Assembly (NCBI GenBank): GCA_005883075.1
Contig: VBAX01000051.1
Coordinates: forward strand, 1 to 58,433
Length of the DNA: 58,433 nt
Source: Candidatus Bathyarchaeota archaeon
GTDB taxonomy: Archaea; Thermoproteota; Bathyarchaeia; 40CM-2-53-6
Direction of reading: 5' to 3'
The notes under the pieces are model-generated. The model did not search any database. It was given only the letters and a program-made list of their open reading frames with translations, and was not told where the DNA came from. Shown piece by piece: positions 1 through 58,433 of this stretch (the first letter of the stretch is position 1; each line of letters begins with the position of its first letter). A program made the translations under genes and the position numbers.

Positions 1-459
1 ACCTGGCGGCAGAGAGCAACCGCTGAAGAGAGTTGGAGGAAGAGTTGCGCCTGGTCCGGTGCATTTCATGGTGGCCGCGGTTATGTGAAATGATAAGCCC
101 GGTGCGAAGGCGTTCGGCATTATGGTCCAGCCCGTGATGTCTACAGCCAGATGTACTGGGTTATTGGGTTGCCCCAAGTCAGTACGCGCATATTGAGCGA
201 GTTGACAGTCGCCTATTGTTCCTGTAGTTCCGAGGGCTGTGCTTCCATTGCTGCCGCTGAAATCACACCATCCCCCCAAGCCGAAGGTTCCTGTTCCACC
301 TCCAGGTGGACCACACAGAGTGGGGACGTTGCATGTGCTGGAAAATCCGACCTGCCATTGAGCAGCATTGCCGTAGGCGTGTGCTCCAGGTAGCAGGGGT
401 CCCAGTAGCAGAAGACCTGCTGTGGCGATGAGGATCAGTATTCCACTGTGTTCGTTCAA
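1..459 (-). CDS. Secreted protein, C-terminus beyond left edge
   Basis: An open frame on the minus strand runs from TTG at 459 through the left edge without a stop (153 codons visible). It is bounded upstream by an in-frame TGA, so TTG is the only plausible start seen. The N-terminus is a typical Sec signal peptide: a short polar start, a Leu/Ile/Ala-rich core at about residues 7-23, then an Ala-x-Ala type end near residue 28. The mature part is rich in Gly, Thr and Ser and has several Cys, suggesting an extracytoplasmic disulfide-bonded domain. I do not recognise the family. A TATA-like AGTATTATT lies upstream near 510. The opposite-strand frame at 151-393 is a shadow. Confidence 0.6.
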   Translation of the reverse strand, partial: MNEHSGILILIATAGLLLLGPLLPGAHAYGNAAQWQVGFSSTCNVPTLCGPPGGGTGTFGLGGWCDFSGSNGSTALGTTGTIGDCQLAQYARTDLGQPNNPVHLAVDITGWTIMPNAFAPGLSFHITAATMKCTGPGATLPPTLFSGCSLPPG

Positions 460-689
460 GGGTTCTTCGACGGTTGGTCAGGATGATGTTTCTTAAGTCT
501 ATGCAATAATACTCTATCGTTAGGTATCTCTGGACTACGGAACACGAACGCGTGAAATTATGTGGGTCACACCCTGAAACAGTATCAGGTAGAATGCTAG
601 AGTAGGCAGGCTCACTCTCCCTTAGGTCCTGCTCGACGAAGAGACGCTACCAGCCCAAATGATAGTAATCTTCCCAAACGTGCTGCGTG

Positions 690-1670
690 CTAGATCATTG
701 TTCCAAGATAGGACATGGCAATGGCGAGTATGCCTGCGGCTGGCAGAGTCACGAGCCAGGGCAAGAGCATCGATCTCAACGAGGATTTGATCACACTGCC
801 TCGTCCACCAATTCCAGCGTTCGACCCTTCGTGAACCTGAGTCGTGGACATTGGCGCTCCAAGAAAGGCCCCGGCAGACACCACTAGAGCGGTGGCCGCC
901 CCAGCCTTCGACCTCTGGACTTGGTCCAGCGCAGCATGCCTACCAATAGCAGTCACCACCACGCGATGACCCAATACCAATGAACCGAGCAAGACCGCTA
1001 CGGCAACAATCGAGTAAGGAACCCAGGTCGCCTCAGAGGGATTGGCGAGGAGAAAGAAAGCTCCCAGAGCCGCCATCTTCGGAGCATCGTTAATCCCTCT
1101 CGCGTAGGCAACCGCTGCCCCGGACCCCCAGTGCTCGATGCTGGCAAGTCGAGGTCGCTGCTTTCCAGGCATTCCCGTTCGACGTGTTAGTCTATCTAGG
1201 AGATAAATTCCCACGAGTGCAGCTATCGGTCCTCCCGCCAAGGGCAAGACAACTCTGACCAACAGGAACTCCCACTGCACCGCTGATACCCCAAACAGGT
1301 AGATTGCCAACAATACAATTGCGCCTACGATCGCGTGCGTCGAGGAGACCGGAAGCCGGAGAAGAGTTGCCGCAAGAATCCATAACGTTGCGCCAGCGAG
1401 CGCTGCCAAAACGAAAGAAGATTCTGGAGTAGTGTTCAGAAGGGTTTGGGGCGTGAAAACCGTGAAGAGTCTGCCTGAGACCAGGATTGCGGAGACGCTT
1501 CCAATGCCGGTGAAGAATCCTCCCCAGATGAGTGGCTTGCGCTTTGGAGGCGAGCCTGAGGGTCCCGGCATCATCAGTGACGCCACGCTTTTTCCTGCAT
1601 CGTTAGCGCCGTTCGCGAAGGCTAGCGCGAACAGAGCCGCGAGGCCTATCTCTTCAATAGACAGTATCAA
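690..1670 (-). CDS. pit: PiT-family inorganic phosphate permease
   Basis: The 326-residue product is an integral membrane protein with about 9-10 hydrophobic segments. It has the two duplicated PiT signatures: FANGANDAGKS near the N-terminus and ARGINDAPKMAAL in the second half, with STHAIVGA between them and a related STTQVHEG late in the chain. This family takes up phosphate (or sulfate in a few members) by cation symport. The length is near the short archaeal form and both halves are intact, so it should be functional. No pho-type partner is adjacent; an AbrB-PhoU protein lies at 22.3-23.3 kb. Confidence 0.92.
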   Translation of the reverse strand: MILSIEEIGLAALFALAFANGANDAGKSVASLMMPGPSGSPPKRKPLIWGGFFTGIGSVSAILVSGRLFTVFTPQTLLNTTPESSFVLAALAGATLWILAATLLRLPVSSTHAIVGAIVLLAIYLFGVSAVQWEFLLVRVVLPLAGGPIAALVGIYLLDRLTRRTGMPGKQRPRLASIEHWGSGAAVAYARGINDAPKMAALGAFFLLANPSEATWVPYSIVAVAVLLGSLVLGHRVVVTAIGRHAALDQVQRSKAGAATALVVSAGAFLGAPMSTTQVHEGSNAGIGGRGSVIKSSLRSMLLPWLVTLPAAGILAIAMSYLGTMI

Positions 1671-1859
1671 AGGCAGCTCACTCCAGATCTAGTTGTCTCA
1701 CGAATAATTGCCTGGTCGATTGCATTGAATGGAGCGAGTGAAATTTCGCTTCGTTTTTCAGTCCCGAATAGACCATGTCTTTCCAGAATTTGAGAGTTCG
1801 CGTAAATCTGTTCATGGTTTTCCGCTTCTGTACGGGCAAGCCATGAGAGGGATGCGGTC

Positions 1860-2783
1860 CTAGCTTCGTGGCGTATCCCGCCCACCAACTTTTCCTAGCT
1901 CTTTGAGCCGGTTCAGCCTGTCTTGTTCGTCTGCGAGCCTGGGATCCTTTGAGAGTTCCTCGTAGGCGACGGCAAACCATCCCTGAGCCTCTTGTTCTTG
2001 GCCCATTACCATCATGCATTCCGCGATCTCCTCGTAGACGTATCCGCTCCTCCTGCCAGCCGCCTGATACTGCTCATACAGGTCTCGCTGCATTTCCAAG
2101 GCCTCCTCGGTATGATCCATCATCCGGAGAGTCTTAGCAACGCACCACTTTGCTATCATGATCTTGTTTGGGTCGCCTTGTTGTTCCTGGAACTCTCGAG
2201 CTTTCTCGAACATGAGGAGGGCTTCTTCGAACTGTCGTTGTTCGAAATAGGTCCAGCCTAGGTTGTTGTAGAGACTGCCCCTCCATTTCCTTGCCTTTTC
2301 GTCCGTCGAGTTCTCGGCAAGATCCAGCGCCTTCAGGTTCCACTGCAACTGTTTCTCAGGCGGCTCCACGATAGCTATCATATGGGCGGCGTCAACGGCA
2401 TAGAAGTCCTCGTTGGATTTGACAGCGAGCTCTAGCGCTTCGAGAAACAGGGGTCGAGCTTCTTCAGGTTTTCTTGACGAATTAAAGACCCTTCCTCGCT
2501 CAAGCAAGTACCGGACCCTTGTCTTAGCGTCTGTTTTGTCAAGGGCCTTTTGGACTCGGTCCAGAGTGTTATGAGCATCTTGGAATTTTCGTTGCAAGCC
2601 TTCCGTTCTTGCTATCTGGGTTAGAAGCTGTGATAGATACGAGAGGTCTAATGAGTCTAAGGCCACGGAAAGAAGTTCGCGGAACTTTTTCTCGGTCGCG
2701 CCTGGATGGTCGTAATCCCAGAGGCTGTCAAAGTCTGGAAGCTTGTTTTTTCGCGCGCTTCCATCGGCTAATTCGATCTCCAA
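1860..2783 (-). CDS. Tetratricopeptide-repeat protein
   Basis: The 307-residue protein is soluble and almost entirely helical. Successive helix pairs follow the TPR spacing; the clearest unit is the segment containing YNNLGWTYFEQRQFEEALLMFEKA in the middle, with others before and after it. There is no catalytic motif, signal peptide or membrane segment. TPR proteins serve as protein-interaction scaffolds; the partner cannot be told from context. It lies upstream of the phosphate permease on the same strand with a gap of about 190 nt, so cotranscription is uncertain. Confidence 0.8.
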   Translation of the reverse strand: MEIELADGSARKNKLPDFDSLWDYDHPGATEKKFRELLSVALDSLDLSYLSQLLTQIARTEGLQRKFQDAHNTLDRVQKALDKTDAKTRVRYLLERGRVFNSSRKPEEARPLFLEALELAVKSNEDFYAVDAAHMIAIVEPPEKQLQWNLKALDLAENSTDEKARKWRGSLYNNLGWTYFEQRQFEEALLMFEKAREFQEQQGDPNKIMIAKWCVAKTLRMMDHTEEALEMQRDLYEQYQAAGRRSGYVYEEIAECMMVMGQEQEAQGWFAVAYEELSKDPRLADEQDRLNRLKELGKVGGRDTPRS

Positions 2784-3033
2784 CCACCCTTGCGATGACC
2801 CGTGTTCTACTACTGTAAAGTATTGCTCTTGAGTAAAGTATTCAGTTGCAAAGAAGTGGGACTCGTGTCATTTGAGCAAATTGATACACGGTGTAAGCTG
2901 AGGGAGACTAAGTGTAGCTGCCGACGGCCACACGGCCGTTTCCTCCATAATGCCAAAGGCCCAACGAAGCTGATTGAAACGCAAGGAATGAACTCGTGAA
3001 AAGTAATTAAGCTCTGAAGACGAATAAAATTTC

Positions 3034-3507
3034 ATGAAACCTGCCCAGAAGGGCACGCAGAAGTCCGCCAAGAACACCACCGCGACCAGTAAGAAGTTCA
3101 AGGGATTTACGGACGAGGAACACGGCGCGATGAGGGATCGCGTCCAGGAACTGAGAGCGGACAAGGGGGACGGGGAAAGCGCCGTGCTCGCGAAGATCGC
3201 CGAGATGCCGGAACCGGATCGCACCATGGCCAAGCGGCTCCATGCTATCATCAAGGAAACCGCGCCAGCCCTCTCGCCGAGACTCTGGTACGGGATGCCC
3301 GCATATGCCACGACCGGCAAGGACGGCAAGGTCGTTTGCTTCTTCCAAACAGCGCAGAAGTTCAAAACCAGGTACGCAACGCTCGGCTTCAGCGACAAAG
3401 CGAACCTCGACGAAGGCGCCATGTGGCCAACCGCCTTCGCGCTGAAGGGGTTAACCGCCGCGGAAGAAGAAAGGATCGCCGCGCTAGTGAAGAAAGCGGT
3501 GAAATAA
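3034..3507 (+). CDS. DUF1801 (YdhG-like) domain protein
   Basis: The 157-residue protein begins with a Lys/Ser/Thr-rich linker (residues 1-25). A DUF1801/YdhG-type domain follows, recognised by the [23 protein letters not shown]-like core, where a helix runs into a Trp-Tyr-Gly-Met-Pro-Ala-Tyr strand, and by the later FF..AQKFK and LGFSDKA segments. Function is unknown for the family. The gene is visibly richer in G+C than its neighbours and this family is commoner in bacteria, which suggests acquisition by transfer (inference). A long minus-strand frame across it (2868-3620) is a shadow. A dispersed hairpin repeat begins at its stop codon. Confidence 0.85.
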
Positions 3508-3564
3508 GCATGCTTTTCTCGACCCCCCGGGGTGGTCGATTTTCCCGCGCCCCGCCCTTCGTGA
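3502..3564 (+). repeat. Dispersed 63-bp hairpin repeat, copy 1
   Basis: This stretch matches the reverse complement of 24632-24694 at about 58 of 63 positions. It begins at the stop codon of the DUF1801 gene with AAGCATGCTT (itself palindromic). It continues through a hairpin, TCGACC and GGTCGA arms around a C-run/G-run centre, and ends with GCCCCGCCCTTCGTGA. Both copies lie directly 3' of a gene and in the same orientation relative to it. Confidence 0.8.
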
Positions 3565-3585
3565 GAATCAGTATTTCCGACCCTT

Positions 3586-4617
3586 TCAGAGCTTCTCTTT
3601 TGGGCCGGGGTCCGGGACATTTCTGTAGAAGACTTTCACATACGGTCTTGTAAGATAGATAATCGCAATGATGGATGTCGGAAACTCGATACCGTTCCCA
3701 GTGAGCAACCCAGAAAGCAACTCAGGACTCGCACCCAGCGAGGATGCATCCAAGAAAATCGAAGATATGCTTGTTGCGATTCCAAGACTCCAAGCCCAGC
3801 TCTTGCCCGTCCGGAGAACCAGCCCCGCCAGAATCTTGAGAGAGCCGAGAGCCAACGCGACGAACGCTAGAACCAATAATATTGTTGAGATTAGTCCAAT
3901 AGTTCCCGCCGGGAGGCCTATTCCTGAAAAGTCAGACGCAGTGATGACCGGCGGAAAGAGGATGTTTCCGACCCCAGCAAGTATGAGGTTTGCCCCACCG
4001 AGAATGGACAAGGCCGCGATAAAGGAGATACCCCTAGGCATCCTACCTTCAAGAACAGTGTCATGCTTCACGAACACCTCTCTCAGAATAACGACGATTC
4101 CGACAAGCGCGAGAGGCGTTCCAAAGCTCAATGATCCGAAAGCAAAGAGAATGAGCGAGAATCCTGTAACGAACACGCCTAGAAGGGCCAGGCCTTCACG
4201 GGTCATCAGATACGACACCTCCCTCAACAGCAGACTGCGATACCTGATGACCAAGAGAAGCAGTATACTAGCCGAGATTGCTCCGATGAAAAAATCATAG
4301 GTCAGCTCAGACTGATAGTTGCCGAGGGTAAGAAGGAGTCCAACCTCGTCACCAATGAACCCCGCACCGAGACCATACATCACCGCGTAAGCCCTATCGA
4401 GCCGCTCACTCTTCCAAGTGATCGCAAGCCAGCCCGCAATCCCCATCAAAGCTATCCCATACCAGAAATGATGGAAGTGGATGCCCTGTTGTTGGATCAC
4501 AATCGTCGGATTGAGTGTTGCAAAAAGCCGTGACCCAAAGAAACTGATTATGAACGATAATAGACCGATGAAGGAAAGGGCCGGACGAAACGTGCCTATG
4601 TGAAACCTTTGGAGCAT
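3586..4617 (-). CDS. Polytopic membrane protein, unknown function
   Basis: The 343-residue product has about nine hydrophobic helices. Its most distinctive feature is a His-rich motif, GIHFHHFWYG, at about residues 45-55, followed by an acidic GDEVGLLL segment near residue 90. Together these could bind a metal or haem within the membrane (inference). The C-terminus is short and basic. I do not recognise a characterised family. It converges with the DUF1801 gene, leaving only the hairpin repeat between them. Confidence 0.75.
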   Translation of the reverse strand: MLQRFHIGTFRPALSFIGLLSFIISFFGSRLFATLNPTIVIQQQGIHFHHFWYGIALMGIAGWLAITWKSERLDRAYAVMYGLGAGFIGDEVGLLLTLGNYQSELTYDFFIGAISASILLLLVIRYRSLLLREVSYLMTREGLALLGVFVTGFSLILFAFGSLSFGTPLALVGIVVILREVFVKHDTVLEGRMPRGISFIAALSILGGANLILAGVGNILFPPVITASDFSGIGLPAGTIGLISTILLVLAFVALALGSLKILAGLVLRTGKSWAWSLGIATSISSIFLDASSLGASPELLSGLLTGNGIEFPTSIIAIIYLTRPYVKVFYRNVPDPGPKEKL

Positions 4618-4744
4618 TGGAATCTGCGAGAATTAGTTTTGCAATAATAGGGTTTAGGACGCGGAAGCGTCGAAGCTCCTCATCCTTTCACTGCAGTTTC
4701 TAAGCCATCGTTAAGATCTGAAATAATAGGCATGGCTTTCAACG

Positions 4745-4752
4745 CTTATATC
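4745..4752 (+). promoter_or_regulatory. TATA box for a leaderless lamin-tail gene
   Basis: CTTATATC is centred 27-28 nt upstream of the GTG at 4776. This is the usual archaeal TATA-to-start distance for a leaderless transcript, and it supports the GTG start. Confidence 0.55.
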
Positions 4753-4775
4753 GGATTTTCCTCAATACTCACCAC

Positions 4776-5174
4776 GTGAAGTCGTCTAACCGAATTATCA
4801 TTGAACACATCAGCCACAATCCGCATGGAAAAGATGCTTCCGACAAGCTGAACGAAGAATTTGTTGTTCTCGAAAACGAGGGAACCGAAAAAATCTCACT
4901 AGCAGGCTGGACTCTCACCGACGAGACCGCTACAGGAGTGAGACGCCACACCTACAAGTTTCCACAAACAGTCTCCCTCTCCTCTCGCGAGAAGGCCTAC
5001 GTTCACACTGGGCCAGGAGAGGATTCGTTCGAAGAAGGTAAACCCTCCAAATGGATCCTACACTGGGGAAGACACGCTTTCGTCTGGAACAACGAAGGCG
5101 ATACCGCCACACTCTTCGACGCCAAAGGAAACAAAGTAGACTCGCTCCAAGTGGTCGCCCTCAAAGCGACCTAG
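4776..5174 (+). CDS. Lamin-tail (LTD) domain protein
   Basis: The 132-residue protein is essentially one lamin-tail domain. It has the family pattern of an early NEEFVVLENEG strand, then GWTLTDETA, then a KFPQTVSLSSREKAYVHTG strand pair. It ends with LHWG..AFVWNNEGDTATLFDAKGNKVDS. In prokaryotes this Ig-like fold usually occurs in secreted nucleases or surface proteins, but here it stands alone and has no signal peptide. It may act as a small binding module. The GTG start is chosen from the TATA box 27 nt upstream. It converges with the membrane-protein gene that follows. Confidence 0.85.
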   Translation: MKSSNRIIIEHISHNPHGKDASDKLNEEFVVLENEGTEKISLAGWTLTDETATGVRRHTYKFPQTVSLSSREKAYVHTGPGEDSFEEGKPSKWILHWGRHAFVWNNEGDTATLFDAKGNKVDSLQVVALKAT

Positions 5175-5181
5175 TCCACGC

Positions 5182-5667
5182 CTAACGAGTAAGGGCCGGC
5201 GTTCTAGTCCTGACGCTCCTGCGTATCAGAGAGAGGGAGACAAGAGCTGTCACAACCCCGTAAACCAAGTGGAAGATGAAGCTGCCTCCATCAAACATCA
5301 AGTTCGAAAGGTCAGCAGGAGCAAGAAGATCCGTAATCGGTACGTAGACCAGAATCCAGACCGCGATTCCACCCAGCAGGCCTACCCAGAAGCTCTTCCT
5401 TGTCGTATCAAGAGCGAACCGTTTGAACAGCGCAGTGGTTGCGATGAATATTCCACCGGCGATGAGGCCTACGAGGAAGTGCAAAGCCCAACCAGTCAAT
5501 AGTGGAGAAGCTAGACCAAGTTTCCGCGCGATGGTCACATAGAATACTTCCTGGTCGAGAACGAACGCGCTGAGGCCTGCGAGAATGCCTAGAGCTAGAG
5601 CGCCAACAATCCCGCCTATCGCTCCAGCCTTCAAGCCTCGAAATGCGGAATAACTCGGGAACTGCAT
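5182..5667 (-). CDS. Small four-helix membrane protein
   Basis: The 161-residue product has four clear hydrophobic helices: about residues 12-38, 55-78, 92-112 and 128-148. Gly-rich GAIGGIVGALALGILAG lies in the first. The ends are short and basic. No family is recognised; the shape resembles small DUF-type envelope proteins. It is convergent with the lamin-tail gene, with 7 nt between stops. Confidence 0.7.
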   Translation of the reverse strand: MQFPSYSAFRGLKAGAIGGIVGALALGILAGLSAFVLDQEVFYVTIARKLGLASPLLTGWALHFLVGLIAGGIFIATTALFKRFALDTTRKSFWVGLLGGIAVWILVYVPITDLLAPADLSNLMFDGGSFIFHLVYGVVTALVSLSLIRRSVRTRTPALTR

Positions 5668-5850
5668 AGAACCTTAGAATGGGGCTCTGCCTGATTTCAG
5701 TAACTTGCCACCCGAGCTACGATGATCGAGTACTCAGTGTCTGACAGCTCTTGTCCCGAAGGTTCTATGGACTGATTCGAAAGTGGTGCGATGGATACAA
5801 TAAAGCTCAGCCTCTATCGTGGATAGGGGTAACAAATAGGGACCGTAGCC

Positions 5851-6336
5851 TTGACTGTAGACATAAATGACCCTGTGGTTCTGAGTACTATCGCGCAAAC
5901 GGCCGTCTTGACCCTTACCCTAGTTATTTTCATAATGTCATTTCGAAGCCAAAACAATGCCAACAAAGAAGCAGCATATCAGAAGGTCTTGGATGATTAT
6001 ACGGACGCGTTCCGAATGCTTGTAGACAAGCCTGAACTGGCCAAGCTTCAAAGCGAAATGGCGAGAGCGGCCATTCCAGGTTCGAGCACTGCGTCACTCT
6101 CACCGGAAGATATGACGGCTCGAAACTATCTCATGCTGCTCTACGGACTTTTTGAGAGAACACACCTGCTCTACCGAAGGAAATGGATTGATCAAGAAAC
6201 CTGGAACCAGTGGTCTGCTTTCCTAAAGGTAGTTGCGAAACACCCGCTGTTCAAAGATGTTCATCGGACAGGGGAAGGAATGTACGACAAGCCCTTCATG
6301 GAGTACGTCTCCAACATTCTGAACGCCAAGAGCTAA
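5851..6336 (+). CDS. Membrane-anchored protein, unknown function
   Basis: The product is 161 residues with a TTG start. A single N-terminal hydrophobic segment (about residues 8-28) is followed by a cytosolic helical domain of about 130 residues containing YGLFERTHLLYRRKWID. Small proteins of this layout with a DUF4760-like helical domain occur widely, but I cannot confirm that assignment. Nothing catalytic is visible. It converges with the MFS transporter gene that follows. Confidence 0.65.
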   Translation: MTVDINDPVVLSTIAQTAVLTLTLVIFIMSFRSQNNANKEAAYQKVLDDYTDAFRMLVDKPELAKLQSEMARAAIPGSSTASLSPEDMTARNYLMLLYGLFERTHLLYRRKWIDQETWNQWSAFLKVVAKHPLFKDVHRTGEGMYDKPFMEYVSNILNAKS

Positions 6337-6384
6337 GACTAGAAGCGTGATCGATGTTTCCTGCTGTAGCAGGAACAGTGTTTT

Positions 6385-7860
6385 CTAGCTGAATATGGGC
6401 CGTTCAAACTTCATTCTCGGGTTCTTAACGCGCAGAGCGATCAGTAACCCGATTGCACTAATAATTGTGGCGGCGAGGAATGCATATTGGAATCCAGTGA
6501 CCACGCCCGCTAGTGACCCTAGTTGGCTCGCAGGTCCAACGGGAGGCGGGTCCGTAACAGTTGCAATCGTCAGTAATATGGCGAGTCCCACGGGGAAACC
6601 GACTCGCTGAGAAGTGCCAATTATCCCTGAGGCTAGGCCCTCTTCCCCCGGCCTTGTCCCAGCCAGCGCGGCAATGTTCAGTGCAGGAAATCCTATGCTC
6701 GCTCCGAAGGACCAAACAAGCATACCGGGCAATATTCCGAAGTAACCACTGGTTACTGTAATCTGAGTAAGCAGAGCGGACCCCAGAGTGATTAACGACA
6801 TTGACGTCACCAGGACGAGCTTCAGGCCAACCCGGTTCACGAGCCATGATGAACCCCAGCCTCCCACAAAGAAGAATATGAGTGCAGGTGGGACGAACTC
6901 AAGGCCTGCAGCAAGTTGTGAGTAGCCGGACACTCGCTGAAGATAGATGGTCAGTAGGAAGATTACTCCTCCGGCTGACGAGGTTAGTATGAGGGCAAGG
7001 ATGTTCGCGGTAAAGACTGTGCCTCGCCGTAGGAACCCTAGCGGCATTAGCGGTGACTTTGATCGAGACTCTATTGCAATAAAGCCTGCCAAGACTAGGG
7101 CAGAGATTGCGAGAGGCACAATCGTGTAGAGGGAGGCAAATCCATCAGTTGAAGCATTTGTCAATGAATACACTAGCAGTATCAGTCCACTCGTCACGGA
7201 AAGCGCCCCAGGCAGATCTAGATGTTTGTCCGCTGCTCGCCCTGGATGGCTAACTAGGAACTTCTGGGAGAGGATAGCAGCGACGGTACCAATTGGGACG
7301 TTAACAAATAGGACTGATCTCCAACCGAACGCGGCCGTGAGGACCCCTCCAGAGATCGAGCCTGCAGCGAAACCTGCTGATAGTACAGAGACGAAGATGC
7401 CGAGCGCGCGGTTCCGTTCTTTCCCTTCTGGAAAGGTCGTCACGAGAATCGCGAAGGCGGTGGCGGTGGAGATGGCAGCTCCTATACCCTGAATTGCCCT
7501 TGACACGATCAGCGACAAAAGTGACGGGGCTAAGCCTCCGGTAAAGGAGGCGACTGTAAACAGGACGATTCCAAAGACGAACAGTTTCTTTTGACCGTAG
7601 ATGTCTCCTGCTCTGCCGCTGAGCAAGAGAAAACCTGCCAATGTGAGTCCGTACGCTCCTATGATCCACTGGCTCTCGGCGAGAGAGATGACGAGTTCAG
7701 TCTGTATGGTGGGTAGTGCAACTTGGACTATTGAGAAGTCGATGACGTCTAGGAATCCGGCGGTGATGATCAATGCGAGAATTAGTCTGGTTCGAGGTTT
7801 GGTGAGAGCGGAGATTCTAGGCTTAGGGTCTTCGCTCCTTTGAATTGTTACCTGTTTCAT
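6385..7860 (-). CDS. MFS exporter, DHA2-type (14 helices)
   Basis: The 491-residue transporter starts with a cytosolic tail and then a helix beginning LILALIITAGFLDVIDFSIVQVAL. It has the family motif A GRAGDIYGQKKLF in loop 2-3 and the RAIQGIGAA segment of helix 4. The length and about 14 helices fit the DHA2 (EmrB/QacA) drug:H+ antiporter group. It follows a 67-residue gene by 29 nt, and both lie next to a divergent-side ArsR regulator. Control of efflux by that regulator is therefore plausible (inference). Confidence 0.88.
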   Translation of the reverse strand: MKQVTIQRSEDPKPRISALTKPRTRLILALIITAGFLDVIDFSIVQVALPTIQTELVISLAESQWIIGAYGLTLAGFLLLSGRAGDIYGQKKLFVFGIVLFTVASFTGGLAPSLLSLIVSRAIQGIGAAISTATAFAILVTTFPEGKERNRALGIFVSVLSAGFAAGSISGGVLTAAFGWRSVLFVNVPIGTVAAILSQKFLVSHPGRAADKHLDLPGALSVTSGLILLVYSLTNASTDGFASLYTIVPLAISALVLAGFIAIESRSKSPLMPLGFLRRGTVFTANILALILTSSAGGVIFLLTIYLQRVSGYSQLAAGLEFVPPALIFFFVGGWGSSWLVNRVGLKLVLVTSMSLITLGSALLTQITVTSGYFGILPGMLVWSFGASIGFPALNIAALAGTRPGEEGLASGIIGTSQRVGFPVGLAILLTIATVTDPPPVGPASQLGSLAGVVTGFQYAFLAATIISAIGLLIALRVKNPRMKFERPIFS

Positions 7861-7889
7861 CTCGTTTCACTCGCTAGAGTTTGGATCTC

Positions 7890-8093
7890 TTAGTTGAACC
7901 CTGCAGCGTCCGCAGAATGTGGATGCTGCTTGTTCGGTTCTAATTCTTCGGCAAAAAGTCTTCGTATCATGGACATTATCGATCGTTTCTCAGTTTGGTC
8001 CTTCTTTTTGCGGATGAATGAGTAGTAATTCTTGGCTGACTCCCGCACAACTGTCAGGTGTAATGACTCGTGAGGCTCTGAATCTTCAGACAT
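7890..8093 (-). CDS. Small hypothetical protein ahead of the MFS gene
   Basis: The 67-residue product is charged and mostly helical, with a basic centre (FIRKKKDQTEKRS). No family is recognised. Its reality rests on position: a strong TATA box (TTTATATG on the minus strand) is centred 26-27 nt before the ATG, as for leaderless archaeal genes, and the MFS gene starts 29 nt after its stop. It is probably the first gene of a two-gene unit. Confidence 0.6.
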   Translation of the reverse strand: MSEDSEPHESLHLTVVRESAKNYYSFIRKKKDQTEKRSIMSMIRRLFAEELEPNKQHPHSADAAGFN

Positions 8094-8115
8094 GTCCCGG
8101 TATGGGTCTCGTAAA

Positions 8116-8149
8116 CATATAAACGTATTGATGAGCGTCTATGCACGCT
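8116..8149 (-). promoter_or_regulatory. TATA box and inverted repeat for the MFS unit
   Basis: TTTATATG (8123 down to 8116 on the minus strand) sits 26-27 nt before the leaderless ATG at 8093. Just upstream, 8134-8149 carries the inverted repeat AGCGT-N6-ACGCT. A repeat at this position could be an operator for the neighbouring ArsR-type protein (inference). Confidence 0.5.
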
Positions 8150-8150
8150 G

Positions 8151-8459
8151 TTACTTCATTCTGGGAGCAACCGTGATGGTTCCCAGGCCTAAGCGCCGCT
8201 GCAGCTCTGTCACATAGGCTGATAAGACCTCAGCTTTCACTTGATAAAAGCAGAATTGGCCCTGTTTTTCCTTATCCAAGATCCCGGCGATGGCAAGTTC
8301 CTTCAGGTGATGGGACACTGTAGGCTGGGAGACATTGAACATGGCGTGAACGTCTGAGCAGTTCATCCGTCTTGCGACAAGTTTCTGGAGTATCTCGCGT
8401 CGCTGGGGGTCGGCTAGGGCTTTGCTGATCCTGTCGAACTCTTCGGTTGCGAGCTTCAT
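8151..8459 (-). CDS. ArsR-family winged-helix regulator
   Basis: The 102-residue protein is one ArsR/SmtB fold: an N-terminal helix with KALADPQRREIL, then the recognition region MFNVSQPTVSHHLKELAIAGIL, then the wing with KEKQGQFCFYQV. Only two Cys are present, at MNCSD in helix 3 and in the wing at QFCFY. A classic ELCVCDL metal site is absent but a redox or single-metal sensor is possible. It sits between the MFS unit and a divergently transcribed thioredoxin. An ACAT/ATGT dyad lies just upstream of its start. Confidence 0.88.
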   Translation of the reverse strand: MKLATEEFDRISKALADPQRREILQKLVARRMNCSDVHAMFNVSQPTVSHHLKELAIAGILDKEKQGQFCFYQVKAEVLSAYVTELQRRLGLGTITVAPRMK

Positions 8460-8577
8460 TACCCACGTCTAGTGCCCAGCGTGCGTATTAACATGTCGAT
8501 ATGTATCTATGGGCTCGGATTAGGCCTCTTTGTCCGTTGAACTTGTCTGGGAGTACATATAGACATTCATCAATACA

Positions 8578-8585
8578 TTTATATT
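8578..8585 (+). promoter_or_regulatory. TATA box of the thioredoxin gene
   Basis: TTTATATT is centred about 28 nt before ATG at 8609, fixing that ATG as a leaderless start. The longer upstream in-frame extension (from 8501) is untranslated. Confidence 0.55.
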
Positions 8586-8608
8586 CAGACCAGCCCAATC
8601 ATACGGAT

Positions 8609-8989
8609 ATGAACAAACAAGACATGACCAGCAAGAAGGTAATTCCGGTAAACGAAACCGATTTCGATTCCGCTGTCCTCCGATCCGATGTTCCAGTGTT
8701 TGTTGATTTCTACGCCGACTGGTGCGGGCCTTGTAACATGATCGCGCCAACCATAGAGGCACTGTCCGAAGAGTACGATGGAAAGGTCAAGTTCGTCAAG
8801 ATCAACGTGGACAAGAACCAGCAGCTCGCTATGAAATACGATATCATGAGCATACCAACTGGCATGCTGTTCGAGAACGGAACCGTCAAGGACAGTCTCA
8901 TAGGGGCATACCCAGCTTCTGCCTACCGGCAACGCATCGACAACGCACTGGGTCCCATGGGTCTGTCACAGCCCAGGAGTGAGGCATAG
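8609..8989 (+). CDS. trxA: Thioredoxin
   Basis: The 126-residue thioredoxin has the canonical active site WCGPC (Cys39 and Cys42) after VFVDFYAD. It also has the cis-Pro loop IPTGMLF and the Lys/Asp-rich KINVDKN strand. It reduces protein disulfides in the cytosol. It is followed 3 nt later by a 44-residue zinc-ribbon gene, a likely cotranscribed partner. It lies head to head with an ArsR-type regulator. The start follows from the TATA spacing; the C-terminal tail after the fold is short. Confidence 0.93.
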   Translation: MNKQDMTSKKVIPVNETDFDSAVLRSDVPVFVDFYADWCGPCNMIAPTIEALSEEYDGKVKFVKINVDKNQQLAMKYDIMSIPTGMLFENGTVKDSLIGAYPASAYRQRIDNALGPMGLSQPRSEA

Positions 8990-8992
8990 GAC

Positions 8993-9127
8993 ATGAGCCA
9001 TACCTGTCCCGTATGCGGAAGCATCAGCCCCTGCATCTATTCCGGACCCGTCTCGAACGCTCCATTCAGATACCATGACTGCCGCTTCTGCGGGTCCACC
9101 TGGAAAGAAGCATCAACCTCGAACTAG
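8993..9127 (+). CDS. 44-residue zinc-ribbon protein downstream of thioredoxin
   Basis: ATG at 8993 lies 3 nt after the thioredoxin stop and the frame ends with TAG at 9125-9127. The product has two CxxC pairs, CPVCG at residues 5-9 and CRFCG at about residues 32-36, spaced as in a rubredoxin-like zinc ribbon. An extra Cys lies between them. The tight coupling suggests a shared redox or metal-related role. The function is unknown. Confidence 0.6.
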   Translation: MSHTCPVCGSISPCIYSGPVSNAPFRYHDCRFCGSTWKEASTSN

Positions 9128-9798
9128 AACAGAAAGCAGTCCTAGCCACCGGCGGTCTCCGCGAAAAAAATCGTCCATAATCAGCCCTATTCCTGAATCC
9201 AAGCCTACAATTTTCAGACACCAATTTTCCACGCCTATTCCTAGGGGACTCCACGGAGATCCGAAACAGCATGACAAGGCGAAAACAAGCCCATAATCCT
9301 CCCCGGACAGAACGGAACACTATCCCCGGAAAAACTGGACCCCCTCTAGTGTCGCTCTCCGCGTGGCCAGTTCCCCTCAAACCCTTCGCGAAAGTGACCC
9401 TACAAGCATGAACTTCCAACCTGCTAATCCGCGCCATGAAAACAAGCACCTGTAAACCGCTTTCTGAAACGAGCATTTGAAAACGCGCTTCGAAAATCGG
9501 TCCCTGAAACTAGTTCCCGAAAAACGCCTCCGAAATTTCGAACTCTAAACACAGTTCTGAAACGACCCTCTAGAACGTCTTTCTGAACCGGCCCCTCAAA
9601 AACCGCGCATGAAAAGGGTCCAAAAAACAATAGCCACGAATTTTCTAGCCCCCCGGGGCCTACCCAAGTCGCACGCCGCGCCCTCCGCGAAACACGCCTA
9701 GACCCCGCTTCAGCCCACGCTTTCCAACGCCCAACCCGGGTATCAGAACCCCTTTCTTCCCTTCTTCCCAGCACCGTTCTCCTCGAGATGAGGGACGC
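9128..9798. other. 670-bp gene-free, G-poor stretch
   Basis: No convincing gene is present. The + strand is strikingly poor in G and rich in C and A. The minus strand stays open in two overlapping frames (9066-9476 and 9424-9774), but these give low-complexity Arg/Phe/Gly-rich products without a family pattern. The centre holds the 13-bp periodic tract listed separately. The last 150 nt are C-rich and lead into the large membrane-protein gene. Confidence 0.55.
9430..9625 (+). repeat. Degenerate tandem repeat, period about 13 bp, about 14 units
   Basis: Motifs of the form YYCTGAAACG recur with the T (or equivalent) at 9437, 9453, 9465, 9478, 9491, 9505, 9518, 9531, 9546, 9558, 9571, 9584, 9596 and 9610. 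Spacings are mostly 12-14. The consensus is roughly N2-CYYCTGAAANCG. The period is not a multiple of three, so it is not a coding repeat. Confidence 0.65.
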
Positions 9799-12423
9799 GT
9801 GGCCCAGCCTCTGCCCTACATGGCCCTGAAAGATGCGCCAGTCCAGATCCGGCGAGCCGCCACCGTCGCCCAGATCTCCATCAGCATCACACGCGCCCTC
9901 GGAATACTATTCACCACCCTAATCATAGCCACCCTCCCAACATGGGTCCCTGGCCTCCTCGCCTACCAGACAATACCAGTCGCACTCCTCGTCCTCGCGA
10001 TCGGCTCGGTCATCGTCTCACGCAAAGGCAGCAGGATAAGGGAAGAGATCGCAGAGCGACAGTTCGAAAAAGTACGCCGCAGCACCTTCGCCACCGCCAT
10101 CCTAGGATTCATAATCGGCGGCATCATACCCGGCCTACTCTACATCTACCTCTACACCCGAATAGGCAACGTCATGGTCAAACAGACCCCTGACGATCCC
10201 AGAACAGTCTACCTCCTCCCACACCCCAGCGAGGGCATCTTCCTGGGCCGCTACCTCGGATGGATCGGAGCATACCTCCTCGTCCTCTACATCGGCTACA
10301 CCCAGCTATCACCGGGCCTCCGAGAAGTAAGCGACTGGCTCTCACCAGTCCTAGGCGTCCACTTCAACACGATGATCATCGCCCTATTCCTCGTCTTCAC
10401 CAACCCGCTAACCTATCCCCCACTACTCTACCTCTGGACCTTCGCAGGATTCCTCGGCGGCCTAATCGCCGGCGGAAAAATCAGACGAGGCTTCCTAGTC
10501 GGCATGACAGTATACCTCTCAACCCTCGGAGCACTAGGACTCGCAGCCCTCGCAATCTACCAGAACGTCAACCTCTCAACACTCTCCAGCCTTCCGCCAC
10601 CACCACCAGGCTTCTCGATCATAAGCGCCACCTCAGGACCCGTAGCAGGCGACATCATCCCGATCCTCATCCAAGGCGCGTCTCCAACAACCCAGATGGT
10701 AATCCAAGACGTCATACTCACCATGATAAGAAACGCTGGCCTCGTCTTCGCTGTAGCCACAATATCCGGTCGAGCCGCCTCCCTCTTCTGGCAAGGAGAC
10801 GTTTTCATCCTCAAAACATTCTGGAAGACGATCAAGACCAGGAAACCAAATCTGCCACAGACCACTCGCACCCGCGCCATACCAAAAAAGGGAATCCTCC
10901 TGCTCGCGCTCGCAATCCTCTTCCTTATCCCAACCCAGCATACAACCCAGCCCTCAACAATCACCCAAGCACCACCAGGCGGGCCTTACCAGCAAAACCT
11001 GGCAATCGGACTGGACATGCTCGGTGCCCCCAACGCCAGTTTACGAATGACAAACCTTGACCTCTCAAGCAAAGGTCTTGTCCTCGACAACAACTACGCC
11101 GGAAACAATCTCTCCCTCTTCATAATCAACAACAATTACTCACAATCCCTCGGCACCAGTTCTGGCCTCGGAATCCCAAGCTTCATCCTCGGACTATTCT
11201 CACAGCCCGCCCTGATCACATTCTATACAGGAGACCCAGCAACGACCCGAGGAGAATCCGATAATGTTGCAGCTCAATTCGCCCAAGCCCTAGGCGTCGG
11301 CTTCACCAAAGCCTTCGCCATTCCCTCAGGCCAAGGAACTGTCACAATTTATGCGCCTAACCCTGAACTCACAAACAACGACGCCCTCACACGAGTCCTC
11401 GGGCTCCTACCCGGCTCAAGCTTCTCCACCCTCATCAAACCAGCCAATCTCCAAACCCTACAATACTTGGCCGCAGTAGGCCTCGCAAGCATAAGCCTCC
11501 CAGCCCCACTCACCCAAACGCCCACCCAAGCATTCAGCTTCATCCTCAACACCCAATTCGCACGCCAATTCTACAAAGCAGGACAACACTATCTCAGCCT
11601 GAAAACACTATTTGGATTCCAGACTGGAATCGTCGGAGACACCAACTCAAACGCCTCCATCGTCTCCATCAGTTTCCAACGAGGAACAGTTCTCTACAGC
11701 CCGCTCGGACAAGTGCCGCCCTCCAACCCAATCTACGACAACTTCACCTCGACATACATCTACAACGCCACCATAACACCGAGATCAGACTTTGCAGCGA
11801 ACTTCACCTATCCATTCGCCCCAAACATAACCATACATAAAACCGTGAACCCGCCTAGCGGACCTCTAGGGACCGCCCATAACATCGTAGTTATGATCCA
11901 GAACTTCGACAACGTTACCGTCACAAATCTCAACGTCACCGATGACGAGGCGCCATCTTCATACCAGAAGACGCTCCAGATCTCGCCCAGCGGCGTACAA
12001 ACCGGCCAATTCGCCAACTTCCCTCCAAGCCAGACACAATTCCTCAGCTATACAGCAACAACAAAAAGCAGCGGAACCTATGTTCTATCGCCGGCAATCA
12101 TCGAGTTTGTCTGGGAAGCACCGAACGGAACGCGGGTCCGATACACGGTTGCCACCGACAATCCTCTGATCTCGTCATCAAGCGGACCCTGGACACAGTT
12201 CACAAGAACGTTCACCGACCTCCAGCCCTACTCCTACCTACTTCTTCTCCCTCTTCTACTCACACCAATCATTGAAACCCTGAAACTTCTCGGCAGACAT
12301 CGGAAGAGGAAACCCGAGCCCTGGGTCAGCGCACCTATGAGACCTCAAAACACACCTCCGCCCCCGCCTGCGCAAGCAGGACCCGACAAACCCGCCGACA
12401 TGCCGAGCTCCAAAAATCCTTGA
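9799..12423 (+). CDS. Large multi-pass membrane protein with extracellular domain
   Basis: The 874-residue product has a GTG start. The N-terminal third contains about nine membrane helices (residues 25-360), with a Pro-rich loop near 275. A further helix (KKGILLLALAILFLIP) precedes an extracytoplasmic region of about 430 residues full of Asn-x-Ser/Thr sequons. That region includes a Gly/Asn-rich globular part and, near 690-760, a DUF11-like beta module (HKTVNPPSGPLG.. VTVTNLNVTDDEAP). A last helix (YSYLLLLPLLLTPII) and a basic, Pro-rich cytosolic tail end the chain. I do not recognise the family. Codon use is strongly C-ended, unlike the neighbouring genes, and continues the C-rich bias of the upstream tract. 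Confidence 0.75.
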   Translation: MAQPLPYMALKDAPVQIRRAATVAQISISITRALGILFTTLIIATLPTWVPGLLAYQTIPVALLVLAIGSVIVSRKGSRIREEIAERQFEKVRRSTFATAILGFIIGGIIPGLLYIYLYTRIGNVMVKQTPDDPRTVYLLPHPSEGIFLGRYLGWIGAYLLVLYIGYTQLSPGLREVSDWLSPVLGVHFNTMIIALFLVFTNPLTYPPLLYLWTFAGFLGGLIAGGKIRRGFLVGMTVYLSTLGALGLAALAIYQNVNLSTLSSLPPPPPGFSIISATSGPVAGDIIPILIQGASPTTQMVIQDVILTMIRNAGLVFAVATISGRAASLFWQGDVFILKTFWKTIKTRKPNLPQTTRTRAIPKKGILLLALAILFLIPTQHTTQPSTITQAPPGGPYQQNLAIGLDMLGAPNASLRMTNLDLSSKGLVLDNNYAGNNLSLFIINNNYSQSLGTSSGLGIPSFILGLFSQPALITFYTGDPATTRGESDNVAAQFAQALGVGFTKAFAIPSGQGTVTIYAPNPELTNNDALTRVLGLLPGSSFSTLIKPANLQTLQYLAAVGLASISLPAPLTQTPTQAFSFILNTQFARQFYKAGQHYLSLKTLFGFQTGIVGDTNSNASIVSISFQRGTVLYSPLGQVPPSNPIYDNFTSTYIYNATITPRSDFAANFTYPFAPNITIHKTVNPPSGPLGTAHNIVVMIQNFDNVTVTNLNVTDDEAPSSYQKTLQISPSGVQTGQFANFPPSQTQFLSYTATTKSSGTYVLSPAIIEFVWEAPNGTRVRYTVATDNPLISSSSGPWTQFTRTFTDLQPYSYLLLLPLLLTPIIETLKLLGRHRKRKPEPWVSAPMRPQNTPPPPPAQAGPDKPADMPSSKNP

Positions 12424-12536
12424 GCAGTTTTCACAACCTGTAGAATCGCTTTTCTCAACCCAAGCACAGCCTCATCCTGTGGTCTGTTTCCCGATCTTGC
12501 CCTAGAACGGCTTCACTACCGGTGAGGTCGTTCATA

Positions 12537-12558
12537 GACCCCTTCGTTTCCACTGGAG
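12537..12558 (-). promoter_or_regulatory. Origin recognition box (ORB)-like element
   Basis: On the minus strand it reads CTCCAGTGGAAAC followed by GAAGGGGTC, an excellent fit to the archaeal ORB pattern (TCCAGTGGAAAC core plus a downstream G-string) bound by Orc1/Cdc6. It lies 5.6 kb from the cdc6 gene start. It could act as a dispersed Orc1 site or mark part of a second origin. Confidence 0.6.
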
Positions 12559-12591
12559 CCCGTGGAAAATGACAGGATTATCAGTTGAGCA

Positions 12592-12642
12592 TGTTCACAT
12601 ACAATATGAACAATGATGCGCGAGCCTTTTCTACATGTGAAC
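12592..12642 (+). promoter_or_regulatory. Inverted repeats upstream of HTH gene
   Basis: TGTTCA (12592-12597) pairs with TGAACA (12607-12612) around an AT-rich ACAATA centre. GTTCACAT (12593-12600) also pairs with ATGTGAAC (12635-12642). The nested dyads 40-90 nt before the start at 12682 suggest an operator, possibly autoregulatory. Confidence 0.45.
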
Positions 12643-12681
12643 TACGAACTGTGAATGCCACAGTTTTCTCGAGGAACAAAG

Positions 12682-13107
12682 ATGAGACCACGACGATTGA
12701 AGGTAGAATTCTACGACCAGGAAGGAGTCCGACACTCCATCGCGATCGACGGCCCTGTGACGAAGGAGAAAGTGGGTAGAATATTGGACCTGGTTGAGTT
12801 AATGTCCGGAACGCCTCAGGCGTCCGCTGCGGCCCTCGGACTGTCCCCCAGAAAATTCGACAGGCTAGCCAGCACAATCATATCCCAGCTGAAAGGAAGA
12901 GCCTTCACGTCACGCGAAGCGAGAAAAATGTTCGAGACTACCTTTGGAGAAAAGATACCTTTGAGCACGGTGTCCACCTATCTAACAAGGCTAACAGATC
13001 GCGGAGTCCTTGAGAGACGGCAGGAAAAACTTGGTTTAGCGTATCGAGTCAAGCTTGATGAGCAGAAACAGTCTCTCGCTCCTGCTCCTTTCCTTCAGCC
13101 TTCGTAA
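12682..13107 (+). CDS. Winged-helix DNA-binding protein
   Basis: I start at ATG 12682 because GAGGA lies 6 nt before it; the frame extends upstream to 12655. The 141-residue product has a small N-terminal beta part (LKVEFYDQEGVRHSIAID). A helical region with SAAALGLSPRKFDRLAS looks like a first HTH. A C-terminal winged helix follows, with FTSREARKMF then PLSTVSTYLTRLTDRGVLERR. This is probably a transcription factor. Its last 59 nt overlap the end of the convergent gene. Confidence 0.7.
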   Translation: MRPRRLKVEFYDQEGVRHSIAIDGPVTKEKVGRILDLVELMSGTPQASAAALGLSPRKFDRLASTIISQLKGRAFTSREARKMFETTFGEKIPLSTVSTYLTRLTDRGVLERRQEKLGLAYRVKLDEQKQSLAPAPFLQPS

Positions 13108-13726
13108 AGCTCTGCTTCACACGTTCCACAGTCGAGTATCGAAATGGGATCCGAGTCTGGTCCCGTCGAACATACCCCTCATCAAAGAGCTTCTTCATCA
13201 AACGAGCTGTGTGTTCCCTAGAACGTCCCACAACTCTTCCTATTTCTGGCGCCGACTTTGGCCCTTCGTCCGCCAAGAGAGTAAGCACTTGAAGCTCAGT
13301 GGGAGTAGTTATCGAGTTCAATGAGCCCGGCTGCACAACGGAAGGATCCATCCGGATTGGAGATTGAATCACGGTTGACTGTAAGCTAGGTCTTACAGGC
13401 TCCGATATCTCCTCGATCACCTTCGTTGCGGTTGAAATTGTTGCGGAAGGGTGCAGAACTGTATCAGCGACCTCCTTAATCCAGTTCAGCGACTCCCCCA
13501 GAAGCTTCTCCGTCTTTTGCAGCCGCTCAAGCAACACTAAATCGGAAAGCTTGGACTGATCACCCGAAATCTTGAGCCTTTCAACCTCAATGGCCAAGTC
13601 CCTTAGGCTCGCCTCGAAAGAGCTGAGCCTGGAAGAGAATACGTCGAAGAACAGCTTCGCAACATCCCCATTTCCAGGGGACCCCTTAACCCCCGCTCCG
13701 ATTGACCGTTTCCCTATTCCAAACAT
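13049..13726 (-). CDS. Coiled-coil protein with C-terminal MarR-like HTH
   Basis: I start at ATG 13726 (225 residues). The longer frame back to 13858 would translate through the palindromic operator cluster. The N-terminal half is a predicted coiled coil (leucine heptads around residues 25-100). The C-terminal 80 residues form a winged helix: TPTELQVLTLLADEGPKSAPEIGRVVG, then SREHTARLMKKLFDEGYVRRD. This is probably a dimeric transcription regulator. Palindromes in its leader suggest autoregulation. It overlaps the convergent HTH gene. Confidence 0.75.
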   Translation of the reverse strand: MFGIGKRSIGAGVKGSPGNGDVAKLFFDVFSSRLSSFEASLRDLAIEVERLKISGDQSKLSDLVLLERLQKTEKLLGESLNWIKEVADTVLHPSATISTATKVIEEISEPVRPSLQSTVIQSPIRMDPSVVQPGSLNSITTPTELQVLTLLADEGPKSAPEIGRVVGRSREHTARLMKKLFDEGYVRRDQTRIPFRYSTVERVKQSFTKAEGKEQERETVSAHQA

Positions 13727-13729
13727 TTC

Positions 13730-13985
13730 TGTGACATCACACGATATGAACCGTGACGTCACCGTAAGCTCTACATGCGCATTTAACACTAACGATTGTG
13801 ACATTAATCCAGAGGGAACGCCATCACGAGTGATGATGTCGTGACTCCCGTGTTGCATCGTGACATCAAGCGCATGACATGTTAACTAACGTCTACTCTC
13901 AACCTCGCCAGAACGAACTCCCGATGGTAAAATTTGGAATAACGACCGTGATGTATGTGATGCCTAATCACTCGTGTGACGTCAC
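13730..13985 (-). promoter_or_regulatory. Cluster of GTGACGTCAC-type palindromes
   Basis: Perfect GTGACGTCAC palindromes lie at 13753-13762 and 13976-13985. TGTGA-CA-TCACA is at 13730-13741 and ATCAC-GA-GTGAT at 13823-13834. Partial copies occur at 13798 (GTGACATTA), 13838 (GTCGTGAC), 13860 (GTGACATCA), 13873 (CATGACATG) and about 13948 (GTGATGTATGTGATG). They fill the region upstream of the HTH gene that starts at 13726. A TATA-like TTAAATG lies at about 13780 on the minus strand. Confidence 0.6.
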
Positions 13986-14473
13986 GTATCACGATTCCTT
14001 CCGAACATCGCATGAAACGCATGCTCAAGGTCATCGATTATCGAGTCCACGGTTCGCTGATAGACCTCAGGCTCGCCTTGCCCTGCGTCTCTGAGCTGGG
14101 AAGTTTGAGTTTTGAGGCGCTCTGAAGCTTCCAAAAAGGGGGCGATGCTTGGGGATTCCGTCAAGCCACAGTAGCCGAGGAGGAGAACGGTGTGAATTGC
14201 CTCCACAACATTTTCTCTCGCTTGTCTTAGGGTTCTATTGAAGGATCCGCGGCTGATTCCCTTCTCGTCCCGCCGCAATTGAGCCATATCACTGCGTGTT
14301 AGGCGTTTATTCGCCATATCATGTCCAAGCTGGTCTACCAGAAGCGTTTCGAACTGTGCTCCCGTTAGATTACTGCGCCGCAAAAGTGCTGAGAGTATTC
14401 TATCACCAAGCGTTTCCTCGATAACCGCACGCGTTCCCTCGTGCCAACCCTTTGACGTGTCAGAATTCTCCAT
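13982..14473 (-). CDS. Hypothetical helical protein, possible HTH
   Basis: The 163-residue product is soluble and helical. Residues 55-95 (RLTRSDMAQLRRDEKGISRGSFNRTLRQARENV) resemble an HTH followed by a recognition helix, which would fit a DNA-binding role, and are followed by a hydrophobic segment (AIHTVLLLGYCGL). The family is not recognised. Its start is preceded by an inverted repeat and a TATA-like sequence, and it is divergent from the Mrr-like gene. Confidence 0.65.
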   Translation of the reverse strand: MENSDTSKGWHEGTRAVIEETLGDRILSALLRRSNLTGAQFETLLVDQLGHDMANKRLTRSDMAQLRRDEKGISRGSFNRTLRQARENVVEAIHTVLLLGYCGLTESPSIAPFLEASERLKTQTSQLRDAGQGEPEVYQRTVDSIIDDLEHAFHAMFGRNRDT

Positions 14474-14474
14474 G

Positions 14475-14492
14475 GATACGGTTTTGTATCCG
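14475..14492 (-). promoter_or_regulatory. Inverted repeat GGATAC-N6-GTATCC
   Basis: A perfect 6-bp-arm dyad sits directly upstream of the ATG at 14473, with a TATA-like GATACAATAG beyond it (about 14496-14505). The position suits an operator covering the transcription start. Confidence 0.45.
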
Positions 14493-14595
14493 TCACTATT
14501 GTATCTTGCTCAGCCTCGCTTAGCAACGTTGGCAAGTTACACCACGCTTATTCCACAACTTTGACACCTTCGAATTAGTCAAACGCGGGTCTTAC

Positions 14596-15702
14596 ATGGC
14601 CACAGATGCGAGAACAGAATCAGGCAATTTGGTGGTGGACATGGTCTGTGACGTTTGCCGGGTCGAGGGATTTGAAGTTGAGAAGAACGCACAGGCAGGG
14701 GATTCGCCTACCCATTTTGTGGACATTCTCGCGTCCAGGAAGAAGGGTAAGAAGATGCAGAAAGTCGCCTTCGAATGCTGGGAAGGATCCAGTCAAGTTG
14801 AGGGACTGGAAGTCGAGAAGTTCGCGGCCCGCTTGAAAAGCCTGGGAATTCAGAGCGGAATCTACGTTTCTCCAAAAGGGTTCGGCGGCAACGCCGAATT
14901 CATGGCCCGCAAGCTCGGCGTCGAGCTTTGGGATCTGGCTAAGCTGAAGGAGAGGGTAGAAAATATCAAAGCCCCAGAGAGACACAAAGTTCCGGGAACG
15001 CTACCGGTCGCGAGAGCAGCGGCATCTCGCCTCTTGGCTCATGGCTTAGCCAACGGCACTTTCCTCAAGCTATCCTCTATGCCAAGACTTGAGTTTCGAC
15101 CGTACTTCTTTTCCAATTTCCAGATCGATAATCAACGGAAAAAACTGGCAGTGGGAGTTCTCGTGTTTGACGGTGTAGACGGTCGCGTATGCGACGCAGG
15201 TCTCTTCGAGGGACACATGGACGACCTTCCATCAACTGGGTTCTTTGTTGATTGTCTGGAGATCGAGCCGTCAATAGGTTCCATGCCGAAGCTGCCTCCT
15301 GAACTTGAGATGAAGAACACTGTTACCGTTGCGCCAGCAGGGGTAACTGAGGACATGGTCCGATCTAAAACCAAGGAAGCGGTGAGCGGTCATGGCAATG
15401 CAACCGTAACGGGGGTTCAATTGCTCCATGTTCCCATAGTGACCGTAGAGATGCTTGCTGCGGGCAAGTCCTATCGAAAGATCCTTCAGGCAGCTACGGG
15501 AGAGATGATCTGGGACGATACTCAGAAGTGTTCTCTTTGTGATCAAAAGTCCAGGGCGATATGCGAGGTCTGTGGTGGGACGGTTTGTGGTGAGCATGAG
15601 AGGACTTGCAGTTCCTGCCGCAAGCACCTTTGCACGGATTGCGTTGTGACCAAGGGGATCGTGAACAAGATTCCGCTTTGCCCGACGTGCAAGAATGCCT
15701 AG
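14596..15702 (+). CDS. Mrr-like nuclease-fold protein with C-terminal zinc fingers
   Basis: The 368-residue protein has an N-terminal domain (about 1-120) that looks like a restriction-endonuclease fold of the Mrr type: HFVDILASRKKGKKMQKVAFECWEGSSQVE gives an Asp then a Glu-x-Trp strand, where the family has D...ExK/QxK. A middle domain of beta type is unrecognised. The C-terminal 60 residues carry about five Cys pairs (CSLC, CEVC, CGEHE, CSSC, CTDC, CPTC), similar to B-box/treble-clef zinc fingers. It could act on or sense DNA. The catalytic Lys is not obvious (Cys-Trp in its place), so activity is uncertain. Confidence 0.65.
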   Translation: MATDARTESGNLVVDMVCDVCRVEGFEVEKNAQAGDSPTHFVDILASRKKGKKMQKVAFECWEGSSQVEGLEVEKFAARLKSLGIQSGIYVSPKGFGGNAEFMARKLGVELWDLAKLKERVENIKAPERHKVPGTLPVARAAASRLLAHGLANGTFLKLSSMPRLEFRPYFFSNFQIDNQRKKLAVGVLVFDGVDGRVCDAGLFEGHMDDLPSTGFFVDCLEIEPSIGSMPKLPPELEMKNTVTVAPAGVTEDMVRSKTKEAVSGHGNATVTGVQLLHVPIVTVEMLAAGKSYRKILQAATGEMIWDDTQKCSLCDQKSRAICEVCGGTVCGEHERTCSSCRKHLCTDCVVTKGIVNKIPLCPTCKNA

Positions 15703-15808
15703 AGAGGACTGGATCTCTCCTACTGCCGCGCAGGGATTCGCTCAATCTTGCTTAGTAACCACTAAGCACGCATTCTTCATCGGTTCATGATGGATAGGAA
15801 CCAGGTGG

Positions 15809-16030
15809 CTATCTAGGGATGTGGTTTTCTGCTATTGCTGCCTTGGCGAGCCGCTGTATCGTTTCCTCATGTCTGCTGATGTGAGCCATCATGTCCAACC
15901 GTAGCCTTTGCATCGCTGCTCGAGCGGCATCTCGTGCGGCCTGCTCCATCAAAGGGGTAAGCCTCTCTTCCATCCTCTTCAACAGCGCCTCTTCGAGCCG
16001 TAGAACCTCTTCTTCCCGCAATGTCTCCAT
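15809..16030 (-). CDS. Small coiled-coil protein
   Basis: The 73-residue, highly charged helix (EEEVLRLEEALLKRMEERLTP and following) is a predicted coiled coil with no membrane or catalytic signal. ATG at 16030 is preceded by a strong Shine-Dalgarno (GGAGGTGA, spacing about 5) that overlaps the stop of the upstream small zinc-binding gene. The two are thus translationally coupled. Confidence 0.65.
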   Translation of the reverse strand: METLREEEVLRLEEALLKRMEERLTPLMEQAARDAARAAMQRLRLDMMAHISRHEETIQRLAKAAIAENHIPR

Positions 16031-16035
16031 TCAAC

Positions 16036-16221
16036 TCACCTCCTCCGAGAAGTCACAGTAGTCGACCCAATTTCGTCCATTATTGGCTCAATTTTCACGG
16101 ACTGTCGGGCGCACACCGCGCACTCCCAGACCCGGTCACAGGTGAAATTCTCGTAATTGCAACATCGCCTGCGGAAGTAATCGTTCAACTGATTCTCTCG
16201 ATTGGCCTTTTTTCCAGTCAT
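16036..16221 (-). CDS. Small Cys-rich (zinc-ribbon-like) protein
   Basis: The 61-residue product starts at ATG 16221 with a GGTGAG about 7 nt upstream. It holds CC, C and CAVC cysteines in the middle (RRRCCNYENFTCDRVWECAVCARQ), consistent with a small zinc-binding fold. Its stop codon overlaps the Shine-Dalgarno of the next gene (coiled-coil protein), so the two form an operon. Function unknown. Confidence 0.55.
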   Translation of the reverse strand: MTGKKANRENQLNDYFRRRCCNYENFTCDRVWECAVCARQSVKIEPIMDEIGSTTVTSRRR

Positions 16222-16313
16222 GCCAGGCTCACCAACACAAGACCCATGAACTCTTACGTTGACTGTCCACTGCAGCCTCAACGGGACGACTAAAGGCTCC
16301 TGTAACTGGAAAC

Positions 16314-16907
16314 CTAGCCAAGAGGTTCTGCAGAGAACAGGCCTCTAGCAAGTATACCCGCAACCCGCAAAGGTTCAGGCATTCGCGAGACGAATGCCGA
16401 AGCTTTCAAGATCAACCTGGTCTCACGAATTGAGCATCCGAACTGTTCAAAGAACACGGGACCTTCACTAGTTGTCCGAAGTTTGTGTATTGGGCCAAGT
16501 GATCTGATCAGTTCCCATCTCTTCTCCCAATCAGGAAAATGTTTGACCAGGGCACGCTTCACAGCCCTGTTATCCGGCCGGGAACCGACGACCACGATCA
16601 CCGGCGCCTTGCACAATTTCAGGACCTTCCAAGGGTCGATAAGATTGAATCCTCCGAAGGTCACGCCCGACAACAACACCGGAATCTTGTGGGAATCTCT
16701 GAGGAGAAACTCGGCTTTTCTAGTTGCGTCCAGCCCGTCAACTGTAATCCAGTCAGCTCTGAATTGATGAAGGTGAGGGCCTTTCAGCCAGACGGCTAGG
16801 AGAGGAGCGTGTCGGACCTTATCATCGGTTTTCGGCGGAAACGGGCCATCATCTATCCCAATACATCTAGAGACTTGTTTGATGTTTGAGGACGCTCCGT
16901 GGAACAA
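16314..16907 (-). CDS. DUF99 family protein (endonuclease V-like fold)
   Basis: The 197-residue product matches the archaeal DUF99 pattern: CIGIDDGPF near the N-terminus, ITVDGLDATRKAEFL, then LLSGVTFGGFNLID and VVVGSRPDNRAVKRALVKHFPDW. DUF99 is related to endonuclease V and is believed to act on damaged DNA or RNA, but its substrate is not settled. I chose TTG 16907 because DUF99 usually has 10-20 residues before GIDD; another in-frame TTG is at 16937. Either start overlaps the end of cdc6, indicating cotranscription. Confidence 0.85.
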   Translation of the reverse strand: MFHGASSNIKQVSRCIGIDDGPFPPKTDDKVRHAPLLAVWLKGPHLHQFRADWITVDGLDATRKAEFLLRDSHKIPVLLSGVTFGGFNLIDPWKVLKLCKAPVIVVVGSRPDNRAVKRALVKHFPDWEKRWELIRSLGPIHKLRTTSEGPVFFEQFGCSIRETRLILKASAFVSRMPEPLRVAGILARGLFSAEPLG

Positions 16908-18114
16908 AGGTAAGCAACCCACGAACCATCTCGTCAACGTTGAATGAAGCGGTCACTGACCGAGCTTCGACGCCGAGCCGTATCTTCTTTGTTCGACCGT
17001 ACCGGCCGAAACTTACTACTCGCGCGTTTAGCACCCCCATAATGTCCAGCTCGTTGAGCAGTCCGCTAACCCTTCGCTGGGTGAGGGGTTCGACTGATCC
17101 AGCGCTGCACAGCTCGCGGTATACCTCGTATACGTCGCCTGTTACCGAACTCTCTTTCCTGGTATTCTCTAGCTGCATGACTGAGATTAGTAGGATTCGG
17201 GAGTGGAGGGGGAGGGATGATAGGGCTTCTGCCACGCGGTCATGTTCGACTTTCTGTTGTGCTTCGCGAACGTGGTTTTCGCCGACACGTAGCTCGCGTG
17301 ATCTTTCGGCAATCTCAGCGGCTACTCTGAGGAGATCGAGGGCGCGTCGTGCGTCACCGTGTTCTCCTGCGGCCAGGGCTGCGCAAAGGTGGAGAGCGCC
17401 TTCATCTAGAACTCCGGATCGGAAGGCGAGTTGTGCCCGTTCCTTTAGAATGTCATGTAGTTCGTCTGAGGTGTAGGGTTTGAACACGACTTCCTCCTCT
17501 CCTAGCGAGCTTAGGACTCTGGGGTCTAGGAAGTCTTTGAAGTGGAGGTCGTTGGATATTCCTATGAGCCCGATCCAGCCTTCGGTCAGTTTCTCGTTTA
17601 TCCTGGTTAGCTCGTAGAGTAGACTATCGTCTTCGCTTCTCTTCACCAACGCGTCTATCTCGTCCAGGACGACGAGGAATGCGGAGCCGCGTGATTGGAG
17701 AGCGCTTCTGAACCGGTCCAGAAGCTCGCCGACCGCTAGTCCAGTGAAGGGTACTTCTCGACCCAGAGATCTGCACAGATCGGCAATGACTCTGTAGTTT
17801 GTTCCTGCGAGACGGCAGTTGACGTAGCTCGTATCGAGGGCTCGTCCGTGTTCGCGAGCCTTCCGCTGTAACCGATCTAGAACGAATTTGGTCACGATTG
17901 TCTTTCCTGTTCCAGTTTTGCCGTAGGCGAAAAGGTTGGACACTCGATCTTTTGTCAGAGCTGGGGCGAGCACGGATCCGAGCCGGCGGATCTGTTCTTC
18001 TCTGTGTGGAAGGGTTGCAGGCATGTAGTCATGCCTGAGGAGGTTTCTGTCCCGGAAGACTTCTCCTCCTGACAGGACCCTTTCGAAGATGAGATCCAAT
18101 CCTTGCTGTGACAA
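16867..18114 (-). CDS. cdc6: Orc1/Cdc6 replication initiator
   Basis: The 415-residue AAA+ protein has Walker A GKTGTGKT (residues 65-72), Walker B VVLDEIDAL, a sensor-1 ISNDLHF segment and sensor-2 GDARRALDLLR. A C-terminal winged helix contains LTQRRVSGLLNELDIMGVL. It binds origin recognition boxes and loads MCM at archaeal origins. An ORB-like site lies in its upstream region and an origin-like region lies 2.3 kb further on. DUF99 follows with overlap. Confidence 0.95.
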   Translation of the reverse strand: MSQQGLDLIFERVLSGGEVFRDRNLLRHDYMPATLPHREEQIRRLGSVLAPALTKDRVSNLFAYGKTGTGKTIVTKFVLDRLQRKAREHGRALDTSYVNCRLAGTNYRVIADLCRSLGREVPFTGLAVGELLDRFRSALQSRGSAFLVVLDEIDALVKRSEDDSLLYELTRINEKLTEGWIGLIGISNDLHFKDFLDPRVLSSLGEEEVVFKPYTSDELHDILKERAQLAFRSGVLDEGALHLCAALAAGEHGDARRALDLLRVAAEIAERSRELRVGENHVREAQQKVEHDRVAEALSSLPLHSRILLISVMQLENTRKESSVTGDVYEVYRELCSAGSVEPLTQRRVSGLLNELDIMGVLNARVVSFGRYGRTKKIRLGVEARSVTASFNVDEMVRGLLTFVPRSVLKHQTSL

Positions 18115-18486
18115 GCCTGAAACAGTCCGGTTTTCTGCGAGCTGGCTTCCAGTGGAATTAAGGGTTCTCGTACAATGATTTCAACTGGACAAACCAAAAA
18201 CCCGATCATCGCTCCAAATAATTCCTGCCTAGAGACAGTTTCCCTTCAACCAGTCCTGCGTCACGAGATGCTCTGTGCAATACCCCCCTCGTTTTTCTTG
18301 GGAAGATTTGCTGTCTGCCATTGGATTATGGGCGAGTCTCGTGATTCAGGGCAGGGTCTGGGCTTTGGTCCCGGAGCAAGTTAACGTGTAATCTAGGTCA
18401 GTTCCCGAACGATTCTAGGGCTAGTCTGGACCCCCAGTCCCAGATCGTGGATCAGGGCTGAAAACGGGCGATTTCGCTGGTGCTGG
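18115..18486 (-). other. 372-bp region upstream of cdc6
   Basis: There is no gene here. It holds an ORB-like box at 18146-18166 close to the cdc6 start and a G+C-balanced remainder with no further strong motif. The stretch separates the end of atpF from cdc6, so the cdc6 promoter must lie in it. The frame at 18175-18384 has no coding character. Confidence 0.5.
18146..18166 (+). promoter_or_regulatory. ORB-like element next to cdc6
   Basis: CTTCCAGTGGAA followed by TTAAGGGTT matches the ORB core (TTCCAGTGGAA) and a short G-string. It lies 32-52 nt upstream of the cdc6 start, where Orc1 binding could also autoregulate the gene. Confidence 0.5.
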
Positions 18487-18807
18487 CTATTGGACCCTGA
18501 TTTCCACGCCCACGGTCCTCTTGATCAGTTCAGCCAAGAGGTCAACTTGAGACTTGCCGCCGCGCCTCGTTGGAATCGACACGACTAGTGGGAGTTCGAT
18601 CTCCTTCTTTCCTTGTCCAACCTTATCCTTGATCCAGTCGAAGACAGTGTCGGTAACAATGACGAGAGAGACAGTCTGTTTATTCTTGATATCTTCAAAG
18701 GTCTTGACAGCCTCGTCCTCGGACTTCACGACCCAGCTGTTCTTGACCCCTCCGATCTTGAAGTAGATCGCTGTCTCCTTATCTGCCATGACGCCGATCT
18801 TCCCCAC
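18487..18807 (-). CDS. atpF: A/V-type ATP synthase subunit F
   Basis: The 106-residue product has the subunit F pattern: an N-terminal KIGVMADKETAIYFKIGGV strand-helix unit, then a VVKSEDEAVKTFEDI helix, then SLVIVTDTVFDWI. A Pro-rich turn before a final helix with TVGVEIRV ends the chain. Subunit F sits in the central stalk of the rotary ATP synthase. It is unusual here to find it alone, without other ATP synthase genes, between cdc6 and ogg. It follows ogg on the same strand after 18 nt. Confidence 0.8.
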   Translation of the reverse strand: MGKIGVMADKETAIYFKIGGVKNSWVVKSEDEAVKTFEDIKNKQTVSLVIVTDTVFDWIKDKVGQGKKEIELPLVVSIPTRRGGKSQVDLLAELIKRTVGVEIRVQ

Positions 18808-18825
18808 CGTTTGCTTACCTACTTC

Positions 18826-19512
18826 CTACTTGAATATCCAGCCTGTTTCGCGTGACCAGAACAAGAGATCAAGATCCGCTAATGGTATTGCTATTTCCCG
18901 GGAAAAACGACGGAGCTTCTCCTCGATCTCCAGATAGCGCTTCTTCGTGATCGAAACCGGCACCTCAGTGATGACATCCAGCCTCTTGAGGTTTCGCAGA
19001 ATGTGCCTGTCTAGGATGGCGAATTCCTCCCCGAGCCCGACGTTTCGGAGAAAATGGCTGGCCTCCTTGTAGCCAAGGCCCTTCACGTTCTCTACCATCC
19101 ATTCCCTCAGCTCGAAGAGGTTTACGTAGCTGGAGAGGTGGGATTTGAGGAAGAGCTTGCCATCCTTACTGAAAGTTGCTCTTGCCTCAACGATATATTT
19201 CGCCTTACTGTCGCCAAAACGAACATCGTTTAGCTGCGGTTGAATCTCTGTAGCTCCTCCTTTCAAGAGGAGACTGCGTTCTCTGAGCCGGGACACTGCT
19301 GCCCAGCAGGTTTTCGCAGACGACTGCGGTGTCAATAGGCAGAAGCAGAGTTCAGCAAAAACGTCGTCATCATTGCGATCGAGAATCTCTCTGAATTCTC
19401 GCAGACGCTGATGAATAGCATCGCGCCTCTCACCGTAAAGTGCCTGTAGCTCCTCAATCGCTTTTTTCTGCCCCAACGGTGAGAGTTCAGTGCTAGAATT
19501 GCTTGAGAACAT
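18826..19512 (-). CDS. ogg: N-glycosylase/DNA lyase (archaeal OGG2 type)
   Basis: The 228-residue HhH-GPD enzyme removes 8-oxoguanine from DNA. It has the archaeal Ogg2 hallmarks: LCFCLLTPQSSAK in the first part, the HhH with catalytic Lys149 in VKGLGYKEASHFLRNVG, and Asp168 in AILDRHILRNL. The length is typical. Its start overlaps the end of pyrI by 20 nt, so it belongs to a pyrI-ogg-atpF transcription unit. Confidence 0.92.
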   Translation of the reverse strand: MFSSNSSTELSPLGQKKAIEELQALYGERRDAIHQRLREFREILDRNDDDVFAELCFCLLTPQSSAKTCWAAVSRLRERSLLLKGGATEIQPQLNDVRFGDSKAKYIVEARATFSKDGKLFLKSHLSSYVNLFELREWMVENVKGLGYKEASHFLRNVGLGEEFAILDRHILRNLKRLDVITEVPVSITKKRYLEIEEKLRRFSREIAIPLADLDLLFWSRETGWIFK

Positions 19513-19966
19513 CGCTCTTCTCCATTATTCGGACACAGTAGTAGCACCGGAGCCGGAGGGGGTCCTGTGTTTCCACACTGAACCTTGGCTCAACAGGCTC
19601 AGCGTTAGATACGCACGCAGGATTTGAACAGCGAACAATTCCTCTAATCGAATCCGGCAGCTTGACCCTAGTCTTCTCAGCGACCTCATAGTCTCGAATG
19701 ATACTGATCGTCGCGCTCGGCGCTATCAACGCGATCTTATCCACCTCACCGGGCTTGAGCTCTCGATTCTCAACCTTGACGATATCCTTCTTGTTCTGCT
19801 TCTTCGAGATCACGTTCATGGCCGCGCTCACTATGTGTCCTTCGCGACCATCTATTCCGAGAATCTTGAGCACGTCCAAGGCATGGCCGGCGAAGATGTG
19901 GTCGATTACGGTTCCGTTACGGATTTTCTTAACGTAGAGCTCTTTCGGGCCGGTTCCTTTGGACAA
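19493..19966 (-). CDS. pyrI: Aspartate carbamoyltransferase regulatory subunit
   Basis: The 157-residue product has the allosteric domain (RNGTVIDHIFAGHALDVLKILGI, nucleotide site) and a C-terminal zinc domain with CSNPAC and CYYC. These are the four Cys that bind Zn and contact the catalytic chain. It makes ATCase responsive to CTP/ATP in pyrimidine synthesis. The catalytic partner pyrB is not adjacent but at 28985-29914. It heads an overlapping unit with ogg and atpF. Confidence 0.95.
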   Translation of the reverse strand: MSKGTGPKELYVKKIRNGTVIDHIFAGHALDVLKILGIDGREGHIVSAAMNVISKKQNKKDIVKVENRELKPGEVDKIALIAPSATISIIRDYEVAEKTRVKLPDSIRGIVRCSNPACVSNAEPVEPRFSVETQDPLRLRCYYCVRIMEKSDVLKQF

Positions 19967-20034
19967 GACCTCGAACCTCTCGGGCAGGAGCTAGGTTTCA
20001 TTCTTAATTCCTTGCCTGGAATAGGACTGGGATC

Positions 20035-20454
20035 ATGACTGTCGAGTCTCAAGAGTTGAGGTTTCGGACACACCGCGAAGGAGAAATTCTCGATATTACA
20101 GACAAGACTCAAACAGTAATCGAATCCTCAAGGATGAGGAACGGAGTTGCCGTTCTGTTCGTGCCTGGATCAACCGGAGCCATAACAACAATTGAGTACG
20201 AACCCGGACTTCTAGCAGATTTGACCGTAGCGCTGGAGAGACTTGCGCCCAAAGACGCGTCATACGAACACGAGAAGAGGTGGCATGATGGCAATGGACA
20301 CTCACATATTCGAGCCTCCATAATAGGGCCCGACTTGTCGGTGCCATTTCGAGACAAGAAGCTAACTCTTGGAACCTGGCAACAAATCGTCTTTCTTGAG
20401 TTAGACGTTAGACCGAGAGACCGAACTGTCATCGTTCAACTAGTTGGCGAATAG
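20035..20454 (+). CDS. yjbQ: YjbQ/UPF0047 family protein
   Basis: The 139-residue protein has the conserved pattern of UPF0047: GVAVLFVPGSTGAITTIEYEPGL, then a His-containing WHDGNGHSHIRASIIGPDLSVPF segment, then LGTWQQIVFLELD. E. coli YjbQ has weak thiamine-phosphate synthase activity; the real role in archaea is unclear. Three His/Asp positions (HDGNGHSH) form the presumed metal site. It is divergent from pyrI and convergent with the polymerase gene, with the candidate origin between. Confidence 0.88.
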   Translation: MTVESQELRFRTHREGEILDITDKTQTVIESSRMRNGVAVLFVPGSTGAITTIEYEPGLLADLTVALERLAPKDASYEHEKRWHDGNGHSHIRASIIGPDLSVPFRDKKLTLGTWQQIVFLELDVRPRDRTVIVQLVGE

Positions 20455-20475
20455 CCGGGTTTAGTACCTCTACCC

Positions 20476-20498
20476 GTACCCCTCTCCTTCCTCTGGAG
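20476..20498 (-). promoter_or_regulatory. ORB-like box, left of AT-rich element
   Basis: On the minus strand it reads CTCCAGAGGAA, then GGAG, then AGGGGTAC. The core and the G-string keep ORB spacing; about 16 of 21 positions agree with the box at 12537-12558. Confidence 0.5.
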
Positions 20499-20666
20499 AC
20501 TTGTTAAGAGATTACTCAGAAAACTCCCTGTCCTCTGCCTGGTACAGAATTTGAGACGAATTGGTTATGGAAAATATACAGGTCTGCATAAATTATCATA
20601 ATGCTAGTTAACCTTACCAGTAAGTTTTCTTAGAGTAAATTTAACACCCAAGGTAAGTTGAGGATT

Positions 20667-20691
20667 TGCACTGGAAACCCTGGGGTGGGGG
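20667..20691 (+). promoter_or_regulatory. ORB-like box, right of AT-rich element
   Basis: TGCACTGGAAAC, then CCT, then GGGGTGGGGG. The TGGAAAC half of the core and a long G-string are intact, and the orientation is opposite to the left box. Confidence 0.55.
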
Positions 20692-20759
20692 TAGGTCTCA
20701 TGGTCAGTTATTCAATTCACAAGTTTGTTTTTAGAATGTCGAGGGGATTGGTAGGGATA

Positions 20760-22268
20760 TTACTGGAAGTTGATCATCTTGACATCAAGGGTTTTCAGGT
20801 TAACAACAGGAAGGATTCCTGGCTTGGGGACTAGTCCCATCCGTTTCTGATAGTCCGTCTGTCCTTGCCATGCGCCACTATTCACTATCGTTGTTCCTCT
20901 GTAGAGGCCTGCACCTGAAACGTGGATGTGTCCCGAGGTAAAAACGTCCGGGACCCGATCTATCACTAGGAAGTCCTCTTGCTCGGGCCCAATGGGTGTC
21001 ATCTTCCCGTACTCGGGAGATAGATGACGGGCTCGCAGCTGGTACTCCATTGCCTCTACTGGACGTTGATAATCGAGCCCGGGGACTCCGCTCAGGATAT
21101 CCATCAGGCTAGTTCCATGGTAGAGTAGAAACTGGACCCCATGCAAGCGAACCTCCGCTGGATCTCCCAGCGAAACAATCTTCCGCGAGTCGTAAACAGG
21201 TCCGGCGAAATCTTTCGGGATGGCGGGTTGTGGCAGGGCCTGGCGTACTGCGTCATGATTCCCCGGTATCAATACCACGTCCATGTACTCTGGGATCTCG
21301 CTCACGAATTTCGCTGCGATTCGGTACTGTTCATAGATGTCGGGAACCGCAAGGTCCACCTCTTGGCGAGGATAAATCCCGATCCCGTCGACAAGGTCGC
21401 CCCCGATCAGAACATACTTTACTCGCTCGGCGACTTCGCGCTGGTTCGGTGTTCCAATCTCTCCTTTCAACCAGCTTAGGACCCGGCGGAACTCATTCTC
21501 GAGAAACACTTTGCTCCCGACATGAACATCGGATATTAGCGCGGCGTAGATCTCTTCGTTTGCATGATTGGGCTTTCTATCCGGTATCTCGGGGAGGACA
21601 ATGCTTTCCGCGACCAGAAGGGGGCCTGCGCTCTTCCGAGCCTGGATGTAGATGACTTGGTCCCTGACTATCTTTCTCGCCATCTCATACACTGTAGAGT
21701 TCTGTCGTCCAACTAGGACGGTAGCTTCATCCTCGTAGTCGTCAACCGTCAGAAAGATCCTGTCGCCTTTCTCTCTCTTTTCGAGGACCATGCAGATGAA
21801 GCGGCCCCGTCCATTTGATCCACCTTGAAGCGCGTCGGAAATGGTCCCGGCGTTTCGGGTGTCCATTCTCTGCCTGAAGAGCAGGCTCATCTTGTCGAAA
21901 CGGTTTCTGAAATAATGGAGAAAATCATCAAAAGCGCCCGTCGTTCCGAGCTTACCTGTAGGGTCCGAGACAACTTCTAGCCGAGACTCAAGCTCCTCAG
22001 CAAACCGTCGTGCATGCCGCAAACCAGCATGCTCTGCCTCCGTAACTTTGCTGGAGAGGTCTAGCTGTTCAGCTGCCTTGAGAACGAGGTCTCTGCTTAT
22101 CGATGAGGGTCGTGGTTCCACGGTTCCAGCGACTCGAAGGACTTCTCTGACAAGAGGGTCGAGCTGGCCTGCGCTGCTGATCTCCATGAGGGTTTTGAAG
22201 GCGTCGCTTTCCATCTGGAAACCTGCTTCCAGTATGGTGCCGATTGCCCTCTTCATCTCTTCAGACAT
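20760..22268 (-). CDS. polB: DNA polymerase D small subunit (DP1)
   Basis: The 502-residue protein has an N-terminal helical region (about 1-130), an OB-fold (about 150-230) and a calcineurin-like phosphoesterase domain with LISDVHVGSK, IGGDLVDG, IPGNHDA, YHGTS and SGHIHVSG. These give DP1 its Mre11-like 3'-5' proofreading exonuclease site, and all metal ligands appear intact. It partners with the large subunit DP2, which is not in this window. It ends at the candidate origin. Confidence 0.94.
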   Translation of the reverse strand: MSEEMKRAIGTILEAGFQMESDAFKTLMEISSAGQLDPLVREVLRVAGTVEPRPSSISRDLVLKAAEQLDLSSKVTEAEHAGLRHARRFAEELESRLEVVSDPTGKLGTTGAFDDFLHYFRNRFDKMSLLFRQRMDTRNAGTISDALQGGSNGRGRFICMVLEKREKGDRIFLTVDDYEDEATVLVGRQNSTVYEMARKIVRDQVIYIQARKSAGPLLVAESIVLPEIPDRKPNHANEEIYAALISDVHVGSKVFLENEFRRVLSWLKGEIGTPNQREVAERVKYVLIGGDLVDGIGIYPRQEVDLAVPDIYEQYRIAAKFVSEIPEYMDVVLIPGNHDAVRQALPQPAIPKDFAGPVYDSRKIVSLGDPAEVRLHGVQFLLYHGTSLMDILSGVPGLDYQRPVEAMEYQLRARHLSPEYGKMTPIGPEQEDFLVIDRVPDVFTSGHIHVSGAGLYRGTTIVNSGAWQGQTDYQKRMGLVPKPGILPVVNLKTLDVKMINFQ

Positions 22269-22340
22269 CGAGCAGCTTCTCCTTGGAACTCTATCTGATA
22301 CGTAACCGCGGCTTATCCGGTTATCGCGAGACCGGGTCCC

Positions 22341-23309
22341 TTATCTTGTAATTGTAAGGTCGGATATGTCAACGGAGACCTCGCACATTCTATTCAGGGC
22401 TATGAGTGCGGCGACGAGGTGGTTGACCATTGGACGTGGGGCTTTCGCTATGCTTGTCTCAGCTTCCGCAAGGGTCTTCTTGGTCTCTTTGAACCTCGGA
22501 CTCACAGATGAGGCGAGTTTGAGATCTCGTGAGAGGACAGACCCGACGGCATCCTTGTACATCATATTTACTGAGGCTCCAATCTTCTGGAACAGGATCT
22601 GCTGTTCTTTTGGAACTGGGATCTTGTCTTGGGTGTTCTCGGCGACGGTTACGGAGTAGTCGGCGAAGGTTTCGATGTAGCTTGCTAGAAGGCGGAAGTC
22701 CAGACAGTCTACCGAAGAGACCTTGATCTTCTCCAGCAAGTACGTGTCGGCGATAGCCGCTCTGACCAGTCGGACGAGGAGGAAGTACCATCTATCCACT
22801 TCCTCATCTCGCTCAACGACTCCGTTGGCAAGTTCGGTGTTGGATTCTACGAATGCCTGGACGGCGTCTATCTGCATGGGCATGGACAGCATTTCTAGCC
22901 GTCGCAGGATGCGTTCAGGGTTGAGTAGTGAAGGTTCCATGAGGCATTGTAGTACGATCTTCTTCGCGTCCTCTTCTAACACCTCCAGCCCTACAAGCCG
23001 TTTGGTGGTTTTGCGGACCTCGTCCCTGGTCTCGGGGGACAAACTATCTTTTGATTGAATGCGGATTATGTCGTATCCGAGGAGATATCGCTCGATGATC
23101 TCCCGTCTCACAAAGGGAGATGCTTCCAGTACGACTTCGAGGGGCTGCCTCTCCTCGTCAATTCTTGGGGACAGCAGGAGTCTCCCGTCTTGGCGTTCTT
23201 CGTAGGATACGACGGACCCTTGGTCGAGTCCGACGCGTTTAGCCCACGCCTTTGGTATAGTGACTAGGAAAGTTCCATCTGGCGTTCGCTGAAGTTTCCT
23301 TAATTCCAC
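22341..23309 (-). CDS. AbrB-PhoU domain regulator
   Basis: The 322-residue protein begins with a SpoVT/AbrB swapped-hairpin DNA-binding domain (RKLQRTPDGTFLVTIPKAWAKRVGL, residues 3-27). A PhoU-type helical bundle follows with two repeats (residues 100-320). Archaeal proteins of this layout are thought to regulate phosphate uptake. A target could be the PiT permease at 0.7-1.7 kb, but that is inference. It stands 72 nt upstream of the polymerase gene start on the same strand. Confidence 0.87.
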   Translation of the reverse strand: MELRKLQRTPDGTFLVTIPKAWAKRVGLDQGSVVSYEERQDGRLLLSPRIDEERQPLEVVLEASPFVRREIIERYLLGYDIIRIQSKDSLSPETRDEVRKTTKRLVGLEVLEEDAKKIVLQCLMEPSLLNPERILRRLEMLSMPMQIDAVQAFVESNTELANGVVERDEEVDRWYFLLVRLVRAAIADTYLLEKIKVSSVDCLDFRLLASYIETFADYSVTVAENTQDKIPVPKEQQILFQKIGASVNMMYKDAVGSVLSRDLKLASSVSPRFKETKKTLAEAETSIAKAPRPMVNHLVAALIALNRMCEVSVDISDLTITR

Positions 23310-23368
23310 TTAGAACAACCTATCTCCAACTGATAGCATTGAAGAATTTTAGGATTTCCCAGCATCTA

Positions 23369-24514
23369 CTATGGAGAGGAGTTCAGCTCTAGAGAACCAC
23401 TAGGCGCAATGGAGGTGCTGGCGCCGTTGAGGTGATGGTAGGCCTGTTTCACAACCTCATCGGTATTATTCCCCTTCAAAGCGCTCAGCTCTACGAGTGG
23501 GATGCCTTCGAATGTTCGCGAAATTAGTTTCTTTCCCTCCTGAAGCTGGTCGTCGTTGCAGAGGTCTGTTTTGTTTGCGCAGATGACCAGGGGAACTTTA
23601 GTCGCTATCTTCCTGAGAATCTCCTTGGAGGCGGATACCTTTCTGAACACTGATTCTAGATCCTCGCTGACATCGACGAACAGAAGGATGAGATCCGCAT
23701 TCGTTATCTCGCCTAGCGTTGTGTTGAATGCCTTGAGGATTGTCGGGTGCATGTCTTCGATGAAGCCGATCGAGTCTATGAGTATGAAACTGAAATTGTC
23801 GCCCCCGTTGTTCTGGTCGATTCTTCTCGCGAACGTGGACAGGGTCGTAAAGGGTCCTAGACCAGTGTCTTTGTGTTCTGCTGACATGCGGTTGAAGAAT
23901 GTGGTTTTTCCGCTCTGGGTGTAGCCGGCCAGCGCGACGATTGGGAAGCCTCGTTCCCGCCTGTGATCTCTGAGAAGGTCCTTCTTCGAATAGAGGTCTC
24001 TCAGTTCCTTCTCCATGTTCGCGATCCGTTTCTTAGCCGTCCTCTCATAATCATGGTAAGGATAGTCTCCAGGCCCGCTCCAACCGACCTGTCCCCCTAG
24101 AATGCCTTCAAGCCGGAGGAATTCTCTGCCCCAGGAGAAGGTATAGCGAAGTTTGGCGAGGGCGATCTGGAGTTTTGCTTCTTTTGTCATGGCGCGCTTG
24201 TCGAAGACTTCGAGGATCAGGAGGTTGCGGTCGATTACTTTGATGTCTGTCCCGCCGAGGACCCGTTGTATCTTGAAGACTTGGGCGCTGGGGAGAGTGT
24301 TGGCGAATACGACTGCTTCGATATCGTTTTCGGCGACGAGCATTTTGATCTCTTCCAGTTTTCCGGGTCCGACGCAGTAGGTGTGGTGGAGGTTTTTCCG
24401 GTGCTGGACGATGGTGTCGATTATCTCGTAGCCTATGCTCTCGGCCATGGTCTCGACCTCCTCGTACCGGGAGGGAGCCGTGGGAATCTTGCATTCTGCT
24501 ACGAGGGTCCGCAT
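23369..24514 (-). CDS. hflX: GTPase HflX
   Basis: The 381-residue protein has the N-terminal HflX nucleotide-binding domain (HTYCVGPGKLEEI and VIDRNLLILEVFDKRA). The linker GGQVGWSGPGD takes the place of the family GG.G.rGpGE. The G domain has G1 GYTQSGKT (197-204), G3 DSIGF and G4 NKTD. HflX binds the large ribosomal subunit and rescues stalled ribosomes. The Gln in G1 is slightly unusual (usually Asn-Ala). It is transcribed alone. Confidence 0.92.
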   Translation of the reverse strand: MRTLVAECKIPTAPSRYEEVETMAESIGYEIIDTIVQHRKNLHHTYCVGPGKLEEIKMLVAENDIEAVVFANTLPSAQVFKIQRVLGGTDIKVIDRNLLILEVFDKRAMTKEAKLQIALAKLRYTFSWGREFLRLEGILGGQVGWSGPGDYPYHDYERTAKKRIANMEKELRDLYSKKDLLRDHRRERGFPIVALAGYTQSGKTTFFNRMSAEHKDTGLGPFTTLSTFARRIDQNNGGDNFSFILIDSIGFIEDMHPTILKAFNTTLGEITNADLILLFVDVSEDLESVFRKVSASKEILRKIATKVPLVICANKTDLCNDDQLQEGKKLISRTFEGIPLVELSALKGNNTDEVVKQAYHHLNGASTSIAPSGSLELNSSP

Positions 24515-24631
24515 CCGAGAAGACTTACCCTAGAATGATGGCTGGGCGCTTATTTGAAGGCCCCGTGCCTTGGGTGCGCGTCTACCGGCATTGTGGCTGC
24601 AGGCGGCCCATCCGCGGATTTGTACGCGTTT

Positions 24632-24694
24632 TCACGAAGGGCGGGGCACAGGAAATTCGACCACCCTCGGGGGTCGAGAAAAGCATGCTTATTT
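24632..24694 (-). repeat. Dispersed 63-bp hairpin repeat, copy 2
   Basis: It lies 21 nt past the stop codon of the PPK2 gene and on the same strand as it. It matches 3502-3564 at about 58 of 63 positions. The TCGACC/GGTCGA arms are identical; most differences fall in the hairpin centre (CCCCGAGGG against CCCCCGGGG) and in the following spacer. Confidence 0.8.
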
Positions 24695-24714
24695 TGGGGC
24701 GTCGGAAGCCCGGT

Positions 24715-25578
24715 TTACTCGATTCTGGTCGGGACTGTTTTCTTACCTATTTTCGGATAATGTAGGTTCATTTTTTCCATCGCTTTGACGATTACGCGGG
24801 AGACCACAAGGTCCCTGTACCATTTGTGATTCGCGGGTATCAGATACCAGGGAGCCCATTTCGTGCTGGTCTTGTTCATAGCATCCTCGTATGCCTTCAT
24901 GTATTCCTTCCAGAGTTTTCGTTCAGGAAGATCGTCACCACTGAACTTCCACCGCTTGGAAGGATCATCCAAGCGCTGTTGCAGCCTTCTCTTCTGCTCC
25001 TCCTTGTCGATATGGAGATAGAACTTGAGAACGGTCGTGTCTTCTTCAGAGAGTAACCGCTCGAAATCGTTGATCTGCCTGTACCGATGACTCCAGACTT
25101 CCTCAGGAACGATCTTGTGAACTCTCTCGATGAGAACGCCCTCGTAATGGCTCCGGTTGAAAATCGTGAGCTCTCCATTTCCAGGCACTTGTTTGTGTTC
25201 TCGCCACAAGAAACCATGATCGATCTCTTCAGGTGTAGGTTCTTTGAAGTGGGCGACGCGGACCCCTTGAGGGTTGACTCCCTGAAAAACCCGGTTTATG
25301 ACTCCGTCTTTGCCGCCAGTATCCATGGCCTGCAGAACAACTAGGACTTTCTGCTCGTGCTCTGCGTAGAGCATTTCCTGAAACTGTCGAAGTTTCTCGT
25401 TGAGCTTCTTAGACTCTATCTGTTCATCCTCATCCTTTCCCTCGAAACCTGAAGTGTCGCTTGGGTCGAAGTCGCTCAAGCGAACCTCGTATCCCGGCTC
25501 AATTCTGTAGCGGCCCGTATGAAGATCCTTTGGCAAGCTGAAACGTTTCCTCTCCGGACGAGTTCTTAGCTGTTTCAC
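24715..25578 (-). CDS. ppk2: Polyphosphate kinase 2 family protein
   Basis: The 287-residue protein has the PPK2 core: Walker A AMDTGGKDG (residues 84-92), the lid FNRSHYEGVLIERV and RWKFSGDDL.ER.LW.EYM. PPK2 enzymes transfer phosphate between polyphosphate and nucleoside mono- or diphosphates. The one-domain length fits class I or III; the nucleotide preference cannot be read by eye. It is divergent from the large MFS gene, and a dispersed hairpin repeat lies just 3'. Confidence 0.92.
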   Translation of the reverse strand: MKQLRTRPERKRFSLPKDLHTGRYRIEPGYEVRLSDFDPSDTSGFEGKDEDEQIESKKLNEKLRQFQEMLYAEHEQKVLVVLQAMDTGGKDGVINRVFQGVNPQGVRVAHFKEPTPEEIDHGFLWREHKQVPGNGELTIFNRSHYEGVLIERVHKIVPEEVWSHRYRQINDFERLLSEEDTTVLKFYLHIDKEEQKRRLQQRLDDPSKRWKFSGDDLPERKLWKEYMKAYEDAMNKTSTKWAPWYLIPANHKWYRDLVVSRVIVKAMEKMNLHYPKIGKKTVPTRIE

Positions 25579-25649
25579 AGCTCAAAGGTTTAGCAACAGA
25601 TAGTTTACGGGAATGTTTGAGTACCCCCAACAGGTGAGGGGCCGTTTCA

Positions 25650-27620
25650 ATGTCAGGAGAAAGCCAGAGCAAACCATCTGGTCCGGCATCGGGAGGCGCA
25701 GGTCCAGCATCGGCCACGGGCTCAACCAAGATCGAGCGAAAACAGCTTCTCATCCTGCTCGTCCTGAGCCTCTCCCTTGCAATCATCGTAATTGACGCAA
25801 CGATCGTGATCGTCGCTCAGTATCAAATCCAGAAAGACTTCGGAATCTCCCTGAAGGATCTAGAATGGATCACCTCACTCTACGCTCTGATCTTCGGATC
25901 GTTCCTTCTCACTTGGGGAAAACTAAGCGATGAGTTTGGCAGAAAACGAATCTTCGTAGCTGGAATCTCTCTATTTATTATCGGATCCATCGTCGATGGA
26001 TTCTCACAAGGTCTGAGCCAGATCCTTGTAGGTCGTATAATGCAAGGATTCGGGGCGGCGATGGCTTCTCCCTCCACCCTTTCTATCCTAACAACCACTT
26101 TTACCGGCAAAGCGCGGAACGTCGCTTTCGGAATATGGGGCGCAACAGCAGGCGCGGCCGCAGTTCTGGGACCAGTCTTAGGTGGGTACTTTACAAGCGA
26201 TCCGACTCTCACCTGGCGTTGGGCGTTCTTCATCAACATCCCGATAGGGATCACAGCCCTTGTCGGGGCGGCGTTTGCGATCAAGGAAACCCGATTCAAG
26301 GATCCAAAATACACTACAGACTACCTTGGACTGGTCTTCATCACTATAGGTCTAGCCAGTCTTTTGTTCGGCTTCATCGAAGCCCAAACCTACGGGTGGA
26401 TCGTACCCAACAATGACTTTGCTGTGGGAGGGTTCTCGTGGTCGGCCTCAAACCCTGTATCACTTCCCCTCGTTTCAATCATAACAGGGCTGACTCTACT
26501 CACCCTGTTTACTCTCTACGAGGTCCGCCGTCTTAGGAGTGGGAGGGTTCCTCTCTTTGATTTCGGTCTCCTCAAATTCAAGGGTTTCAGGTACGGCCTA
26601 TTCACGGTCACGATCGTTGCTATGGGTGAGTTCGGAGCAGTATTCATCATCTCAATATTCCTTCAAACGGTCAAGGGACTCACGGCATTCAATGCCGGTC
26701 TCACATTCCTACCCATGGCGATCTCAGTATTCATCTTTGCACCTGTAGCCGGCATTCTAGCTACCCGGTTTGGACCCAAATGGGTTGTCACCACCGGCAT
26801 GGCTCTCGAAGCCATTGCGCTCTTCAGCCTATCACAAATCATCAGCGTCGAGAATCCTGTCTACTACATGTATCCTATCCTCGTCATCTATGGCGCAGGG
26901 GTTGGTCTGGCGATTAGCCAGCTTACGAGTACAGTTTTGCAGAGTATTCCTTGGCAGAAGGCCGGAGTAGGATCCGGAGCAAACAACACTGTCAGACAGA
27001 TCGGTTCAGCCTTCGGAATCGCCGTAATCGGCGCCGTTCTGGTAGCCCAGATTTCCACGGTTGGAGTGGCCGACCTCGCGACCAGTACAGCTAGTTTCAG
27101 CGTGCAACAAAGGGTCGCTTTGACAGCTGCCCTCAACTCAGGACTCTCTGGGGGGATCGACCCTTCCTTTCTCGCCCTCTTCGGTGGGAACGTATCCGCC
27201 GTCCTATCAATACTGTACGATGCAATTACGCAGGGAGCACGCTGGGCAGCGTTCACAGCGGGTATCTTTGTCTCGCTCGGAGCTATCAGCTCACTCCTAA
27301 TCCCGAATCCAAAGTCAGCCCAGACCGCGAAAACTACCATTGTCGCGAAAGCTAGTCGCCGAGGAGCATCGCGAGCCGTGACCGCTATCGTCATCGCTCA
27401 GTTCGTGATCACAATAGTCCTCCTTGTTGCTATCTCTAACGAGTACAAGTCGAATTATTTCATGCGACAATGGGTAAGCCAGAACGCGTCGCCGCTAGGT
27501 TACTTCCTCGCAGACTACGTTGGACCGGCCTTGGCAGCGATCGTTGGAGGGGTCCTTGTTGCATGGAAACTTTTCCTCGCTCGAAGGCGATCCGAGGCAA
27601 AGTCAGAGCCGAACAACTGA
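25650..27620 (+). CDS. MFS exporter, DHA2-type, long form
   Basis: The 656-residue transporter has a Ser/Gly-rich cytosolic start and then a helix LVLSLSLAIIVIDATIVIVA. It has motif A TWGKLSDEFGRKRIF and RIMQGFGAAMASPSTLSIL. About 14 helices of the DHA2 fold run to about residue 565. A long periplasmic loop precedes the last fold helix, and two extra helices at the C-terminus (ITIVLLVAIS and YVGPALAAIVGGVLVAW) exceed the usual length. It probably exports a hydrophobic compound. It is divergent from ppk2. Confidence 0.88.
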   Translation: MSGESQSKPSGPASGGAGPASATGSTKIERKQLLILLVLSLSLAIIVIDATIVIVAQYQIQKDFGISLKDLEWITSLYALIFGSFLLTWGKLSDEFGRKRIFVAGISLFIIGSIVDGFSQGLSQILVGRIMQGFGAAMASPSTLSILTTTFTGKARNVAFGIWGATAGAAAVLGPVLGGYFTSDPTLTWRWAFFINIPIGITALVGAAFAIKETRFKDPKYTTDYLGLVFITIGLASLLFGFIEAQTYGWIVPNNDFAVGGFSWSASNPVSLPLVSIITGLTLLTLFTLYEVRRLRSGRVPLFDFGLLKFKGFRYGLFTVTIVAMGEFGAVFIISIFLQTVKGLTAFNAGLTFLPMAISVFIFAPVAGILATRFGPKWVVTTGMALEAIALFSLSQIISVENPVYYMYPILVIYGAGVGLAISQLTSTVLQSIPWQKAGVGSGANNTVRQIGSAFGIAVIGAVLVAQISTVGVADLATSTASFSVQQRVALTAALNSGLSGGIDPSFLALFGGNVSAVLSILYDAITQGARWAAFTAGIFVSLGAISSLLIPNPKSAQTAKTTIVAKASRRGASRAVTAIVIAQFVITIVLLVAISNEYKSNYFMRQWVSQNASPLGYFLADYVGPALAAIVGGVLVAWKLFLARRRSEAKSEPNN

Positions 27621-27758
27621 TCGCGATGCGGGGCCCTTGGCCCTTCGCCCCATCGTGGAGAGTGCTCTTTGTTTCGGGGGAGAGGGCGTCTGGGTTAGGG
27701 AACGCTTATGCCCGCCCTGAGCCTCGTTTCTCGCGAACAGGGTCCTAGGAGATATTCT

Positions 27759-28097
27759 ATGGCAGATGGCGATAGGGGAGAGATGTTTGCGGAACTGGAG
27801 AGGGCTTGTGACGAGCTCGACCGGGCGCTCGAACAGCTCAAGAAGGCAGGATATACTCTGCGAGAGTTTTCCAAGGGCCTTGAGACGGACCCGACCGGGA
27901 TACTGCTGACGCACTATCCTAACGGCTACATGATCTATCCTGACGAGATCAACAAGACTCCCTGGGAGTATCCCGCTCTGCGTCCTATAGTCGACTTGGA
28001 TTATCTGATCGAGCTGCTCAAGCGCGCTAGGCAACTGAAGCGGGCAAAGATGGACATCGAGCGAAGACTGGGCAAGAAGCTCATGCCCGTCTCCTAA
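27759..28097 (+). CDS. Hypothetical protein with coiled-coil ends
   Basis: I chose ATG 27759 because AGGAGA lies 6 nt upstream. The 112-residue product has an N-terminal helix (EMFAELERACDELDRALEQLKKAGY), a central beta-type part (ILLTHYPNGYMIYP) and a basic C-terminal helix. No family is recognised. It overlaps the end of the convergent gene by 4 nt. Confidence 0.65.
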   Translation: MADGDRGEMFAELERACDELDRALEQLKKAGYTLREFSKGLETDPTGILLTHYPNGYMIYPDEINKTPWEYPALRPIVDLDYLIELLKRARQLKRAKMDIERRLGKKLMPVS

Positions 28098-28567
28098 GCA
28101 TGGGACGCGGGTTTCAGTCCGTATCCGTTTACGAATATCCAATCAAGGAACTGCAAGACCTCGGGTGTTATATCGCACCATAGATGGACCCCGCTCGGCA
28201 GGCAGTCTATACGTCCTGTGAGCAGAGTCGCCTTGAACCCTTCGTGGCCAAAACGGGCAGGGTCAAATGATTTGGGGCCAAGCGGTTGAATCGCTTGCCT
28301 AGCATCCTCTTCTGTCAATGTATCGAACTTCTTCCGGTTCTTGTCCACTAGAATAGTCAAGTTTCTGCGTCCAATGCGGGCGGCTTCCGGTCTTTCCTGG
28401 CCGGGTGGAAAGTTGATCTGTATGAGAACCCCCCAGCGGTCGCCGACTTCGCTGGCAATCCAGTTGATCGTCTCAAAGGCCCGCAAAGTACGATCCTCCC
28501 AGAGACTCTCGAATTCTCCACGGCGCTTGTCAAGTGTGTCCCAGAGGTCTTTGACGATCCAGCTCAT
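28094..28567 (-). CDS. Hypothetical protein
   Basis: The 157-residue soluble alpha/beta protein has no recognised motif. Residues 35-75 (INWIASEVGDRWGVLIQINFPPGQERPEAARIGRRNLTILVDK) look like two strands and a loop. Its start overlaps the stop of the receiver-like gene by 4 nt, so the two form an operon, which hints at a signalling context. Confidence 0.65.
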   Translation of the reverse strand: MSWIVKDLWDTLDKRRGEFESLWEDRTLRAFETINWIASEVGDRWGVLIQINFPPGQERPEAARIGRRNLTILVDKNRKKFDTLTEEDARQAIQPLGPKSFDPARFGHEGFKATLLTGRIDCLPSGVHLWCDITPEVLQFLDWIFVNGYGLKPASHA

Positions 28568-28932
28568 TTGGCCTTGACCTTCTTCTCTAGGACACTCTTC
28601 AGGGTCTTGATGAAACGGGAATTGGGAACAATGTAATCGATCTTCACTTTCTCTGCCTTCAGCTTAAGGTCCGTTCTGACATGGGGGAATGACCCCAAAA
28701 TCTCAGGTTGGGATGTCATGGCCCTCAACTGTTGGGCGCATGAGAACGGATCGTAGTCCGATGCGGCTAGGTCGAGGACGACCAAGTCTGGGTGCATCGA
28801 GTTCGTTTCTCTAATCAAATCTTCCTCACTTGTTACGATCTTGGCAATCGCACCCAGCGACTTTGCAAGCTCCATGATTCTTGAATGGAGGAACAGGTCT
28901 GTAGTTATCGCGAGAACTTGAACAGCCATCAT
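28564..28932 (-). CDS. Response-regulator receiver-like protein
   Basis: The 122-residue protein has a CheY-like layout: a first strand VQVLAITTD, a third strand LVVLDLAASD with an Asp at the phospho-acceptor position, and a late strand DYIVPNSRF. The usual acidic pair after the first strand is reduced to a single Asp and the conserved Lys is not clear, so it may be a pseudo-receiver. It is divergent from pyrB and coupled to the following hypothetical gene. Confidence 0.65.
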   Translation of the reverse strand: MMAVQVLAITTDLFLHSRIMELAKSLGAIAKIVTSEEDLIRETNSMHPDLVVLDLAASDYDPFSCAQQLRAMTSQPEILGSFPHVRTDLKLKAEKVKIDYIVPNSRFIKTLKSVLEKKVKAK

Positions 28933-28984
28933 TGGTTCACTCTGAAGATAGTTATAGGACTCCTCGATTCAGATACCAGTCGGA

Positions 28985-29914
28985 ATGCCGCTCACATCTA
29001 ACTTTGCCGGCAGAGACATAGTTAGCGTTCGCGACCTATCCCGATCAGAGATTGATCATATTCTGGACATGGCCCAGGTCATGGAGCCCCTGGCGAAGAC
29101 GGGGTCCGATATGCTTCATGGGAAGATAATGGCGACCCTATTCTACGAGCCCAGCACTCGCACGAAATTGAGCTTCGAGTCTGCGATGACGCGGCTCGGC
29201 GGGACGGCTCTCGGATTTGCAGAGACAAAGGGGACATCTGTGGAGAAGGGTGAAAACCTCGCAGATACAGTGCGGGTTGTCGAGAACTATGCGGACGTGC
29301 TGGTGGTCAGGCACCCTCTAGAGGGAGCGGCGCGAATGGCGGCCGAGTTCTCAAGGGTCCCAGTGATTAACGCGGGATCGGGTGCGGAGGAGCATCCTAC
29401 TCAGGCATTACTCGACCTATACACGATCAAAAAAGAGCTGGGCACTATTGATGGTATTAGCATAGGGCTCATCGGGGACTTGCGGTATGGCCGGACGGTT
29501 CACTCGCTCGCCTATGCGCTAGCGAAATACAAGGTGAGATTGGTCCTCATCTCCCCAGAGATACTGCGGATGAGGAAAGAGGTCTTGGAAGAGGTCTCGA
29601 AAAAAATTGACGTTGAAGAAACTACATCATTGCAGCAACACTTGAAAGAATTAGATGTCATCTACATGACGAGGGTCCAGAAGGAACGATTCGGAGATCT
29701 AGCCGAATACGAGAAGGTCAAGGGGTCCTACAGACTGACATCAGATGAGTTATCCCGAGCAAAGAAGAGTTCGATAGTGATGCATCCGTTGCCGAGAGTC
29801 GATGAGATAGACTCTAGTGTCGACTCAACGAGCCATGCGAAATATTTTCCACAGGTCGGGAACGGCGTGGTGCTGAGGATGGGATTACTCGGCTTGGTCT
29901 TTGGAGCCGTCTAG
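28985..29914 (+). CDS. pyrB: Aspartate carbamoyltransferase catalytic subunit
   Basis: The 309-residue enzyme has the carbamoyl-phosphate motif FYEPSTRTKLSFE (STRT at 57-60), HPTQALLDLYT and the aspartate-site HPLPRVDEI. It makes carbamoyl aspartate in pyrimidine synthesis. Its regulatory subunit gene pyrI lies 9 kb away on the other strand, whereas many archaea keep pyrBI together. The length is typical. Confidence 0.96.
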   Translation: MPLTSNFAGRDIVSVRDLSRSEIDHILDMAQVMEPLAKTGSDMLHGKIMATLFYEPSTRTKLSFESAMTRLGGTALGFAETKGTSVEKGENLADTVRVVENYADVLVVRHPLEGAARMAAEFSRVPVINAGSGAEEHPTQALLDLYTIKKELGTIDGISIGLIGDLRYGRTVHSLAYALAKYKVRLVLISPEILRMRKEVLEEVSKKIDVEETTSLQQHLKELDVIYMTRVQKERFGDLAEYEKVKGSYRLTSDELSRAKKSSIVMHPLPRVDEIDSSVDSTSHAKYFPQVGNGVVLRMGLLGLVFGAV

Positions 29915-29941
29915 CATATTCGACGATTCTTGCATAACCCC

Positions 29942-32173
29942 TCACTGAACACTCAAAACTGTGTAGGGCAACGTGGTGCTGTCGACCACTACGGTGATCG
30001 TAGTTGGAACAGTAGTGCTTGTATTGCTGATCCTGTAAATGTCGGTTGTCGTTAGGGTCTCAGCCTTTGCAAGGACCTGAACTGTCGTCGTACTCGTTAT
30101 TTTTATTCCAAGAATCCATCGAGTGTTTCCCCCTTGCTCGTATTGGTATCGGTAGGCCAGAGTGCCATTGACGGTCGCCTGTGTTGTCGATATGCCGATG
30201 GTGCTGACAGCTTTTGTCGTTGCGCTGCCCACTTCGATAGAGCTAGTAGGGTCTTGAATGAAATAGTGGCCCACCTGTTTCGAAGATCCATCGACCACCG
30301 CCACCATTTCTGGCACCGTCAGATTTCCTTGCGTTCCATAGTATGGTATGACATAGATCAGGCGCCCGTTCACCGAATACAGGAGTATGTTTCCAACCGT
30401 CCAGTCGGGGTGGAGCGTTAACTGGGTTTTGATTATCGGGTCGGTCACCACGGCTGATATGGCCGAGTTGGGTCCGATAACTGTCGTTCCCTCAGGGAAC
30501 CTGATCAGATAGACTTGCCCTGTCCGGACTCCTGCTGGAGCGATGTAGAGACCTGCAAGGTTCTGAGATGGGCTGTGGTAAATTTCCACCAGCCTGACGG
30601 CAGCCCACGTCAGGGTCCCGTTGATCGGCATGATTATGAACCGGGTGGTTTCAGTAGATTGAAGGAAGACATTCCTCTGCCATTGCAGCGGATCTGTCTG
30701 GAAGTAGAAATTGTACACGTCTTGTTGAGTGTTGAAGTATGTCTCAGGATATCTCAGCTGAGGGAGGAGCCAGGAAGGCATTTGCTGGTTCCACTGAGGA
30801 TACATGGAATTGTAGAACGACCTGACGTAATCGTTCTTGCCACTGTTGTACAGATACCCTGTAACATCTCCGGTCTTCATGTCGGTGAGCGTTGCTGCGA
30901 AGAGTCTGAGAATCGATGTGTCAGCATGGTCTGGATAGTCTGCGAAGTTGCTAGGACTCTGCCAGTCTATCCAAACCCAGTGCAGCAGGTAGATGTTTCC
31001 CTGTCTGTCCACCACCGGGTAAGGATCTGGATCTAGCCGCATGTTGGGCAATAGAATGTTAGAGATTCTGGCGTCCGCATCTCGGTATTCCAATGCTTTG
31101 ATATTGCCGTAGGCTCCGTTTGCGAAGTCGAACCTTCCCTGCCAGAAGAACTTCCAGTACAACCAGAAGCCCTTGTAGGTATAGTCCGCTGTTCCATTGT
31201 AGGAAGGCGGTCCTGTGTAGCCTGATAGGTGGGTCTCGTTGAAGCCTGGAATATTCAGGTAGACCTCGTCCACCGACTGCCATAACCCTCCTTCTCCATA
31301 GTAGACCTGGGGAGATTGGGTCAGGTTCCAGATCTTTGTTATGTCCACAGCTTGTGTCGTGGCCGCGTCAACCGCGAGGACCTTCTCCGAATGCGTCAGC
31401 AAGAGATGTTGGGTGCGCCAGACATCAGGGTCGTTCGGGAGGCCAGCTTGTATAAGCTGGAGAATGGATACCCAGTACTCTTTGCCGTTGATGTAGATGA
31501 TGTCGACAGGAGCGTTGTCGATGGACATCCAGTTGACCCCGACTAGCGGTTTCATGTTCAGTCGGGCCGACTGGTTGGTGAATATGCGGATGTGGTCCAG
31601 TGTATTAGTCTGGTTTCCTAAGCTCTTTATGAGAGACTGATCAGCGCTAGTGACCGAGTCCACTCCGTACGCCCAGCGAGTGTACTGTATGGTTGGGACG
31701 TAAGCTGGGCTCCATTGATAATTGATGTATTGGCCTGACTGGGCCCGAAGATAGGTCCCGTACACAGGAAGCGTGATTGTTGAAGCTAGGACGATTGCGA
31801 GTATTACGAGCCCTTTAACCAGGGTGATCTTGATACGCAGTATTCTCGGGGTTCGTGTGAATCCGGCCACGAACGCTACCCCGATCATCACGATGACCAG
31901 GGTGGAGAGAATGAAGGATGTGCCTACGTCATAGACCCAGGCCCCACTGCTTAGCACTAGGTAGATAATTGGTAGAGCGGCAATGACGAATACGTTGCTG
32001 AGCGCGATCCGAGACATCCCGAAGGCCTTCTTTGAAAGTCCCACCATAGCGTTTGCAAGGAGCGCGACTCCGAGTCTGATTCCTACCACAGCAAAGGCTA
32101 GGCCGATTATTGACAGGATGAACTTGAAGACTTCAAATGTGAAGACGTTGTCGATGCCGAAAGTCGGCGACAC
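29942..32173 (-). CDS. UPF0182 membrane protein, C-terminal part (frameshifted)
   Basis: The 743-codon frame covers four membrane helices (residues 10-150) and the large extracytoplasmic domain typical of UPF0182 (RWAYGVDSVTSADQ, VDRQGNIYLLHWVWIDW, YIAPAGVRTGQVYLIRFPEGTTVIGP). It ends with a Thr-rich C-terminus. The true protein starts further upstream in another frame (entry 32107-33054): the present frame stays open and protein-like upstream of its ATG, reading GTWFAQVQNYFSIL. The function of UPF0182 is unknown. Confidence 0.8.
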   Translation of the reverse strand: MSPTFGIDNVFTFEVFKFILSIIGLAFAVVGIRLGVALLANAMVGLSKKAFGMSRIALSNVFVIAALPIIYLVLSSGAWVYDVGTSFILSTLVIVMIGVAFVAGFTRTPRILRIKITLVKGLVILAIVLASTITLPVYGTYLRAQSGQYINYQWSPAYVPTIQYTRWAYGVDSVTSADQSLIKSLGNQTNTLDHIRIFTNQSARLNMKPLVGVNWMSIDNAPVDIIYINGKEYWVSILQLIQAGLPNDPDVWRTQHLLLTHSEKVLAVDAATTQAVDITKIWNLTQSPQVYYGEGGLWQSVDEVYLNIPGFNETHLSGYTGPPSYNGTADYTYKGFWLYWKFFWQGRFDFANGAYGNIKALEYRDADARISNILLPNMRLDPDPYPVVDRQGNIYLLHWVWIDWQSPSNFADYPDHADTSILRLFAATLTDMKTGDVTGYLYNSGKNDYVRSFYNSMYPQWNQQMPSWLLPQLRYPETYFNTQQDVYNFYFQTDPLQWQRNVFLQSTETTRFIIMPINGTLTWAAVRLVEIYHSPSQNLAGLYIAPAGVRTGQVYLIRFPEGTTVIGPNSAISAVVTDPIIKTQLTLHPDWTVGNILLYSVNGRLIYVIPYYGTQGNLTVPEMVAVVDGSSKQVGHYFIQDPTSSIEVGSATTKAVSTIGISTTQATVNGTLAYRYQYEQGGNTRWILGIKITSTTTVQVLAKAETLTTTDIYRISNTSTTVPTTITVVVDSTTLPYTVLSVQ

Positions 32174-33054
32174 TTGGTAAGTTCCCGATAGTCTTGTTGC
32201 GAGGATTGAGAAGTAGTTCTGTACTTGTGCGAACCAGGTGCCGTTTGTTTGGACAAGATATTCTGTATGGTGACGAATCTTAGGGCGATGTCATTGGCGA
32301 TGGCTGCCGCGATTCCTAGGGCGAGGAGAAACTTGATCGTCGTCCACGCTAGGAATGGGGGAGAGGAGACTGGGAACTTGTCGTTCCATTGCAACTTGCC
32401 ATTCTTCGATAGGACGGCATGGTCAGGGGTCTCTCCAATATCCCAGTCAAAGGATGGTCTTGGGCCGGATTCATAGTAGCTTCTTCTGGTGGACTGCATG
32501 ATCGCTCCCAGGTTCGTCCGGAATAGTAGTCGAAGAATTCCGAGGAGTTTGCTGTGCATGTAGAAATGTCTCTTCCCATCGCTTCCCGTAACTGACGAGA
32601 TTCTCGGGTCGCTGAGCATGAATAGAGCCGTCAGGAGGAGAGTTGTCCAGATGACCGCTCCGTTCAGGTACTGAAGGTTGAGAAAGTTGATTCCTGCTTT
32701 CGTGGCATAGGTTGAATATTTCACGTCAAAGGTGAGACCATTGTTCACCCCGAGGGTAAAGGCAGCGAAACAGGCGAGACCGAGAAGAATATGGTATACA
32801 ACCCAAGGGGTCCGAGAACCAGACTGGCGTTGAACCCTTGGAGACAAGAATGATCCAACGAGTACTAGGGCCAAAAGCAGAGCAGCGGTAGCAACGAACT
32901 CTGTGGCAAGGACCCAGAGCCCAAGCCCTGTGTTGAAGACGGAAAGTTCTCTGAGAAGAGCGAACTGTATTCCGAGAACGATTATGATGGCGAGAATTCC
33001 AGTGAGGAGACCTATTCCAAAGGATCCCTTCAAACCAGCTCGGATCTCTGTCAA
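32107..33054 (-). CDS. UPF0182 membrane protein, N-terminal part (frameshifted)
   Basis: The first 255 or so residues carry five membrane helices and the conserved UPF0182 N-terminal pattern. The last 55 residues turn into a Ser/Thr/Arg-rich sequence that is an out-of-frame reading of the C-terminal part. A one-base loss (or two-base gain) near 32200-32290 would restore one protein of about 1,030 residues. Whether this is sequencing error or a real lesion cannot be decided here. Confidence 0.78.
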   Translation of the reverse strand: MTEIRAGLKGSFGIGLLTGILAIIIVLGIQFALLRELSVFNTGLGLWVLATEFVATAALLLALVLVGSFLSPRVQRQSGSRTPWVVYHILLGLACFAAFTLGVNNGLTFDVKYSTYATKAGINFLNLQYLNGAVIWTTLLLTALFMLSDPRISSVTGSDGKRHFYMHSKLLGILRLLFRTNLGAIMQSTRRSYYESGPRPSFDWDIGETPDHAVLSKNGKLQWNDKFPVSSPPFLAWTTIKFLLALGIAAAIANDIALRFVTIQNILSKQTAPGSHKYRTTSQSSQQDYRELTKCRRLSASTTSSHLKSSSSSCQ

Positions 33055-33167
33055 AGTGGGCGCTTCCTAACTCCTAGTCAAACGGTCAATGAGATAAACT
33101 CAATTGGGTCTGTCCGACCGATTGTAACACCGTTGTCTGATGTATTGCAAGGGGCGCCTTGGTCTGT

Positions 33168-35411
33168 TTATGAGAAGTCATTGGCTGCGATTCTGTCTAG
33201 GTCTCTCCGCCTTGGTTCGGTCCACAGGTCGAGTGGAATCAGTCTACCAGCATACTTCGCGATAATTGTCAGCTTGTCTGAATCGCACCTTGAGCACTTT
33301 GCATGGACTCCGGTATCGACGTAATAACATGACTGACACCGGGACAATATTCTAGAAAACGTGAAGTGTTTGACTCCCGATTCTGCGAGTAGTTGGGATG
33401 CTTTCGTCAAACCTACGGCCTCTACTTTGTCTCCTAATAGGAGCGGCAGGATTGATCCTCCGTCGAGGAATCTCTGAACTTCTCCCTCAATAGAGGCGCG
33501 TGACGAGAATGGAATCTTCTGGGTAAGCGGGATCGCCGACATATCAGTGTAGTATGGGTATCGCTTGGATCCTTGATACACGATTGTTGAGAAACCGTAT
33601 TTTTCAGAGTCGATACCCGCAAGCCTCGATGATGCTTCGGGAGACGGATGAAGCCCAACCCGAATTCTAAGCTTACGAGAGTCGGTTTCCGATATCGCGC
33701 GTCTCGCGGTCTCGATGATTTTTTTGACAAAGACAAGAGAATCCTTGTTGTCCACATCCTTCTTTATGTGGTGCTTTACCGCCTCGTTCAATCCGAGGAG
33801 GCTAATCTCTGCCATCGGGTGAGATCCATAGTAGGTGCTCCCATTTGTCTGCCAAGAAAGCAGCGGCAGAAGTCCCTCTCGCATTCGTTCATGAATAGCT
33901 TGTCCGCGAATCTCTAGGGCCCTAACTGCCTCGTCTACGGCGTTCGTCACTCCTTGGAGAAATCGCTCGTCTTTCCATGCTGATTCATACGCGATTCTTG
34001 GCAGATTGACTTGGACCGTTCCCACCAGCGCTCCTCTGGCCACATCGCCCATGCTGTCGGTGACGAACATGCAGCCGTCTGAAGATACGGTGTAAGATTC
34101 TCCCGGATTTTGTATCAGATAATTCATGATGGAGTATCTTAGAGAGGTCTCGTGGGCCATTGAGAGAAGTCCATCGGGTTCAGAGAGTTTGTTGCGATCG
34201 AGTCTCAGGGTGATCGAGGGATTGACAAGTGGATTGTCTTGAGCAATTTCTTGAGCTGCATCGATCATTGTGCGGAGTAACTCCTCAGCTTCGCGTGCGT
34301 AGTCTGCGTACTTGCCCTCTGTTTTTCCGTTGGGACCAATCGCATCGGATTGTCCGAGGATGTTTGGGGCGACACGATCGAGCCCAATGGTCGACCGTGA
34401 AGGAAGTGTGTTTGAGAAACCTTCCCAGTTCAGCTGAGAGAGAAAGAGTCGGACGGCTTCTTGGACCCTTTGACTTGGGACGCCCTTGACGAATGGTGCG
34501 AGAAGGATGTTAACGTGATCGAGTACTTGCTCCTCGGATACCTGCCCTTCGGTCACTCTTGCCAGCCGCAGCAGTGTTCCTAGCGCGCTTTCGAAAGAGA
34601 TGGGTGGTTGCGATCCAGGCAGTCCTTTTCGGAAGAACGGGCGTGGGTCATGTGAAAAGACGCTGGGTTTGAGGATCCAGGACTCCGCGTCTTCTAGGTG
34701 GATTTGTCCCGAGAAATGTGCATCGACCAGAGGTCGTGGAAGACTATTGAGCAAGACATACTCTTCGGTCACCGCCGCGCCTGCGGACGATTGAACCCAA
34801 GCCGAGTCAAGGCGCTTCTGTCCTGCCTCCCTTAGAAGGACTGTCACGTCGTTGACGGGGAGTCCAAGTCGAGTTAGTTTGTGGCGGTACTCTTCGAGCT
34901 TTCTCTCGACGAGGATGGTATTGACAAGCTCGCGTACTAGGGGCGCAGTGAGGTAAGTTGTCCCGAATCGCAAGAGCCTCTCTTCTGCTTCAGACGCAAT
35001 CTCGTCAGCTAGGCTCTGAGGCATACCGGCTTCAGTTACAAGTGATGAAGCGATTCTGGTCCGGTCAAATTCCTCTATCGTCATTTTGGAGGTTCGGACG
35101 AACAGGCGGCCTCGCTTGACCGCGACCCATTCCTCTAAGTCGCGCGAGAACTCGACGAGTATCTTTCCGAGGTCTGTTATACTGTACTTTTTCGTGCCTT
35201 TTTCGTTCGCAACCAAACCGGCCTTACGAAGGGTTTTGAGATGATAGACGAACTTTCCAGCGTCCCGCACAGGATCCATCTTCGCTTCGTACATTATCTC
35301 AGTGTACGGAAGAGGACCTTTGGAGACTAACAGCTTGAGAATGTGAAGCCGAACGGGGGCAGAAGCAGCGTCTAGAACATCCGAACTGAAGCGCTCGTAG
35401 GATCGCTGCAA
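33168..35411 (-). CDS. HTH / ATP-cone / NrdD-like fusion protein
   Basis: The 747-residue protein has an N-terminal ArsR-like winged helix (about 1-95), then an ATP-cone (about 97-195, LFVRTSKMTIEEFDRTRIASSL). A divergent class III ribonucleotide reductase-like domain (about 200-747) follows, recognised by TVQVNLPRIAYES, LLSMAHETSLRY and a C-terminal zinc site CQSC..CSRC. The glycyl-radical motif, normally RVxGY, reads KYAGR: the Gly is kept, its neighbours are not. No nrdG activase is adjacent. It may be a reductase or a nucleotide-sensing regulator built from one. Confidence 0.7.
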   Translation of the reverse strand: MQRSYERFSSDVLDAASAPVRLHILKLLVSKGPLPYTEIMYEAKMDPVRDAGKFVYHLKTLRKAGLVANEKGTKKYSITDLGKILVEFSRDLEEWVAVKRGRLFVRTSKMTIEEFDRTRIASSLVTEAGMPQSLADEIASEAEERLLRFGTTYLTAPLVRELVNTILVERKLEEYRHKLTRLGLPVNDVTVLLREAGQKRLDSAWVQSSAGAAVTEEYVLLNSLPRPLVDAHFSGQIHLEDAESWILKPSVFSHDPRPFFRKGLPGSQPPISFESALGTLLRLARVTEGQVSEEQVLDHVNILLAPFVKGVPSQRVQEAVRLFLSQLNWEGFSNTLPSRSTIGLDRVAPNILGQSDAIGPNGKTEGKYADYAREAEELLRTMIDAAQEIAQDNPLVNPSITLRLDRNKLSEPDGLLSMAHETSLRYSIMNYLIQNPGESYTVSSDGCMFVTDSMGDVARGALVGTVQVNLPRIAYESAWKDERFLQGVTNAVDEAVRALEIRGQAIHERMREGLLPLLSWQTNGSTYYGSHPMAEISLLGLNEAVKHHIKKDVDNKDSLVFVKKIIETARRAISETDSRKLRIRVGLHPSPEASSRLAGIDSEKYGFSTIVYQGSKRYPYYTDMSAIPLTQKIPFSSRASIEGEVQRFLDGGSILPLLLGDKVEAVGLTKASQLLAESGVKHFTFSRILSRCQSCYYVDTGVHAKCSRCDSDKLTIIAKYAGRLIPLDLWTEPRRRDLDRIAANDFS

Positions 35412-35467
35412 GAAAAGGTCAAGAGCCTTCTACCCCAAACCTGTTTAAAAAATTGTACTTGACTACA

Positions 35468-35713
35468 TCATATTGGACTCTGACTTCTGTCAGGAGCGGT
35501 TCGGCGGCATACAGTGCACGTTTTCCAGCCTAACGTGTCCACGCTGAAAAGCTGTTCCCGCCCGCAACTCGTGCAGTACTGGTGGAATCCTGTGGGATGC
35601 CGCGGTTCTGATAGAGTCTCGGTCGATGTTGCCGCTCGCATGTTCGGGTCTTTCTTAGGAATAGGTTTCGCCAAACGCTGGAGGTAGTCCTTGCTGAACT
35701 TGAGTTTTGGCAC
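35468..35713 (-). CDS. Small zinc-ribbon protein
   Basis: The 81-residue product has a basic N-terminus and a C-terminal pair CTSCG and CTVCR spaced by 18 residues, as in a zinc ribbon. No family is recognised. It lies upstream of the NrdD-like gene on the same strand. Support is moderate because the sequence is short. Confidence 0.5.
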   Translation of the reverse strand: MPKLKFSKDYLQRLAKPIPKKDPNMRAATSTETLSEPRHPTGFHQYCTSCGREQLFSVDTLGWKTCTVCRRTAPDRSQSPI

Positions 35714-35886
35714 CGCTACCCACCATACATGTCACTCTCTAGGCTTTGAGGACTTGGGTCCACCGAATTGCTGCCATGTGGACGGTCAACGTGACACAAC
35801 AATCACATTGGTTCCCACCCAAACACCGCGAAGGAGACAATTTCTTGAAATCTTTCACGCCCCTCATCAATTCATGAGGCAATAAT

Positions 35887-37320
35887 TTGATAGCCTCGGG
35901 AACGAAACCCGATCCTCAAGCTCTCGAATCCTCGGTAGTCCGTGCGACATCATCTCCTATGATGAACATGTTCTTGGAGTTTCTCGAAGTTCCCGGAAAC
36001 GTCCTTCTCATCCAAGGAGCACCCGGCACTGGGAAAACAACTCTCGCCTTCGAGATCCTGAATGCTGTTGCGGACTCGCGCAGGGTCTACGCGTCCAGCA
36101 GGGTCTCACCCGTGAAGTTGCGTATTCAGTTTCCTTGGATCGATGAGGTTATCGATTCTATGTCCGGGAGATCGTCCAAGGCCAGCTGGAATGACGAATT
36201 CCACGACCTCCGCGGCTCCGACACCGACAGTGTCTTTTCGAAGGTCGTACGCCTGAAACAGGCGAAACAGAAATCAATCCTTGTCGTAGATAGCTGGGAG
36301 GGAGCGTTGAGAAACGCGACACCTGAAGGACGCAAAATGTTGGAGTCAGCCGTCATGTCCGAACTAGATCAGACAAAAGTAAGCGTGATTCTCGTCAGTG
36401 AGGCCGAACGAGCCGACAGCCTCGGTTACCTCGTCGACGGAGTCGTAACCCTCGAACAGAGCGAGCTAGATGGGAGACGAATCAGGTCCCTTGGAGTGGA
36501 CAAGCTAAGAGGATTCAGAGTCCAGAGCCAACATTTCCCCTTCTCCCTGGAAAAGGGAAGGTTCACTTTCTTGGACCAAGAATACGAAAACGGTCCACCG
36601 AATATAGTGAGAAACCCAGAGAAAGTTCCACACACAGAAACCCACTACTCCACTGGGAGCAGGGAACTCGACCTGTTACTGGGAGGTGGCATCCGGAAAG
36701 GTGCTTTCTTCATGATCGACACGGACAGCAACGTTTCCCCGCAGTCGCTGAGATTGTTGATCAATATGATCAGGTCCAATTTCGTCAACCAGGGCGGGGC
36801 CTGCTTCAGCGTTTCAACCGGGACCTTCAGCTCTGAATCCTCAGCGGAGGCACTGAGATCCTACGTAGGCGACAAAGCCTTGGCAGATAAAGTTCGGATA
36901 GTCGAATTCAACTCGCAGCTCCCTTCGAAGCCTTGGAGGCTAAAGTTGAGGGGGCAGCTAATGAGCGATCTCGCAGAGTTCTACAGATCATGGAACGCCT
37001 TGAAAGAAACGTCGAGTGGCATGATGCTAACTATGAACTTTGACAAGCTCGTGCAGGTCTACGGTGAGGAGCTGACACTTCCGGGTTTTACAGAAATAGG
37101 AGAAGGTCTGCGGGACGAGGGGGCCTTCAGCATCGGAATATCGTCACGTCCCACTAAGGTGCGTGATGAGTTTCTCAGACAAGCGGACTATCACATAAAA
37201 GTCCAAAGTTGGAACGGTCATCTTCTGATCTACGGCGTGAAACCTTTCACGCATGTTCACGGGGCTACTTTCAACTTCGACAAGGGATACCCGTCCCTCG
37301 ACCTCATAGAGATCGTCTGA
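35887..37320 (+). CDS. GvpD-like P-loop ATPase with two RecA-type halves
   Basis: The 477-residue protein has a TTG start, with GAGG about 8 nt upstream. The first half has a good Walker A (QGAPGTGKTT, about residues 43-52), then RVYASSRVSPVKLRIQFPWID, which resembles GvpD/KaiC relatives, and Walker B ILVVDSWEG. The second half (from about 255) has the STGSRELDLLLGGGIRKG entry of KaiC domains, but its P-loop is replaced by DTDSNVSPQSLR. It is probably a regulator or signal ATPase. No gas-vesicle genes are nearby. Confidence 0.8.
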   Translation: MIASGTKPDPQALESSVVRATSSPMMNMFLEFLEVPGNVLLIQGAPGTGKTTLAFEILNAVADSRRVYASSRVSPVKLRIQFPWIDEVIDSMSGRSSKASWNDEFHDLRGSDTDSVFSKVVRLKQAKQKSILVVDSWEGALRNATPEGRKMLESAVMSELDQTKVSVILVSEAERADSLGYLVDGVVTLEQSELDGRRIRSLGVDKLRGFRVQSQHFPFSLEKGRFTFLDQEYENGPPNIVRNPEKVPHTETHYSTGSRELDLLLGGGIRKGAFFMIDTDSNVSPQSLRLLINMIRSNFVNQGGACFSVSTGTFSSESSAEALRSYVGDKALADKVRIVEFNSQLPSKPWRLKLRGQLMSDLAEFYRSWNALKETSSGMMLTMNFDKLVQVYGEELTLPGFTEIGEGLRDEGAFSIGISSRPTKVRDEFLRQADYHIKVQSWNGHLLIYGVKPFTHVHGATFNFDKGYPSLDLIEIV

Positions 37321-37510
37321 GCCTTTCCAGAGACTCACGATTGATTCGCTAGAATTCGATGTGGTATGATCCCAAGTCTAGAAGAAGTACGGAGGTTATC
37401 TCGACTAGGACTTCTGAGTAATTGGACAAGATTGACATTTTCATTGCTTGACTGGGACGCAGTAGAAAAAGTCGGGTCGCCTTTTCTATCCTCCTATAGC
37501 GCTATACTGC

Positions 37511-37825
37511 ATGAGCGATCTGTCGTACAAGCTGGCTGAACTACGACCAGCTCTACGTCCCGTCGCCGAGTCGGCGGCCTGGGTAGCCAGCTTCCTGATC
37601 GCCAACGCCATAAGCCAAGAACCAGTATACTTCCTGATCCTCCTACTTGTCCTCGGCTCAGACGTTCTCGATACCTCTGACAAGAGCAAGGGACTCTTCC
37701 GAGACTTCATAGCAGGAAGCTTCACAGCAGTACTCTCGCTAGCTCTCAATGAACAGTTAGGCATAGTCGTTGGGGCCCTAGTCGCAGTCACGGCAGTTGG
37801 TAGGCTTCTGCAGAAGCTCGTCTAG
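37511..37825 (+). CDS. Small membrane protein
   Basis: The 104-residue product has three hydrophobic segments: about residues 22-36, 38-51 and 66-100 with a break. Polar N-terminal and connecting regions lie around them, DVLDTSDKSKG being the loop. The family is not recognised. It is transcribed alone. Confidence 0.6.
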   Translation: MSDLSYKLAELRPALRPVAESAAWVASFLIANAISQEPVYFLILLLVLGSDVLDTSDKSKGLFRDFIAGSFTAVLSLALNEQLGIVVGALVAVTAVGRLLQKLV

Positions 37826-37945
37826 AACCCAGCTAATCGGGCACCGGATGCCCAGTTTCAGGCTCTTATTCCTTGCCGATCGGATATGGCCTCAGGGGAT
37901 AAGCATAAAACGGCCCAGAGCTATCTGCAGTAGTCTAGAGATACC

Positions 37946-38119
37946 ATGGGCAAAGTAATAGTCTCTTTATCGTCCGAGGCAGAACACTTGGTTAGACAAG
38001 AAGTCGACAAGGTATACTATGGCAGAACAGGAGGCTTCAGCATATTCTTTGAACATCTAGTCCGAACATACTTCAACGGACACAAGAAAGGTCAGACTGG
38101 TCGCAAGGTAGCGAAATAA
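37946..38119 (+). CDS. 57-residue protein, possible DNA-binding
   Basis: The ATG 37946 frame ends at TAA 38117-38119. It opens with a strand (KVIVSLSSEAEHLVRQEVDKVYYG), followed by a helix (FSIFFEHLVRTYF) and a basic tail. The strand-helix-helix pattern is like a ribbon-helix-helix regulator, but this is inference from shape only. Confidence 0.5.
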   Translation: MGKVIVSLSSEAEHLVRQEVDKVYYGRTGGFSIFFEHLVRTYFNGHKKGQTGRKVAK

Positions 38120-38305
38120 GACACACGCTCTTTCACCAAGAATCGTGGTTCCCGGGTGGCAGTGGGTTCTTACTACCAGTGCTGTTAGTTATCGAATCTT
38201 CAGCCGTGTTTTCTATTCGGCCTAATGGAGCACAGTCCAGCGTGCCTAGTTCCGTTAGCAGTCTAACCAAAGCATTTTGAATCATTGAGTTGGAGGCACG
38301 CGGCA

Positions 38306-38436
38306 GGGGCGGTGGTCCAGACCACCCACCTGTGGGGACAGCTTGGTCTAAGAGAACTGGCAGGCAACTACCAGTTCTAGGAAATACTGGTCTCGGGCAC
38401 CAGTGATCGTGGGTTCAAATCCCACCCGCCCCACCA
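38306..38436 (+). tRNA. tRNA-Pro(CGG), probably with two D-arm introns
   Basis: The acceptor strands GGGGCGG (38306-38312) and CCGCCCC (38426-38432) pair perfectly and are followed by A and an encoded CCA. The anticodon arm is CTGGT-CTCGGGC-ACCAG (38387-38403) with anticodon CGG at 38394-38396. The T arm is GTGGG-TTCAAAT-CCCAC. The 131 nt exceed a mature tRNA by about 55. The extra sequence falls in the D arm: about 21 nt after 38318 (CCCA/TGGG hairpin) and about 28-35 nt after 38350 (AGAACTGG/CCAGTTCT hairpin). Exact splice sites are unresolved. Confidence 0.82.
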
Positions 38437-38466
38437 CAGATCTGAACACCCCGAAAGGGGCCAAGC

Positions 38467-38901
38467 TTGGCTCGAAAGATTACCCTGAACATGTACATGA
38501 CACTCGCTGGGTACGGAGAGTTCCCCAAGTATCCTGGGTCCGACATTCAGTCGAAGGAACCCGGTAAGGGGTTCACCGACATGTGGATCAACCGGTATGA
38601 TTTGGTGGACACGATCTTGTACGGTCGGCGGTCCTATGAGGGTCACCTTACCTACCACTCAGAATCCGCGCGGAAGGCATCTGATCCAAAATATCTCTTC
38701 GAGTTCTCACGCTTCCTGGATCGTACTCAGAAAATTGTCCTCTCTCACTCCCTGAAGAAGACCGATTGGCAAAACTCTAGGATAATGAAGAGTCTCAAAC
38801 ATGGAGAGTTGATGCTACGCTACGAGACGGTCCCGATAGATGATGCCGAGATAGCCCGCGAGTGGATTCGAACCTCTGTAATGCACCTGGAGCAGATGTG
38901 A
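38467..38901 (+). CDS. RibD-C/dihydrofolate reductase-like protein, truncated
   Basis: The 144-residue product has a TTG start. The N-terminal 110 residues match the RibD-C/DHFR-like fold (ITLNMYMTLAGYGEFP, ILYGRRSYEG, FSRFLDRTQKIVLSHSLKKTDWQNSRIM). The rest departs from the family: the expected Gly-Gly and LVDEY...PVVLG region is missing, making the gene about 50 residues short. The C-terminus is read through DNA that looks like a T-arm on the opposite strand. It is probably a truncated remnant, 30 nt downstream of the tRNA. Confidence 0.6.
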   Translation: MARKITLNMYMTLAGYGEFPKYPGSDIQSKEPGKGFTDMWINRYDLVDTILYGRRSYEGHLTYHSESARKASDPKYLFEFSRFLDRTQKIVLSHSLKKTDWQNSRIMKSLKHGELMLRYETVPIDDAEIAREWIRTSVMHLEQM

Positions 38902-39006
38902 ATCCATTGGACTCGGTCACTATCCTCCCCACCCCCAGCGCGGGATGCACTTCCAGATAGTCCCGATTGGCTAGCCTGATATTTTCGGTTACGCGTTTGG
39001 GTTCGT

Positions 39007-39879
39007 TTAAGTGAATTCCTTTCTCTCGAAGAAAAGAAGGCCAAGTACTGCAGTGACAACAAAGTAGCCAACCAGTATAGCGATCCCCTCTGGGATACTC
39101 ACAGCGAATACCCTCGAAGTGTCCCCTCGGAATCCTCCCCTCACAGTCTGAGTTGTGGGATACGGATCTGTGAGCACGTTGCCGATTATTCCTGACCCGT
39201 AGGTAATAATGAACCAAGGTTCTACTTGGGCAAGTGTTGAGACAATCACCTGAATGAGCGAGAAGGCAAAGAGAAAGAGGATGGCGGTTACAAGAATGGA
39301 CATCGAACTACTTTTGAAAAGTGAGCTGAAGAAGAAGGTGAAACCGAGTACGGCGATCAGATAGAGCACCGAGAAGATGAGTGACTCGCCAAACTGGTAG
39401 GGTAGGTTTGCACCGAAGTAGTAGATGCCATTGCCTATGGCGATTGCGGCATAGATGGCGAGTATGATCAGCGATGCTGTCAAGGCGGCGATCCACTTGC
39501 CAACATAGATTGAGGATCGTCGTAAGGGGTTTCCGACAAGGAAATAGCCTGTCTTGTTCTGGAACTCGCCCGATATTGCGTCTCCTCCGAAAAATATTCC
39601 TGAGAGGATAACGACTAGAGTGATGGAGTTACCCCACCAGAAAGAGTAGAATCCGAGGGCTGCGGTTGCGAAGCTGCTGACGCCATAGTATGCAACTAGT
39701 GCTGTGAAAATGGAACTTATGATAAGGTCGATTATCAGAAGGATGAAGAACCTTCGGGATCTGAAATAGTTCAAAAGTTCGTATTTGGTCATCACTCCGA
39801 TTTGGGCGATGCTACTTGGGAGATTTGGGAGGACTACTGGATCTGCTTTGAGGGATGAGCTGCTCATGTTTCTTGTCAC
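39007..39879 (-). CDS. ABC transporter permease (ABC-2 type)
   Basis: The 290-residue protein has six hydrophobic helices in the ABC-2 layout: one near residue 45, a long region after GISGEFQNKTGYFLVGNPLRRSSIYVGKW, and a final helix before FFERKEF. The GEFQ..T coupling segment is characteristic. It starts within the stop of the ATPase gene (4-nt overlap), forming a two-gene exporter. The substrate is unknown. Confidence 0.88.
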   Translation of the reverse strand: MTRNMSSSSLKADPVVLPNLPSSIAQIGVMTKYELLNYFRSRRFFILLIIDLIISSIFTALVAYYGVSSFATAALGFYSFWWGNSITLVVILSGIFFGGDAISGEFQNKTGYFLVGNPLRRSSIYVGKWIAALTASLIILAIYAAIAIGNGIYYFGANLPYQFGESLIFSVLYLIAVLGFTFFFSSLFKSSSMSILVTAILFLFAFSLIQVIVSTLAQVEPWFIITYGSGIIGNVLTDPYPTTQTVRGGFRGDTSRVFAVSIPEGIAILVGYFVVTAVLGLLFFERKEFT

Positions 39880-40829
39880 AGAGTTGCCTTGATCATGTTC
39901 AGATACGTGTCTTCGAGGGCTGAAGAGGATGGATGGAAGCTGACCAGACCGATCTTCAGAGCTACAAGGTCTGAGAGCAACTTTTCTTGATTCTCCAGAG
40001 TGCCAGAGAATTTTATCCTCAAGCTCTTCATTTCCAGTTTTTCGGCCGAAACTACTCCAGACAGAGACGATATGCTCCTGCTAATTGTCTGATCGTCGAT
40101 ATCCCTTGATAATCCTACGTCGATGATGATCTCGCCTCCGTCGCCGGAGAAGCGGGATACGACGTTGTTGAGCTTGTCGTAGACGAGTAGTTTTCCGTGG
40201 TCTATCATGGCGACCTCGTCACATATCTCGGATACCTCGTTCAGTAGGTGTGAGCTCATGAAGATGAGCCGGTTCTTATGCTTGAGCGATTTTACGATCT
40301 CTCTGACCTCGGACATTCCTCTAGGGTCGAGACCGGTGCTAGGCTCGTCTAGGAGGAGGATTTCAGGCTCTGAGAGGAGGGCTGCGGATATGTTGATCCG
40401 CTGTTTCATTCCCTTGGAGAATTTTCCGACTTTCTTGTCTAGCCATTCTTCCATCTTTACCTCTGCAACAACCTCTTCGATTTTCTTCTTTCTATCCGAC
40501 CGCGGCATTCCTCGGATCTCCGCGACCATCGAGAGAGCGTCTCTCGGGGTCAGAGACGGGTAGATCTCCGGGCTTTCGATAAGTGATCCGACGGAGGCGA
40601 GAGCTTTCTTTTTGTTCTCATGCACCGAGATACCGTTGATCAGGGCTTTCCCTTCGGATGCTCTTATCATGTCAGTGAATAGTTTCAGAGTAGTTGTCTT
40701 TCCAGCTCCGTTCGGCCCGAGAAAACCGACGCATTTCGAACCCTCAATCTTCAGGTTGAGATTGGATAGCGCGGAAAACGAGCCGTACCGTTTTGACAGA
40801 TTTACAGCTTCAATAGAAGGGCTGGACAA
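39876..40829 (-). CDS. ABC transporter ATP-binding protein
   Basis: The 317-residue protein has Walker A GPNGAGKT, signature FSKGMKQR, Walker B LLLDEPSTGLD and a switch His in FMSSHLL. The C-terminal 90 residues form the extra domain found in CcmA/NatA-like exporters (GEIIIDVG.. to LEDTYLNM). It powers the ABC-2 permease encoded directly downstream. Confidence 0.94.
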   Translation of the reverse strand: MSSPSIEAVNLSKRYGSFSALSNLNLKIEGSKCVGFLGPNGAGKTTTLKLFTDMIRASEGKALINGISVHENKKKALASVGSLIESPEIYPSLTPRDALSMVAEIRGMPRSDRKKKIEEVVAEVKMEEWLDKKVGKFSKGMKQRINISAALLSEPEILLLDEPSTGLDPRGMSEVREIVKSLKHKNRLIFMSSHLLNEVSEICDEVAMIDHGKLLVYDKLNNVVSRFSGDGGEIIIDVGLSRDIDDQTISRSISSLSGVVSAEKLEMKSLRIKFSGTLENQEKLLSDLVALKIGLVSFHPSSSALEDTYLNMIKATL

Positions 40830-41018
40830 GCCAGAATCTCCTAGGATTTCAATCCCCGATTCATGAGAAGTATTCTAACGGCGTCCAATGTTTCACGAGG
40901 TGGATAATAGAGACAGTGCTCAAAATACCCATTATTTAGACACTTTTCTTCTCTAAAAAAACCAACAAAGGCGTGTCTCCGTTTCTGGCGTAAGAGTGCG
41001 TGTCTGGTTGAGATTCAA

Positions 41019-41028
41019 AGTTTAAAGG
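41019..41028 (+). promoter_or_regulatory. TATA-like box of the acyl-CoA dehydrogenase gene
   Basis: AGTTTAAAGG lies about 43 nt before TTG 41067, so a transcript would start near 41050 with a short leader. Confidence 0.45.
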
Positions 41029-41066
41029 AATGATAGGCTTCCAAACGCTCCGAGCATCTGTTCGGT

Positions 41067-42260
41067 TTGACGAGTACTATTCTTCCGCGTTCGGCTGACT
41101 ACGAGGTCAAGTTGACCCCGGACCACGAGAGCCTCCGGAACACTATCCGTGATTTTGCCGAGAAACAGATCCGGCCGATAGCAGGCGAGATCGATCGGAA
41201 GAACCACATTCCACGAGAGTTGCTCAACCAGATTGCAAAGCTCGGCGTGACAGCCATCACCTACAAAGAAGAGTACGGTGGGCTCGGTGCGGACCTATTA
41301 TCAATGGTCATTGCGCTCGAGGAACTGGCTCGCGTCTCAGCCGCTTGCTCAACGGTCTTCGTTGCTAGCCATCTTGTTTCTGAGCCATTGAACGAGTGGG
41401 GGACGGAAGAGCAGAAGAAACGCTACCTCATCCCGATGGTCGCGGGCGAGAAGATTGGGGCTCACGCAATGACCGAGCCCGGCGCTGGGTCGGACGTAGC
41501 AGGAATCAAGTCCACAGCGAAACTTCACGGGACCCACTGGGAGATATCAGGGCGGAAGACGTTCATCACAAACGGTGAGATAGCCGACCTATACCTTGTC
41601 TTCGCTAGGACGAGCCCGTCGCCCAGCAGACAGGAGAGACACAAAGGTCTCAGCGCGTTTCTAGTCGAGCGAGGAACGGAAGGATTCCAGGTAGCAAGCA
41701 AGATCGAGACAACCGGATTGCGCGGCTCGCAACCATCCGAGCTAGTTCTTGACCATGTGAAGGTTCCCAAGGACAATTTGCTGGGAAAAGAGGGTGATGG
41801 CTTCTATGTCGGAGTAAAGACCTACGACAGAGGCAGGATAGACGTCGCAGCACAGGGAGTCGGGATTTGTCAAGCCGCGTACGAGGCTGCTGTGAGCTAC
41901 GCGCAGACCCGAATCAGTTTTGAGAAGCCGTTGGTCGAGTTTCAACAAGTACAGTACAAGTTGGCGGAGATGGCTATGGGATTGCATACTGCTCGATTGT
42001 TGACTTATTGGGCCGCATCGTTGAAGGATCAGGGAAAAGATTTCGTCAAGGCTTCGTCGATCGCGAAGGTTACCTCGACAGAAGCGGCAGAAAAACTGTC
42101 GCTGCTTGCAATGATGATACATGGCGGTTATGGTGTCGCGACGGAATATCCGGTGGAACGGTTTCTGCGGGACTCGCAGATCATCAAGACCTACGAGGGC
42201 ACCAACGATATTCAGAGATTAACGATTGCAAAACAGCTATTGCGGGAACTGAAAGCATAG
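41067..42260 (+). CDS. acd: Acyl-CoA dehydrogenase
   Basis: The 397-residue flavoprotein has the three-domain family pattern: KLGVTAITYKEEYGGLGAD, then FAD-site AHAMTEPGAGSDVAGI and TFITNG, then GRIDVAAQGVGICQAAYEAA. The catalytic Glu is in IKTYEGTNDIQRL at the usual late position. It oxidises an acyl-CoA at the alpha-beta bond, with electrons passing to an electron-transfer flavoprotein. Chain-length preference is not readable by eye. It is followed after 21 nt by a decayed LLM oxidoreductase gene. Confidence 0.94.
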   Translation: MTSTILPRSADYEVKLTPDHESLRNTIRDFAEKQIRPIAGEIDRKNHIPRELLNQIAKLGVTAITYKEEYGGLGADLLSMVIALEELARVSAACSTVFVASHLVSEPLNEWGTEEQKKRYLIPMVAGEKIGAHAMTEPGAGSDVAGIKSTAKLHGTHWEISGRKTFITNGEIADLYLVFARTSPSPSRQERHKGLSAFLVERGTEGFQVASKIETTGLRGSQPSELVLDHVKVPKDNLLGKEGDGFYVGVKTYDRGRIDVAAQGVGICQAAYEAAVSYAQTRISFEKPLVEFQQVQYKLAEMAMGLHTARLLTYWAASLKDQGKDFVKASSIAKVTSTEAAEKLSLLAMMIHGGYGVATEYPVERFLRDSQIIKTYEGTNDIQRLTIAKQLLRELKA

Positions 42261-42281
42261 ACCTAACTTCTGGCTCTAAAC

Positions 42282-43155
42282 TTGAGGTTCATTCTCTCAG
42301 GTCTCGGAAACTGGTACAACGGCTGGAGCCTGACGGATCAAGCGGTTCAGCTTGCTGACAAGCTCGGATTCTGGGGTGCAGTTATCCCAGACCACTACAT
42401 GTGGGCCGAAGCCTACGGACAGCCGCAGAAAGATTCAACTCTAGAAAGCTGGATCGCCCTCAGCTACCTCGCAGCCAAGACCCAGAATATCAAGCTCGGA
42501 ACCATTGTCACCCCGATACCGTTCCGTCCACCGGCAATGCTGGCCAAAATGGTGTCCACAATGGACGTGTTGTCGTCTGGACGCGCAGTCCTCGGAGTAG
42601 GAGCCGGATGGTCCCAGACAGAATTCGAAGGCTACAGCATTCGAAGGCTACAGCACATGGGACGATCCGAAAACACGGGTCGACAAGACCCGGGAAGGCG
42701 TGGAACTAATTCTCGAGCTCTGGCAGAAGCCACAAGTTGAGTTCAAAGGAAAATACTATCATGCGAAAGGTGCGATTCTAGATCCTAAACCAGTTCAGAA
42801 GCCCCACCCGCCTCTAATGTTCGGAGGCGTCGGGACACGAATGCTACGGCTTGCGGGCCAGTACTCTGACATCTGCCACATCCCACCGTGGGTCCATGTT
42901 CCCATGGAGAAGGCACGATCCACCGTCAAGCAAGAGGCACGAAGATTCCATTGAGAGGACAAGATAGCTTTTGCAGCCGGGTCCGTTGCCAACCGAGACC
43001 AAAAATTCGATCTAAAAGCCGTCGGTCAAGACGTGGAAAAGGCCACAAAAGACGGAGCACTATACTACATTGCACCTCTCCATCGTATAGGATATCTTGA
43101 CAACCTGAAAGAATTCGCCAAGAGCATCATACCCTCCTATTCAGGACCGGACTAG
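42282..43155 (+). pseudogene. LLM-class (F420-type) oxidoreductase pseudogene
   Basis: The N-terminal frame (TTG 42282) reads RFILSGLGNWYNG, then WGAVIPDHYMW and LGTIVTPIPFRPP.LAKMV.TMDVLS.GR, typical of F420-dependent luciferase-like enzymes, to TEFEGYS near 42640. A 16-bp tandem duplication shifts the frame. The protein resumes as STWDDPKTRVDKTREGVELILELW in the frame used from 42700, meets an in-frame TGA at 42952-42954, and continues as EDKIAFAAGSVAN to TAG 43153-43155. Two independent lesions indicate a dead gene. Confidence 0.85.
42623..42654 (+). repeat. 16-bp tandem duplication causing a frameshift
   Basis: ATTCGAAGGCTACAGC occurs twice in a row (42623-42638 and 42639-42654). Removing one copy restores the oxidoreductase frame. 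Confidence 0.9.
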
Positions 43156-43156
43156 A

Positions 43157-44196
43157 ATAAGCAGGCTGCAGATTCCCAGAGGAGCTGGCGACGCATTATC
43201 CGCATGGAACATAGGTGAAATACTAACGTGCGGGCTCGTCAAGAGAGGTGCGGTAAATCACAATTTCATAATTGGCTCGTCCGAGGGGAAATATATCCTA
43301 CGACAGGTTTCCCACGTTCATCACAAAAGCTCTCGTGACTTGGAGTTCGAACTATCCTACCTTGCCTATCTCAAACAGTCGGATTTCCCCATATAGAGTT
43401 CCATCAGCAATTCCCACCAGGAATGGAAGCCTATTCGTAACCGTTCAAGACCACTACTACTGGCTCTACAAGTTTCTCGAAGGCAGAGTCGTTGAGAGGC
43501 TCAACCGGTCACATCTCGCACAACTCGCGCAGATGATGACGCGGTACCACGCTCTGATCGAAAAATCAAACCTCCACAATGGAAAACCGGCTTCGGACTT
43601 GTACAATCGATCTGTCACGTTGAGAGAGATCGAAGAATATCGGAAAAAAAATTCTGCGAAAAACCAAAGCGAATCCTAAGGAGAACGCGTTTCTTGCAGA
43701 GTTCGCAAGGCTTACCCCGATATTGCGTGGCTTCGATGACGATCCTCGGTCGAGCATCGAGTTGTATCCTATTCACAGCGACCTTATCTCAGAAAATCTG
43801 CTCTGGAAACAGGGCAAGCTAGCCGGGGTCATTGACTTCGAGCACGTCAGCGAGACAAACGATCCCATTGTCAAAGACCTCGCTGTGACAATGCAATACT
43901 GCTGCCGAGACAATAAGGTCAAGAATCGGCTGGACATAGATTCCGCAAGCCGTTTCTTACAGGCGTACAGGGAATATCACCCTTTATCCAACAAAGAGGT
44001 TGTATTGATTCCAGACCTAATAACCGCGGGTTTCGCAGAGGATTTTGTCTTCGCGTTTTGGATGATAAGAAATGATCCGAAAAGGGCGAAACAATCCGAA
44101 GAGGAGGACTACGGGCTGACCATGTATTCGAGGGCTGCCCAGTGGAGCCATTCGAACAGGGAACGAATCACCCAGTCCTTTCTGAACGAGAAATAA
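43157..44196 (+). pseudogene. Phosphotransferase (APH/homoserine-kinase-like) pseudogene
   Basis: Three frames together give one kinase-like protein. The first reads CGLVKRGAVNHNFIIGS and GKYILRQV and stops at TAG near 43396. A one-base shift in TTTCCCCAT leads to YRVPSAIPTRNG to IEEYRKK. A run of eight A near 43645 then shifts the frame to ILRKTKANPKENAFL and on through HSDLISENLLW and GVIDFEHV (the catalytic HxDxxxxN and the metal-site Asp). The end at 44196 is intact. No clear start codon is visible. Two indels, one in a homopolymer, mean decay or sequence error. Confidence 0.75.
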
Positions 44197-44371
44197 GTCA
44201 CCAGCGGGTCCAACCGGTAAGAATCGGTGGAGAAATTATCAAATCCTGACAAACTGCCCGCACTATTTGCTGTCTCGTGAGCGAAGGTTACAATCTTCTC
44301 ATATCGACGGGAGCTAGCGATGGCTGGCCGAGTTAGGGGTTCAGGTTGCCGGGAACGGTCGATCGGAGAAA

Positions 44372-45157
44372 ATGAGGCAACGTACCGGGGTTAATGAGTT
44401 AGACGAAATGCTGTGCGGAGGCTTCCTACCAGGAGATGCCGTACTGCTTGCAGGTGGGGCGGGGACGGGGAAAACCACTCTTGCGCTCCAACATCTAGTG
44501 AACGGGGCAACACAGTTCGGAGAGAGCGGAATCTATCTAACCTTTGAACAATTACCTAATCAGATTTACAGAGACAGCCAGGCCCTTGGATGGGACATAC
44601 GCAGGCTTGAGGATGAGGACAAGTTCCGATTGATCTGTACCTCTCCAAACATTCTCTTGGAGGATGGTGGTGGAGAGAACATCCTCTCAGAACCGATCAA
44701 AGAGATCAATGCACAAAGGATTGTGGTTGACAGTCTAAGCCACCTGGCTATGTTCACGGGCCACAATGAGTTGAGAAGGGAACTCTATCGTTTGATCATG
44801 TTGTTGAAGGCCAAGGGTCTTGGCTCCCTACTCATTTGGGAGAGCGACGAACGATCTGACCAATCGAAAGCATTGGCCGACGGGGGCATCAGCTTCCTCG
44901 TGGATTGCATCGTCTCCCTCAAACCCGTGGAGATAGAGTCCACGATTCGAAAAGCATTGGTTGTCTGGAAAATGCGGGGTAGCGACCATGATAAGCGATT
45001 GAGGCAGTACGAGATTACCTCCCACGGTATCGAGGTCTCTTCACCCTTCACAAATTACGAGGGCCTCCTAACCGGAAGTCCAAGGCGGTCCATGACCGAA
45101 GACGCCGCGAATAACTGGGCGATGGCCTTTGCCAAGAACAAACAGAAACATTCCTGA
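44372..45157 (+). CDS. KaiC-like RecA-superfamily ATPase, single domain
   Basis: The 261-residue protein has the KaiC entry motif TGVNELDEMLCGGFLPGDAVLL. Walker A is GGAGTGKTT (28-36), followed by YLTFEQLPNQIY. Walker B is RIVVDSLSHL. Archaeal single-domain KaiC-like ATPases act in signalling (for example with motility or sensory proteins). A GGAG lies 4 nt before the ATG. The next gene overlaps by 29 nt and encodes a membrane protein, so the two are probably one signalling unit. Confidence 0.88.
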   Translation: MRQRTGVNELDEMLCGGFLPGDAVLLAGGAGTGKTTLALQHLVNGATQFGESGIYLTFEQLPNQIYRDSQALGWDIRRLEDEDKFRLICTSPNILLEDGGGENILSEPIKEINAQRIVVDSLSHLAMFTGHNELRRELYRLIMLLKAKGLGSLLIWESDERSDQSKALADGGISFLVDCIVSLKPVEIESTIRKALVVWKMRGSDHDKRLRQYEITSHGIEVSSPFTNYEGLLTGSPRRSMTEDAANNWAMAFAKNKQKHS

Positions 45158-46013
45158 ACCAACCTCAACAGGGCAAGTCGGACGGACCTCTGCAACTATT
45201 CCCCCGCATTGGAAACCCAACCTGATCGTCGCGATTCCCCTCCCCGTTGTAATAGCGTCAGTAGTTGTGTTCAACATTATCCTGCCGCCTCCAGCACAGT
45301 TTAGCAAGGGGTTAGCGTTTGAACCCCCATTCCTGAACGCGATCTTGTATACAGTCTTCCTCGCATTCACATCGTTCATGGTCGGCTACATTTCTTTCAA
45401 GAGCTACATGCAGAACGGCTGGACGTTCCTTGTCCTAATGGGAAGTGGCGCATTGGCGTGGGGGTCAACCTCTCTCCTCTCAGGTTGGCTGACGAACCTT
45501 CCCAGTGGACCAAATGCAGCAATAACAATTTCGAACACTGGGGCGCTCGTTGCATCGCTATTCCATTTCGCGAGCACAACCTGGTCCAAAGGACCCTCGC
45601 TGAAGAAGGACCCTCGGCTTCGAAGGTCAATATTGGTCCTCGCGTACGGCGGGGTTCTTACATTTACGACTCTGCTCACCGTCGCCGCACTAGAAGGGCT
45701 AACTCCGCTGTTCTTCGTTCCTGGAGTCGGCCAGACAACTCTACGAATGGCTGTTCTCGGAAGCGCAGCGGCTCTATTCCTAGTATCATCGATCCTCTTT
45801 GCCAGACGCTACTTCTCTTCTAAGTCGAGGTCAAGCACTCTTTACTGGTACGTCCTAGCCCTCGGACTAACAGGAGTAGGAATAGCCGCAGTCTTCTTCG
45901 GAAGAGCTCCTGGTGATCCGATCTCATGGACAGGGAGAACTTCGATGTTCCTAGGAGGAACGTATTTCCTCAAAGCCGTTCACACAGCCTTCAAGGGAAT
46001 AGGCATACATTAG
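45129..46013 (+). CDS. Seven-helix membrane protein, MASE-like sensor
   Basis: The 294-residue product has a TTG start and about seven hydrophobic helices between residues 30 and 285, with short loops and no catalytic domain. The layout and the motif LNAILYTVFLAFTSFMVGYISFKSYMQNG resemble MASE3-type sensory domains, which usually precede histidine kinases. Here the sensor stands alone after a KaiC-like ATPase (29-nt overlap). A sensor-ATPase pair is a plausible inference. Confidence 0.65.
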   Translation: MPRTNRNIPEPTSTGQVGRTSATIPPHWKPNLIVAIPLPVVIASVVVFNIILPPPAQFSKGLAFEPPFLNAILYTVFLAFTSFMVGYISFKSYMQNGWTFLVLMGSGALAWGSTSLLSGWLTNLPSGPNAAITISNTGALVASLFHFASTTWSKGPSLKKDPRLRRSILVLAYGGVLTFTTLLTVAALEGLTPLFFVPGVGQTTLRMAVLGSAAALFLVSSILFARRYFSSKSRSSTLYWYVLALGLTGVGIAAVFFGRAPGDPISWTGRTSMFLGGTYFLKAVHTAFKGIGIH

Positions 46014-46073
46014 ACGGCCTAGAAAACTTAGAAATCTCGAGATCCTCCATGTTATCGCGAGCGGTGGGCACTC

Positions 46074-46556
46074 GTGAGGATATGTGTTATCTCTGATACT
46101 CACACGCACTCGATCGACAACCTTCCCCGGGAGGTCCTCGGCGAGCTATCCGGTGCAGATATGATCATTCACGCGGGGGATTTCACCAGCAAACGGCTTG
46201 TGGACGCTCTACGTAAGATAGGCCCATTCAGAGGAGTTTACGGGAACATTGACGGGCCTGAGGTCAGGAAAGAATTGCCAGCGATCGACACCATACGGGC
46301 AGAGGATTTCATGATAGGTGTGAACCATCCTGCTGAGGGAGGCTCTCCGCATACCCTACAGCATAGATTGAGGCCCAAGTTCCCAGGGGTCCAAGCGATT
46401 ATTCATGGTCACACTCATCGGACTAAGAACGATTTTCGGGACGGCGTTCTCTGGTTCAATCCTGGTAGCGCAACGGGAAGGTTTCCTGCGACGAAGAAAA
46501 CTTACGGAATTCTAACAATCAATAAGGAGATTCGCGGAGAAATCATCACACTCTAA
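46074..46556 (+). CDS. YfcE/MJ0936-type metallophosphoesterase
   Basis: The 160-residue protein has all ligands of the calcineurin-like fold: ISDTHTH at the start, HAGDFTS, YGNIDG, and the late GVNHP and HGHTHR. It matches small archaeal phosphodiesterases of the MJ0936/YfcE type in length. The GTG start is coded at 46074. Substrate unknown. Confidence 0.92.
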   Translation: MRICVISDTHTHSIDNLPREVLGELSGADMIIHAGDFTSKRLVDALRKIGPFRGVYGNIDGPEVRKELPAIDTIRAEDFMIGVNHPAEGGSPHTLQHRLRPKFPGVQAIIHGHTHRTKNDFRDGVLWFNPGSATGRFPATKKTYGILTINKEIRGEIITL

Positions 46557-46673
46557 GCAGTTTGACAAGTTAGACCTGCCTGACACGCGATGCGTTCGAA
46601 CAAGACCCATCCTTAGGAGCTAGCCTGGAGAGAAGCGAGGTGGGCGGAACCTTCCCCACCACTCCCTGTCGTT

Positions 46674-47246
46674 GTGGATTTCGCGGAGGACTTGAAACGT
46701 GAGGGCGCGAAGAGGGTTCTGGATCTGGGTTGCGGGGCAGGTCGTCATTCCATACTTCTCGGCAAAGAGGGCTTTCAGGTTGTGGCTCTTGACATTTCGG
46801 AGACAGCCCTCCAAACCCTTGAGGCTCGGTTGAAGACTGCTTCGACCGACAACGTCGCTCTTGCCAAGCATGATATGTTGGAGCTGCCGTTCATAGACGA
46901 TTACTTTGACGGTGTGATCTGTACAAACGTTCTCCACCACGGGAAGCTCGTGCAGATCAAGCAGGCGACTAGAGAGGTTCATCGGGTGATGAAGAGGGGA
47001 GCCTCGGCTTTCGTCGTGGCCCTATCGACTGCGGATTTCAGAAGGGGTAACGGGAGGAAACTTGAGCCGAATACCTTCGTTTTTACCGAGGGAGACGAGC
47101 GAGGAATAATCCATCACTTCTTCCCGCGGAAAGAGCTGCAATCCTGTTTCAGAAAATTCGAGATCACATCTTTCGAAGAGAGGATGATCCCTGTTGAAGA
47201 GGGCGGAAACCGTGCCCATTTTCTGGTGAGACTGAGAAAGTCCTAG
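46674..47246 (+). CDS. SAM-dependent methyltransferase
   Basis: The 190-residue protein has motif I VLDLGCGAGRHSILLG, motif II VVALDISETAL and VALAKHDMLELPFIDDYFDGVICTNVLHH. These are class I methyltransferase features. The frame remains family-like upstream (WAEPSPPLPVVVDF) back to a stop at 46614 but has no start codon there, so either GTG 46674 is used or the 5' end is damaged. Substrate unknown. Confidence 0.82.
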   Translation: MDFAEDLKREGAKRVLDLGCGAGRHSILLGKEGFQVVALDISETALQTLEARLKTASTDNVALAKHDMLELPFIDDYFDGVICTNVLHHGKLVQIKQATREVHRVMKRGASAFVVALSTADFRRGNGRKLEPNTFVFTEGDERGIIHHFFPRKELQSCFRKFEITSFEERMIPVEEGGNRAHFLVRLRKS

Positions 47247-47330
47247 AGACTCGCTCAACAAGTGTCCTGCCCATAATGGAGGCGCGGATCTTACAAAGGT
47301 TTAACCAATCGCGACTATGTCAAAGGTTTC

Positions 47331-48314
47331 ATGTCGGGACAGTGGACACTCCCAATTGAACTGAGAGAGTTCAGACCAGAGGACTACGGGAGACTGGCCC
47401 ACGTCTTTGGTTCAATCTTTCCCGATTACGACCGAACGCCCGAGGAATGGAAGTTTGATGACGAGAGTCTCGACAAGTCGAAGTTCCATTTCAAACGATA
47501 CTCGTGCATAACGAAAGAGAGCGAAGACCCAGTCGGGTTCGCTCAGTGCCAACATATGCCCTGGATGTATCATCCGAAGAAACTCTGGTTCGATATCTGG
47601 GTCGATCCACAGCATCAGAGAAAGGGCATAGGGAGCGCACTCTACGATCGGCTGATCCAGGACTTCAGGGACCTAGGTACTGTCACCTCTTGGACCGGTG
47701 TAAAAGAGGACATGCCCTACCCGATCAAATTCGCTACTAACCGAGGATTCCATGAGAAGATGAGGGCTTGGGAATCACGCCTCAACCCCGCCACGGTCAA
47801 TCTCTCAGCTTTCCAAAAATACGTGGAGAAGGCATCCCAACATCGAATTCGCCTCGTTACATTGGCCAGTGAGATGAAGAGCGACCCGGAATGCTACACC
47901 AAACTTCACGCTCTGGTTCAATCCGTCTCTGAAGATATTCCTCGACCTGAACAGTTCACACCTGTCTCTTTCGAGCAGTGGTCAGCTTTCGAGATGAAGA
48001 ACCCCAACCTAGTCCCCGAAGGCTACATGATAGCGAAAGATGGCGACAAATACGTGGGTATGAGCACTGTATGGAAGGCTCAGAAGGATCTCAAAGGACT
48101 CTATCAGGGACTTACAGGAGTAATTCGAGAATACCGGGGACGGGGAATAGCGGTCGCGTTGAAGCTCAAAGTCATCGAATTCGCAAGAGACAACAAGTAC
48201 GAGAAGCTCAAGACCTGGAACGACTCGACCAACGCACCCATGCTCGGAATCAACATCAAGCTCGGCTTCAAACGAGAAGTAGGCTGGATAACCATGGAGA
48301 AGAACCTGGCCTAG
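47331..48314 (+). CDS. Tandem GNAT acetyltransferase
   Basis: The 327-residue protein has two GNAT domains. The first has LWFDIWVDPQHQRKGIGSALYDRL (acetyl-CoA loop) and WTGVKEDMPYPIKFATNRGF. The second has GLTGVIREYRGRGIAVALKLKVIEFA and TWNDSTNAPMLGINIKLGF. The N-loop of the second is the more canonical acetyl-CoA site (RGRGIA). It heads a three-gene unit with the C45 acyltransferase 7 nt later. Confidence 0.9.
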   Translation: MSGQWTLPIELREFRPEDYGRLAHVFGSIFPDYDRTPEEWKFDDESLDKSKFHFKRYSCITKESEDPVGFAQCQHMPWMYHPKKLWFDIWVDPQHQRKGIGSALYDRLIQDFRDLGTVTSWTGVKEDMPYPIKFATNRGFHEKMRAWESRLNPATVNLSAFQKYVEKASQHRIRLVTLASEMKSDPECYTKLHALVQSVSEDIPRPEQFTPVSFEQWSAFEMKNPNLVPEGYMIAKDGDKYVGMSTVWKAQKDLKGLYQGLTGVIREYRGRGIAVALKLKVIEFARDNKYEKLKTWNDSTNAPMLGINIKLGFKREVGWITMEKNLA

Positions 48315-48321
48315 ACCCAGA

Positions 48322-49443
48322 ATGAAAACGAAGCTTCCAATATTATCTCTGAGAGGCTCGACGTACCAGAAAGGACGTAAACACGGAAAACGGGCTCGAC
48401 CCGAGATCGAGAATAACTTGGAGGTCTATTTCCGGCGGTTCAAGAGTGAAACTGAGCTCTCACACGATCTGGCAATTAGTCGTGCGGCAAAGTTTCTCGA
48501 AGTGATCAACAGGGTTAGTCCTGAATATGCCGAGACGGTGAAGGGTGTCGCCGATGGCTCGGCCCAGGATATTCTCGATATCACCGCGTTGAACGTTCGG
48601 TACGAGTTGATGTACAGTCAGTTTTCAAAAATCGGGTTGAAGCCATTGCCCAAGACCTTCGGTTGCACGGCCTTCGCAACACTTCCGACAACGGTCGAGA
48701 ATGGGCATTTGATCATGGCGCAGAACTGGGACTGGATACCCCAGGTCAAGGGGCTCTTCCTCAAGGAGAGAAACGAAAACGGCCCTGATGTTCTGTCTTT
48801 CACGGAAGCAGGCGTTGTCGGCGGCAAGATCGGTCTTAACTCCGATGGACTTGGACTCTTGATCAACGGAATCGTGTCCAGCAAGGACGACTGGGCACGG
48901 CTCAAGAAACCCTTCCACGTCCGTTGCTGGGAGATCCTAAGGTCGAAGACTCTCGCACGCGCAGTCAAAGTAATCGCCCAGGGTCAGAGAAACTGCTCTG
49001 CGAACTTCATCTTGGGACAACAGAAAGCGAAAGGCTCCGGGAAAGTTGTTGATATCGAATCAGCGCCCGACGCTGTCTGCGAGATCGGCCCGGACCGTGG
49101 CGCAGTAGGACACACGAACCATTTTTCTAATCCGAAAATTCTGGGGGTCAAACAGGTCGTGGATGAGGAGCGTCTGTCGACAATTCAACGATATCGCAGG
49201 ATCCAGAAGCTTCTCAATGAAACAGTTCGAAAAGGACACAAGCTGGATCTAGCCGGAGCTCAGAATATGTTGAGAGATCATTACGGAGAACCGGAATCTA
49301 TTTGTCGACATAACAACTTGAATCTGCCCGAGTATCAGAGGTACGAGACAGCAGTCTCTGTAGTAATGGATCTTTACAGCAAGAGACTCTGGGCGACTAT
49401 CGGCTCGCCCTGCTCAACCGAGTATCAGCCTATCACGCTGTGA
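48322..49443 (+). CDS. C45 family acyltransferase/peptidase (IAT-like)
   Basis: The 373-residue protein has the Ntn-hydrolase layout of acyl-CoA:6-aminopenicillanate acyltransferase relatives. The presumed nucleophile is Cys115 in KTFGCTAFATLP, revealed by self-cleavage in active members. Later parts include MAQNWDWIPQVKG and GHTNHFSNP. Substrates in archaea are unknown. The next gene overlaps its stop by 4 nt (GTGA). Confidence 0.88.
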   Translation: MKTKLPILSLRGSTYQKGRKHGKRARPEIENNLEVYFRRFKSETELSHDLAISRAAKFLEVINRVSPEYAETVKGVADGSAQDILDITALNVRYELMYSQFSKIGLKPLPKTFGCTAFATLPTTVENGHLIMAQNWDWIPQVKGLFLKERNENGPDVLSFTEAGVVGGKIGLNSDGLGLLINGIVSSKDDWARLKKPFHVRCWEILRSKTLARAVKVIAQGQRNCSANFILGQQKAKGSGKVVDIESAPDAVCEIGPDRGAVGHTNHFSNPKILGVKQVVDEERLSTIQRYRRIQKLLNETVRKGHKLDLAGAQNMLRDHYGEPESICRHNNLNLPEYQRYETAVSVVMDLYSKRLWATIGSPCSTEYQPITL

Positions 49444-50177
49444 GGAAGGTCCTTGAGGGGACTGGAAGCGAATCATATTTCAACAGGCAGATTGACTACG
49501 AGTTCTGCGAGTCCCCTTTGCCTTCTGCTCATAAACGCAAGGTCCAAGAGAGGACGCGTAAAAGGAAAAGTCGCGGCTTACTCTATCTTGTCCTAGCGAT
49601 TGTCCTCATCGTGATTGTAGGAGTCGGAGTGTACGCATACGTCTCGTCGCTACCTCCGGACATCATCTACGCTACACTCAATACCTCGAAGGGTACTTTC
49701 GAGGTTGAGCTTTATCGCAGCCAAACTCCAATTACCGTGAACAACTTTGTTAACCTCGCGAAATCCGGATTTTACAACAATCTTGTCTGGCACAGAATCC
49801 AGCCTGGATTCGTAATCCAGACCGGAGATGAAAATACAAAAAATGGTGGAGGCAACAACAACACTTGGGGACAATACCAGGGGACGACAATACCTGACGA
49901 AATAGTGAGTTCACTCCACAACTACGAAGGATATATGGCGATGGCGAACACAGGAGCCGCGAACAGCGGTAGCACCCAGTTTTTCATCAATCTTGTTGAT
50001 AGTAGCGCTAATCTTGACGGGAAGTACACCGTGTTCGGCCATGTAATTAGCGGCATGGACGTGGTCAAGTTGATAGGGGGTGTTCCAGTTTACCCTGCAC
50101 CACCCGGGGGCGTATGTTGTCAACCAAGCGCTCCTCTGCCTTTCCTGACGAGTGTTACGATTTCAAACACTCCGTAA
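49440..50177 (+). CDS. Membrane-anchored cyclophilin-type prolyl isomerase
   Basis: The 245-residue protein has a cytosolic basic start, one membrane helix (about residues 45-68, LLYLVLAIVLIVIVGVGVYAYV) and an exported cyclophilin domain. The domain has TPITVNNFVNLAKSGFYNNLVWHRIQPGFVIQTGD, GYMAMANTGAANSGSTQFFINL and YTVFGHVISGMDVV. The active-site Arg in WHRI and the Phe in QFFI are present. It likely assists folding of exported proteins, and is the last gene of the GNAT-C45 unit. Confidence 0.9.
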   Translation: MRKVLEGTGSESYFNRQIDYEFCESPLPSAHKRKVQERTRKRKSRGLLYLVLAIVLIVIVGVGVYAYVSSLPPDIIYATLNTSKGTFEVELYRSQTPITVNNFVNLAKSGFYNNLVWHRIQPGFVIQTGDENTKNGGGNNNTWGQYQGTTIPDEIVSSLHNYEGYMAMANTGAANSGSTQFFINLVDSSANLDGKYTVFGHVISGMDVVKLIGGVPVYPAPPGGVCCQPSAPLPFLTSVTISNTP

Positions 50178-50203
50178 ACTTGTTTGTACACACACTGTCT
50201 ACT

Positions 50204-51103
50204 CTAAGCTCCCGCGGTTCTTAGGTAGTAGGCCCAATAGCCTTTCCAGCGGCCGTACTTCTCGACGATAACGTGAAGCCTCTGTTCTGTCATCGGTTTT
50301 CCATAGACTCTAGCTGCAGCAGCGATCAGACGTTTCTCTACAGCAACCTTCTCCATTCTCCCAAGACCTCTCAGGAGGATTAGTCTCGCGGACCATTCGC
50401 CGATCCCTTTGATATTCTTCAGCCATTCCTCCACTTTGTCGTATTCGGTAGTTCTGAGAAATCTCTCATCAACCTCGTTGAACGCTCTGATCACATTTCC
50501 CAGATACTCTTCTCGACGCTCATGCTTGATCAGCGACTTCAACTCTTCCTTCGATGCATCGGCAAGCTGGCCCGGCTCCGGAAAAGCACGATAGACGTGG
50601 CCCTTCACTCCGAGACTTGTCCCGAAGCGTTCCAGCAAAGCTTGCTTCGCTCGTCGTGCCGCGCTTAGCTGGTTTCGCTGCGACAGCACTGCCCAGCAGG
50701 CACACTCGAACGGAGTGAGAAACTTCACTTGGTGTAGCCCGTAGAGCTTCTGAAGGACTGGTGCGAAGTTGGAATCGTTGATTGCTATGCGGTAGAACTG
50801 ATCTAGATCGTCGGAGAGGCTTAGGAAGAAGGAGATCCGGTCGATCACAACCTCTGTCAGTCCGCGAGAGAGGGGATGATCAGCAAAGAGAGTATACTTG
50901 AGTCCGGGCATCTTTATTGTTCCAGTCGGTTTTAGCTGGAACACGATGGCTCGGCCGCCGACTCGAACCGCCTTGGTCATTGATAGCTCGCTTACAGTCT
51001 GGTCCTCTCGCATCGGAGGAAACATTCCGAGAAAGTCTAGCGACTTCGCAAAATCAAATGGAGGGGTCGGCCTGAGCGAACCCTCTTCAGAGTACAACCC
51101 CAT
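50204..51103 (-). CDS. AlkA-like HhH-GPD DNA glycosylase
   Basis: The 299-residue protein has the AlkA layout: an N-terminal beta domain, then FECACWAVLSQRNQLSAARRAKQALLERFG, and the HhH NIKGIGEWSARLILLRGLG. At the position of the catalytic Asp of AlkA (Pro-Asp-Asp before Tyr-Leu) the sequence reads AVEKRL, so the Asp seems to be replaced. It could be a non-catalytic or altered glycosylase (alignment by eye). It converges with the cyclophilin gene and is divergent from the M20 gene. Confidence 0.82.
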   Translation of the reverse strand: MGLYSEEGSLRPTPPFDFAKSLDFLGMFPPMREDQTVSELSMTKAVRVGGRAIVFQLKPTGTIKMPGLKYTLFADHPLSRGLTEVVIDRISFFLSLSDDLDQFYRIAINDSNFAPVLQKLYGLHQVKFLTPFECACWAVLSQRNQLSAARRAKQALLERFGTSLGVKGHVYRAFPEPGQLADASKEELKSLIKHERREEYLGNVIRAFNEVDERFLRTTEYDKVEEWLKNIKGIGEWSARLILLRGLGRMEKVAVEKRLIAAAARVYGKPMTEQRLHVIVEKYGRWKGYWAYYLRTAGA

Positions 51104-51186
51104 CTTGATTATTCGCCCCTAGATTATCCATGGGATTGCCTCCATTAGGATGTTGTGGGGAACGACATTCAGAAGTGCTAAACAGA

Positions 51187-51194
51187 TTTAATAG
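51187..51194 (+). promoter_or_regulatory. TATA-like box of the M20 gene
   Basis: TTTAATAG lies about 41 nt before TTG 51232. It is inside the longer in-frame extension that begins at 51130, which argues against that upstream start. Confidence 0.45.
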
Positions 51195-51231
51195 AAATAC
51201 AAAACCGGAAAGCTGGTATGGCCGTGATCGG

Positions 51232-52431
51232 TTGGACTTACTGAAAGAAGCGGCGGAGATCGAACCCGAGATTATCAAGGTCCGACGAGAGATTCATCAG
51301 AAGCCCGAATTGGCCTACCACGAAGAAGTCACGTCCAAGCTGGTCGCGGAGAGACTCGAAGCTCTCGGAATACAGGTCAAGCGAGGAGTTGGCGGAACGG
51401 GAGTTCTAGGGGTTCTCAAGGGTCCAAGACTGGGGAGGGTCGTCGCTCTCAGGGCGGACATGGATGCTCTTCCCCTGGATGAGATGGCTGATGTCGAGTT
51501 TAAGTCCAAAGTCAAGGGAGTAATGCATGCGTGTGGGCATGATACGCACGTGGCCATGCTCCTCGGAGCGGCCAAGCTTCTCGTCAAACATAAGGACGAG
51601 CTCCAGGGCACTGTGAAATTTCTCTTCCAACCTGCCGAAGAGCATGGCGGAAGGGGTGGAGCAAAACCAATGATCGAAGACGGAGTCATGAAAGATCCCA
51701 AGGTCGACTACGTATTCGGACTCCACATCGCCGGAGACCACAACTCCGGTGTCCTCGGCTTCAGACCGGGTCCCTTCGCCGCATCACCTGACACGTTCGA
51801 GGTCCGAATAATCGGGAAAGGAGGTCATGGAGCCGCGCCACATGAAACGATAGATCCAGTTTACGTAGCCGCTCAGGTGATTATCGCTCTTCAAGGTGTG
51901 TCCGGGCGAATGATCGATCCCATGCAACCTATCGTAATCTCGGTCGGAGCGGTACACTCAGGGACCAAGGAGAACATCATACCGGACGAAGCCGTGTTGC
52001 AGGGCACGATACGGACTCTCGACGAGGTTACTAGGAAGAGAGCGAAGGCGAAAGTGGAAGGTGTCGTCAAAGGCGTCTGCAAGGCGTTCGGTGCCAAAGC
52101 GATCGTCGAGTCCGAAAAGGACGCGTATCCCGTCACAGTCAACGATGAAAAAGTGACAGAACGGGCGATGAAGATCGTGAGAAAGATTCGTGGCGGGACA
52201 AAGGTGAAGTTGATAGAGCCGATGCTGGGAGGCGAGGACTTTTCCAGATTCCTACATGAGGCCCCCGGCACATTCTACTTCCTCGGTACAAGGAATCCTG
52301 CGAAGGGATGCATCTATCCAAATCATAGTTCAAGGTTCAAAGTCGACGAGGACGTTTTGAAATATGGAGCCGCATCACTTGCTCTTTTGGCGGTAGAGTT
52401 CACGGACCCAACCGGCCCGAGCAAGGATTGA
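51232..52431 (+). CDS. M20 family amidohydrolase
   Basis: The 399-residue enzyme (from TTG 51232; a frame with ATG at 51130 is 34 residues longer but spans the TATA-like box) has VRREIHQKPELAYHE, ALRADMDALP, HACGHDTHVAMLLGAA, FLFQPAEEHGGRGG and a late GGEDFSRF. These match N-acyl-L-amino acid amidohydrolase/hippurate hydrolase-type M20 enzymes with two metal sites. It releases amino acids from acylated forms. Exact substrate unknown. Confidence 0.92.
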   Translation: MDLLKEAAEIEPEIIKVRREIHQKPELAYHEEVTSKLVAERLEALGIQVKRGVGGTGVLGVLKGPRLGRVVALRADMDALPLDEMADVEFKSKVKGVMHACGHDTHVAMLLGAAKLLVKHKDELQGTVKFLFQPAEEHGGRGGAKPMIEDGVMKDPKVDYVFGLHIAGDHNSGVLGFRPGPFAASPDTFEVRIIGKGGHGAAPHETIDPVYVAAQVIIALQGVSGRMIDPMQPIVISVGAVHSGTKENIIPDEAVLQGTIRTLDEVTRKRAKAKVEGVVKGVCKAFGAKAIVESEKDAYPVTVNDEKVTERAMKIVRKIRGGTKVKLIEPMLGGEDFSRFLHEAPGTFYFLGTRNPAKGCIYPNHSSRFKVDEDVLKYGAASLALLAVEFTDPTGPSKD

Positions 52432-52577
52432 ATTTTCTTAGCTGGTGTAACAAATATCTCCGTTGGCCAGCGACGTCGGCTGAGAGTCCTCCGGGTCAGA
52501 CTCTTATTTTTGAGAGGTTGAATCAGAACTAAAAAAATCGGGTTTTGATATTTGACACCGAACCTTCAAGTTCGCTC

Positions 52578-52670
52578 TCAGGCGCTCTTGTCGGTTGTGG
52601 TGGGTTGTGTTTGTTCCATGGTTCCGCCGCATCCGCATCCGGGTCCGCAGCAGCAACAGCTCAAAGTCAC
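52578..52670 (-). CDS. 30-residue Cys-rich peptide (metallothionein-like)
   Basis: GTG 52670 follows a strong Shine-Dalgarno (GAGGTGA on the minus strand, 52680-52674) and the frame ends with TGA at 52580-52578. The first 16 residues contain six Cys (MTLSCCCCGPGCGCGG); a Thr/Gln-rich tail follows. The density and spacing suggest metal or cluster binding. It is divergent from the HxlR gene, with one shared AT-rich promoter core 38-39 nt from both starts. It is too short for homology to be judged by eye. Confidence 0.6.
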   Translation of the reverse strand: MTLSCCCCGPGCGCGGTMEQTQPTTTDKSA

Positions 52671-52691
52671 GCTTCACCTCGGTTAGTGAAT

Positions 52692-52743
52692 TACTTTTCT
52701 AAAGTATTTAAACGGGCAAGTACCCAAACAGTAACGGAGTTAC
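52692..52743. promoter_or_regulatory. Bidirectional promoter with two palindromes
   Basis: TATTTAAA (52705-52712; TTTAAATA on the other strand) is centred 38-39 nt from both the HxlR ATG and the Cys-rich GTG. TACTTT-TCT-AAAGTA (52692-52706) overlaps it and GTAAC-GGA-GTTAC (52731-52743) lies at the expected HxlR transcription start. These are good operator candidates. Confidence 0.6.
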
Positions 52744-52746
52744 ACG

Positions 52747-53100
52747 ATGGTAAGGACGAAAGAAGGAGAACCATGCTGCACCTGCCCCTGCCCATGCGAA
52801 GGAATAATCGAGATTATCGGGAAAAAATGGGCACTCTGCGTACTCGCACTCTTAGGAAACGATGGAACCCTACGATTCAACAAACTTGCCGAGAAACTTC
52901 CGGGAATAAGCGCGAAGACACTGACGGAAGTTCTGAAGGATCTTCAGCGAACCGGACTGGTTAAACGTCAAGCCTTCGCCGAAATTCCACCACGTGTAGA
53001 ATACCATCTGACCAAGGAAGGAAATGAGCTAACAATGCTCGTAGCACCGTTAATGGTCTGGGCTGATAACAGGACAGGGCTTGTCAAGTTCGAATCTTAG
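52747..53100 (+). CDS. HxlR-family regulator with N-terminal Cys cluster
   Basis: The 117-residue protein has the HxlR winged helix: IIEIIGKKWALCVLALLGNDGTLRFNKLAEKLPGISAKTLTEVLKDLQRTGLVKRQ, then the EYHLTKEG wing. Its start contains CCTCPCPCEG, more Cys than the usual single conserved Cys before the helix. That could bind metal or sense oxidants. The start fits the promoter spacing. Its last 17 nt overlap the convergent cyclodeaminase gene. Confidence 0.92.
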   Translation: MVRTKEGEPCCTCPCPCEGIIEIIGKKWALCVLALLGNDGTLRFNKLAEKLPGISAKTLTEVLKDLQRTGLVKRQAFAEIPPRVEYHLTKEGNELTMLVAPLMVWADNRTGLVKFES

Positions 53101-54625
53101 GATGCTTCATCCTAGACTCGACAAGCTTTCCAGCCCGCTCTTCTAGCTGAGCCGCTTCCTTCCGAAGTTCGGAGACCTGTCTCGCAATCTTCTCCACATA
53201 CTTTTGATCATCGAGACCGGCTAGATTGATCAGGACGTTGCTTGCGGCTCCTTCAACAGCCGCACGCGCCGCAGAGACAGCAGTCACCACATCGGATAAC
53301 GCATTCGTGGACCCTTTCTCCGCAACTTCGCGAGCCAGTCGCAGAACTCTAACTGAACAGTCCAGTGTTGATAGGGGGGTCTCAGATGCTTTGACAGTTG
53401 CTTCTGCTATCGCCTTTTTTCGAGCCTCAGGCTGTTCTTTCGAGAGCTTGATCGCTTTCATTACCAGATCAAAGGCTTCAGTGTCTTCGACGACCAGGCG
53501 TAGGAGTTTCTGGCGAAGGGCTTCGCCCTCCTTCACCACCTCGTTGAGCTTCTCTGCACCGGGCGGCGTCTCTTTCTTTCCCAACGTTATCCGAGCAACC
53601 ATGGAGACGAGACCCGCTGCGAGTGCTGCCATGTACGCGGAGACGCTTCCGCCTCCCGGGGTTGCTTTCTTAGAGGCGACTTCTTCGCTGAACAAAGCCA
53701 GACTCTGGTCGGTCAGTGTTGAAGACCTCGGGGCAAAGATTTTCCTCTCAATGACTTGGTCTCTGCTGAAATTCTCCAACCGCAAATAGAACTCTGCCGA
53801 GTCGACAAGGGAATCCATGGGCGCGAGCCCGACGATTTCGCTCCCGACAACTGGGACCCCGTAGCGATCGGCGAAGAGCTTGACGAGTTCGTAGGCTTTG
53901 AACAACTGGCTCTTGCGATAATTCGTCAGGTTCATCGACACCTGAACTATCCCCCGCTCTTTCAGCTCAAACCCGAGCGCCTTCACAAACGTCAGCCCTC
54001 CATCTTTCGCCCGTAATTGATGCGCGATCTTCTTCGCGATATCTAGGTCCTTCGTTCCAAGGTTGACGTTGTAGGCTATCAGTATCTCTCGGGCTCCAAC
54101 AGCCGTCGCTCCCGCAGTAGGATGAATCTTGTCGGGACCAAAATCCGGCCTCTTCGCAGGGTCCTTGCCAATCTTATCCCGGAGGCCTTCAAACTCCCCC
54201 TCCCGGATATCGGCGAGGTTCCGCCTTTCGGGAGTCGTGGCCGCTTCCTCGTATAGGAAGACAGGCACGTGAAATTTCTCAGCAAACTCCTGCGCGAAAG
54301 CACGGGCTAGAGAAACGCAATCGTCCATCGTTACGCTGGATATTGGTACGAAGGGGACAACATCAACAGCGCCCATCCGTGGATGTTCGCCTTTGTGATG
54401 TCCCAGGTCGATGAGCTCGATCGCTTTCTGGCTAGCTGCTAGGGCTGCGTCTTTCACGGGTCCAGGCTCGCCGACGAAACTTATCACGGACCGGTTGTGG
54501 TCTGGGTTCGATTCCACATCAAGAAGTGTGACGCCAGGGGTTTTTCTTATTGCGTCAGCAATAGATTCGACGACGTCTTTCCTCCGGCCCTCACTATAGT
54601 TGGGGACACATTCGACTAGCTGCAA
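53084..54625 (-). CDS. ftcD: Glutamate formimidoyltransferase / formimidoyl-THF cyclodeaminase
   Basis: The 513-residue bifunctional protein is a fusion. The transferase (about 1-300) has VECVPNYSEG, the catalytic His region GHHKGEHPRMGAVDVVPFVP, and GATAVGAREILIAYNVNL. The cyclodeaminase (about 315-513) has PGGGSVSAYMAALAAGLVSMVARIT. Together they transfer the formimino group from formiminoglutamate to tetrahydrofolate and release ammonia, the last step of histidine breakdown. No hut genes lie nearby, so it may instead serve one-carbon metabolism. Confidence 0.93.
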   Translation of the reverse strand: MQLVECVPNYSEGRRKDVVESIADAIRKTPGVTLLDVESNPDHNRSVISFVGEPGPVKDAALAASQKAIELIDLGHHKGEHPRMGAVDVVPFVPISSVTMDDCVSLARAFAQEFAEKFHVPVFLYEEAATTPERRNLADIREGEFEGLRDKIGKDPAKRPDFGPDKIHPTAGATAVGAREILIAYNVNLGTKDLDIAKKIAHQLRAKDGGLTFVKALGFELKERGIVQVSMNLTNYRKSQLFKAYELVKLFADRYGVPVVGSEIVGLAPMDSLVDSAEFYLRLENFSRDQVIERKIFAPRSSTLTDQSLALFSEEVASKKATPGGGSVSAYMAALAAGLVSMVARITLGKKETPPGAEKLNEVVKEGEALRQKLLRLVVEDTEAFDLVMKAIKLSKEQPEARKKAIAEATVKASETPLSTLDCSVRVLRLAREVAEKGSTNALSDVVTAVSAARAAVEGAASNVLINLAGLDDQKYVEKIARQVSELRKEAAQLEERAGKLVESRMKHPKIRT

Positions 54626-54682
54626 TCTGGACGCCTCTCAATCGTCTTCATGTCAACTCGTCTCCTTAATAGTCAAGCGGGA

Positions 54683-55150
54683 CTAGAGAAGCTCGATCCT
54701 GTGATCGACTAGTTTCTCAAAATCCCCTCGAAAATAGAAATCTCCACGAAAGCTTCTCCCCTCGACCGCGTACTGGTACCAGTATTTGTCATCCTTCCAC
54801 ATCTCGTCCAATGGAGGCCGATCGATCGGGTACCATTGGAGAATGCCTTCTTTGCCCTCCTTGATGGTCCCGTGGAACTGTTTCGTGAGGAATACGTGTG
54901 CTATCCAGTCCGGGTCTTCTCGTTTGTTGTACTTGAAGAAAACGAGCGTTCCAATCTTTCTCGGCTTTTGAACCTTGAGCCCGGTCTCTTCGTAGACCTC
55001 TCGCGAAGCGCACTGCTCAGCCGTCTCTTTGGGTTGTAATTTTCCGCCAGGCGCGTTCCATTTGCCTGCACCAAAGAGCTCAGGGTTCTTTTTCAGCAAC
55101 AGAACTCGGTTATTGTGAATGATGAAGCATAGGGTTGCGTGAATAGTCAA
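54683..55150 (-). CDS. Nudix hydrolase, MTH1-like
   Basis: The 155-residue protein has a perfect Nudix box at residues 36-58 (G-x5-E-x7-REVYEETGL). The residues outside the box (WNAPGGK, a late DEMWKDDKYWYQYAVEG) resemble 8-oxo-dGTP diphosphatases of the MTH1 type. It would clean the nucleotide pool, in line with the Ogg at 18.8 kb. It follows the NAC gene on the same strand after 9 nt. Confidence 0.9.
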   Translation of the reverse strand: MTIHATLCFIIHNNRVLLLKKNPELFGAGKWNAPGGKLQPKETAEQCASREVYEETGLKVQKPRKIGTLVFFKYNKREDPDWIAHVFLTKQFHGTIKEGKEGILQWYPIDRPPLDEMWKDDKYWYQYAVEGRSFRGDFYFRGDFEKLVDHRIELL

Positions 55151-55159
55151 TTGGACAAT

Positions 55160-55534
55160 TCAGGGGCTGCGTTTCTGTTTAAGCAGGATGATCGCCTGGG
55201 CCAAGTCACCGTTTGATTGTCGCAGCGCAGTAGCCGCCTCATCAGCGGAAACGCCTGCTTGTGAAGCGACAAGTTTCACGTCCTCATCTGATCCGCCGCC
55301 AATTCCTTCCTCCCTCATAGTTCCCCCTCCGACTTGGTAGACCGTCTGTCCTTGGACTGTTACAGTCGCGACTTCGGGGTTGTCGATGACAATGCGTTTG
55401 GTCGGCGTCTCCATTATCACTTTTGTGATCTCGTCTAGTTGTTGGACTTGCATGCCCATGCGTTGCATCATTCTGTTTGCTTCGCGGGGATTGATCTTTC
55501 CTCGACGCATCATCACGAAATCACTCTCTTCCAT
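55160..55534 (-). CDS. nac: Nascent polypeptide-associated complex protein
   Basis: The 124-residue protein has the archaeal NAC domain (NPREANRMMQRMGMQVQQLDEITKVIM, then a beta region VATVTVQGQTVYQVGGG). A C-terminal UBA domain follows (DVKLVASQAGVSADEAATALRQSNGDLAQAIILL). It binds emerging chains on the ribosome as a homodimer. MM at codons 8-9 offers alternative starts. It is next to the PUA gene, an arrangement common in archaea. Confidence 0.94.
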   Translation of the reverse strand: MEESDFVMMRRGKINPREANRMMQRMGMQVQQLDEITKVIMETPTKRIVIDNPEVATVTVQGQTVYQVGGGTMREEGIGGGSDEDVKLVASQAGVSADEAATALRQSNGDLAQAIILLKQKRSP

Positions 55535-55554
55535 CTGCTCGGTGATTGTTAAGC

Positions 55555-56046
55555 CTATTCAGAATCCGCGATTCCATGCCGAACTTTTACTGCCACTCCA
55601 ATTTTGAAGCTCTGCATCTCTATCGCGTTGAAGAAGGATCTTCCAACAGCCAACAAACGATCTTTCTTGTCCACCACGAGAACCTCTTCCTCAGGCCGTA
55701 GCTCCGGGTCCACACCGATCACATGCTTAGCGAACACGTTTCCGCCCTTCCTGATGAACGGCTCTACTCCAGGAGTGACTTTGACCCGCAGCTTCGGAGC
55801 CTTGAACACACCTTTGAGGGCAAGGCCTCCATTTACGGTTAGAGCCAAGAGTCCGTCCTTGGGACGGTATGTGGCCAGTAACTTCCCGTCGTTGTAGACG
55901 TGGCGTATTCTATGGGTGTTAGGGGATCGCACGATTAGTATTGAGGGTGGAAAGGCCTTCTCGGCTCCTTTGCCGAACTGGTAGGCCGCTACCGCTCTGA
56001 TCCGTCGCAGCTCGTGGAGTTGGGGCTTGACAGGTTCGAGAGGCAT
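55555..56046 (-). CDS. PUA domain RNA-binding protein
   Basis: The 163-residue protein has an N-terminal region (SILIVRSPNTHRIRHVYNDGKLLATYRPKDGL) and a C-terminal PUA domain: GNVFAKHVIGVDPELRPEEEVLVVDKKDRLLAVGRSFFNA. It matches the archaeal single PUA proteins found next to NAC and is likely to bind tRNA or rRNA. It is divergent from MBF1 and is the first gene of the PUA-NAC-Nudix unit. Confidence 0.9.
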   Translation of the reverse strand: MPLEPVKPQLHELRRIRAVAAYQFGKGAEKAFPPSILIVRSPNTHRIRHVYNDGKLLATYRPKDGLLALTVNGGLALKGVFKAPKLRVKVTPGVEPFIRKGGNVFAKHVIGVDPELRPEEEVLVVDKKDRLLAVGRSFFNAIEMQSFKIGVAVKVRHGIADSE

Positions 56047-56123
56047 TCTTGTTCCGATAGCTAATTAAGCCTGGTCGGAGCCTATTTCTACTGTTTCTCG
56101 GCCGCGAGGTCTTGTAGCAGCCA

Positions 56124-56636
56124 TTGTACTGTGAGGTTTGTGGGAGCGAGATAGTCGGCAAGCCCGCCCGGTCACTAGTTGAAGGCGCAACCCTGATCGT
56201 CTGCCAAAAGTGCTCCAGCCTGGGAAAGGAGCTTCCCGGTTTTCCCGAGAGGAAACAGAGAACAGCCCGCCCCGGATTGGTGCTCTCTCACACTCGAACT
56301 CCGATAGAGAGCCTTCCAAAAGCGGTCGAGGACTCGGATCTCGTCGAGGATTATCCCATGATCGTAAAGGAGGGTCGAGAAAAGCTAGGCTTGTCACAGA
56401 CGGATCTCGCATTCAAAGCGAAGGAGAAGATCACAGTGATCCAGAAGATCGAGTTAGGCAAGATACTGCCCACGATGCGGCTGACGAAGGAGCTAGAGCA
56501 CATCCTACGAGTGAAGCTGCTTGCGCCGAGAGCAGAACTTGAGGGTTCAACCGTTCCGGTCAGGCAAGCGGGACCGAGAGAGCTAACCCTCGGCGACATC
56601 GCGCTGGTAAGGCATAAAGAACCAGAAAACAAGTAG
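56124..56636 (+). CDS. mbf1: MBF1-type multiprotein bridging factor
   Basis: The 170-residue protein has an N-terminal zinc ribbon (CEVCG and CQKC, residues 3-30) and a Cro/C1-type HTH (VKEGREKLGLSQTDLAFKAKEKITVIQKIELGKILPTMRL). A C-terminal tail carries archaeal features. MBF1 acts in transcription and is linked to the ribosome in archaea. The start is TTG. Confidence 0.92.
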   Translation: MYCEVCGSEIVGKPARSLVEGATLIVCQKCSSLGKELPGFPERKQRTARPGLVLSHTRTPIESLPKAVEDSDLVEDYPMIVKEGREKLGLSQTDLAFKAKEKITVIQKIELGKILPTMRLTKELEHILRVKLLAPRAELEGSTVPVRQAGPRELTLGDIALVRHKEPENK

Positions 56637-56708
56637 CGTGAGAACAGGGAGCAGTGAGCCCGGTAACATCGTTAAAGCATTATCTACTCAAAAACAAGAT
56701 CGATATTC

Positions 56709-57354
56709 ATGGCTTCACTGAGCGAAGCAAAGAATCTTGGCGGAATAGGCGCCATACTCGCCTTACTGTCCGGCTTACTGTTCTGGGTTCCCTACAACGC
56801 CGGTATTGGCTTGCTGTAGTAGGACTCGTGCTGATGCTTATCGCCGTGAAAAATATTGCAAACACGGTTGAAACCCAGCAATCTATAGCTCGATGATGTA
56901 TTCCGTCATCTTAGCGATCATAGGACCGGTCATAGCCGTAGCGGTCGCGTTCGCCGCTGCCGCGTCATTCATCAGTACTTTCCGCGGTTACACACCTGGA
57001 ACGACCACTCTTCCTTCCGGATTCTTGGCCGCACTGGGCTTCCTAATCTTGGCCGGTGTTATTCTGATTGTTTGTATTCTGATCTCCACGATCTTCCTCA
57101 AGAGAAGCTATGACGCTATCGCTTTGAAATTGAGAGTTGACATGTTTCATACCTCTGGTCTCCTTTTCCTCACCGGGGCCGCCACTCTAATTGTCGGCGT
57201 AGGTGTTGTGATACTCCTCATCGCGGCAATCCTTCAAATTGTAGCGTTCTTTTCGATCCCGGAACAAGTCCCATCGCAGATGCCCTCCCAGCAAACTTGG
57301 GGACCCCCAACCCCGCCCGCACCGATGCCTCCTTCTCTGACCCCGACGCGATAG
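56709..57354 (+). pseudogene. DUF996-like membrane protein, frameshifted
   Basis: Three frames join into one DUF996-like protein. From ATG 56709, MASLSEAKNLGGIGAILALL goes to NAGIG, then stops at TAG after about 56815. A second frame gives AVVGLVLMLIAVKNIANTVETQQS to 56893. From ATG 56893 the third frame has about three further membrane helices to 57354. The last junction is an ATGA-type overlap and could instead be two coupled genes. Sequence error or decay cannot be told apart here. Confidence 0.6.
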
Positions 57355-57474
57355 ACCTCTTCTCCGATATTCTTCAGTCACAAAGTGAACATCTGGCCCG
57401 CCTCTGGGCTTATGAGGAAGGGCCTAAACCGGCCACGCAGACTATTCTGAAAACCCTATTTGAACGGATGAGAC

Positions 57475-57618
57475 ATGGCGAAGCTTCTGATAGGACAGAC
57501 AGGCTATGGGAAGCCGTTCACAGTCGATCCCGGCAGCCTAACCAAGCATACCGTCCTATTCGGAGCAACAGGGTCCGGGAAGACGGTCCTCTGCAAGTCG
57601 ATAATGGAGGAGGCTTGA
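57475..57618 (+). pseudogene. HerA-like P-loop fragment
   Basis: The 47-codon frame reads LIGQTGYGKPFTVDPGS, then HTVLFGATGSGKTVLCKSIMEEA, then TGA. This is the start of a HerA/FtsK-type ATPase with an intact Walker A but nothing after it. The upstream frame (57354-57470, DLFSDILQSQSEHLARLWAYEEGPK...) and the downstream frame look protein-like in another register, so a frameshift is likely. Confidence 0.5.
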
Positions 57619-58433
57619 CGTGCCAGTTCTATTACCAGATCTTCGACCAGGGCGAATCCGGGATTCTCAGTCCCAGATGGCTGATCAGCTATCCCCGCGG
57701 GCCGCTCGAACCTTTAGAAATAAAGAGATTGAAAGAGGGAGCGGCTCCTGAAAAGATGACGGTCAGAGCAGTCCCACTGTCAGTGCCGGAGGAAGTCTTC
57801 CTCCGTGACACCGACAGGAAACGGGCCAAGAAAGGCATTCTAGGCGGAACAGAGGAAAAGGTTGCATTCGCTAAGAAGATCTTTCTGCCCTACCTCGATT
57901 TCACCTACCGGTTTCCAGCAGAAAAGGGCCTCCTGTCAAAGCAGATGGTGATAAGCGAGGGCCGATCAACAGTCTTGGCCTTGCGAGAGGCCAACTTCGG
58001 CTTTGATCCCAGACTAGTAGAGTTGGCTCCAATGCTTGCTGATATGGAACTGGACTCTGCATCAATCATTAACGGCGTTGACTCCACAGTCCTCGTCAGC
58101 GAACGGCTGGCCGAGCTCAAGAACCTCCTCAGAGATTACGAGGTGCAGTCAGAAGAGAGATCGAAACAGTACGAGGCTCTCCCGAAAGAGAGTCCCGCGA
58201 GAGAAAACCTGAAAGAGAATATCGAGTTCTTGAGAAAGACGAAGTTGTTGCGATGGAAGATGTTTGCCGATGGACTACAACTTCCTGCAAAACTCGATCT
58301 CGACAAGCTAGAACTCCTCAACGGGACGCTGTTCTACATGCCCTATTTTATCGCAAAACTCTCGCGTGAAGGAGAATCACGCTATATTGTCTGGAACCAC
58401 GAAGGCAGAGAAGACGACACGATCGCGGACGAG
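57615..58433 (+). CDS. Unrecognised protein, C-terminus beyond right edge
   Basis: A frame of 273 codons runs from TTG 57615 (overlapping the TGA of the P-loop fragment) to the right edge without a stop. It may really be the continuation of that ATPase gene after a frameshift. It has charged helical stretches, including a coiled-coil-like part (LAELKNLLRDYEVQSEERSKQYEA), and a beta segment (LFYMPYFIAKLSREGESRYIVW). No family is recognised. Confidence 0.6.
   Translation, partial: MTCQFYYQIFDQGESGILSPRWLISYPRGPLEPLEIKRLKEGAAPEKMTVRAVPLSVPEEVFLRDTDRKRAKKGILGGTEEKVAFAKKIFLPYLDFTYRFPAEKGLLSKQMVISEGRSTVLALREANFGFDPRLVELAPMLADMELDSASIINGVDSTVLVSERLAELKNLLRDYEVQSEERSKQYEALPKESPARENLKENIEFLRKTKLLRWKMFADGLQLPAKLDLDKLELLNGTLFYMPYFIAKLSREGESRYIVWNHEGREDDTIADE

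Follow-up and report, generated by a model that had tools for sequence, protein, structure and literature searches.

A head-to-head HxlR regulator and cysteine-rich micro-peptide in soil Bathyarchaeia, a probable thiol- or soft-metal-responsive gene pair

In the stretch of DNA analysed here (58,433 nucleotides, hereafter the window), a very small Cys-rich open reading frame faces the gene for an HxlR-family regulator. Is the small frame a gene, does it belong with the regulator, and what could such a pair do? The original prediction described a six-Cys ORF head to head with an HxlR bearing CCTCPCPC, and both ORFs are present, together with the following signals:

52578..52664, minus strand: Cys-rich micro-peptide gene, 28 aa, TTG start, MSCCCCGPGCGCGGTMEQTQPTTTDKSA
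52674..52680, minus strand: Shine-Dalgarno (SD) sequence GAGGTGA of the peptide gene, 9 nt 5' of the TTG
52531..52537, minus strand: T7 run 40 nt 3' of the stop, probably the archaeal terminator for the peptide transcript
52705..52712, no strand assigned: shared TATA box of the two divergent promoters, TATTTAAA / TTTAAATA
52731..52743, no strand assigned: palindrome GTAAC-GGA-GTTAC, candidate HxlR operator, directly 5' of the hxlR ATG
52747..53100, plus strand: HxlR-family regulator, 117 aa, PF01638 E=8.2e-25, with N-terminal CCTCPCPC (residues 10-17) and C31

The micro-peptide gene and its conservation

The peptide carries six Cys in the block CCCCGPGCGC, and its gene ends at 52578 on the minus strand. 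Translation most likely starts at the TTG at 52664, which gives 28 aa. The 30-residue length first proposed relied on a GTG at 52670; the ORF itself stands, but this start is disfavoured because it lies only 3 nt after the SD and is rarely common to relatives, with an in-frame equivalent in 2 of 16. In four loci (L003, L006, L007 and L009) a start in the GTG frame is unusable, and several relatives have a stop in that frame. Runs of T5 or longer follow the peptide stop by 15-44 nt in 13 of the 16 loci. Because of these T-runs and the promoter anatomy described below, the peptide is most likely encoded by a stand-alone gene.

Orthologues of the regulator (E below 1e-43) were found in 17 genomes, all from one family of Bathyarchaeia comprising three genera, and in no other family among 257 genomes of the class; the nearest named records to the window are soil metagenome-assembled genomes (MAGs), such as VBAY01000034. 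Upstream DNA was on hand for 16 orthologous loci, and the peptide counts refer to those. Conservation of the frame in relatives that keep hxlR had been posed beforehand as the test of the prediction, and in every one of the 16 loci an ORF begins 5-9 nt past an SD and encodes 17-35 aa, of which 6-8 are Cys; in one of them, L013, CTG would be the start codon. The predicted ribosome binding site and promoter are likewise borne out, with an SD of the form G[AG]GGTGA, or more fully G[AG]GGTGAAG, in 16/16 loci and a TATA box (TATTTAAA) common to both genes.

The products are diverse, among them MDDCCPCCCGCCGPTAKGTP (genome G012), MDGCECPCGCGCCGPGF (G002), MSCCCCGPGCGCGG..., MENCCCSGCGCSCGCSGG..., MDDCCPCCCGCCGP..., MGCCSCGGCCGGGSCC... 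and MDSGCDCDPGCC...CSCV. Phe, Trp, Tyr and His are absent from 14 of the 16, and the other two have one such residue each. In being small, rich in CC and CxC and largely or wholly free of aromatic residues, these products have the composition that a metallothionein in the functional sense would show. Searches with the window peptide against Pfam, and with it and two relatives against NCBIfam, gave no family at E<=1, metallothioneins included, which for so short a peptide is weak evidence.

A chance origin of the ORF was rejected, since the observed Cys count had P <= 0.0005 in each of the 16 loci (2000 dinucleotide shuffles per locus). When 363 kb containing 1041 SD-like sites were scanned for SD-preceded mini-ORFs with >17% Cys, all of those found were these peptides or tandem copies at the same locus. 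Among the five closest relatives, pN was 0.017 and pS 0.180 in the Cys block (pN/pS about 0.09), and the corresponding values for the hydrophilic tail were 0.270 and 0.525. This pattern indicates that the Cys-rich part of the peptide is under purifying selection. Lengths and Cys spacing drift.

A profile search with the peptide matched this family only and, tandem copies apart, this locus only. One copy, in G007, lies at a contig end that leaves the position of hxlR out of view. In two genomes, G005 and G010, a second, divergent copy with its own SD lies 0.8-1.2 kb past the first, and no further copies were found elsewhere in the genomes:

L093 (G005), 6471 and 7244, minus strand: tandem peptide copies
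L102 (G010), 8016 and about 6851, plus strand: tandem peptide copies

The flanks of the locus differ in stability: the side of the formiminotransferase-cyclodeaminase gene is kept among relatives, and the peptide side is variable. The next gene on the peptide side in the window (51130-52431), which lies on the opposite strand, encodes an M20-family peptidase that had no match at this place in any relative compared; an aldo/keto-reductase-like gene, named by eye, follows the peptide in three species only. G017 retains the two flanking genes, the cyclodeaminase and, at the opposite end, a glycosylase-like gene, and has neither the peptide nor the divergent promoter; what is left of hxlR is a remnant with a broken frame and about 53% identity over the C-terminal half. 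This is the single case of co-loss of the two partners. Both genes are also missing from G004 and G019, which are incomplete MAGs.

The shared promoter and the regulator

The peptide-hxlR intergenic span of 110 bp holds a TATA core, TAAATACT, that is invariant in the 16 loci, the peptide-side SD, and palindromes of the form GTAAC-N3/4-GTTAC. An exact palindrome stands directly 5' of the hxlR ATG in 9/16 loci and directly 5' of the peptide SD in 7/16, and 13 promoters have at least one. To judge from the distance to the TATA box, each palindrome would overlie the region where one of the two transcripts is expected to begin. In the window the hxlR-side palindrome is intact and the second is degenerate, and none was found in the L011 promoter; both facts count against control by a palindrome-bound regulator as proposed below. 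Across eight genomes of about 1.5-2.5 Mb there were 2-4 such palindromes per genome. In G003 both of them fall in this promoter, in G010 and G016 two of three do, and in G018 the genome-wide scan placed none there. With so few sites per genome, we rejected the idea that the palindrome marks a wide regulon. One of the additional sites, GTAAC-N3-GTTAC at G014:C17:48307-48319, lies upstream of a further HxlR-family gene (47924-48235), at a distance of about 70 bp, which suggests that this gene and the pair have an operator type in common.

Taken together, the conserved pairing, the shared palindromic promoter, selection on the Cys block and the co-loss in G017 uphold the original view of a compact module of regulator and peptide.

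The regulator matches PF01638 (MarR/DUF24) with 86.9 bits against a cut-off of 20.8, as befits a winged-helix protein; as a member of ArsR/SmtB it falls below threshold (HTH_metalloreg, 17.4 bits against a cut-off of 55). Residues C10, C11, C13, C15, C17 and C31 are invariant in a nine-sequence family alignment. Among its best solved relatives are HxlR and HypR of Bacillus, with which it shares family, fold and a sensing N-terminal Cys: C15 falls at the aligned position of Cys14 in HypR and Cys11 in HxlR of B. subtilis, residues with known reactivity towards oxidants, allicin and formaldehyde (PMC6943732, PMC7835342). The window HxlR differs from HypR, YodB and HxlR of Bacillus in having four further N-terminal Cys and C31 and in lacking Lys at Cys+2. 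That Lys, part of the Cys11-Lys13 formaldehyde crosslink, is replaced by Cys17, which sets the protein apart from the formaldehyde-sensing subtype, and for this reason the exact crosslink chemistry is not expected here. The apparent target also differs, being a micro-peptide rather than an oxidoreductase or the hxlAB operon. A structure model from an 11-sequence alignment (pLDDT 75.7) shows a good winged helix; residues 1-21, which include the Cys cluster, are under 50, so the model says nothing on the sensor site. A single-sequence model was poor (pLDDT 38).

Related pairs and known systems

More distant HxlRs with an N-terminal CxCPLEG form the sister clade, in a tree with many unresolved forks. 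By inspection, a small Cys- or Cys/His-rich protein lies opposite HxlR in 27 of 39 related Bathyarchaeia loci with upstream DNA present, several of which come from one genus, so that the counts are not independent. Cys/His-rich partners are exemplified by MCCDCGCGSGHHGEGHHHEEGHERGHG..., and the commonest types are MC.ECGCG..HHH..RRFLTKAEK..LK.YAEELKKEL, MC..CxYPEKLKGTPxxCS.EQI.ECHPNMK.HPC, and peptides of 19-28 aa such as MCAECGCGCGGQAKKRIKSDKPKK and MVSKECGCGCATKNSAKKEVKKKG. These pairs resemble the one in the window in their head-to-head order, a GAGGTGA-like SD and a CxCP[LC]EG regulator; unlike the window peptide, most of the partners have 50-75 aa, His-rich parts and a C-terminal helix (RRFLTKAEK..LKxYAEELKKEL). 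We note that these partners of 50-75 aa, Cys/His-rich and with a charged helix at the C-terminus, recur head to head with a CxCPLEG HxlR in L071, L072, L074, L075, L076, L080, L083, L086 and L110; of those scanned, none reached the cut-off of a Pfam family, and some matched DUF5320 weakly. In another class of the phylum, a 32-aa Cys-rich ORF, MPIEKVRAEKEKKEDACWCGCGCCVTSISEKG, faces an HxlR with CPCSLEG and lies about 129 nt upstream of the HxlR match (L216, G315).

Four of the 39 loci (L159, L160, L165 and L175) have a CPC-motif, copper-type P1B ATPase gene within about 2.5 kb, where about 0.4 such loci would be expected by chance on a rough estimate that takes about three such genes per genome. 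Further tblastn matches to P1B ATPases, in L163, L168 and probably L151, were dropped on motif as other P-type ATPases. L165 has two ATPases. In L159/L082 (G225) the pair is accompanied by a CPC ATPase and an HMA-thioredoxin fusion, and in L160/L083 (G146) by a CPC ATPase, YHS and an ArsC-like LMWPc gene; the latter two loci are candidate archaeal copper/arsenic islands. Within the window's own family no metal transporter was seen next to the pair, P1B ATPases lying at other loci, which counts against a role in metal handling. The window genome itself has two heavy-metal P1B ATPase genes that stand head to head (L190; G000:C133:946-2661, minus strand, and 3688-5421, plus strand).

The pair was originally thought to be of a kind not described before. 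We found no pair of an archaeal HxlR with a metallothionein or other small Cys-rich protein in the open-access literature, most subscription journals lying outside this coverage; the same divergent layout, however, is known from smtB-smtA, and the pairing recurs across the class. In Synechococcus PCC 7942, smtB and smtA are divergent genes for a sensor and a Cys-rich chelator, with an operator/promoter of roughly 100 bp that contains inverted repeats (PMC4353254, PMC8790569). The window pair likewise combines a sensor gene with a small Cys-rich gene around a shared palindromic operator/promoter, its palindromes being seen in sequence only. SmtB, however, is of the ArsR type, whereas the regulator here is an HxlR (PF01638), and SmtA belongs to a metallothionein family, whereas the peptide is far shorter and has no family match. 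We do not class the pair as a member of the smtB-smtA system, since its regulator falls outside ArsR/SmtB and its peptide has no hit to a metallothionein model: the layout is of that type, built from unrelated parts. The metallothioneins SmtA, PmtA and MymT are also small Cys-rich products, partly under a metal sensor; the peptide here differs in its length of 17-35 aa, its archaeal origin and the absence of a sequence-family match. Metallothioneins are, to our knowledge, hardly known from archaea. For T. gammatolerans, orthologues were reported absent (PMC3407056).

What the pair may do

The reading that best accounts for the locus is a two-gene divergon in which a thiol- or soft-metal-responsive HxlR controls the making of a minimal metallothionein-like peptide; we give it a probability of roughly 0.6. 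Repression, the inducer and metal binding are the parts that we infer. An HxlR dimer would occupy the palindromes, cover the start region of each promoter and keep both low. Soft metal ions (of the Cu+, Cd, Zn, Hg or As class) or thiol-reactive stress would engage the cluster C10, C11, C13, C15 and C17, and HxlR would be released from the DNA or reshaped on it. A very short transcript would then yield a product of 17-35 aa, full of CC, CxC and CxxC and without bulky residues, which would chelate metal as thiolate clusters, much as a minimal metallothionein might, and thereby reset the sensor. The earlier suggestion that the regulator senses and the peptide binds is plausible, given the position of C15, which matches that of the sensing Cys in HypR and in HxlR of B. 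subtilis, and the copper-type P1B ATPases near related pairs.

Alternatively, HxlR could, like its Bacillus counterparts, respond to disulfide stress, quinones or aldehydes, with the peptide serving as a sacrificial thiol scavenger or redox buffer rather than a chelator. In favour of this, the N-terminal Cys aligned with C15 has a role in redox or aldehyde sensing in the solved relatives HypR and B. subtilis HxlR, and some related HxlRs face a thioredoxin-fold protein (3/39 loci) or a methyltransferase-like gene (3/39). Moreover, the inducers known to us for HxlR-family regulators are oxidants, quinones and aldehydes and not metals, which counts against a metal signal. Metals nevertheless agree better with the CC and CxC clusters of the peptide and with the sister loci in which Cys/His-rich partners accompany CPC ATPases, and the formaldehyde switch has lost its Lys to Cys17, so that we regard a purely thiol-directed role as unlikely, if a serious contender. 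The choice between metal and redox is beyond what sequence can settle; we favour metal because of the density of CC and CxC, the His-rich sister proteins and the P1B neighbours.

It is improbable that the peptide instead regulates HxlR by passing metal or a disulfide to its matching Cys cluster or stripping it from there. Both partners have Cys clusters and are present and lost together, but the length, the Cys number and the tail of the peptide change rapidly, against 74-98% identity of HxlR among relatives, unlike what a fixed protein-protein interface would give. Still harder to sustain is the idea that the gene encodes the precursor of a Cys-rich peptide that is modified or exported (RiPP, metallophore or toxin-like): a short, fast-evolving peptide with a variable tail might fit, but no gene on the peptide side is conserved across the family, and hence no dedicated modification enzyme, protease or exporter, and the peptide is too short for leader and core and has no signal-like hydrophobic stretch. 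Least credible is that the frame encodes no functional protein and is an attenuator leader with poly-Cys, an RNA element or a product of chance. Leader ORFs of the poly-Cys kind do act as attenuators in mycobacteria, but here the T-run past the ORF, the bias to synonymous change and the lack of an Rfam match at the locus speak against such readings. Attenuation of a downstream operon was rejected, the frame not lying directly upstream of a co-transcribed gene: in the window the next gene has the opposite orientation, and among relatives different genes follow.

On the metallothionein-like reading, the most likely role of the pair in soil Bathyarchaeia would be the buffering of toxic soft metals, or of thiol-reactive stress, by a miniature system. 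A bolder version, to which we give slightly less than even odds, is that this is a new type of archaeal metallothionein system, in which HxlR senses soft metals through CCxCPCPC and controls ultra-short (17-35 aa), fast-evolving metal-thiolate peptides, as the most reduced members of a broad archaeal family that pairs HxlR with small Cys/His proteins and is tied to copper export. The 16 natural variants, with 17-35 aa and 6-8 Cys, can be synthesized, so that the idea can be tested without culturing the archaeon. If true, it would add a new branch of metal or thiol sensors and a class of genes far below the usual annotation length.
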